Of a stretch of 34,906 nucleotides of DNA, positions 1 through 34,906 are shown in pieces. Within the stretch, counting starts at the first letter, position 1, and every line of letters starts with the position of its first letter. The notes beneath the pieces are model-generated. The model did no database searches. It was not told where the DNA came from and saw only the letters and a list, made by a program, of their open reading frames with translations. The position numbers and the translations under genes are program-made. The stretch lies in contig RGPT01000013.1 in the NCBI GenBank assembly GCA_010032545.1, positions 1 to 34,906 of the forward strand, written 5' to 3'. This stretch comes from Alphaproteobacteria bacterium (lineage in GTDB: Bacteria; Pseudomonadota; Alphaproteobacteria; Reyranellales; Reyranellaceae).

Positions 1-147
1 ATCGACCTCGAGGTCGATGGCGGCGTCAATCCGGAGACGGCCCGGCGCTGCATCGAGGCCGGTGCCGACGTCCTCGTGGCCGGCACTGCTGTGTTCAGCG
101 GTGGCCCGGCCCGCTACGCCGACAACATAAAGGCTTTGCGGTCATGA
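1..147 (+). CDS. rpe: Ribulose-phosphate 3-epimerase, C-terminal part (cut by window edge)
   Basis: Only the last 48 codons are inside the window; the gene begins upstream. The visible part contains a DGGVNPET stretch and the [12 protein letters not shown] segment, which are the phosphate-binding end of the (beta/alpha)8 barrel in pentose-phosphate epimerases. The enzyme interconverts ribulose 5-phosphate and xylulose 5-phosphate in the cytosol. Its TGA stop overlaps the ATG of the next gene (ATGA), so the two are probably translationally coupled. The family assignment is good, but no N-terminal metal ligands can be checked. Confidence 0.9.
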
Positions 148-1061
148 CCGACATCATTTTGCACCATTACGCCGGCTCCCCCTTCGCCGAAAAAGTGCGC
201 GTTGCGCTCGGCATCAAGCAGGCGGCGTGGAAATCGGTCGACATTCCCAATGTCATGCCCAAGCCGAACCTGATGCCGCTCACCGGCGGCTATCGCAAGA
301 CTCCGGTCCTGCAGGCCGGCGCCGACATCTACTGCGACACGCAGCTCATCATGATGGAGATCGAGAAGCGCGTGCCCGCGCCGCCCCTCTTGTCCATGGG
401 CCGCGAAGGGGAGGCGCGCGGGCTCGCCATGTGGATCGACCGCAACATTTTCTGGTCGGCCGTCGGCGTGGTCATGGGCGAGATCGGCGACAAACTGCCC
501 GAAGCTTTCAAGAAGGACCGCAGCGAGTTCTCCGGCCGCTCGTTCGACGCAGACAAGCTGCGGGCTGCCGTACCGATGGCGCGCGACCAAGCCTACGCCC
601 AGCTCTCGCTGGCCGAGGCGATGCTGGCCGACGGCCGCCCCTACTTGCTGGGTGCCGCCCCCTCCCTGGCGGACTGCGCGCTCTACAATCCGGTGTGGTT
701 CATCAAGGAAAGGCTAGGCCCCACTGCGAGCCCGCTCGACCGGCTGCCCAGGATCGGCATCTGGTCTGAACGCATGAAGGCATTCGGCGGCGGCAAGCGC
801 CAGAACATCACGGCGACCGAGGCGCTCGAGATCGCCAAGGCGGCCCGGCCCGCGCCGGCCAGCGTCGATGCCAACGATCCCAGCGGACTTGTCGCCGGCC
901 AGAAGGTCAGCGTCGTGCCGGACGATACCGGAAAGGTGCCGGTGAGCGGCGAACTGGTGGGGTTGTCGGCGAACCGCATCTCGGTTGCCCGCAACGATCT
1001 GCGCGTGGGCGATGTCGTCGTCCACTTCCCGCGTGCGGGATTCGTCATCCAGACGCTATAG
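144..1061 (+). CDS. Glutathione S-transferase family protein
   Basis: This 305-residue protein has an N-terminal thioredoxin-like GST domain (residues about 3-80; [17 protein letters not shown], then the cis-proline region YRKTPVL and the DTQLI segment that contacts the glutathione gamma-glutamyl group). An all-helical C-terminal GST domain follows to about residue 210 (PSLADCALY is the N-capping motif). The last ~90 residues form an extra beta-rich tail ([18 protein letters not shown]) seen in a group of alphaproteobacterial GST-like proteins. The catalytic position in the SPFAEKV loop is Ser/Pro-type, so the protein may act as a conjugating enzyme or a redox/isomerase relative. The substrate cannot be read from sequence. 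It overlaps rpe by 4 nt. Confidence 0.88.
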
Positions 1062-1752
1062 CGAGACCTCTCCCCGCAGCATGGGAACGCAGTTGCCGCC
1101 GACGGCGGCCCGGATGCCGTCTTCGGCGCGATGCGCGGAGGCCAGCAGCAAGCTCGGCCGGCCCATCTCGACGCCCTGGACGATGCTATAGCGCTGCTCA
1201 CTGTCGGTGGTCAGCGAAAGCAGAATCGCCGCGAGCGGCGTTGCGGCGCTTCCCGTGGCGGCGTCCTCGATCGTTCCGGACAGTGGCGAGAACATTCGGG
1301 CGCGCAGGCCGATTCGGTCGCGCTTCGGGCCCGTGTGCGCATACAGGTAAAGCGGCAGCCGTCGCGGCCCCAGCGCAGGAAAGGCTGCCAAGGCATCGCG
1401 AAAGCGCGCAAGGTCGGGCGCGGCGCGGGTGAGCGCCTCGGGAGTGACTTCCGCCACGACGAAGGAGTTGCCGACCGACGCCATGACCGGCCGGTGCGCG
1501 GTCGAGACGATCTCGGCAGGCGCGATGCCGACGCAGCCCGCGAGGCGTGCGATTGAAGATGCGCACGCGCGCGGTGTTGGCGGGATCGTCTGGCGGCAAC
1601 ACGAAGGTCGTCTCGCTCAGATTGAATTCGGCGGCGAGGGACTGCATGTCCGAATCGGAGAGGCCGCGCGCGTCGGAGAAGACCGCGAGAGGATTGCCGC
1701 CGAAGCGCCGGTCGGTGAAGACGTCGACGGTGACGAATTCGTAAGCCTTCAT
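1056..1752 (-). pseudogene. PhzF-family epimerase/isomerase, broken by an internal deletion
   Basis: Two frames together spell a PhzF-family protein. Codons from 1752 (ATG preceded by GAGG, 10 nt after the upstream stop) give [12 protein letters not shown], the FGGNPLAV turn and NLSETTFV with the catalytic Glu (residue 47), then VRIFNRT to about 1546. The frame then shifts. The other frame, down to the stop at 1056, gives [31 protein letters not shown] (second-domain Asp/Ser motif) and the family C-terminus. Between them, the ~65-75 residues that normally hold ELPFAGHP and the inter-domain strand are absent. The locus is 697 nt against ~900 for the family and is not a multiple of three. As read, no functional PhzF can be made. 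The junction is near 1540-1550. An assembly or sequencing deletion is a live alternative. Confidence 0.85.
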
Positions 1753-1762
1753 GGCGGCCTCG

Positions 1763-2626
1763 CTACACGACCTCGGCGCCGATTTCGCCCGCGATGCGGC
1801 GCAAGGCAGCAACGGAGCGGGCCGTGGCGTTGCGGCCGTCGCCCGGGCAATGGGTTTCGATGCTGGCGAGAACCTCGGACGCCCTGACGCCGCGCAGCAA
1901 TCGCCTGAGCTCGTCGGCCCAGGGAATGTCGCCGTCGCCGAGCGGCACCGTTCGCTTCGCCGTCATGTCGCGATCCTTGAGATGGATGGCATCGGTGAAA
2001 GGAGCGAGTTCGAAGATGTCGGCGTCGGCCGGTGGCGCTCCCATGGACCAGCTGTTCGCGATATCGACCAACGGCCGAAGCACCAGCGGGCGCGGATCGG
2101 GGTAGTCGCCGAAAAAGGTGGCGAGTTCGGCCACCGAACCGACGTTGCAGACCGGTTCGTTCTCGATCTCCACATCGACGCTGTAGGACTGCGCGAGATC
2201 GGCCAGCCGTTCGAACCGGGCGAAGAGATCGGCAGGCCGGTAGCCTGCATAGCGCAAATGGGTAAACACCCGCAGCTTGCGGGCTTTCAACACGATCGCG
2301 ACGTCAAAGGCGTGAGCCAGCGGATCGTCGGCCGGACAGGTCTCGAGATCGAAGGCGAAGTCGACCTTGCCGGCGAGGGTCTTCTTGCCGGGCATCGGCC
2401 ACTTCAGCAGGGGCGAGACGAAGGTCGGGACACTCAGCCCCGCCTGCTCGATCGTTCGCCCGATGGTGGCCACTTCGTCGAGGGTCATGCCCAGCAAGTG
2501 GCGGCCGCCGATCGTACGGACGTCGAGGCGGTGAACGTCGTGTTCGGCGCAGAAAGAGATCATTTCGTCGAGAGTGGGGCCGATTTCGTCACCGATCACG
2601 GCCAGGGCGAGCTTGGGAAAGGTCAT
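1763..2626 (-). CDS. Sugar phosphate isomerase/epimerase (xylose isomerase-like TIM barrel)
   Basis: This 287-residue protein has the AP-endonuclease-2/xylose-isomerase-like TIM-barrel pattern: acidic or histidine residues at strand ends, including VDVEIENEP (about residue 157), [10 protein letters not shown] (about 185), DAIHLKDRD (about 213) and [13 protein letters not shown] (about 256). These usually bind a divalent metal and carry the isomerase/epimerase Glu. The substrate is unknown; relatives act on inositols, sugar phosphates or hydroxypyruvate. It lies 10 nt upstream of the phzF remnant in the same direction, probably one transcript, and is divergent from the HerA-like gene. Confidence 0.8.
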
Positions 2627-2690
2627 GGCGACAACCTACTATCAGCCACCGCTTTTGGCTAAGGTTGGATCGGTAGCTGAGGGAGACGGC

Positions 2691-4388
2691 ATGAGCGACG
2701 AAGCGGCGATTTTCGTGGGAGCCAGCGATGCCGATCAGTATCTCCTGCTGAAGTACGCCAACCGGCACGGCCTGATCGCCGGCGCCACCGGCACCGGCAA
2801 GACGGTGACACTGCAGACGATTGCCGAGGGCTTCTCTGCTTATGGCGTGCCGGTCTTCATGGCAGACGTGAAGGGCGATCTGTCGGGCGTCAGCCAGCCG
2901 GGCGGCGACAATCCCCGGGCGCTCGAGCGGGCGAGGCAAATGGCGATCGAGGGCTATGTGGGCCGCGCCTTCCCGACGACCTACTGGGATCTGTTCGGCG
3001 AGAAGGGCCATCCGATCCGCACGACCGTGAGCGAGGTCGGCCCGGTGCTGATGGCGCGACTCCTTCAGCTCAACGAGACCCAGGAGGGCGTGCTCAACAT
3101 CGCCTTCAAGGTTGCCGACGAGCAGGGCCTGCTGCTGCTCGATTTCAAGGACCTCCAGGCTTTGCTGCAATGGCTGGCCGAGAACGCCGGCCAGCTCGCG
3201 ACCGAATTCGGCAATGTCAGCAAGCAGTCCGTCGGCACCATCCAGCGGCAGCTCCTGATGCTCGATCAGCAGGGCGGGCAAGGGTTCTTCGGCGAGCCCG
3301 CGTTGGATCTGGCGGACATGATCCGCTGCGACCCAGCGGGTTTCGGTGCGATCAACATACTGGCCGCCGACAGGCTGATGCAGAGCCCACGCCTCTACGG
3401 CACATTTCTGCTCTGGCTGCTCTCCGAACTGTTCGAGGCGCTGCCCGAGGTGGGCGATCTCGACAAACCCAAGTTCGTGTTCTTCTTCGACGAAGCGCAC
3501 CTGCTGTTCAACGATGCACCCAAGGCGTTGCTCGGGCGCATCGAGCAGGTGGTGCGGCTGATCCGCTCCAAGGGCGTGGGGGTGTATTTCATCACCCAGA
3601 ACCCGCTCGACATTCCCGAGTCGGTGCTGGGTCAGCTCGGTAACCGCGTTCAGCATGCACTGCGCGCCTTCACGCCGCGTGACCAGAAAGCCGTGAAGGT
3701 CGCGGCCGAAACCTTCCGGCCCAACAAGAAATTCGAGGTCGCCCAGGCGATCACCGAACTTGCCGTCGGTGAGGCACTGCTGTCGTTTCTCGACACCAAG
3801 GGCGTGCCGACTCCGGTTGAGCGTTGCCTGGTCGCGCCTCCCCAGGGGCGCATCGGTCCGGCAACGGATGCTGAGCGGAAGGCGGTCATGGCGGCGAATC
3901 CGTTGGCCGGCAAGTACGACCGGGCCGTCGATCGGGCATCGGCCTACGAGGTTCTTACGGGTCGCGTCTCGGCTGGCGCCCAGGCGGCGCCCGCCCCGAC
4001 GTCGGGCGCCGCGCCGCGTCGGCGTGGCCAGTATGGCTCCGTACCTCAGACGCCGCCGACTGCGCCGCCGCCATCAAGCCCCTGGGGTAGTCGCCCGGCG
4101 CCCCCGGTGGAACCCCAGCCACCGGCTGAGGCACCCGAGGCGACGCGCGTGGAGCCGCGCCTCAAGAAGGCACAGATACCGCAACCCGGTCCTGCCCCGA
4201 AGGTGCCGGCCGGGCGTCAGCGCGACTCGATCGGCGTGACCGTCGCCAAGGCAGCCAGTCGAAGCATGGCGACCATCGCCGCGCGCGAAGCGGCGAAAGC
4301 GGTGTTCGGGAAGGGCAGGGCCGCCAGCATCGGCGCAAGCGTCGGAGGCGCGGTGCTGCGCGGAGTCCTGGGCTCTATCCTGCGCTAG
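2691..4388 (+). CDS. HerA-like P-loop ATPase, DUF853/YjgR family
   Basis: The protein is 565 residues from the ATG at 2691, which has GGGAGA 4 nt upstream. The frame is open further upstream, but that part lies antisense to the neighbour and looks non-coding. The Walker A motif GATGTGKT is at about residues 31-38, Walker [13 protein letters not shown] at about 262-273, and an Arg/Gln-rich sensor region (ITQNPLDIP) follows. This is the HerA/FtsK-fold DUF853 family (E. coli YjgR). After about residue 450 a Pro/Ala-rich linker (roughly 90 residues) leads to a basic, Gly/Ala-rich C-terminal tail, which is common in the family. The biological role is not established; DNA translocation or repair is only inferred from the fold. 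It is convergent with leuB. Confidence 0.88.
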
Positions 4389-4434
4389 CGCCTGTTCCGC
4401 TCAGGCAGCATCGGGCTAGTCATGTCTTTCTTGG

Positions 4435-4457
4435 AGCGCGCAACCGGAGTGCGCGCT
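4435..4457. terminator. Possible bidirectional terminator hairpin between convergent genes
   Basis: An 8-bp inverted repeat (AGCGCGCA / TGCGCGCT, 7-nt loop) sits in the 91-nt gap between the HerA-like gene and the 3' end of leuB. There is only a weak T-rich flank, so termination efficiency is uncertain. Confidence 0.4.
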
Positions 4458-4479
4458 TCAAGCAATGAGTCGAATCTGA

Positions 4480-5598
4480 TCAGGCCAGCCGATCGAGTTC
4501 CTTGACGATGGCATCGCCCATTTCCTGGGTGCCGACCTTCTTGGTGCCGTCGGTCTTGCCGACCAGCAGGTCGCCGGTGCGGTAGCCCGCCTTCAGCACG
4601 TTCTCGACCGCCAGTTCGACCATGTCGGCGTCTTTGCCGAGGTCGAACGAGTAGCGCAGCATCATGGCGTAGCTCAGAGTCTGGGCGATTGGATTGGCCA
4701 GGCCCTTGCCGGCGATATCGGGGGCGCTGCCGTGGATCGGCTCGTACAGCGCCTTGCGCCGGCCGGTGGCATCGGGCGCGCCGAGCGAAGCCGAGGGAAG
4801 GAGGCCGAGCGACCCGGTCAGCATCGAGGCTTCGTCCGACAGGATGTCGCCGAACAGATTGTCGGTGACGATGACGTCGAAGTCCTTGGGCGCCCGCAGC
4901 AGCTGCATGGCGAGCGCGTCGGCATACATATGCTCGAGCTTTACGTCGGAGTACTTCTCCTTGTGCAGCTTGGTCGCTTCCTCGCGCCACAGAACGCCGG
5001 TGTACATCACGTTGGCCTTCTCCGCCGAGAGGACCTTGTTCTTGCGCTTGCGCGCCAGTTCGAAGGCGACGGCGCAGACGCGGCGGATTTCGGGGGCCGT
5101 GTAGCGCTGCGTGTCGAAGGCCTCGACCTCGCCCGCGGCGTTGGTGTGGCGGCCGCGCGGCTCGCCGAAATACACGCCGCTGGTCAGCTCGCGGATGATC
5201 ATGATGTCGAGACCTTTGACGATCTCGGGCTTGAGCGAGCTGGCATCGACCAGCGCGTCGAACACCTTGGCCGGGCGCAAGTTGGCGAACAGGTCCATTT
5301 CCTTGCGCAGCCGCAGCAGTCCGCGTTCGGGCTTCTTGCTGAAATCGGCCGTGTCCCACTTCGGACCACCGACCGAGCCGAACAGCACGGCGTCGGCCTC
5401 GAGCGCCGTCTTCATGGCGTCGTCGCTGAGCGGCACGCCATGCTTGTCGAGGGCGGCGCCGCCCACGAGGTCTTCCTTGATGTCGAAACCGACCGCGCGC
5501 TTCTTGCCCATCCAGGCGATGATCTTGCGGACTTCGTTCATTACTTCGGGGCCGATGCCGTCGCCCGGCAGCACCAGCAGATTGCGGTTGGACGCCAT
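4480..5598 (-). CDS. leuB: 3-isopropylmalate dehydrogenase
   Basis: The 372-residue protein matches the usual LeuB length. It oxidatively decarboxylates 3-isopropylmalate to 2-oxoisocaproate with NAD+ in leucine synthesis. Visible motifs are [10 protein letters not shown] at residues 9-18, the substrate loop with [19 protein letters not shown] (arginines contacting malate), the catalytic Tyr region with RYTAPEIRR, the catalytic-Lys/metal-Asp region with [15 protein letters not shown], and [14 protein letters not shown] near residue 285 (NAD binding). It lies 16 nt downstream of leuD and closes the minus-strand leu cluster. Confidence 0.97.
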
Positions 5599-5614
5599 TG
5601 TCTACTTTCTCAGG

Positions 5615-6229
5615 TCAGGAAGCGGCGTGGAGCCAGGGCTGGGAGTCCTTCTGGCGGGTCTCGAAATCGTCGATCGACGACTTCTTCTCGAGCGTGAGGC
5701 CGATGTCGTCGAGGCCTTCCATCAGGCACTTCTTGCGGAAGGCGTCGATCTCGAAGTGGACGGTGCCGCCGTCCGGGCCCTTGATCTCCTGCTTCTCGAG
5801 GTCGATCTCGATGACGGCGTTGGAGCCGCGGCTCGCATCGTCCATCAGCTTGGCGATGATCTCCTTGGGCATGCGGATCGGCAGGATGCCGTTCTTGAAG
5901 CAGTTGTTGTAGAAAATGTCCGCGAAGTCTTCGGAGATGATGCAGCGGATGCCGAAATCGAGCAGCGCCCAGGGCGCATGCTCGCGGCTCGATCCGCAGC
6001 CGAAGTTGGGCCCGGCCACGAGGATCTTGGCGCTCTGGTAGGCTGGCTGGTCGAGGACGAAATCCTTCTTCTGGCCGTCGGCCGTCCAGCGCATCTCGTA
6101 GAACAGCCCTTCCTTCAGGCCGGTGCGCTTGATGGTCTTCAGGAACTGTTTTGGAATGATCATATCGGTGTCGACATTGACCATCGGCAGTGGCGCCGCG
6201 ACACCGCGGAGCGTCGTGAATTTTTCCAT
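5615..6229 (-). CDS. leuD: 3-isopropylmalate dehydratase small subunit
   Basis: The 204-residue small subunit carries the swivelling domain of isopropylmalate isomerase and pairs with LeuC. Recognisable parts are the N-terminus [15 protein letters not shown], the segment [11 protein letters not shown], the substrate-binding [17 protein letters not shown] (about residues 73-89), and [23 protein letters not shown]. The start ATG at 6229 has GAGGGC as Shine-Dalgarno 5 nt upstream. That SD lies inside the 3' arm of a 13-bp hairpin (see 6235-6275), so access to the start may be controlled. An RDD gene and a strong terminator separate it from leuC, which is unusual for an obligate heterodimer partner. 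Confidence 0.97.
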
Positions 6230-6234
6230 GAAAA

Positions 6235-6275
6235 GCCCTCGCGAAAGGCCGGAATTAACGAGCTTTCGCGAGGGC
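6235..6275 (-). promoter_or_regulatory. Perfect 13-bp hairpin covering the leuD Shine-Dalgarno
   Basis: The arms are GCCCTCGCGAAAG (6235-6247) and CTTTCGCGAGGGC (6263-6275) with a 15-nt loop. Read on the minus strand, the structure is followed at once by TTTTC and then the leuD ATG. It therefore looks both like an intrinsic terminator after the RDD gene and like an SD-sequestering stem, because GAGGGC is its 3' edge. Which role it has cannot be decided from sequence. Confidence 0.65.
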
Positions 6276-6291
6276 CGTCAAGCCGGCCGAT

Positions 6292-6777
6292 TCAGCGGGT
6301 CTTGATCACCAGGGTACCGGCGATCATGTCGTGCAGGCCGCGCTTGCGGTCGGTGAAGGCGATCATGATGAAGCCGATGCACAGGATGATGGCCGAGATG
6401 ATCTTGGCGAAGTAGCGACCGGTGGCATTCAGGAAGCTCAGCCGCTGGCCCTGGTCGCTGACGACCCGGAGGCCCATTGCCATCTTCCCCACCGTGGCGC
6501 CGCGCTCGGAACTCTCGAGCAGAGCGAAGTAAAGCCAGGCGACGACGACATACACGATGTTGGCCGAGGCGCTGTAGTTCTCGATGTCCGGATTGAAGAA
6601 GTTGACGCCGGCCACTGCGCCGACCGCGCCCATCGCGAGGCTGAGCAGGATGGCATCTATGATGTAGGCCACGAAGCGGATCCAGAAGCCGCCATAGGCG
6701 ACTTGGCTGCCGCCTGCAGGACGGGCGTCCCAGACGGGCGGAGGCGGAGCGGCGGGGCCTGAATTCGGAACGCTCAT
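6292..6777 (-). CDS. RDD family integral membrane protein
   Basis: The 161-residue protein has a Pro-rich N-terminus (residues 1-20), then YGGFWIRFVAYIIDAILL, the RDD signature region (Arg and Asp of the first helix). Two further hydrophobic segments follow (IVYVVVAWLYFALL and ISAIILCIGFIMIAFTDRKRGLHDMIAGTLVI); the Asp and His near DRKRGLHD are typical of the family. The function of RDD proteins is poorly defined; some take part in transport or Na+/H+ exchange. The gene starts with GGGAGAGAGA upstream and sits between leuC and leuD on the same strand, beyond the leuC terminator, so it likely has its own promoter. Confidence 0.85.
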   Translation of the reverse strand: MSVPNSGPAAPPPPVWDARPAGGSQVAYGGFWIRFVAYIIDAILLSLAMGAVGAVAGVNFFNPDIENYSASANIVYVVVAWLYFALLESSERGATVGKMAMGLRVVSDQGQRLSFLNATGRYFAKIISAIILCIGFIMIAFTDRKRGLHDMIAGTLVIKTR

Positions 6778-6842
6778 CGCGGTCTCTCTCCCTGAGATAT
6801 AGGCGGACCCATCCTAACACAGGGGCCGTGCATCTTCCCGTC

Positions 6843-6887
6843 CCGAAACGAAACCGGGCGGTGCATTGCTGCACCGCCCGGGGTTTT
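6843..6887. terminator. Strong intrinsic terminator downstream of leuC
   Basis: A perfect 12-bp stem CCGGGCGGTGCA (6854-6865) / TGCACCGCCCGG (6870-6881) has a TTGC loop. Downstream on the minus strand the sequence runs TTTCGTTTCG; on the plus side it is followed by GGTTTTC. It is placed directly after the leuC stop and so should end or strongly reduce the long ffh-to-leuC transcript. Confidence 0.85.
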
Positions 6888-6906
6888 CTGAACGCGCCTG
6901 AGGGAC

Positions 6907-8343
6907 TTACTGGAAGTCCCGCACGTCGGCGAGGGTGCCGCGGATGGCGGCAGCCACGGCCATCGCCGGGCTCACCAAATGGGTGCGCCCGCCGCGGCCC
7001 TGGCGGCCTTCGAAGTTGCGGTTCGAGGTCGAGGCGCAGCGCTGGCCGGGCTCGATGCGATCCGCGTTCATGGCGAGGCACATCGAGCAGCCCTGCAGGC
7101 GCCACTCGAAGCCGGCCTCGATGAAGATCTTGTCGAGACCTTCCTTCTCGGCCTCGGCCTTCACCAGGCCGGAGCCTGGCACGACCATGGCCGACACGGT
7201 CGAGGCGACCTTACGGCCGCGCGCGATCTCGGCGGCGGCGCGAAGATCCTCGATGCGGCCATTGGTGCACGAACCGATGAACACCCGGTCGATCGGGACG
7301 TCGACCAGGCGGGTGCCCGGCGTCAGCCCCATGTAGGCGAGCGAGCGCGCCCAGGCCTCGCGGCGATTCTCGTCCGGCGCATTGGCCGGGTCGGGAACCA
7401 CGTCGGTGATCGGCAGTGCATCCTGCGGGCTGGTGCCCCAGGTCACCATCGGCGGGATATCCGAGGCGAGCAGGTCGAGCTGGCTGTCGAACACCGCGTT
7501 CTTGTCGGAGGGCAGGCGGCGCCACTGGCCGAGCGCCAGATCCCAGGCACCGCCCTTGGGCGAAGACGGCCGGCCGTCGAGGTACTTGAAGGTGGTCTCG
7601 TCCGGTGCGATCAGGCCGGCGCGCGCACCCGCCTCGATCGACATGTTGCAGACCGTCATGCGGCCTTCCATCGTGAGCTCGCGGATGGCGCGGCCGGCAT
7701 ATTCAATCACGTAGCCGGTGCCGCCGGCGGTGCCGAGGCGGCCGATGATGGCGAGGATCACGTCCTTCGCCGTGACGCCGATTGGCAGACTGCCCTCGAC
7801 GGCGACGCGCATGTTCTTGGCGGGCTTCTGGATCAGCGTTTGCGTCGCCAGCACATGCTCGACCTCCGAGGTGCCGATGCCGAAAGCCAGTGCGCCGAAG
7901 GCGCCATGGGTCGAGGTGTGGCTGTCGCCGCACACGATGGTCATGCCCGGCAGGGTCAGGCCCTGCTCGGGACCGATCACGTGCACGATGCCGCGCCGCG
8001 GGTCGGTCATGTCGAAATACGGCACGCCGAATTCCGCGACGTTCGATTCCAACGTCTCGACCTGGATGCGCGATTCGTCGTCCATGGCGCCCGCGGTGGT
8101 GGGCGTATTGTGGTCGGCCACCGCGATAGTGGCGTCGGGGCGGCGCACCTTGCGGCCGGCCATCCGCAGGCCCTCGAAGGCCTGCGGGCTGGTGACTTCG
8201 TGCACCAGGTGACGGTCGACGTAGATCACGCAGGTGCCGTCGTCCTGGCGGTCGACGACGTGGGCGTCCCAGATCTTCTCGAACAGGGTGCGCGGCTTGG
8301 GCGGCTCAGGTGGCGGCGTGGCCGCCTTCTTGCGGAACGCCAT
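6907..8343 (-). CDS. leuC: 3-isopropylmalate dehydratase large subunit
   Basis: The 478-residue aconitase-family protein isomerises 2- to 3-isopropylmalate together with LeuD. The core starts at [13 protein letters not shown], with [49 protein letters not shown], and the [4Fe-4S] cysteines in [13 protein letters not shown] and GCSMCLAMN. The first ~17 residues ([17 protein letters not shown]) are a short basic/Pro extension, common in alphaproteobacteria. The ATG at 8343 lies 7 nt after the rplS stop; the open frame continues upstream into rplS but without family similarity, so this start is preferred. Confidence 0.97.
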
Positions 8344-8350
8344 GGTGCAC

Positions 8351-8836
8351 CTACTTCTTGCCGCCGCCCTTGGCGGCGCGGATGGAGCCTTCGGCCTTGG
8401 GCTTTTCCTTCTTGATCCTCTCGCGACGAGGACGCTTGATGGCCTCCTCGGCCTGCACGGCGAGCAGCTCGCGCTGGGCCTCGGTGTCCTCGGCGATACG
8501 GCTCGCTTTGCCGCGCAGATCGCGCAGATAGTAGAGCTTGGCGCGGCGCACGACGCCCTTGCGGACAACTTCGATTTCCCAAATGCCCGGGCCATAGAGC
8601 GGGAACACGCGCTCCACACCTTCGCCGAAGCTGATCTTGCGCACCGTGAACGCCGAGTTCACGCCGGCGTTCTTGCGGCCGATGCACAGGCCTTCGTAGA
8701 CCTGGATGCGCTCGCGATTGCCTTCCTGCACCTTGACGTGCACGCGCAGCGTGTCGCCCGGCTCGAAGCGCGGCACCGGCCGTTCAGCCTGCACCTTGTC
8801 CATCGTGGTCTGGCCGACCATGTCGAGAATATTCAT
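8351..8836 (-). CDS. rplS: 50S ribosomal protein L19
   Basis: L19 sits at the 30S-50S interface. The body contains [43 protein letters not shown], and the very conserved [12 protein letters not shown] followed by [25 protein letters not shown]. The C-terminus is extended by ~45 residues, rich in Lys/Arg/Glu, as in many alphaproteobacteria. Three ATGs lie close together; the one at 8836 (MNILDMVG) is 9 nt from the AAAGG Shine-Dalgarno and fits the family start. The in-frame ATG at 8845 directly abuts the SD and is less likely. Confidence 0.95.
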
Positions 8837-8852
8837 CGCATCCATCCTTTCG

Positions 8853-9584
8853 TCACTTCTCTTCAGTTCCCGTCACGGTCCGGCGCCGTGCCCACAGATC
8901 GGGCCGCCGCCGCCGCGTAATCTCTTCCCGTCTCTTCATTCGCCATTCCGCGACCTTGCCGTGGTGACCCGAGACCAGGATCTCCGGCACCTGCCGGTCG
9001 ATCCCGTCGGGTCCGGTCCACGACGCGGGCCGGGTGTAGTGCGGATATTCCAGCAGTCCGTCCTCGAAACTCTCCTCGCTCGCCGAGGCGGGTTCGCCCA
9101 TCACGCCGGGCAGCAACCGCACACAGCAATCCAACACCGTCATGGCCGCGATCTCGCCGCCCGAAAGCACGAAATCACCGACCGAGATCTCCTCCAGCGC
9201 ATGCGCCTCGATGACGCGCTCGTCCACGCCCTCGAACCTTCCACACACCAGCAACACGCCCGGACCTGCCGCCAGCTGCCTCGCGCGGGCCTGACAAAAA
9301 GGCGTCCCACGCGGCGACAGCAGCACCTTCGGCACTCCCTGAACGGCGACCGCCTCGATCGCCGCCGACAGCACGTCGGGCTTCATCACCATGCCGGCGC
9401 CGCCGCCGAACGGCGCGTCGTCGACCGTGCGATGGCGGTCCTTGGCGAACCGCCGGATATCGACAGCCGACAATTCCCACACGCCGTCCCTAAGCGCCTT
9501 GCCCGCCAGGCTTTCGCCCAGAGGCCCCGGAAACATCTCCGGGAACAGCGAGAGCGCCCTAGCTGTCCACATTGGGCGCGCCAC
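8853..9584 (-). CDS. trmD: tRNA (guanine-N1-)-methyltransferase
   Basis: TrmD methylates G37 next to the anticodon, using SAM and a trefoil-knot (SPOUT) fold, and prevents +1 frameshifting. The 243-residue sequence shows [33 protein letters not shown] (substrate loop), [23 protein letters not shown] and the SAM knot [16 protein letters not shown] (about residues 137-152), then [11 protein letters not shown]. The GTG at 9584 has GGGAGG 11 nt upstream. An ATG four codons in (9572, MWTARALS) fits the family N-terminus and is an alternative start. The stop lies 16 nt before rplS. Confidence 0.96.
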
Positions 9585-9592
9585 ACATTTCT

Positions 9593-10126
9593 CTACGCCT
9601 CCCTCGTTTCACCGCCCGGCAACACGCCCGCCGGTGGGTCGATCACAACCTTGCCGCCGTCGACGTCAACCTCGGGCACGGCTTCTGCCGTGAAGGGCAG
9701 CATCACCGAACCCTTCGATGCGCTGCCGCCAGAGACCTCCATCGTTCGTCCGGCGCCGAAATCGTGGAAGGCGATCACCTTGCCCCAATCCCGGCCGTCC
9801 CGGCCGACCGCGGCGAGACCTATGAGGTCTGCCTCGTACCACTCCTGCTCGTCCGTGGCCGGGAGCCGCTCGCGCTCGACATAGAGCCGCAAACCCCGCA
9901 ATGCCTCGGCCGCCGTCCGGTCGGCGACGCCCTCGATCCTGGCCAGCACCGCACCCTTTACGGCGCTCAATGCCTCGACCCGGTACTGCTTTCGTCCCGT
10001 CTCGTCCGACAGCGGGCCATAGAGCGCCACCGCCATCGGATCCTCCGTGTAGCTCCTGATGCGCACCAGGCCGCGTACGCCGTGCGCCGCCGCGACGACG
10101 CCCAGCAAAACGCGGCCCTTGGTCAT
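9593..10126 (-). CDS. rimM: Ribosome maturation factor RimM
   Basis: The 177-residue protein has an N-terminal RimM beta-barrel ([27 protein letters not shown], then the [25 protein letters not shown] turn) and a C-terminal PRC-barrel domain starting near [13 protein letters not shown]. It binds S19 and helps the 30S head mature. The rpsP stop codon overlaps its Shine-Dalgarno (TGAGGAG), 14 nt before the ATG, so translation of the two is likely coupled. Confidence 0.96.
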
Positions 10127-10139
10127 CGGAAGGTGCTCC

Positions 10140-10520
10140 TCAGGTGGCCGCTGCCTCCTTGGCGGGCTCGGCCGGCGCGGCGGTCGCCGCTGCGGCCGCG
10201 GCTGCCTTCATGCGCTCCTGCGTCTTGGCGCGCGGCTGCGGCTTCTTGCTCTGCTCGCGGCGCTCGCGCGGCTTCATCAGCTCGGCGGTGGCGAGGAAAC
10301 GTGCCACGCGGTCCGACGGCTGGGCGCCGACCTTGAGCCAGTGTGCAATGCGCTCCTTGTCGAGCGTGATGCGCTGGGCGTGCTCGCGCGGCAACAGCGG
10401 ATTGTAGGTCCCGAGCTTCTCGATGAAGCGACCGTCGCGCGGGCTGCGCGCGTCGGCGACCACGATGTGGAAGAACGGCCGCTTCTTGGCGCCGTGCCGG
10501 GTCATGCGGATGGCTAGCAT
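10140..10520 (-). CDS. rpsP: 30S ribosomal protein S16
   Basis: The N-terminal ~80 residues are canonical S16: [38 protein letters not shown], and [21 protein letters not shown]. The last ~40 residues are a Lys/Ala/Pro-rich tail, as in other alphaproteobacterial S16 proteins. GAGAGGA precedes the ATG. It follows ffh after 49 nt, the standard alphaproteobacterial order. Confidence 0.97.
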
Positions 10521-10569
10521 TCTGTCGATCCTCTCTTTCGATTCGTCCGATTACGAGTTCCAGATACCT

Positions 10570-11970
10570 TCAGCGCGGAAAGCCCGGCGGCTGCATCATG
10601 CCCCCGAGCCCGCGCATGAATCCCTTTTCGCCGAGCTTGTTCACGCGTTTCATCATCTTCAGCATGTCGGCGTGCTGCTTCAGCAGCTTGTTGACGTCCT
10701 GGACCTGTACGCCCGATCCCTTGGCGATGCGCTTCTTGCGCGAAGCATGGATGACATCGGGGTTGCGCCTCTCCTTGGGCGTCATCGACAGGATGACCGC
10801 CTCCTGGCGCTTGAGCTGGCCTTCGTCGATCTTGGCCTTGGACATTGCGGCCTTGGCCTGCATGGCGCCGGGCAGCATCCCCATCAGCCCCGACAGGCCC
10901 CCCATCTTGCGCAGCTGGCGCAGCTGGTTCAGCAGGTCGTCCATGTCGAACTGACCCTTGCGGACGCGGGCGGCGAGCTTCTCGGCGTCTTCCTTGTCGA
11001 TCGTCTCGGCGGCGCGCTCGACCAGCGAGACGATGTCGCCCATTCCTAGGATGCGGCTGGCGATGCGGTCGGGATGGAACGGCTCGAGCTGGTCGAACTT
11101 CTCGCCGACGCCGATCAGCTTGACCGGCCGGCCGGTGACGGCACGCATCGAGAGCGCCGCACCACCGCGCGCATCGCCATCGACGCGGGTCAGCACGATG
11201 CCGGTGACGGCCAGCCGTTCGTTGAAGGCCTTGGCGACGTTCACGGCGTCCTGGCCGGTCATCGCATCGGCGACGAGCAACGTCTCCTTGGGCTTGGCGA
11301 GCTCGCTGATGTCGGCCACTTCCTTCATCAACTCTTCGTCGATGGAGAGGCGGCCGGCGGTGTCGAGGATCAGGACGTCGAAGCCTTCGCGGCGGGCCTG
11401 CTCAAGCGCGCGGCGCGTGATCGCCAGCGGCATTTCCAGCGGCACGATCGGCAGCGTGGCGACGCCGGTCTGCTCGCCCAGGATCTTGAGCTGCTGCTGC
11501 GCGGCCGGGCGGCGGGTGTCGAGCGAGGCCATCATGACCTTGCGCTTGACCGAGAAGGAGCCGCCGAACTCGGCTGCCATGCCCTGCGGGCCCTGGCTGA
11601 GGCGATAGCCGATCTTGGCGCTGGAGGTGGTCTTGCCCGAGCCCTGGAGGCCGACCATCAGGATGACCACCGGAGGAATGGCGTTGAGGTCGAGGTCGGC
11701 CACCGTGCCGCCCAGCATCTCGACCAGGTGATCGTTGACGATCTTGACGACCATCTGGCCCGGCGTGACCGAGCGGATGACATCGGCGCCGATGGCCTTG
11801 GGACGGACCGAATCGATGAAGTCGCGGACGACCGGCAGTGCCACGTCGGCCTCGAGCAGGGCGGTCCGGACCTCACGCAGGGCCGCATCGACATCGGCCT
11901 CGGAGAGCGCACCACGCCCCCGCAGCTTGTCGAATACGTCGCCAAGACGTTTACTGAGGCCCTCGAACAT
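10570..11970 (-). CDS. ffh: Signal recognition particle protein Ffh (SRP54)
   Basis: The 466-residue GTPase binds the 4.5S-type SRP RNA and signal sequences and targets ribosomes to FtsY at the membrane. The N domain runs to about residue 95. The G domain has GLQGSGKT (107-114), DTRRPAAQQQL, DTAGRL and TRVDGDARGG. The Met-rich M domain occupies the last ~140 residues (KMGGLSGLMGMLPGAM, helix-loop RIAKGSGVQVQDVN for RNA binding, MLKMMKRVNK). An insert near residues 124-142 (SQGPQGMAAEFGG) is seen in alphaproteobacteria. AAGGACGG precedes the start. The 180-nt divergent gap upstream probably holds the promoter of the whole ffh-leuC run. Confidence 0.98.
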   Translation of the reverse strand: MFEGLSKRLGDVFDKLRGRGALSEADVDAALREVRTALLEADVALPVVRDFIDSVRPKAIGADVIRSVTPGQMVVKIVNDHLVEMLGGTVADLDLNAIPPVVILMVGLQGSGKTTSSAKIGYRLSQGPQGMAAEFGGSFSVKRKVMMASLDTRRPAAQQQLKILGEQTGVATLPIVPLEMPLAITRRALEQARREGFDVLILDTAGRLSIDEELMKEVADISELAKPKETLLVADAMTGQDAVNVAKAFNERLAVTGIVLTRVDGDARGGAALSMRAVTGRPVKLIGVGEKFDQLEPFHPDRIASRILGMGDIVSLVERAAETIDKEDAEKLAARVRKGQFDMDDLLNQLRQLRKMGGLSGLMGMLPGAMQAKAAMSKAKIDEGQLKRQEAVILSMTPKERRNPDVIHASRKKRIAKGSGVQVQDVNKLLKQHADMLKMMKRVNKLGEKGFMRGLGGMMQPPGFPR

Positions 11971-12150
11971 CCGTCCTTCAACTCCGCCAAGAAACCCGTT
12001 CGCCCAAACGACAATCGCGCCGATGCGCGAACCTTCGCGGATCAGCGGAACTCCCCCTCTCAGGCAACCAAGGCGGGGGAACCGGTAGAAATCGGCACGA
12101 CCGATTGAGTGGGCGGGGTATAAAGCCTGCCGGCCGAGGAGTCAAAAGGC

Positions 12151-12807
12151 TTGCCGACTGACCATAACCCATTGATTTATAAAGAATCTGGATCAATCGG
12201 CGGCCGCGAGGTCATCCTCTTTCTGGTGGCCTTGCCCCTATTGGGTTTTCCAGCCTTCTGGTTGCTGCCCGAGCGCAGCCTGCTGGCGGTGCTCGGGCTG
12301 TTCTTCGGTATCGGTCTGCTGGCAGTGGCGGTCGCGGTAGTGCCTCTCGGGTCGGCTGCCTTGCCGGCCCTGGGCTTTCGGTCCGTCGGCTGGCGACCTC
12401 TGCTGTGGGGCACTCTGGGCACCGCGGCCGTGTCGATTGCCGTCAGCCAGATAGGGCTCGAGCCCCAGGGCGTGAAGCAGGCGATGAAGATCGCCCACGG
12501 ACCCATGGCCCTTCTTGTCGGCCTGGCCTTGCTCGCGGGACTGGCCCCGCTGGTCGAGGAACTTGTCTTCCGTGGCCTGCTCTATGGCTGGCTTGCGGGC
12601 CGCTGGGGCGCGGGCATGGCGGTCATCGGCAGTTCGATCGCCTTCGCCGCGGCTCATGTCGAGCCCGCGCACGTCATCCTCGTGTTGCCGCTCGGCCTGA
12701 TGTTCGGATGGCTGCGTTGGCGCAGCGGATCGTTGTGGCCATCGCTGGTGGCGCATATGGCCAACAACGGACTGGCTGTCCTGGCCGCGGCATTGTTGAA
12801 GGTGTGA
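12151..12807 (+). CDS. CPBP-family intramembrane glutamic/metalloprotease (Abi family)
   Basis: The protein is 218 residues with about six to seven hydrophobic helices. The CPBP motifs are all present: EELVFR at 136-141 (EExxxR), AAHVEP with His169, and AHMANN with His202/Asn206 (HxxxN). Bacterial members resemble Rce1 CAAX proteases; some serve bacteriocin self-immunity, others are unassigned. The best start is TTG at 12151, with GAGGAG 9 nt upstream; no ATG fits. The rare start implies modest expression. It is convergent with DUF547, leaving only 8 nt between stops. Confidence 0.85.
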   Translation: MPTDHNPLIYKESGSIGGREVILFLVALPLLGFPAFWLLPERSLLAVLGLFFGIGLLAVAVAVVPLGSAALPALGFRSVGWRPLLWGTLGTAAVSIAVSQIGLEPQGVKQAMKIAHGPMALLVGLALLAGLAPLVEELVFRGLLYGWLAGRWGAGMAVIGSSIAFAAAHVEPAHVILVLPLGLMFGWLRWRSGSLWPSLVAHMANNGLAVLAAALLKV

Positions 12808-12815
12808 CGGAAGAC

Positions 12816-13676
12816 CTAGGGTTGGTCGTTCAGGCTCCAGTCGTAGAAGTCGCCTTGGATTCTCACGTCACGCGCCAGTGCTGCGGCGAGGTCGCCTTCG
12901 GCAAAGCCACCGAGATGGGCGACAACGGCTGAGTCGGTGCCGCCGAAATCGTCACGGAACCAGCGATAGATGCTGGAGATCCAGATACTTGCGTCCTGGC
13001 GACGCACACCGTGTGGTCCGTTGACGAAGTCGCGCCCGGCACGATCCATCAGACCTGATGTGTTGGTTGCGGTGAAGGCGATCGTACGCAGAGAGGGGCA
13101 GCCGACCGACGCGCAATTGAGCGCATAGTGCACACGCGCATTGCGCCAGATTGGCCGCAGGATTCTATGCTCCATGTCGTTCAGCGACAGCTGCTCGCCC
13201 TCAATTCGCACCAGCTTGGCGTCCCATGGCCCACCCAAGAAGGTCGCCGTGATGCTGCCGCCGAGGCTGATGTCGCGGATCGACTTGACGGGATAGCGAT
13301 CGAGAACAACTTTCACCGTGAGCGCGTTGTAGAAGTTGATCCAGTAGGCGAGTTGTTCTGCCCGGGCGAGCGACGAAACCGGCGTTCCCTGCAAGGCCGC
13401 CACATAGGATGCCAGTGCCTGGCGGTCCTCGGCGGTGACACGGCCATAAGGCAGTCGGACCACGCCGTCAGCACCGGCCATCGCATAGCGTGCCAGAAAG
13501 GCACTCCAGGCCGTGTGATCGAGCGTGGCGCGGCTCGTTTCGTCATGCTTGGTCCAGCGCGGCCAAAGGTCGGGGACCGGCTGGGCATGTGCGGTGGCGG
13601 TCGGCACCATGGACGCGAGCAGTGCCGAAAGTGCCGCCCGACGGGTCGGCAGGCGAAAAGCGTGTGATGGAACCAT
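12816..13676 (-). CDS. DUF547 domain-containing exported protein
   Basis: This 286-residue protein has an N-terminal export signal: PTRRAALSALLA (twin-arginine-like) and a hydrophobic stretch ending THE-like at TAHAQP, so cleavage is likely after Ala32. The DUF547 domain spans about residues 85-230, with EQLAYWINFYNALTVKVVLDRYP, LSLNDMEHRILRP, the conserved VHYALNCASVGCPSL (paired Cys and His) and IWISSIYRWFRDDF. The role is unknown; the fold resembles transglutaminase/cysteine-protease relatives. There is no convincing Shine-Dalgarno before the ATG; a hairpin sits 8 nt upstream (13684-13712). Confidence 0.85.
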   Translation of the reverse strand: MVPSHAFRLPTRRAALSALLASMVPTATAHAQPVPDLWPRWTKHDETSRATLDHTAWSAFLARYAMAGADGVVRLPYGRVTAEDRQALASYVAALQGTPVSSLARAEQLAYWINFYNALTVKVVLDRYPVKSIRDISLGGSITATFLGGPWDAKLVRIEGEQLSLNDMEHRILRPIWRNARVHYALNCASVGCPSLRTIAFTATNTSGLMDRAGRDFVNGPHGVRRQDASIWISSIYRWFRDDFGGTDSAVVAHLGGFAEGDLAAALARDVRIQGDFYDWSLNDQP

Positions 13677-13683
13677 GACTTGA

Positions 13684-13712
13684 GTTTCGGACGTTCGGTC
13701 CGACTCCGAAAC
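13684..13712. repeat. Inverted repeat upstream of the DUF547 gene
   Basis: GTTTCGGA (13684-13691) and TCCGAAAC (13705-13712) form a perfect 8-bp inverted repeat. An alternative inner pairing CGGAC-GTTCG-GTCCG overlaps it. It lies 8 nt before the start codon and could be an operator, a leader structure, or the terminator of the upstream isomerase gene. The rest of the 155-nt gap (13677-13831) shows only a weak CCTTC/GAAGG dyad. Confidence 0.4.
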
Positions 13713-13831
13713 CCAAACCTTCGTGAAGGGGCATTCGGCCCAAGACGACGAAGATGTGAACGACTCGATTTACGAAATGTCGCCTGCTGTCGACGGCCAG
13801 AACACCCTTCTCGGGAGGCCGCTGCCGCTCG

Positions 13832-14434
13832 TCAAGAGGCCAGCTTGCGCTCGACGAAGTCGAGCCGGTCCTGACCCCAGAAGATCTCGCCGTCGATAAC
13901 GAACGAGGGTGCACCGAAGACATTCTGCGCAATCGCGTGCTTGGTGTAGGCCTCGCGCTTGTCGGCCATCTCGGGAGCTTCGCTCGCCTTGAGCACCGCA
14001 TCGGCATCGAGGCCGCAGCCGGCCAGGATCTGCTTCAATGTCGCGGGATCGCCGGGATTCATCTCCTCGGCCCAGATCGCGGCCATCACGGCATGGGCGA
14101 CCTTGATTGCGTCGGCCATGCGGCCCTGTTCACGCAAGGCGATGACGCATTTGGCCGCGGGCACTTCGTTGCTCGGGAAGAACTTGGGTTCGAGCGTCAG
14201 CTTGACGCCCGTCTGCGCGCGCCAGCGCTTCAGCTCCATCATGCGATAGGCCTGGCGCTGCGGCGCTCGCTTGGGCAGCGGCAGGCCGCCCGATACGGAG
14301 AATACGGATCCGAAATCGACCGGCCAGATGGTGACGCTTGCGCCGTATTTCTTCGCCATGGCGTCAAAGCGCGCCGAGCCGAGATAAGTCCAGGGCGAGT
14401 TCAGCGAAACGTAATAGTCGACATGCTTGGGCAT
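13832..14434 (-). CDS. 2-hydroxychromene-2-carboxylate isomerase / DsbA-like protein
   Basis: This 200-residue kappa-class GST/DsbA-fold protein starts VDYYVSLNSPWTYLG, where the Ser of SPWTYLG takes the place of a DsbA cysteine and is the catalytic Ser of HCCA isomerases. An all-helical insert follows. The C-terminal motif FGAPSFVIDGEIFWGQDRLDFVE is the family signature (cis-Pro in GAPSF). HCCA isomerase acts in naphthalene catabolism with glutathione, but chromosomal homologues like this one, without nah neighbours, probably have other substrates. Confidence 0.85.
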   Translation of the reverse strand: MPKHVDYYVSLNSPWTYLGSARFDAMAKKYGASVTIWPVDFGSVFSVSGGLPLPKRAPQRQAYRMMELKRWRAQTGVKLTLEPKFFPSNEVPAAKCVIALREQGRMADAIKVAHAVMAAIWAEEMNPGDPATLKQILAGCGLDADAVLKASEAPEMADKREAYTKHAIAQNVFGAPSFVIDGEIFWGQDRLDFVERKLAS

Positions 14435-14475
14435 CGTATTCCTCCGTAACGCGCACTGTGGCGCAAAGCCCGTCG

Positions 14476-15393
14476 ATGCGCCATCTTCGCGATGTGACCG
14501 CGACCTCCACTCCCGAACGAGCCATTGCCATCACCGGCGGCGATGCCAACTATTTCGAGCTGATGCGTGACTGCATCGGCTCGCTGCAGGCGACCGCCGA
14601 AGGCCGCGCGCTGTCGCTAGGCATCCTGGATTGCGGACTTACGGAGGAGCAGCGCGCATGGTGCCGTGCGCGGGGAGCCACGCTCGTCGTGCCAGAGTGG
14701 GATTTCGATTTTCCCGGCCGCGAGAAACTGAAGGACGGTTACAAGGCGCTGACCGCGCGGCCTTTTCTGCCACGCTATTTCCCCGGCTTCGATCTCTATC
14801 TTTGGATCGACGGCGATTGCTGGGTCCAGCAGGGTGACGCCATCGCACTGTTCCTCGCGGCTGCGCGCACGGGAAAGCTGGCGGTGGCGCCGGAGATCCA
14901 TCGCTCGATGCGGCACTATCGTCACGCCTGGAAGGAGTTCTCGTCGGTCAATGGCGCGGCCTTTGAGTCCTGTTTCGACAAGGAGACGGCGGAGCGGCTG
15001 GTACGCTATCCGCTGATCAACGCTGGCGTCTTCGCGCTGCGCGCCGAGGCGCCGCACTGGCAGGGTTGGGCAGACCTGCTGGGCGAGGCGTTGCAGCGCT
15101 CCACCGACATGACCGACCAGGTCGCGCTCAACGTGATGGTCTATGACAAGGGTTTAGCCTGCGAGCCGCTGCCCAGTCGCTGCAACTGGCCGGTCCATCA
15201 CGCGACGCCGGCCTGGGACGCCGACCGCGGGCAGTTTGTCGAGCCGGCCATGCCGTACGAGGCGCTGGGCATCCTGCATCTCACGATCTACACCAAGCGC
15301 CTGGCGACGCTAGATGTCCTGGAAGTGGGCGGCGCCCATGCGGGCCAGGTCCGCCCGCGCTCGTTGCGCTGGCCCGATCGAACGGCCATATAG
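14476..15393 (+). CDS. Glycosyltransferase-like protein with DxD motif
   Basis: The protein is 305 residues from the ATG at 14476 (MRHLRDVTATS). The N-terminal half resembles GT-A nucleotide-diphospho-sugar transferases: AIAITGGDANYFELMRD, a segment contributing to sugar-nucleotide binding, and FDLYLWIDGDCWVQ carrying a DxD metal motif (about residues 115-117). The later LINAGVFALRAEAPHW and TDMTDQVALNVMVYD match GT8-like acceptors. The substrate and the identity of the surface glycan are unknown. It sits 6 nt upstream of dapF, likely one transcript, in a place where many relatives do not have it. Confidence 0.7.
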   Translation: MRHLRDVTATSTPERAIAITGGDANYFELMRDCIGSLQATAEGRALSLGILDCGLTEEQRAWCRARGATLVVPEWDFDFPGREKLKDGYKALTARPFLPRYFPGFDLYLWIDGDCWVQQGDAIALFLAAARTGKLAVAPEIHRSMRHYRHAWKEFSSVNGAAFESCFDKETAERLVRYPLINAGVFALRAEAPHWQGWADLLGEALQRSTDMTDQVALNVMVYDKGLACEPLPSRCNWPVHHATPAWDADRGQFVEPAMPYEALGILHLTIYTKRLATLDVLEVGGAHAGQVRPRSLRWPDRTAI

Positions 15394-15399
15394 CGCCGC

Positions 15400-16263
15400 A
15401 TGAGCAGCTTGCCGTTCCTCAAGATGCCCTTCTTAAAGATGCATGGGTTGGGCAATGACTTCGTCGTGCTCGATGCGCGTGCCATCGCGCTCGATCTCAC
15501 GCTGGAACGTCGTCGCGTCATCGCCGACCGGCGTCTGGGCGTGGGCTGCGACCAGTTGATCGTGCTGGAACAGCCGACCGACGGCGAGGCCGACGTGTTC
15601 ATGCGCATTTTCAATCCCGATGGGAGCGAGGCCGGTGCCTGCGGCAATGCCACCCGCTGCGTCGCGTCGGTCGTCATGGACGAGCGCAAGACCGACCAGA
15701 TTACGGTGCAGACGATCTCAGGCTTGCTCGAATCGCACAAGGCCGGCATGGGCGCCAACGGCTTGCCTGTAATCTCCGTCGACATGGGATTGGCGCGCAT
15801 GGACTGGCGCGAGATCCCGGTGCGCGAGGCTTGCGACACCAATCACATGCCGGTCGGCCTGGGCCCGCTGCAGGATCCCGTCGGCACCAACATGGGCAAC
15901 CCGCACGCCACCTTCTTCGTCGATGATCTGGCTGCGATCCCGCTCGCCGAACTCGGCCCCCAGCTCGAACACCATCGATTTTTCCCCGAGCGCGCCAACA
16001 TCGGGGTCGTCCAGCCTCTGGGCGACGGCCGGTTGCGCTTGCGCGTGTGGGAACGCGGTGCGGGGCTCACGCTCGCCTGCGGCTCGGGCGCCTGTGCAGC
16101 GATCGTCGCCGCCAGCCGCCGCGGCCTCGTTGATCGCAGGGCCGAGGTTGTGGTCGACGGCGGCACGCTCACCATGGAGTGGCTGCGTGACGGGCATGTG
16201 CTCATGACGGGCGGTATCGCGGTCGCCTTCAAGGGCGAGCTCGATGCCTCGCTGCTGGCCTGA
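15400..16263 (+). CDS. dapF: Diaminopimelate epimerase
   Basis: The 287-residue enzyme converts LL- to meso-diaminopimelate for lysine and peptidoglycan, using two cysteines as acid/base. Cys81 (GACGNATRCVA) and Cys227 (LACGSGACAAI) are both present; substrate contacts are in KMHGLGNDF, NPDGSEAGACGN, MGNPHA and ERAN. An imperfect 15-nt duplication near the start gives PFLKMPFLKM; normal proteins start near the second copy, so the ATG at 15424 is a possible alternative start. The gene is followed after 9 nt by ftsY; the mtaB gene often found between them is absent. Confidence 0.97.
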   Translation: MSSLPFLKMPFLKMHGLGNDFVVLDARAIALDLTLERRRVIADRRLGVGCDQLIVLEQPTDGEADVFMRIFNPDGSEAGACGNATRCVASVVMDERKTDQITVQTISGLLESHKAGMGANGLPVISVDMGLARMDWREIPVREACDTNHMPVGLGPLQDPVGTNMGNPHATFFVDDLAAIPLAELGPQLEHHRFFPERANIGVVQPLGDGRLRLRVWERGAGLTLACGSGACAAIVAASRRGLVDRRAEVVVDGGTLTMEWLRDGHVLMTGGIAVAFKGELDASLLA

Positions 16264-16272
16264 GGAGTGCCC

Positions 16273-17217
16273 GTGACCGACGTCGTCGAACCGGAAAAGA
16301 AGGGCTGGCTGTCGCGCCTGCGCGACGGGCTCTCCAAGTCGACCAAGCGCGTCACCGAGAGCATCACCGGTCTCTTCACCAAGAAGAAGCTCGACCAGAA
16401 GACCCTGGACGATCTCGAGGACGCGCTGATCCAGGCCGATCTCGGCGTCAGCGTCGCGGCTCGGCTGATCGGCAAGCTTGGCAAGGAGCGCTTCGGCAAG
16501 GAAGTGACAGACGAGGAAGTGCGGGCGGCCTTCGCCGACGACATCGCCGAGATACTCCAACCCGTTGCGACGCCGCTTGTAGTCGATGTCGCGCGCAAGC
16601 CGCACGTCGTGCTCGTGGTGGGCGTCAACGGCAGCGGCAAGACCACGACCATCGCCAAGCTGGCGAACCTCTACAAGCGCGAGGGGCGGAAGGTGATGTT
16701 GGCGGCGGGCGATACCTTTCGCGCCGCCGCCGTCGAGCAGCTCAAGGTGTGGGGCGATCGCGCCGGCGTGCCGGTGATCTCCCGGGACACCGGCGCCGAC
16801 GCCGCCGGCCTCGCCTACGAGGCGCTGGAGCGTGCCAGGGCCGATGGCTGCGACGTGCTGTTGATCGACACTGCCGGCCGTCTGCACAACAAGACAAACC
16901 TGATGGACGAGCTCGCCAAGATCGTGCGCGTCATTCGCAAGCTCGACGCGGAAGCGCCGCACTCTTGCCTGCTGGTGCTCGACGCCACCACCGGCCAGAA
17001 CGCCCATGCCCAGGTCGAGACGTTCAAGACGCTGTCGCCGGTCGATGCGCTGGTTGTGACCAAGCTCGACGGAAGTGCCAAGGGCGGTGTCCTTGTGGCC
17101 TTGGCCGAGAAGTTCGCGCTGCCCGTCGTCGCCGTCGGCGTCGGCGAGGGGATCGACGATCTGAGGCCGTTCGAGGCGCGGGCCTTCGCGCGCGGATTGA
17201 TGGGGCTGCCGGCATGA
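16273..17217 (+). CDS. ftsY: Signal recognition particle receptor FtsY
   Basis: The 314-residue SRP receptor GTPase has a short basic/acidic N-terminal region, the NG domain and no long acidic A-domain. Motifs are GVNGSGKT (117-124), DTFRAAAVEQL, DTAGRLHNKTNLMDEL, TKLDGSAKGG and VGVGEGIDDLRPF near the end. The start is GTG at 16273: GAGGAG is 5 nt upstream, while the GTG at 16267 overlaps that SD. The final TGA overlaps the ATG of the next gene (ATGA). Its partner Ffh is encoded ~5 kb away on the other strand. Confidence 0.96.
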   Translation: MTDVVEPEKKGWLSRLRDGLSKSTKRVTESITGLFTKKKLDQKTLDDLEDALIQADLGVSVAARLIGKLGKERFGKEVTDEEVRAAFADDIAEILQPVATPLVVDVARKPHVVLVVGVNGSGKTTTIAKLANLYKREGRKVMLAAGDTFRAAAVEQLKVWGDRAGVPVISRDTGADAAGLAYEALERARADGCDVLLIDTAGRLHNKTNLMDELAKIVRVIRKLDAEAPHSCLLVLDATTGQNAHAQVETFKTLSPVDALVVTKLDGSAKGGVLVALAEKFALPVVAVGVGEGIDDLRPFEARAFARGLMGLPA

Positions 17218-17810
17218 CCGAGAAGGCGGAAGACCAGGGCGGCATGCGGAAGCTTTACGCCACTGCGTTGGAATTGGGACCGTTGGTGCTGTTCTTCATC
17301 GCCAATGGCCGCTGGGGAATCTACTGGGGTACCGGCATCTTCATCGTGGCGACGTCGATCGCGCTGCCTTGCTATCGCATGCTGGAAAAGCGCTGGCCGG
17401 TCATGCCGCTGGTCGGCGGCTTCTTCGTGCTGGTGTTCGGTGGCCTCACGATCTGGCTGCAGGACGACACCTTCATCAAGCTGAAGCCCACCATCGTGAA
17501 CTGCCTGTTCGGCGTCATTCTGGGCGGTGGCCTGCTGCTGTTCCGCCGGCCGCTGTTGAAACCACTGTTCGGCACGGCATTCAGTCTCACAGACGAAGGC
17601 TGGCGCAAACTGACGCTGCGATGGACGCTGTTCTTCTTCCTCTTGGCGGCGGTCAACGAAGTGATGTGGCGCAGCTTTACGACGGACACCTGGATCGCCA
17701 GTAAAATGTTCCTCAGCTTCCCGCTGACGCTCGTATTCGCCTTCCTGCAAGTGCCGCTGCTCAGGCGCTACTGGGATGGGCCGAACAACCCGTTTGCCAA
17801 GGAAGGCTGA
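17214..17810 (+). CDS. IspZ/YciB-family intracellular septation membrane protein
   Basis: The 198-residue polytopic membrane protein has about five helices. It shows LELGPLVLFFIANGRWGIYWGTGIFI, the LKPTIVNCLFGVILGGGLLLFRRPLLK segment and the family hallmark GWRKLTLRWTLFFFLLAAVNEVMWRSF. The YciB/IspA family influences envelope synthesis and cell division. The start ATG overlaps the ftsY stop by 4 nt, so it is translationally coupled to ftsY. It is convergent with the Nudix gene, with only 2 nt between stops. Confidence 0.92.
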   Translation: MTEKAEDQGGMRKLYATALELGPLVLFFIANGRWGIYWGTGIFIVATSIALPCYRMLEKRWPVMPLVGGFFVLVFGGLTIWLQDDTFIKLKPTIVNCLFGVILGGGLLLFRRPLLKPLFGTAFSLTDEGWRKLTLRWTLFFFLLAAVNEVMWRSFTTDTWIASKMFLSFPLTLVFAFLQVPLLRRYWDGPNNPFAKEG

Positions 17811-17812
17811 AC

Positions 17813-18412
17813 CTAGACCCCCGCCGGCTTTCGCGGCGGCCACATGCGGGCGAGATCGCCCGTCGGGTTGGAGTAGGTCGAGAAGTCGGCCTTGTGACGC
17901 GACTCGTGGAAGTGGGCGAGGGCCCAGACCACCGTCGGAAAGGCGAGCTGATCCCAGGGGATGTCGGCCCAATCGACCAGCGCCACTTCCTCGCTTTCCA
18001 CGCCGGCGGCGATGTCGGCGTTGACGAGCCTTGCGCGATACATGATCTGCACCTGGCCGATGCGCGCCACGCTGTACATGGCGAGCAGCCGATCGATCTC
18101 GATGGTAGCGCAGGCCTCTTCCTGGGCCTCGCGCTGGGCGGCCTGTTCAGTGGTTTCGCCCAGTTCCATGTAGCCCGCGGGCAGCGTCCAGAAGCCCTTG
18201 CGCGGTTCGATGGCCCGCTTGGCCAAGAGGATCTTGTCTCCCCAGGTGCAGACAGCGCCGGCCACTACCTTGGGGTTTTGGTAGTGGATGAACTCGCAGC
18301 GTCCGCAGACCAGACGCTCGCGGTTGTCGCCGTCGGGAACACGCTTTTCGAAATGCTCGGGCGGATCCCAGGGCAGGCGGGGGCGGTCTGGCGGTGTGAT
18401 CGGGGCACTCAT
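17813..18412 (-). CDS. Nudix hydrolase with short N-terminal zinc-knuckle-like segment
   Basis: This 199-residue protein has a CGRC pair at residues 36-39 followed by HYQNPKVVAGAVCTWGDKILL, which resembles the zinc-ribbon Nudix group, although only one Cys pair is clear. The Nudix box runs from Gly80 through GYMELGETTEQAAQREAQEEA and keeps the metal-binding REAQEE glutamates. It would hydrolyse a nucleoside-diphosphate-linked compound; the substrate is not predictable. It is 10 nt downstream of pgk and probably co-transcribed. Confidence 0.88.
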   Translation of the reverse strand: MSAPITPPDRPRLPWDPPEHFEKRVPDGDNRERLVCGRCEFIHYQNPKVVAGAVCTWGDKILLAKRAIEPRKGFWTLPAGYMELGETTEQAAQREAQEEACATIEIDRLLAMYSVARIGQVQIMYRARLVNADIAAGVESEEVALVDWADIPWDQLAFPTVVWALAHFHESRHKADFSTYSNPTGDLARMWPPRKPAGV

Positions 18413-18422
18413 GCCCCGAGTC

Positions 18423-19541
18423 TTAGGCTGCCCGGATCAGGGCCGCAACGCCGGGGAGGGTCTTGCCTTCCATCCATTCGAGGAAGGCGCCGCCAGCCGT
18501 CGAGACGTAGGAGAATTTCTCCTCCACGCCTGCCGCCGCCAGCGCCGCGACGGTGTCGCCGCCGCCGGCGGCGCCGAGCGGCCCGTTCCAGACCAGCGTG
18601 GCACACTCACTTACTTCTGCCTGGTAGAGCGCGATCGATTTCGGGCCGACGTCGAGGATCATCTGGTCGTCGGGGCAGGCGTCGGCATCGACGACGGTGC
18701 TGGCGGCACCTGCCTTGAATTCGCCTGCGACCACGACGTCGACGGGCAGCAGCACCTTGCATTTGGCGGCCTTGGCTTTCTCCAGGATTTCCAGCGCGGT
18801 CGAGGCGAGGTCCTTCTCGCACAGAGACCTGCCGACTTTGATGCCCTGGGCGTGCATGAAGGTGTTGGCCATGCCGCCGCCGATGATCAGCTTGTCGACT
18901 TTGCCGACGAGGTTGCCCAACAGGTCGAGCTTCGTGGAAACCTTGGCGCCGCCGACGACCGCGCAGACAGGACGCTTCGGCTTGCCCAGCGCCTTGTCGA
19001 GTGCTTCGAGCTCTGCCTGCATCAACCGGCCGGCCGCAGCCGGCAGGCGATTGGCGATGCCCTCGGTCGAGGCATGGGCGCGGTGTGCGGTCGAGAACGC
19101 GTCGTTCACGTAGAGATCGCCAAGCACCGACAATTTGTCGATGAAGGCAGCGTCGTTCTTCTCCTCCTCCTTGTGGAAGCGGAGGTTCTCCAGCAGCAGC
19201 ACGTCGCCGGACTTCATCGCGCGCACGGCGTCTTCGGCCTGAGGACCGATGCAATCCTCGGCAAAGGCGACCGGCTTCCCGAGTGCTGTCGACAGCGGCT
19301 CGACCAATGCCCGGAGCGACATTTCAGGCACGCGCTTGCCGTCGGGGCGACCGAAGTGGCTCAGCACCACGACGCGGGCGCCTTTGGCCGCAAGCTCGGC
19401 AATCGTCGGTGCGGCGCGCTCGATTCGCGTGGCGTCGGTGACCTTGCCATTCTTCATCGGCACGTTGAGATCGACGCGCACCAATACGCGCTTGCCGGCA
19501 ACGTCGGCGGTGTCGATCGTCTTGAAGGTGACCTTGGGCAT
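18423..19541 (-). CDS. pgk: Phosphoglycerate kinase with an in-frame internal gap
   Basis: Phosphoglycerate kinase transfers phosphate between 1,3-bisphosphoglycerate and ADP. Most of the family is recognisable: [16 protein letters not shown] (22-36), [42 protein letters not shown] (195-204) and GGGMANTF. The C-terminal part reads LVWNGPLGA and then directly [10 protein letters not shown], near residue 324. In typical PGKs about 29 residues lie here, including the FE..FD.GT..VA motif that contacts the nucleotide ribose and helps close the active site. The protein is 372 residues against ~400 for alphaproteobacterial relatives. As written it is probably inactive, so either the genome has another pgk or the sequence has a local error. 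GAGAGAGAG precedes the ATG. Confidence 0.9.
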
Positions 19542-19574
19542 GAACTCTCTCTCTGGAGAATGGACCCCTGGTCC

Positions 19575-19741
19575 CTAGCGTTTCCGGATCACGAAGACCA
19601 GCGTCTCGCCGTCGCGCGTGCTCGAGACCAATTCGTGCCCTGTCTGGCGGCAAAAGGCGGGGAAGTCCTGCTCGGTGGCGGGATCGGTGGCTCGCACCTT
19701 CAACAGAGTCCCGTTGCGTCGTATTCGAGTGTGTCAGTCAC
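19575..19741 (-). pseudogene. TusA/SirA-family sulfur carrier, broken by an internal deletion
   Basis: From a GTG at 19741 (overlapping the M48 gene's end) the frame reads (V/M)TDTLEYDATGLC and then hits TGA at 19700-19702. In another frame the sequence continues TLLKVRATDPATEQDFPAFCRQ down to the stop at 19575, ending LVFVIRKR. These are the two ends of a TusA-like persulfide carrier. The middle, normally CPLPVLKARKALRxLxPG with the second active-site residues (CPxP), is missing. The locus is 167 nt; ~231 is normal, so about 64 nt are gone (length 1 modulo 3). The CTGTTG at the junction suggests repeat-mediated loss. No functional product is expected. Confidence 0.8.
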
Positions 19742-20552
19742 GGGGGCGATAATACTTCATGGCTTCGGGCAGCCACGCCCGAATATCGGCGATCCGCGTG
19801 GTGGGCGCGGGGTGCGTGCTCAACCACTCTGCCTGGCTACCGCGTCCGCTGCTGGCGGCGCGCATGCGCTCCCAAAGTGGCACTGCCTCGCGCGGGTCGT
19901 AGCCGGCCAGCGCCATCAGCACCAGTCCGATGCGGTCGGCCTCCGACTCCTGGGCGCGGGACATCGGCAGGAGGTAGCCCACCGTGGCGCCGGCGCCGAG
20001 TGCTGCCATCATCGCCGGCAGGTAGGTGCGGCTGCGCCCGCTCGCAGTCGTCGCCAGTGCTGCGGAGGCGGCGGCGACGCCGACCGACGCCACCATCTGG
20101 TCGCTCATGCGCTCGGCGCCGTGGCGAGCGAGCGCGTGCGCCACCTCGTGGCTGATCACCACGGCCAGGCCCGTCTCGGTGCGGGTGATCGGCAGCAGGC
20201 CAGTGTAGACGGCGATCTTGCCGCCGGGCAGGCAGAAGGCGTTGGGCTCGTTCTTGTCGATGGTCTTGAATTCCCACCGGTAGTTCGGCGCCCGCCACAT
20301 CTCCGCCGGCGGACGCTCGGCCGCAGCCGCAATGCGCCGGCCGACCTTGTCGACCAAGGCCGTGGCCTGCGCGTTGGTCGACAGCGGTTCCTTCGCCAGT
20401 ACCTCGCGATAGGCTTGCAGGCCCATCTGGCGTTCCTCGGCCTCGCTCACCAGCATGATCTGCGATCGGCCGGTGACCGGCGCGATCTCGCAGGCGGCGA
20501 GCAGGACAAGGGTGCCGCACAGAGCCACCAGGGAACGGGTGACGGGACGCAT
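19734..20552 (-). CDS. M48-family zinc metalloprotease, lipoprotein
   Basis: The 272-residue protein has an N-terminal signal with lipobox LLAAC (Cys21), so it is probably a periplasmic lipoprotein. The M48 active site is ISHEVAHALARHGAE (His135, Glu136, His139), and the third ligand is Glu204 in RAQESEADRIGL. The order ADRIGL-MALAGYDP-STHPAPTTRIADI matches BepA/LoiP-like quality-control proteases. It is 26 nt after hemC and overlaps the broken tusA by 8 nt, all on the same strand. Confidence 0.92.
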   Translation of the reverse strand: MRPVTRSLVALCGTLVLLAACEIAPVTGRSQIMLVSEAEERQMGLQAYREVLAKEPLSTNAQATALVDKVGRRIAAAAERPPAEMWRAPNYRWEFKTIDKNEPNAFCLPGGKIAVYTGLLPITRTETGLAVVISHEVAHALARHGAERMSDQMVASVGVAAASAALATTASGRSRTYLPAMMAALGAGATVGYLLPMSRAQESEADRIGLVLMALAGYDPREAVPLWERMRAASSGRGSQAEWLSTHPAPTTRIADIRAWLPEAMKYYRPRD

Positions 20553-20578
20553 GCCGCGACTCTAGGGGTGGCCGGAGG

Positions 20579-21508
20579 TCAGGTCGAGAGAAAGCCCGGT
20601 CCGCCGCGGCGCTTGAGCTCGTGGCCGGCATCGCGGCCCATGGCCTCGGCGTCACTGGCAGCGCCTCTCCGCTCCGTAGCAATCGCCTGCGAGCCGTCGG
20701 GCTTCAAGATCAGGCCGCGCAGATGGAGCGTTCCGTCGTCCGCGAGAATCGCGTGACCGGCGATCGGCGTGCGGCACGAGCCGTCGAGCACGGCGAGCAT
20801 GGCGTGTTCGGCGGCCACGCAGGTTGCGGTCGGCGCGTGGGTTATGGCGGCCAGCCAGCCGCGCGTCCGCTCATCGTCCTCGCGGCATTCGATGCAGACC
20901 GCGCCCTGGCCGACGGCGGGCAGCATTTCGTCTTCCGGCACCGGCATGCCGACATGGGCCATATCGAGACGCTTGAGGCCGGCCAGCGCCAGCAGGGTGG
21001 CCTCGACGTCGCCGGCGGCGCGCTTGGCCAGGCGCGTGTCGACATTGCCGCGCAGATTCACGATCTGCAGGTCGGGCCGGCGATGCAGCAGTTGGGCGCG
21101 TCGCCTGAGAGCCGAGGTGCCGACGACGGCGCCCTGCCTCAAATCGGCGATGCGCTGAACATCGCCCGCGATCAGGACGTCGCGGGCATCCTCGCGCGGC
21201 AGGAAGGCGGCAATCGAGAGCCCCGGCGGTTGAGCCGTCGGCATGTCCTTCATGCTGTGGACCGCGGCATCGATACGCCGCGCCAGCAGCGCTTCCTCGA
21301 TTTCCTTGACGAACAGACCTTTGCCGCCAGCCTCCGACAATGGCCGATCCTGGATGGCATCGCCGGTGGTCTTGATGGCGAGGATCTCGATGGCGCCAGG
21401 CGCGGCGAGAGCCGGCACCGCGGCCGCCAGAGCGTCGCGCACCAGGCCCGTCTGGGTGAGGGCGAGCTTGCTGCCGCGCGTTCCCAGTCGCAGGAGGGGA
21501 AGGTTCAT
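20579..21508 (-). CDS. hemC: Hydroxymethylbilane synthase (porphobilinogen deaminase)
   Basis: The 309-residue enzyme polymerises four porphobilinogens into the linear tetrapyrrole for haem synthesis. Motifs are LRLGTRGSKLALTQT (7-20), HSMKDMP (84-90; Asp88 is catalytic), VGTSALRRRAQLL, NLRGNVDTRL, GQGAVCIECR and the dipyrromethane-cofactor Cys245 in LDGSCRTPIAGHA. The length is normal. hemD, often the next gene, is not present here. It is divergent from tsaD with 45 nt between starts. Confidence 0.97.
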   Translation of the reverse strand: MNLPLLRLGTRGSKLALTQTGLVRDALAAAVPALAAPGAIEILAIKTTGDAIQDRPLSEAGGKGLFVKEIEEALLARRIDAAVHSMKDMPTAQPPGLSIAAFLPREDARDVLIAGDVQRIADLRQGAVVGTSALRRRAQLLHRRPDLQIVNLRGNVDTRLAKRAAGDVEATLLALAGLKRLDMAHVGMPVPEDEMLPAVGQGAVCIECREDDERTRGWLAAITHAPTATCVAAEHAMLAVLDGSCRTPIAGHAILADDGTLHLRGLILKPDGSQAIATERRGAASDAEAMGRDAGHELKRRGGPGFLST

Positions 21509-21553
21509 GGCGTTGCTCTAGCTTAGCTGGGCGGTCGACGCTAGAAGACACGC

Positions 21554-22606
21554 ATGCGCGTGCTGGGCATCGAAACAAGCTGCGACGAAACGGCGGTCGC
21601 CATCGTCGAGGCCCCGGCCGGGAGCGGACCCGGCGGCAGCATCCTGGCCAACGTCGTCTACAGCCAGTTGACCGAGCATCGCCGGTTCGGCGGGGTGGTT
21701 CCTGAGATCGCTGCTCGCGCCCACCTCGAGCGCATCGACGGCCTGGTGACGGATGCGCTGACCGAGGCCGGCTTGGGCCTTGCCGATCTCGACGGGATCG
21801 CCGCTACCGGTGGCCCCGGGCTGATCGGCGGTGTGCTGGTCGGCGTCATGACCGCCAAGGCGCTTGCCTTCGCCCACGACAAGCCGTTCCTCGCCATCAA
21901 CCATCTCGAAGGCCATGCGCTCTCGGTGCGGCTGACGGCGCAGGTGGATTTTCCTTATCTGCTGCTGCTCGTCTCCGGCGGCCATTGCCAGCTTCTCACG
22001 GTGCACGGTCCCGGTCTTTTCACCCGGCTAGGAACGACGATCGACGATGCCGTCGGCGAATGTTTTGACAAGACCGCCAAGTTGCTGGGGCTTGGCTTCC
22101 CGGGCGGGCCTGCCGTCGAGGCGGCGGCCAAAGGTGGCGACCCGCAGCGCTTCGCCTTGCCACGGCCGATGTGGCGCAAGCCCGGCTGCGACTTTTCCTT
22201 CTCCGGGTTGAAGACAGCTGTGCGGCAAACCATCGAGAAGCTGGCCGTCGAGAAGTTGCCGGCGGGTGATGCTGGCGCCGTTGCCGACCTCTGCGCCTCC
22301 TTCCAGCGCACCGTGGGCGACGTGCTTGCCGACCGTTGCGCCAATGCGCTCTCCCTCGCGCCGTCCACCACACTCGTGGTGGCGGGCGGCGTTGCGGCAA
22401 ACGTCTATCTGCGCGGCCGGCTGGAGACGCTTGCCGCCGCGTACGGTGCGCGACTGGTGGCGCCGCCGGTCAAGCTCTGTACCGACAACGGCGCCATGAT
22501 TGCCTGGGCCGGTATCGAACGCCTGCGGCTCGGCAAGACGGACGGTCTCGACTTCCGGCCGCGCCCGCGCTGGCCGCTCGATCCTTCCGCCGCTGTTCGG
22601 GTGTAG
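21554..22606 (+). CDS. tsaD: tRNA threonylcarbamoyladenosine synthase, TsaD subunit
   Basis: The 350-residue ASKHA-fold protein transfers threonylcarbamoyl to A37 of ANN-decoding tRNAs, with TsaB and TsaE. The start is [17 protein letters not shown]. The metal site is HLEGH (His117, His121). Further motifs are [62 protein letters not shown] and [12 protein letters not shown] with the final Asp ligand. It heads a tight four-gene plus-strand run. The gap to hemC is 45 nt, so the promoters must be compact or overlapping. Confidence 0.98.
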
Positions 22607-22616
22607 GATGGCCGGC

Positions 22617-23243
22617 ATGAGCCAGGGCTTCGACATCGTTCCATTGTTCGCCACGCCGGTCGTGCTGTCGGACCTCCCCGACGCGCCGACACTCTGTGCC
22701 GAGTTGCGCGCGGTGATCGCGCAGCGCGAGAAGACGCACCCCGGCACGCAGGCGTCGAACCTCGGCGGCTGGCAGTCGACCTGGGACATGGATCGCTGGG
22801 GCGGTGCACCGGCGATCAAGCTCCTGGCGCTCGCCCGCAACCTCGCCAACCGCGTGACGACGGATCGCGAGGGCAAGCCCATCGCCATCACCTGGCGTGC
22901 CAACATGTGGGCGAACGTGAACCGGACAGGCCATGGCAACGAGTTCCATGCCCACCCCGGCAGCTATTGGTCGGCAGTATTCTATGTCGATGATGCGGGC
23001 ATCGATGCCGATGCATCATTGGGGGGCGAACTCGAATTCATGGACCCGCGTGGGCCGGGGCCTGCGATGTATGCGCCTCACCTGGGCTTTGCGATGCCGG
23101 GAGGTCTGTCGGCCGGTGCTGCCGAGGTCGTGCGGCCCAAGGCCGGTCGACTGGTCATGTTCCCGGCCTGGATTCTTCATCAGGTCCGACCCTACCGCGG
23201 CAATGCCGAGCGCATTTCCATCGCGCTGAACCTCAGCTTGTGA
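22617..23243 (+). CDS. 2OG-Fe(II) oxygenase-like protein (TIGR02466-type)
   Basis: The protein is 208 residues from the ATG at 22617, which has AGGA 8 nt upstream; the ATG at 22608 lacks spacing. The cupin-like core shows NEFHAHPGSYWSAVFYVD (His111 and His113), GELEFMDPRGPG, a later MFPAWILHQVRPY (His188) and ERISIALNLSL (Arg199, expected to hold 2-oxoglutarate). The first metal motif is HxH in place of the usual HxD, a feature of this family. The substrate is unknown. It follows tsaD by 10 nt and its stop overlaps the gpsA GTG, so the three are co-translated. Confidence 0.78.
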   Translation: MSQGFDIVPLFATPVVLSDLPDAPTLCAELRAVIAQREKTHPGTQASNLGGWQSTWDMDRWGGAPAIKLLALARNLANRVTTDREGKPIAITWRANMWANVNRTGHGNEFHAHPGSYWSAVFYVDDAGIDADASLGGELEFMDPRGPGPAMYAPHLGFAMPGGLSAGAAEVVRPKAGRLVMFPAWILHQVRPYRGNAERISIALNLSL

Positions 23244-24229
23244 CGGCGGTCCATCATATCGCTGTGGTCGGCGGCGGTGCCTGGGGCACGGCGCTCGCCT
23301 GTTTGGCGCGCCGCGCCAACCGGCGCGTCACCATGTGGTCGCGCGACCCTTCGATCTCGGCATCGATCGTCCACAAGCGCGTCAATCCGGTCTATCTGCC
23401 GGGGCAGATTCTCGAGCCTGGTATCGAGGTCGCTGCCGCTCTCGCGTCCCTTGGCTCCTGCGATGCGCTGCTGCTGGCGTGTCCGGCACAAGCGGTGCGG
23501 ATCGTGGCGCGCGATCTGCCGGGCACGACTCCGATCGTGATCTGCGCCAAGGGTATCGAGGCTTCGACCGGCCTGTTGATGCCGGAGGTGCTCGGCGAGG
23601 TCCTGCCGGGCAGGCCGCTCGCCATGCTGTCGGGCCCGAGCTTCGCCGAGGAGGCAGTACAGGGCCTGCCGACGGCCGTCAGTATCGCCACGGCCGACGC
23701 CGGCCTTGGCCGCGATTTGGCAGCGGCCTTGGCTGCCGGCACCTTCCGGCCCTACTGGACCGACGACATCACCGGCGTGTCGCTGGGTGGTGCCGTGAAG
23801 AACGTGCTCGCCATCGCGGCCGGCATCGTCGAGGGCCGCGGTCTCGGCCATAACGCGACCGCCGCCCTGATCACGCGCGGCTTCGCCGAGATGGCCCGTC
23901 TCGGCCTCGCCATGGGCGCCCGTCTGGAAACCTTGACCGGTCTAAGTGGGCTGGGCGATCTCGTGCTCACCTGCAACGGTCCGCTGTCGCGCAATCGCTC
24001 GCTGGGGCTGGCGCTGGGCAAGGGCACGACACTGGCCCGTCACATGGACGGACGCCGGCAGGTCGTCGAAGGCGAGGCGACGGCGCCGGCCGTTCTGGCG
24101 CGTGCGGCGCGGCTCGGTATCGAGATGCCGATCTGCTCGGCTGTCGATGCTATCCTACACCGCGGCGCGGACCTCGACGACGCGATCCGTGCGCTGCTGG
24201 CGCGGCCTTTGCGTCGCGAAGGCGAATAG
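23240..24229 (+). CDS. gpsA: Glycerol-3-phosphate dehydrogenase [NAD(P)+]
   Basis: The 329-residue enzyme reduces dihydroxyacetone phosphate to glycerol 3-phosphate for phospholipids. The Rossmann motif is VVGGGAWGTALA (9-20). AKGIE, LSGPSFAEEAVQGLPTAVSIA and the catalytic Lys187 in LGGAVKNVLAIAAGI follow, with GLSGLGDLVLTC and SRNRSLGLALGKG near the end. It begins with GTG overlapping the previous stop (GTGA). It is followed after 15 nt by the EVE gene, which has its own strong SD (GGGGAAGGGG). Confidence 0.97.
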   Translation: MTAVHHIAVVGGGAWGTALACLARRANRRVTMWSRDPSISASIVHKRVNPVYLPGQILEPGIEVAAALASLGSCDALLLACPAQAVRIVARDLPGTTPIVICAKGIEASTGLLMPEVLGEVLPGRPLAMLSGPSFAEEAVQGLPTAVSIATADAGLGRDLAAALAAGTFRPYWTDDITGVSLGGAVKNVLAIAAGIVEGRGLGHNATAALITRGFAEMARLGLAMGARLETLTGLSGLGDLVLTCNGPLSRNRSLGLALGKGTTLARHMDGRRQVVEGEATAPAVLARAARLGIEMPICSAVDAILHRGADLDDAIRALLARPLRREGE

Positions 24230-24244
24230 GGGAAGGGGAATGAC

Positions 24245-24652
24245 ATGGCTCATTGGCTGATCAAATCCGAGCCGTCGGCATATTCCTGGCCGCAGTTCGT
24301 CAAGGACAAGAAGACTTCCTGGACCGGCGTCCGCAACGCCCAGGCCGCGATGAACCTCAAGGCGATGAAGCCGGGCGACCGCTGCTTCTTCTACCATTCC
24401 AACGAGGGCAAGGAGATCGTGGGCGTCGCCGAGGTGGTCAAGGCGGCCTATCCCGACGCCACCGACGAAACGGGCAGGTTCGTCACCGTCGACGTGAAGG
24501 CGGTCGAGGCCGTCAAGAAGCCGGTGACACTGGCTGCCATCAAGGCCGAGCCCCGGTTGAAGGACTTCGGCCTCGTGCGCCAGTCGCGCCTGTCCGTCGT
24601 CCCCGTCGCCGACGCGCAATGGGCGCTGATCCTGAAGATGGCCGCAGGTTAG
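24245..24652 (+). CDS. EVE domain-containing protein (PUA-like)
   Basis: This 135-residue single-domain protein has MAHWLIKSEPSAYSW, TSWTGVRNAQAAMNLKAM, PGDRCFFYHSNEGKEIVGVAEV and the FVTVDVKAVEAVKKPVTL strand. It ends near SRLSVVPVADAQWALIL. EVE domains resemble YTH domains and bind modified bases in DNA or RNA. The residues forming the aromatic cage (Trp at 4, 15 and 27) are present. The biological role is unassigned. It is the last gene of the tsaD run. Confidence 0.9.
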   Translation: MAHWLIKSEPSAYSWPQFVKDKKTSWTGVRNAQAAMNLKAMKPGDRCFFYHSNEGKEIVGVAEVVKAAYPDATDETGRFVTVDVKAVEAVKKPVTLAAIKAEPRLKDFGLVRQSRLSVVPVADAQWALILKMAAG

Positions 24653-24702
24653 AGTTTTTCGATATGGATGGAACGATCTGAGTCTGGAGCGTTGTGACTT
24701 GT

Positions 24703-24786
24703 AGTCTGACATGGAAGACTCCGTCGTCCCGATTCGCGAGGAGCAATCTCCGCTCCGCACCTTCGGTGCTCCGGTCAAGACGACGG
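24703..24786. other. Intergenic multi-stem structured element
   Basis: In the 179-nt gap between convergent genes, the sequence folds on paper into four stems. These are AGTCT/AGACT (24703-24707, 24716-24720); an outer CCGTCGTC/GACGACGG (24721-24728, 24779-24786); and, inside it, GGAGC/GCTCC (24740-24744, 24752-24756) and GCACC/GGTGC (24757-24761, 24765-24769). A TTTTCC follows on the plus strand. It may act as a terminator for both sides or be a small structured RNA or repeat unit. Nothing else is visible in 24653-24831. Confidence 0.45.
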
Positions 24787-24831
24787 TATGTTTTCCTATG
24801 GCCGATCCGACCTGATTTTATCCCGCTCCAA

Positions 24832-26499
24832 CTACTCCGCCGCCAGCTTCCGGGCCGCCCTCGGATCGCGCGTGAGCAGGCCGTCGGCCAGGTCGCGGTC
24901 GATCATGGAATCGGGCCGCTCCTCGACGCGGCCGAAGCCGGCGCCGCCGCCCACGAACATTTCCACGATGTCGCCCTTAGCGAGGTCGATCGCGGCCTTG
25001 CTGCGCAGTTCCTCGACGGTACCGTTGGCGCGGTAAACGCGGCAGTAGCCGCGCTGGCCGGGCTCGCCGCCTAAAAGTCCTTCGGGAGCGAGGCGGAAGC
25101 GGTCGGAGTAGATCGCGAGCTGCACGTCGTCGCGCAGGATCTCGCAGCGCCGCGTAAAGCCGGCACCGCCGCGACGGGCGCCGAGGCCGAAGGAGTCGGG
25201 CGCCAGCTCGTAGCCGACGATGCGGAAGAAGTCGTAGTCGATGTCGAGCGATTCGACCGGGGCGTTGGAGCAGTTGCTGAGCGGCGAATCGACGGCATCG
25301 CAGCCGTCGGCGCCCCTCGAGGCGCCGTAGCCGCCGCCGAAGATTTCGAGATAGACGCTGTAGCCTTTCTCGCCAAGGTGGGAGAGGCAGAAGGCCGTGG
25401 TGCAGTCGAAGCCGGTGGCGATCACTCTGTCGGGCAGCGCCTGCGCCATCGCCTTCATTACGGCATTGAACACGCGGTAGGCCGGGATCATGCGCGCCCG
25501 CACCGGTGCTGGCGGCCTGGGATTGAGCAGCGAACCGTACGGCACCTTGATGGTGATCGGCCGTGCCATGCCCTCGTTGTAGGGAATGTCCGGGCTGGTC
25601 AGCACCGACTTTACGCAGCTGAGGGCTGCGGACAGCGTGCTGGAGTAGGGGCAGTTGAGGTTGCGCTTCACCTGCGCGCAGGTGCCCTCGAAATCGATCT
25701 CGACCGAATCCTCGGAGATGGTGACCTTGGCCTTCACCACCAACGGCTCATCTGTGAGCCCGTCGTCGTCGATCGCATCCTCGCCATAGAAAGTGCCCTT
25801 GGGCGCCTGTGCGATGGCGGCGCGCACGCGGCGCTCGGAATAGTCCTGCATCTCCTTCATCGCCGCTTGGACCTTGTCGGTTCCGTAGCGCTCGCAGAGC
25901 TGCTTTACCCGCATCACGCCGATCGCGTTGGCGGCGAACTGGGCGTTGAAATCGCCGATGGTGAGGTCGGGCACGCGCACGTTGGCGGTGACGAGGCGCT
26001 CGAAGCTGCCGCCGTTCCAGTCGCGTTGGAAGTCGTACTTGCTGGGCGGGAAGCGCAGCCCTTCTTGATAGACGTCGCTCGCATGGATATTGAGGCCGGG
26101 GGCGCCACCTCCGAGGTCGAGATGGTGTGCCACCGAGGCACCGAAGCCCACGACGCGGCCAGCGACGAAGATCGGCGTGAAGATGAAGACGTCGGGAATG
26201 TGCTGGCCGCCCTCGAACGGGTCGTTGTTGATCAGGAAGTCGCCTTCCTTGAGCGTCTCGACCGGATGGCGTTTCAGGCAGGCGCGCAAGGTCTCGCCGA
26301 TCGGGCCCAGTTGCATCGGGATCAGCTCGGCCTGGGCCACGGTGTTGCCGAAACGGTCCATCAGGCCGGCCGAGCCGTCGCGGGCCTCGCGCAGGATGGT
26401 GGAGTAGGCCGAGCGGATGAGCTTCACGCCCATCTCGCGCGCCGAGGCGATCAGCGCCTGGCTGATGACGGCATAGTCGATGGGACCCAGCTGGCTCAT
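24832..26499 (-). CDS. Hydantoinase B / oxoprolinase beta-type subunit
   Basis: This 555-residue HyuB-type protein starts with LGPIDYAVISQALIASAREMGVKLIRSAYSTILREARD. It has AELIPMQLGPIGETL, DFLINNDPFEGGQHIPDVFIFTPIF, VAHHLDLGGGAPGLN and GYELAPDSFGLGARRGGAGF, the conserved blocks of the family. With HyuA it performs ATP-dependent hydrolysis of a five-membered cyclic amide such as hydantoin or 5-oxoproline, or a related acetone-carboxylase-type reaction. Sequence alone does not choose among these. Its ATG overlaps the hyuA stop by 4 nt. Confidence 0.92.
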   Translation of the reverse strand: MSQLGPIDYAVISQALIASAREMGVKLIRSAYSTILREARDGSAGLMDRFGNTVAQAELIPMQLGPIGETLRACLKRHPVETLKEGDFLINNDPFEGGQHIPDVFIFTPIFVAGRVVGFGASVAHHLDLGGGAPGLNIHASDVYQEGLRFPPSKYDFQRDWNGGSFERLVTANVRVPDLTIGDFNAQFAANAIGVMRVKQLCERYGTDKVQAAMKEMQDYSERRVRAAIAQAPKGTFYGEDAIDDDGLTDEPLVVKAKVTISEDSVEIDFEGTCAQVKRNLNCPYSSTLSAALSCVKSVLTSPDIPYNEGMARPITIKVPYGSLLNPRPPAPVRARMIPAYRVFNAVMKAMAQALPDRVIATGFDCTTAFCLSHLGEKGYSVYLEIFGGGYGASRGADGCDAVDSPLSNCSNAPVESLDIDYDFFRIVGYELAPDSFGLGARRGGAGFTRRCEILRDDVQLAIYSDRFRLAPEGLLGGEPGQRGYCRVYRANGTVEELRSKAAIDLAKGDIVEMFVGGGAGFGRVEERPDSMIDRDLADGLLTRDPRAARKLAAE

Positions 26500-28511
26500 G
26501 CGGACCTCCGGAGGATCAGATTGTCGGCCGGGTCGAGTTCGGCTGTCCAGCCGGGCGGCACCCAGGTCGTGGCGGTGTAGCCTTCGATGACGGCTGGGCC
26601 GACGATCTTCTGGCCCGACGTCAGCGCCTCGGCGGTGTGGCGGGCGCAGTCGAGCCAGGCCTCGTTGTGGAAGATTTTTGCCTGCTCCGGCGCGCGTGCC
26701 GTCAGTTTCTCGCGGTCGAGCTGGGGAATGGCGCCGATCGGCAGGGTGGCGCCAACGCGCAGCGTCACGATCTCGACTGGCCGATCAAGCGTTGCGCCAT
26801 GCATGAAGGTACGATGATGGGCATCGGCGAACAGGCCGGCGAGGTAGGCCGCGTCGAGCGCGTCGATCCGGTCGGCGGGGATTTCCACGCCGACCTCGAA
26901 GGCTTGGCCGACGAAGCGCATTTCCAGCGTGTGAATGTAGTCGAGCCGGCCCGGCAGCTTCATGTCGGCGAACTGGGCGGCGAGCCTGTGCCGCATCTCG
27001 GCGAAGGTCTTGCCGGCGTCCGTGGCGGCGGCATCGTCGAGCTTCATCTTGCGCGTGACGGCATCGAACTTGGTGTAGTCGGACGCCACCAGCCCGTAGG
27101 CCGAGATCACGCCGGCATTGGGGGGCACGACGATGGTGGAGATGCCGAGTTCTTCGGCGATGCGTGCGGCATGCAGCGGGCCGGCGCCGCCGAACGGCAC
27201 CAGCGCATAGTCGCGCGGATCGCGGCCGCGCTCGGTCGAGACGAGTTGGATGGCGCGCACGATATTGGCGTCGGCAAGCTGCAGGGCCGAGGACGCCGCC
27301 TGCTCGATGCCGAGTCCGAAGCGGGTGGCGATGGGTTCGAAGGCGCGGCGCGCGGCCTTGCCGTCGAGCGTCATGCGACCCCCCAGGAAGGCGCCGGGGC
27401 GGATGGTACCGATCACGATGTGGGCATCGGTCGTGGCAGGCTCGATGCCGCCTTTGCCGTAGCAGGCCGGGCCGGGATCGGCACCGGCGCTCTGCGGGCC
27501 GACGCGCAGCATGCCGCCGTCGTCGACCCAGGCGATCGAGCCGCCGCCCGCACCGACCGAGACGATGTCGAGCACCGGCGTGCGGATCGGCAGTCCGTCA
27601 ATCTCGCTTTCCGAGGCCAGCGACGGCCGGCCGTCCTGCACCAGGCAGACGTCGGTCGAGGTGCCGCCCATGTCGAAGGTGATGAGATCCTTGTAACCCG
27701 AGCGCGCGGCCTGGCGCGTGGCGCCGACCACGCCGGCCGCCGGGCCGGAATAAAGCGCGGTGATAGCGCTCTGGCGCATCGCCTCGGCCGGTAACCGTCC
27801 GCCGTTGGACTGCATCACCGTGAAGCGGCCGGTGAAACCGGCACCCGCGAGCTTGCTTTCGAAGCGATGCAGGTAGCCGTCGATCACGGGCTGCACATAG
27901 GCCGAAAGCAGGGTCGTCGAAGCGCGTTCGAATTCGCGGAACTCGCGCGCCACCTGGTGGCTGCAGGTCACGAGCACACCGGGCAAGGCCGTGGTGATCA
28001 GCTCCGCCAGCTGCTTCTCATGCACCGGATCGGCATAGGCGTTGAGCAGGCAGATGGCGACGGCGCGATAGCCGCCGTCCTTGAGGGCCGGAATCAGTCC
28101 GGTGCGGATCGCCGCCTCGTCGAGCGGTGTCTCTACCGATCCGTCAGCGCGCAGGCGCTCCGTGGCCTCGAAGCAGTCCTTGCGGCGGACCGGCGGCGCC
28201 GGCTTGGCGTAGAAGAGATCGTAGATGTTGCGCCGGTCGTGGCGCTGCATGAACAGCAGGTCGCGGAAGCCTGCTGTCGCGATAAAGGCTACCGCCGCGC
28301 CCTTGCGTTCCAGAACGGCATTGGTGGCGACAGTCGAGCCGTGGCCGAGATCCTTTATGCGCGACAGGTCGATGCCCGAGGCGGTGAGTGCCGCGAAGGC
28401 GCCTATGTCGGGGCTCCTGGGCGTGCTCGGCACTTTGGTGACGACGATGCGGCCACCCTCGACCGCCACGAGGTCGGTAAAGGTGCCGCCGACTTCCACG
28501 CCGACACGCAT
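26496..28511 (-). CDS. Hydantoinase A / oxoprolinase alpha-type subunit
   Basis: This 671-residue ASKHA-fold ATPase has VEVGGTFTDLVAVEGG at residues 5-20 (phosphate loop), LGHGSTVATNAVLERKG, QSNGGRLPAEAMRQ and ITFDMGGTSTDVCLVQDG at about 274-291 (second phosphate-binding loop). VGAGGGSIAWVDDGGML and GADPGPACYGKGG follow. It forms the ATPase subunit with the downstream HyuB gene (4-nt overlap). The start is 4 nt after the ubiK stop, so ubiK-hyuA-hyuB look like one transcript. The substrate is not certain. Confidence 0.93.
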   Translation of the reverse strand: MRVGVEVGGTFTDLVAVEGGRIVVTKVPSTPRSPDIGAFAALTASGIDLSRIKDLGHGSTVATNAVLERKGAAVAFIATAGFRDLLFMQRHDRRNIYDLFYAKPAPPVRRKDCFEATERLRADGSVETPLDEAAIRTGLIPALKDGGYRAVAICLLNAYADPVHEKQLAELITTALPGVLVTCSHQVAREFREFERASTTLLSAYVQPVIDGYLHRFESKLAGAGFTGRFTVMQSNGGRLPAEAMRQSAITALYSGPAAGVVGATRQAARSGYKDLITFDMGGTSTDVCLVQDGRPSLASESEIDGLPIRTPVLDIVSVGAGGGSIAWVDDGGMLRVGPQSAGADPGPACYGKGGIEPATTDAHIVIGTIRPGAFLGGRMTLDGKAARRAFEPIATRFGLGIEQAASSALQLADANIVRAIQLVSTERGRDPRDYALVPFGGAGPLHAARIAEELGISTIVVPPNAGVISAYGLVASDYTKFDAVTRKMKLDDAAATDAGKTFAEMRHRLAAQFADMKLPGRLDYIHTLEMRFVGQAFEVGVEIPADRIDALDAAYLAGLFADAHHRTFMHGATLDRPVEIVTLRVGATLPIGAIPQLDREKLTARAPEQAKIFHNEAWLDCARHTAEALTSGQKIVGPAVIEGYTATTWVPPGWTAELDPADNLILRRSA

Positions 28512-28515
28512 TGAC

Positions 28516-28767
28516 TCAGCGCCCGTCCAGCTTGGCTTGCAGCTCGGCGATCTGCTTCTTCAGTTCCTCGTTCTCCTCGCGCGCCTTGGCGGCCATGGCC
28601 TTGACCGCGTCGAACTCGTCGCGGCGTGGAATGTCCATGCCGTCGAGGATCTTGGCGATCTGGTCGCGCACGCGGGCCTCGACCTCGTCCTTCATGCCGC
28701 TGAGCGCACCAACCGCGCCGTTGGCCACTTTGGTGAGGTCGTCGATGAAGGGATTGCGTGTCTGCAT
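28516..28767 (-). CDS. ubiK: Ubiquinone biosynthesis accessory factor UbiK (BMFP/YqiC family)
   Basis: The protein is 83 residues from the ATG at 28767, with AGGAG 8 nt upstream; the longer open frame upstream is antisense-like. The sequence MQTRNPFIDDLTKVANGAVGALSGMKDEVEARVRDQIAKIL is typical, with an amphipathic first half. A C-terminal coiled coil (AREENEELKKQIAELQAKL) trimerises in known members. UbiK stabilises the Ubi complex for aerobic ubiquinone synthesis. It is divergent from the crotonase-fold gene. Confidence 0.9.
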   Translation of the reverse strand: MQTRNPFIDDLTKVANGAVGALSGMKDEVEARVRDQIAKILDGMDIPRRDEFDAVKAMAAKAREENEELKKQIAELQAKLDGR

Positions 28768-28837
28768 GGCGTGACTCCTGATGCGGTCAGTATGGGCGGC
28801 TGGTAGCATCCGGCGCAAGAAGCACCGGAGGAACACA

Positions 28838-29572
28838 GTGAGTTTGGTCAACGTCGAGTCGAGCGAAGGCATCACCACCATCACTATGGCGCGCGGTGAC
28901 AAACGCAATGCGCTCAGCCAGGCGCTGTGCGACGGCCTCTATGACGCCTATCGCGCCTTCGAGGCGGGCGACGACAAGGTCGCCGTCCTGCAGGCCGACG
29001 GGCCGGCCTTCTGTGTGGGCGCCGACCTCAAGGAGCCGCCGTCCGCCATGTGGAAGGCCGTGCCGCACGTCAGCCATGCGCTCACCAAGCCGGTGATCGC
29101 CGTGACCCAGGGCTGGGTAATCGGTGGCGCTATCTGCATGGTCATGACCTGCGACCTGATGGTCTCGGCAGACACGACCAAATTCATGTATCCCGAGGCC
29201 AAGGTCGGCGTGTTCGGCGGGCTTATGCCCGGCATCGTCTCGCGCATGCCGCACAAGGTTGCCATGGAACTGCTGCTGCTGGGGGAGGAGATCTCGGTTA
29301 AGCGGGCCTATGATGTGGGCTTCGTCAACAAGGTGGTGCCGCTTGGCCAGGAACGCGCCGAGGCACGGCGCATGGCCAGGATCATCGCCGACTCGGCGCC
29401 GCTGGTGATCCGCACCCTGCGCGACTTCGCCAACCAGACCCTGCCGCGCGGGCCAGCCGAGATCTTCGTGCCGGAGCGCTACAAGCTGGAGCAGATCGCC
29501 AACTCGGAAGACCGCAAGGAAGGCGCCACCGCCTTCCGCGAGAAGCGTGCGGCGAAATTCAAGGGGCGGTAG
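28838..29572 (+). CDS. Enoyl-CoA hydratase/isomerase family protein
   Basis: This 244-residue crotonase-fold protein starts at a GTG (28838) with CGGAGG 6 nt upstream. The oxyanion-hole segments are PAFCVGADLKEPP and GWVIGGAICM. Compared with rat mitochondrial crotonase, the Glu144 position (GGGCE) is replaced by Cys here, while the Glu164 position is kept (MYPEAKVGV). This argues against a standard hydratase and for another crotonase-fold reaction such as isomerase, hydrolase or carnitinyl-type chemistry. The C-terminus EDRKEGATAFREKRAAKFKG is typical. It is followed 9 nt later by proC. Confidence 0.88.
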   Translation: MSLVNVESSEGITTITMARGDKRNALSQALCDGLYDAYRAFEAGDDKVAVLQADGPAFCVGADLKEPPSAMWKAVPHVSHALTKPVIAVTQGWVIGGAICMVMTCDLMVSADTTKFMYPEAKVGVFGGLMPGIVSRMPHKVAMELLLLGEEISVKRAYDVGFVNKVVPLGQERAEARRMARIIADSAPLVIRTLRDFANQTLPRGPAEIFVPERYKLEQIANSEDRKEGATAFREKRAAKFKGR

Positions 29573-29581
29573 GAGAGAGCC

Positions 29582-30379
29582 ATGGGCAAGTTGCTGCTGG
29601 TCGGTTGCGGCAAGATGGGCGGCGCGATGCTGGAGGGCTGGCTCGCGCGTGGGCTCGCTGCATCGGACGTGATCGTGGCCGAGCCGGTCGAGGCCATCAG
29701 ACCGAAGAAGCCGGGCCTGCGCGTCGTGGCGTCGTCGGCCGAACTGGGCGAGACGCCGGAGATCGTTGTGCTGGCGGTGAAGCCCCAGTCGATGGATGCG
29801 GTGTTGCCCGACCTCAAGCGCTTCGCCGGGAAGGGCGCGGTCTTTCTGTCGATCGCCGCGGGCAAGACGCTCCGCTATTTTTCCGGCCATCTCGGCGCCG
29901 AAGCCAAGCTCGTGCGCTCCATGCCCAATACGCCAGCCGCGGTACGCCAGGGCATCACCGTCGCCACCGCCGTCTCGGCCGTGTCGGCGGCGGAAAAGAA
30001 GCGCTGCCACGAGCTTCTCGAAGCGGTCGGACAGGTGTTGTGGGTCGACGAGGAGGCGTTGCTGGATCCGGTGACGGCCCTGTCGGGGAGCGGCCCGGCC
30101 TATGTCTTTCTGCTGGTCGAGGCCATGGCGGCTGCTGGCGCCAAGCTCGGACTCGCGCCCGACATGGCGATGCAGCTCGCGCGCGCGACGGTGTCGGGCA
30201 GTGGCGAGTTGCTCCGCCAATCAAGCGAGTCCGCCTCGCAGCTCCGCGTCAATGTCACGAGCCCCGGGGGTACCACGGCGGCGGCGCTCCAGGTTCTGAT
30301 GGCGGCGGACGGTCTCCAGCCGGTGTTCGACAGGGCCCTGGCGGCGGCATCGCAGCGCTCCAAGGAACTCGCGGGATGA
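29582..30379 (+). CDS. proC: Pyrroline-5-carboxylate reductase
   Basis: The 265-residue enzyme makes proline from pyrroline-5-carboxylate with NAD(P)H. It shows LLLVGCGKMGGAMLEGWLARG (the Rossmann loop), VLAVKPQSMD, LVRSMPNTPAAVRQGITVA, VTALSGSGPAYVFLLVEAM (substrate site) and NVTSPGGTTAAALQVL. The length is normal. Its stop overlaps the first ATG of the next gene by 4 nt (ATGATG), so the TetR-like regulator is translationally coupled to it. Confidence 0.96.
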   Translation: MGKLLLVGCGKMGGAMLEGWLARGLAASDVIVAEPVEAIRPKKPGLRVVASSAELGETPEIVVLAVKPQSMDAVLPDLKRFAGKGAVFLSIAAGKTLRYFSGHLGAEAKLVRSMPNTPAAVRQGITVATAVSAVSAAEKKRCHELLEAVGQVLWVDEEALLDPVTALSGSGPAYVFLLVEAMAAAGAKLGLAPDMAMQLARATVSGSGELLRQSSESASQLRVNVTSPGGTTAAALQVLMAADGLQPVFDRALAAASQRSKELAG

Positions 30380-30999
30380 TGCCGGCGCACCAAGCGGCGC
30401 TGGATGCCTTTCTTGGCCTGATCGCCGAAAGGGGCTTCGCCGCCGTGACGCTGCGCGACGTCGCCCAGGCGGCGAACCTCGGGCTAGCCGATCTCTATCG
30501 CCTCTATCCCGACAAGACCGCCCTGGTTGCCGCCTTCGTAGCCCGCGTCGATGCCGAGGTTCTGTCGGGCACGCCGCGCCAGAGCGATCCTGAGGAGACG
30601 GCGCGCGACCGGCTGTTCGACACCATGATGCGTCGCTACGACGCGCTGCGCCCTCATCGTGCGGCGCTGCGGGCGATCGGCGGTGCCTTCCGGCGGGACC
30701 CGCTGCTGATGCTTGGTCTGGGACCGGCGCTGCGCCGGTCGATGGCGGCCATGCTGGAGGCCGCCGGCGTACCGAGCGATGGGTTTTCTGGTGCGTTGCG
30801 ACAGAACGGCCTGCTGGCCCTCCATTATGCCGTCTCCCGGGTCTTCGATCAGGACGAGACGGGAGACCTTTCCAAGACCATGGCCGCCCTGGATAGTCGC
30901 CTCAAAAGCGCCGAAAAATGGTCTCAATTCATTGATAAATATGTGGAAATTCCGAATCCTGGCAAGGCTGCCCCGGAGCCCCGGTCGCCTGCGCCGTGA
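30376..30999 (+). CDS. TetR-family transcriptional regulator
   Basis: This 207-residue protein has an N-terminal helix-turn-helix (AFLGLIAERGFAAVTLRDVAQAANLGLADLYRLYPDKTALVAAFV, residues about 8-54) that matches TetR/COQ9-like DNA-binding domains. A helical ligand or dimer domain follows, with a Pro/Ala-rich end. The ATG at 30376 overlaps the proC stop. The ligand is unknown. It lies directly upstream of the phasin gene, whose promoter region carries a 19-bp dyad just 3 nt after this gene's stop, so it is one candidate for the protein that binds there. Confidence 0.82.
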   Translation: MMPAHQAALDAFLGLIAERGFAAVTLRDVAQAANLGLADLYRLYPDKTALVAAFVARVDAEVLSGTPRQSDPEETARDRLFDTMMRRYDALRPHRAALRAIGGAFRRDPLLMLGLGPALRRSMAAMLEAAGVPSDGFSGALRQNGLLALHYAVSRVFDQDETGDLSKTMAALDSRLKSAEKWSQFIDKYVEIPNPGKAAPEPRSPAP

Positions 31000-31002
31000 A
31001 TG

Positions 31003-31021
31003 TTTTGTGCAATGCACAAAA
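31003..31021. promoter_or_regulatory. Perfect dyad with TGC-N3-GCA core, operator upstream of the phasin promoter
   Basis: TTTTGTGCA (31003-31011), one A, and TGCACAAAA (31013-31021) form a perfect 9-bp dyad with a TGCAATGCA core. A TGC-N3-GCA core is what PhaR-type repressors of PHA genes recognise in alphaproteobacteria. It lies just before the -35 box. A second TGC-N3-GCA (TGCACCGCA, 31068-31076) sits near the transcription start. Confidence 0.7.
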
Positions 31022-31028
31022 TCGTCTC

Positions 31029-31056
31029 TTGACTTGCTGCAGCGCGCGCATAAATT
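31029..31056 (+). promoter_or_regulatory. Sigma70-type promoter of the phasin gene
   Basis: The -35 is TTGACT (31029-31034) and the -10 TAAATT (31051-31056), spacing 16 nt. The expected start is about 31063, giving a leader of ~67 nt. This is the clearest housekeeping promoter in the window, flanked by the operator-like dyad. Confidence 0.75.
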
Positions 31057-31129
31057 AGGGATCGTTGTGCACCGCAGCAAAGCGGGGCTCCCGAGTTTTC
31101 AACGCGTTTCCGCCCTTCAGGAGAATCCC

Positions 31130-31564
31130 ATGTACACCACTGGCGCTTTCAAGAATCCCTTCGCCGACTTCGACTTCAGCAAGATCGCCGGCGACTTCAA
31201 GATGCCGTCCATGAACATGGAATCGGTCGTCGAAGCCGGCCGCAAGAATTTCGCCGCGATGACCGCCGCCAACACCTCGGCCGTCGAGTCGATGAAGGCG
31301 ATCGCGCAGCGCCAGGGCGACATGGTCCGCGCGGCCATGGAAGACTTCTCCAAGCACGGCAGCGAAGTGCTCGCCGCCGCGACCGTCGAGGAGAAGGCCG
31401 CCAAGCAGATCGACTTCGTGAAGAAGAGCTACGAGGCCGCCATGGCCAACACCAAGGAACTGGGCGAGCTCTACAGCAAGGGCCACACCGAGGCGCTCGC
31501 CGCGCTCAGCCAGCGCGTCACCGAGCTGACCGAAGAGGTCAAGGCCGCGATCGCCAAGAAGTAG
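31130..31564 (+). CDS. Phasin (polyhydroxyalkanoate granule-associated protein)
   Basis: The 144-residue amphipathic, mostly helical protein has no Cys or Trp. It shows MYTTGAFKNPFADFDFSKIAGDFKMP, the phasin core VEAGRKNFAAMTAANTSAVESMKAIAQRQ and a long helix ending in TELTEEVKAAIAKK. Phasins coat PHA storage granules and control their number and size. GGAG is 6 nt before the ATG. It has a promoter with operator-like sites upstream and an intrinsic terminator downstream, so it is a monocistronic unit, likely strongly expressed when PHA accumulates. Confidence 0.92.
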   Translation: MYTTGAFKNPFADFDFSKIAGDFKMPSMNMESVVEAGRKNFAAMTAANTSAVESMKAIAQRQGDMVRAAMEDFSKHGSEVLAAATVEEKAAKQIDFVKKSYEAAMANTKELGELYSKGHTEALAALSQRVTELTEEVKAAIAKK

Positions 31565-31594
31565 GCATTCATCGGCGCCACGCCGACGGGACGA

Positions 31595-31623
31595 GGGGCC
31601 GCCTTTGCGGCCCCTTTTCTTTT
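31595..31623 (+). terminator. Intrinsic terminator of the phasin gene
   Basis: The stem GGGGCCGC/GCGGCCCC (8 bp, loop CTTT) is followed by TTTTCTTTT. It lies 30 nt after the phasin stop and fits a strong rho-independent terminator. Confidence 0.88.
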
Positions 31624-31650
31624 GGTCCCACCTGATTAGGCTGCGTCGTC

Positions 31651-31989
31651 ATGGACCAGATTTCCTACGACGACTTCACCCGCGTCGATATCCGCGTCGG
31701 CACCATCCTCGAGGCGGCCCCCCTCGAGGGTGCCCGCAAGCCGGCGCTGCGTCTGGCGATCGACTTCGGCCCCGACATCGGCATCAAGAAGTCCTCGGCA
31801 CAGATCACCGTGCACTACACGCCGCAAAGCCTGATCGGCCGGCAGGTTGCCGCCGTGATCAATTTCCCGCCGCGCCAGATCGGCAAATTCATGTCGCAGG
31901 TGCTGACGCTGGGCTTCCCTGCCGAGGACGGCAGCGTGGTGTTGTTCGCGCCCGACAAGGTCGTGCCCAACGGCGGGAGGCTCTTTTAG
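31651..31989 (+). CDS. csaA: CsaA-type tRNA-binding domain protein
   Basis: This 112-residue, single OB-fold tRNA-binding domain of the CsaA type starts MDQISYDDFTRVDIRVGTILEA and has PALRLAIDFGPDIGIKKSSAQIT, the SLIGRQVAAVINFPPRQIGKFMSQVLTLGFP stretch and a final VVPNGGRLF. CsaA proteins bind RNA or tRNA, and in Bacillus act as a secretion chaperone; the role here is unproven. It lies just after the phasin terminator, so it should have its own promoter in the short gap. Confidence 0.92.
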   Translation: MDQISYDDFTRVDIRVGTILEAAPLEGARKPALRLAIDFGPDIGIKKSSAQITVHYTPQSLIGRQVAAVINFPPRQIGKFMSQVLTLGFPAEDGSVVLFAPDKVVPNGGRLF

Positions 31990-31992
31990 ACG

Positions 31993-32012
31993 CCGGCGGA
32001 GCGATCCGCCGG
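31993..32012 (+). terminator. Hairpin downstream of csaA
   Basis: CCGGCGGA and TCCGCCGG pair perfectly (8 bp) around a GCGA tetraloop, starting 4 nt after the csaA stop. The downstream ACTTTGATCTT is only moderately T-rich, so termination is likely but not certain. Confidence 0.55.
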
Positions 32013-32049
32013 ACTTTGATCTTGGCTCCGGACGGTCGCCAAAATGGGC

Positions 32050-32090
32050 AGCCTGCCGGTGTCTGGGGCCACCGGGCCGCGCGGCAGGCT
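32050..32090 (-). terminator. Hairpin at the 3' end of ilvE
   Basis: The outer arms AGCCTGCCG (32050-32058) and CGGCAGGCT (32082-32090) are perfectly complementary and start inside the ilvE stop codon. An alternative inner CCGGTG/CACCGG pairing overlaps them. On the minus strand it is followed by GCCCATTTTGG, a weak U-tract. Confidence 0.5.
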
Positions 32091-33183
32091 AAAAGACCTT
32101 GTGGATCCAGCCGTGCGGGTCGGCCGCGCGGCCGCGCTGGATGCCGACCAAGGCGGCTTTCAGCTCCTCGGTCCGCAGGCCCGCACCGCCATTGCCGATC
32201 CTGAATTCGCCGTCCTTGCCGCGCACCGTGCCGATCGGCGTGACGACGGCAGCGGTGCCGCAGGCAAAGGCCTCGCGCAGGCGGCCGGTGCCGGCGTCGG
32301 CGCGCCACTGGTCGATGGAATAGCGCTCCTCGCGGACCTTGATGCCCTTGTCCTTGGCCAGCGTGATCAGCGAGGACCGCGTGATGCCGGGCAGGATCGT
32401 GCCGCCCAGCGGCGGCGTCGACAGCGAACCGTCGTCGAACACGAAGAACACGTTCATGCCGCCCAGTTCCTCGACCCAACGCTGTTCGACGGCGTCGAGA
32501 AAGACGACCTGGTCGCAGCCGTGGCGCGTCGCCTCGGCCTGGGCGAGCAGGCTTGCCGCATAGTTGCCGCCGCACTTGGCGGCGCCCGTGCCGCCGGGTG
32601 CCGCGCGCGTGTACTCGGTCGAGACCCAGACCGAGACCGCCGGCGCGTCGGTCTTGAAATAGGCGCCGACCGACGAGGCTATGACCAGGAAAAGATAGTC
32701 GGACGAGGGCTTCACACCGAGGAAGACCTCGTTGGCGAACATGAACGGCCGGAGATAGAGGCTGCCGTCGCCGTCGGGAATCCACGCACGGTCGGTTTTG
32801 ACCAGCAGGTCGCAGGCCTCGAGGAACACGGATTCAGGCAGCACAGGCATTGCCAGGCGCTCAGCCGACTGCTGGAAACGGCGGGCGTTTTCCTCTGGCC
32901 GGAACAGCGTCGCGCCACCGTCGGCGGTGCGGTAGGCCTTCAGCCCCTCGAAGATCTCCTGGGCATAGTGCAGGACGGCGGCGGCCGGATCCATCGGGAT
33001 CGGCGCGCGCGGCTCGATCTTGGCGTCATGCCAGCCCTTGGACTCGTGATAGCGAACCGACACCATGTGGTCGGTGAAGACCCGGCCGAAGCCCGGATTC
33101 TTCAACAGGGCTGCGCGCTGATCGGCGGGAAGCGGCGTGGGGTGGAGATGACGGGCGAATTGAAGCGACTGGGTCTTGGACAT
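32089..33183 (-). CDS. ilvE: Branched-chain amino acid aminotransferase
   Basis: The 364-residue PLP enzyme (fold type IV, IlvE) makes or degrades Leu, Ile and Val. Key parts are HYAQEIFEGLKAYRTADG, LYLRPFMFANE, YTRAAPGGTGAAKCGGNYAASL (catalytic Lys203, where PLP binds), VEELGGMNVFFVF, GGTILPGITRSSLI, and FACGTAAVVTPIG. The start at 33183 (MSKTQSLQF) is chosen because a TACAAT -10 box covers the next upstream ATG (33207), and GAGAG lies 4 nt before it. With leuB, leuC and leuD in the same window it completes part of leucine synthesis. Confidence 0.95.
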   Translation of the reverse strand: MSKTQSLQFARHLHPTPLPADQRAALLKNPGFGRVFTDHMVSVRYHESKGWHDAKIEPRAPIPMDPAAAVLHYAQEIFEGLKAYRTADGGATLFRPEENARRFQQSAERLAMPVLPESVFLEACDLLVKTDRAWIPDGDGSLYLRPFMFANEVFLGVKPSSDYLFLVIASSVGAYFKTDAPAVSVWVSTEYTRAAPGGTGAAKCGGNYAASLLAQAEATRHGCDQVVFLDAVEQRWVEELGGMNVFFVFDDGSLSTPPLGGTILPGITRSSLITLAKDKGIKVREERYSIDQWRADAGTGRLREAFACGTAAVVTPIGTVRGKDGEFRIGNGGAGLRTEELKAALVGIQRGRAADPHGWIHKVF

Positions 33184-33205
33184 TTTTCTCTCGGAGATTT
33201 GTTCC

Positions 33206-33233
33206 ATTGTACCACAGGCTGCGGGGCAGCAAG
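33206..33233 (-). promoter_or_regulatory. Promoter of ilvE
   Basis: On the minus strand the -10 is TACAAT (33211-33206), and a CTTGCT/TTGCTG -35-like element lies at 33233-33227 with 15-16 nt between. The start would be near 33199, inside the longer reading frame, which rules out the ATG at 33207 as the main start. Confidence 0.55.
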
Positions 33234-33245
33234 CCAGCGGTCAGT

Positions 33246-34597
<1,352 letters not shown>

Positions 34598-34601
<4 letters not shown>

Positions 34602-34906
34602 GCGTCGACCAGCCGGTAGCCCTGGCCCCTGACCGTACGCAGATAGCGCGGAAAGGACGGATCGGGCTCGATCTTGCGCCTGAGCCGAGTCACCTGAACG
34701 TCGATGGCGCGCTCGTTGACGGCGCTGCCGACGCTCTTGCACAGAGTCTCGCGGCTCAGCACCTCACCCATGCGGCCGGCGAAGGCCCGCAGCAGCGCCA
34801 CCTCGGTTTCGGTGAGCGCCACGCGCTTGCCCTTCTGGGTGAACTCACCCAGTTCGGCGTCGAATTGATTGGGGCCGAACGTCACCAGGCGTTGCGGCTC
34901 GGCCGC
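34598..34906 (-). CDS. OmpR-family response regulator, C-terminal part (cut by window edge)
   Basis: Only the last 102 residues are in the window; the receiver domain lies beyond it. The winged-helix DNA-binding domain is clear: VALTETEVALLRAFAGRMGEVLSRETL, followed by NERAIDVQVTRLRRKIEPDP and the wing YLRTVRGQGYRLVDA. It pairs with the adjacent kinase (4-nt overlap) as a two-component system. The target genes cannot be read from this region. Confidence 0.92.

Follow-up and report, generated by a model that had tools for sequence, protein, structure and literature searches.

A predicted multi-box PhaR operator at a Reyranella-type phasin promoter

The short region between a TetR-like gene and a phasin gene in an alphaproteobacterial contig contains TGC-N3-GCA sites on either side of a promoter, and the question is which protein, if any, reads them. 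The window (the whole stretch of 34,906 nucleotides that was analysed) is contig C25 of a 4.59 Mb assembly. The order of genes around the promoter is enoyl-CoA hydratase, proC, the TetR-like gene, the phasin, a terminator-like site and csaA. The nearest relatives of the phasin are in entries mostly labelled Reyranella, with identity of up to 92% across most of its length.

A preliminary description of this DNA proposed repression by PhaR, the PHA-granule sensor, and offered the adjacent TetR-like protein as an alternative binder. The analysis presented here supports the PhaR proposal: the outer sites match the PhaR consensus, are conserved in relatives, and are tied to the presence of PhaR and of phasins. 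It is very probable, judging from sequence, that the region is a multi-box operator for PhaR, which would repress the phasin until PHB granules form. This reading draws on the sites and how well they fit known PhaR sites, on how they are conserved and spaced, on a PhaR being encoded in the genome, and on the sites occurring together with PhaR and phasins rather than with the TetR-like gene.

Boxes and promoter elements

The features of the region are as follows.

30376–30999, + strand: TetR-fold, COQ9-like gene, judged improbable as the binder of the boxes; its start overlaps proC by ATGA (TetR_N, 8e-09)
31003–31021, no strand: predicted PhaR box 1, a perfect 9+1+9 dyad, TTTTGTGCAATGCACAAAA, with core TGCAATGCA; consensus match on both strands, matrix rank 1
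31029–31034, + strand: −35 hexamer TTGACT, invariant in 41 distinct aligned promoters
31038–31046, no strand: predicted PhaR box 2 (middle, weaker), TGCAGCGCG, inside the −35/−10 spacer; score 8.3
31051–31056, + strand: −10 hexamer TAAATT; TAnATT is invariant in 41 distinct promoters
31065–31081, no strand: predicted PhaR box 3, TTGTGCACCGCAGCAAA; consensus match on both strands, matrix rank 2
31130–31564, + strand: phasin gene, 144 aa (PF09361, 7e-19; TIGR01841, 4e-16)

All of the boxes lie within or beside the core promoter (−35/−10) of a PHA gene, the phasin. Box 1 is placed 7 bp upstream of the −35 hexamer, and the core of box 3 (TGCACCGCA, 31068–31076) lies about the inferred transcription start. 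Both outer boxes satisfy the B. diazoefficiens consensus TGCRNYGCASMA on both strands; the middle box satisfies the relaxed core YGCRNYGCR and nothing stricter. A perfect 19-bp dyad next to the −35 and a second TGC-N3-GCA site near the expected start had both been described previously, and both are confirmed at 31003–31021 and 31068–31076. The earlier count of two boxes is correct for the outer pair but not for the total, the weaker third at 31038–31046 having been overlooked.

The boxes were scored using a matrix of 21 positions, built from 24 published PhaR-bound sites of S. meliloti (from Table 3 in the accessible part of PMC12542648, four exoH sites being excluded); the training sites score 14.0–29.8 under this matrix. 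Among 34,886 window positions, box 1 ranks first with 27.4, box 3 second with 18.7, and the middle box fifth with 8.3, which is below all 24 training sites. The best scores of 20 Markov copies of the window have a mean of 12.8 and a maximum of 19.2. Box 1 is thus above every Markov-copy best, whereas box 3 alone is inside their range, and its position and conservation are therefore needed as further evidence. The 4.59 Mb assembly matches the two-sided consensus TKSTGCRNYGCASMA only four times, twice at this promoter. By simpler measures, the bare TGC-N3-GCA motif shows no enrichment (the window has 17 where 18.1 are expected), and there are two perfect 9+1+9 dyads, against 0.40 per Markov copy.

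Two further places in the window may be mentioned, both in the TetR-like gene. The second perfect 9+1+9 dyad, GACCGGCGCTGCGCCGGTC, is at 30722–30740, and the third-best matrix score (15.5) is at 30786–30806, within coding sequence and some 220 bp upstream of box 1.

Conservation and geometry of the promoter

Related loci are here called Reyranella-type, a label that rests on database titles and sequence similarity rather than a taxonomy test. The TetR-like gene, the phasin and csaA are in the same order in 55 of 57 relatives. The strict core TGCRNYGCA is present at both outer positions in 54 of the 55 other Reyranella-type loci, the second core being relaxed in the remaining one (L056), which answers in the affirmative the question raised by the preliminary description of whether the dyad is conserved in relatives. 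The more demanding two-sided consensus is found at the first position in 55/55 of these loci and at the second in 41/55. With the window included (56 loci), the outer pair is spaced by 60 bp in 43, by 59 bp in eight and by 58 bp in five. Of the 56, 40 have a relaxed core between the outer pair, always exactly 30 bp before box 3 and at no other inner offset, and the middle box is absent from the other 16.

Alignment of the 41 distinct promoters with 60 bp spacing gives more detail. The GTGC/GCACAA of box 1 is invariant and its outer arms nearly so. Box 1 and the middle box vary at their central R-N-Y, as PhaR sites do; in box 3 most arm positions are invariant and the centre hardly varies.

A related geometry is common to many alphaproteobacterial phasin promoters. 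Outside the family, 34 loci have a strict pair 54–62 bp apart, and an inner relaxed core is found in none of them. TTGAC lies between the boxes in 32 of the 34, at 37–42 bp before the downstream box; the equivalent distance is 39 in 55 of the 56 Reyranella-type loci. The two boxes of a pair are not alike: the downstream box has GCA next to its core, on the outer side, in 27/33 distinct pairs, while for the upstream box the figure is 1/33 if the same strand side is taken and 8/33 if its outer arm is read outward. Two stricter descriptions were considered and given up. Strict helical phasing of the boxes was not adopted, the outer spacing ranging from 55 to 61 bp across the class, and the idea that the middle box is exclusive to Reyranella-type loci was dropped, the spacer of L182 also containing a core, 27 bp beyond the first box of that locus.

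Comparison with published PhaR systems

The published systems are cited here from the parts of the papers that were accessible. In S. meliloti, PhaR (AniA) has sites at phaP1/phaP2, SMa1961 and mmgR, examined by EMSA, and these define the palindrome WNWD2NYGCRNYGCRNH2WNW, with AT-rich arms (PMC12542648). The outer boxes of the window fit this AT-rich-armed palindrome, with the scores of 27.4 and 18.7 given above. Window positions 31065–31079, the first 15 bases of box 3, have exactly the sequence of the S. meliloti mmgR core, TTGTGCACCGCAGCA, and the mmgR promoter was shifted efficiently by PhaR (PMC12542648). The consensus TGCRNYGCASMA is derived from footprints in B. diazoefficiens, where PhaR has sites at phaP1 and phaP4 (PMC6201568, PMC10888616). 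The PhaR proteins of Paracoccus denitrificans and Rhodobacter also recognise TGC repeats, as proposed here (cited in PMC10888616).

The arrangement of the boxes is different. By their listed coordinates, the two boxes at each S. meliloti phasin promoter flank the −35 and are 18 and 28 bp apart (PMC12542648), whereas the outer boxes of the window stand on either side of the entire core promoter, 60 bp apart, and enclose a third box. In B. diazoefficiens phaP1, two footprinted sites flank the −35 at −101 and −72, 29 bp apart, and the accessible text describes no box over the start site (PMC6201568, PMC10888616), where the window has a predicted one. In the accessible parts of PMC12542648, PMC6201568, PMC10888616 and PMC3570403 (the last of which concerns Ralstonia PhaR), the alphaproteobacterial phasin boxes flank or overlap the −35, and neither the bracket layout nor the box asymmetry was found in them; subscription journals were mostly outside this search. 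A literature search of the same limited reach found no paper on a class-wide PhaR regulon or on the synteny of phasin and proC.

Which protein would bind the boxes

PhaR is encoded elsewhere in the same genome, on contig C247, so that the presence of this protein, on which the earlier proposal depended, is established. It scores 148.8 bits with the TIGR01848 equivalog model, whose cut-off is 109.45, and both of its domains, PF07879 and PF05233, are present.

The two candidate proteins were compared by their presence and absence across the class. A profile search of 289 alphaproteobacterial genomes found the TetR-like protein in 157, mostly as a single copy and including genomes of 1.4 Mb, and PhaR was detected in 182 of 289. 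The 100 loci compared are a non-random selection from four sources. They comprise the 30 top TetR-like loci from the class search; 20 loci picked because a phasin adjoins the TetR-like gene, of which one (G095) is PhaR-negative; 20 loci from genomes without a PhaR match, two of which had a phasin and were moved to the group with TetR-like gene and phasin; and the 30 best phasin loci, 28 of them in PhaR-positive genomes and two (L209 and L211) in PhaR-negative ones. Four loci of the Reyranella family were excluded from the group with TetR-like gene and phasin.

Where a TetR-like gene is followed by a phasin, outside the family, TGCRNYGCA lies between them in 34 of 37 loci (0/37 for the reversed control pattern). 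Divided by PhaR status, the box is present in 33/33 of the PhaR-positive members of this group and in 1/4 of the PhaR-negative ones (G188). Where the TetR-like gene has no phasin, the core occurs within 400 bp downstream in 2/29 loci (control 0/29), and in 0/9 of those from PhaR-positive genomes; the two exceptions, L168 and L259, have it about 280 bp past the stop, and both are in PhaR-negative genomes. Phasins away from a TetR-like gene have the core upstream in all 30 examined, within 400 bp of the domain in 23 and within 900 bp in the seven with longer open frames. In the distant loci L057 and L058 a TTGAC promoter stands between two boxes that are 56 bp apart, and no TetR-like gene was found at either by tblastn. 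From the distribution across the compared loci, it therefore appears that the sites follow phasins in PhaR genomes.

Phasins of PhaR-negative genomes were collected separately (22 genomes and 28 loci, of which 27 were readable, L274 being excluded). The core is present in 6/27 loci, and by genome in 4/4 of those of at least 4 Mb against 1/17 of the smaller ones. The four large genomes (G095, G188, G195 and G212) have boxes at one or more phasins; their assemblies are fragmented, and relatives in the same families carry PhaR, so the PhaR gene may have been lost in gaps. The contrast between PhaR-positive and PhaR-negative genomes is confounded, because the small PhaR-negative genomes may differ in base composition and gene content.

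The neighbouring protein has also been analysed. An AlphaFold model (pLDDT 88.2) was compared with known structures using Foldseek. By TM-score it comes closest to 3ni7, an entry titled as a TetR regulator (0.70/0.81), and human COQ9 (6awl; 0.67/0.71), with KstR and other TetR entries at 0.63 or below by query length among the 50 matches listed; ordering by E-value puts ordinary TetR proteins in the five leading places. Conservation is a little higher in the ligand domain (mean entropy 0.72 bits) than in the HTH (0.83 bits), and residue 39, in the would-be recognition helix, is mostly acidic. The protein shares the TetR fold of COQ9, but its match to the COQ9 family TIGR02396, although full-length, is weak (22.1 bits against a cut-off of 74.55). 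It is thus rejected as the true COQ9, and a separate protein of this genome, on C424, exceeds that cut-off. We take the neighbour for a COQ9-like protein of TetR fold, one that may have lost DNA binding. The case for a plausible candidate regulator is thereby weakened, the neighbour appearing to be a widespread COQ9-like protein. The gene is often near proC and before a phasin.

Three explanations other than PhaR acting alone through the boxes have been weighed. That the TGC-N3-GCA sites reflect chance or base composition would agree with the count of the bare motif, which is as expected, and with a dyad of the 9+1+9 type being expected 0.4 times per window. However, the family as a whole keeps arms, core and geometry, the class keeps the strict core, and the reversed control pattern occurs in just 0/37, 1/30 and 0/29 loci of the three groups compared; conservation of specific sequence, arms and geometry refutes this explanation, to which we give practically no weight. 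The second is a local circuit, with the neighbouring TetR-like protein repressing the phasin gene from the dyad. The protein has a TetR_N domain, a short perfect dyad would suit a TetR dimer, and the two genes are associated: of the 30 loci that score best in the class search, the window's own among them, 19 have a phasin after the TetR-like gene, and the TetR-like gene precedes the phasin in 55/55 other Reyranella-type loci, which were found through the phasin. But the box does not follow the TetR-like gene. It is missing in 27 of 29 loci that have this gene and no phasin, including 9/9 from PhaR-positive genomes, and in three of the four that have both genes in genomes where PhaR was not found, and it is present at 30/30 examined phasins that lack a TetR-like neighbour, as well as at L057 and L058. 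The resemblance of the model by TM-score to 3ni7 and human COQ9 and the mostly acidic residue 39 of the HTH also argue against it as the binder of the dyad. The alternative binder of the preliminary description is thus unsupported, the sites tracking phasins and PhaR and not the TetR-like gene, and we consider the local circuit very improbable. Autoregulation of the TetR-like gene was also rejected: the dyad starts 3 bp past the stop of the gene, whose own start overlaps the end of proC, and therefore is not its promoter.

A compromise would have PhaR acting through the boxes while the TetR-like protein uses a different site of the same promoter. The adjacency of TetR-like gene and phasin is kept in many genomes, and TetR_N is recognisable, which would be consistent with such joint action. 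Against this, no second conserved dyad stands out by eye in the aligned promoters (columns 31000–31087), and the TetR-like gene is also present in 1.4 Mb genomes (such as G044 and G047) in which neither PhaR nor Phasin_2 was found. We regard joint action as unlikely. Our verdict from the sequences is that this is very probably an ordinary PhaR operator, now better resolved.

Proposed mechanism

PHB sequesters PhaR in S. meliloti and so lifts repression of phasin and depolymerase, and phasins and a PHB depolymerase are the proteins most strongly repressed by PhaR in its proteome (PMC12542648). In vitro, PHB abolishes the binding of PhaR to DNA, and phasins release PhaR from PHB (PMC6201568). 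By analogy with this work in other alphaproteobacteria, binding, repression and release by PHB would proceed at the present locus as follows.

PhaR would bind box 1 beside the −35, the weaker middle box in the spacer and box 3 about the start. The boxes would jointly cover the footprint of RNA polymerase; PhaR in these three positions would block the polymerase and keep the phasin gene off as long as polymer is lacking. The formation of PHB granules would draw PhaR to the granule surface, the boxes would be emptied, and the phasin made would coat the granule. Once the phasin covers the granule, PhaR would be displaced and the gene repressed again. Control of phasins by PhaR, published for rhizobia and a few other bacteria, would in this way extend to Reyranella.

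Other predicted PhaR sites

The preliminary description also proposed a search of the genome for the same site at other PHA genes. A second phasin and one phaZ have the site; at the phaR promoter it is weak, and it is missing from the third phasin and the second phaZ. The set scored consisted of the 67 places in the genome that match the consensus (27 for the reversed control) together with the phaR and phaZ loci. The top scores are those of box 1 of the phasin (27.4), dusB-ntrB (26.1), phaZ on C3 (22.3) and the phasin on C469 (21.2), followed by two sites in the gap between DUF898 and acyl-CoA mutase genes (20.1 and 17.4) and box 3 (18.7). The phaR promoter has a weak site only (15.6), and the matrix scan found no site scoring 9 or more at the second phaZ or the third phasin. 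Another eleven places in the genome reach 15–17, and one of these is in the window's TetR-like gene. The two-sided consensus is matched 235 times in 41 Reyranella genomes and the control 25 times. Around 20 sites sampled from five relatives, dusB, the acyl-CoA mutase/DUF898 pair, dksA and a periplasmic binding protein recur as neighbours.

The site at dusB-ntrB deserves further comment. It is a near-perfect PhaR-type palindrome, TTATTGTGCACTGCACAAGTT (L092:2185-2205, on C14), upstream of dusB-ntrB, and its 15-bp core ends 24 bp before dusB. The gene dusB is present in 41/41 Reyranella genomes, and the core is found upstream of it in all 30 Reyranella loci fetched and in 4/28 loci of other families (control 0/58). 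In B. diazoefficiens, the accessible text reports nifR as repressed 2.01-fold by PhaR and as having a consensus site (PMC6201568, PMC10888616). The sequences suggest that PhaR controls the nitrogen-regulation genes dusB-ntrB in Reyranella; if true, the predicted box could link carbon storage directly to nitrogen control.

We tentatively propose, while thinking it somewhat more apt to fail than to hold, that there is a shared alphaproteobacterial grammar, in which two PhaR boxes some 55–61 bp apart bracket a rigid TTGAC/−10 promoter, with a downstream box at the start site whose outer arm is GCA-GCA and, in many Reyranella-type loci, a third box in the spacer. Such an arrangement might form a titratable, possibly cooperative granule sensor, and the same protein might gate dusB-ntrB in Reyranella, so that carbon storage would directly set nitrogen signalling.

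Some of the other places may be noted individually. The PhaR-type site scoring 22.3 lies just upstream of one of the two phaZ genes (L303:1437-1457, on C3). Two PhaR-type sites 22 bp apart lie between the divergent DUF898 and acyl-CoA mutase genes (L093:2246-2288, on C413), a gap in which the two-sided site recurs in four of the five sampled relatives. The two-sided consensus is also found upstream of dksA in some Reyranella genomes (L154:1501-1515 and L156:1501-1515).
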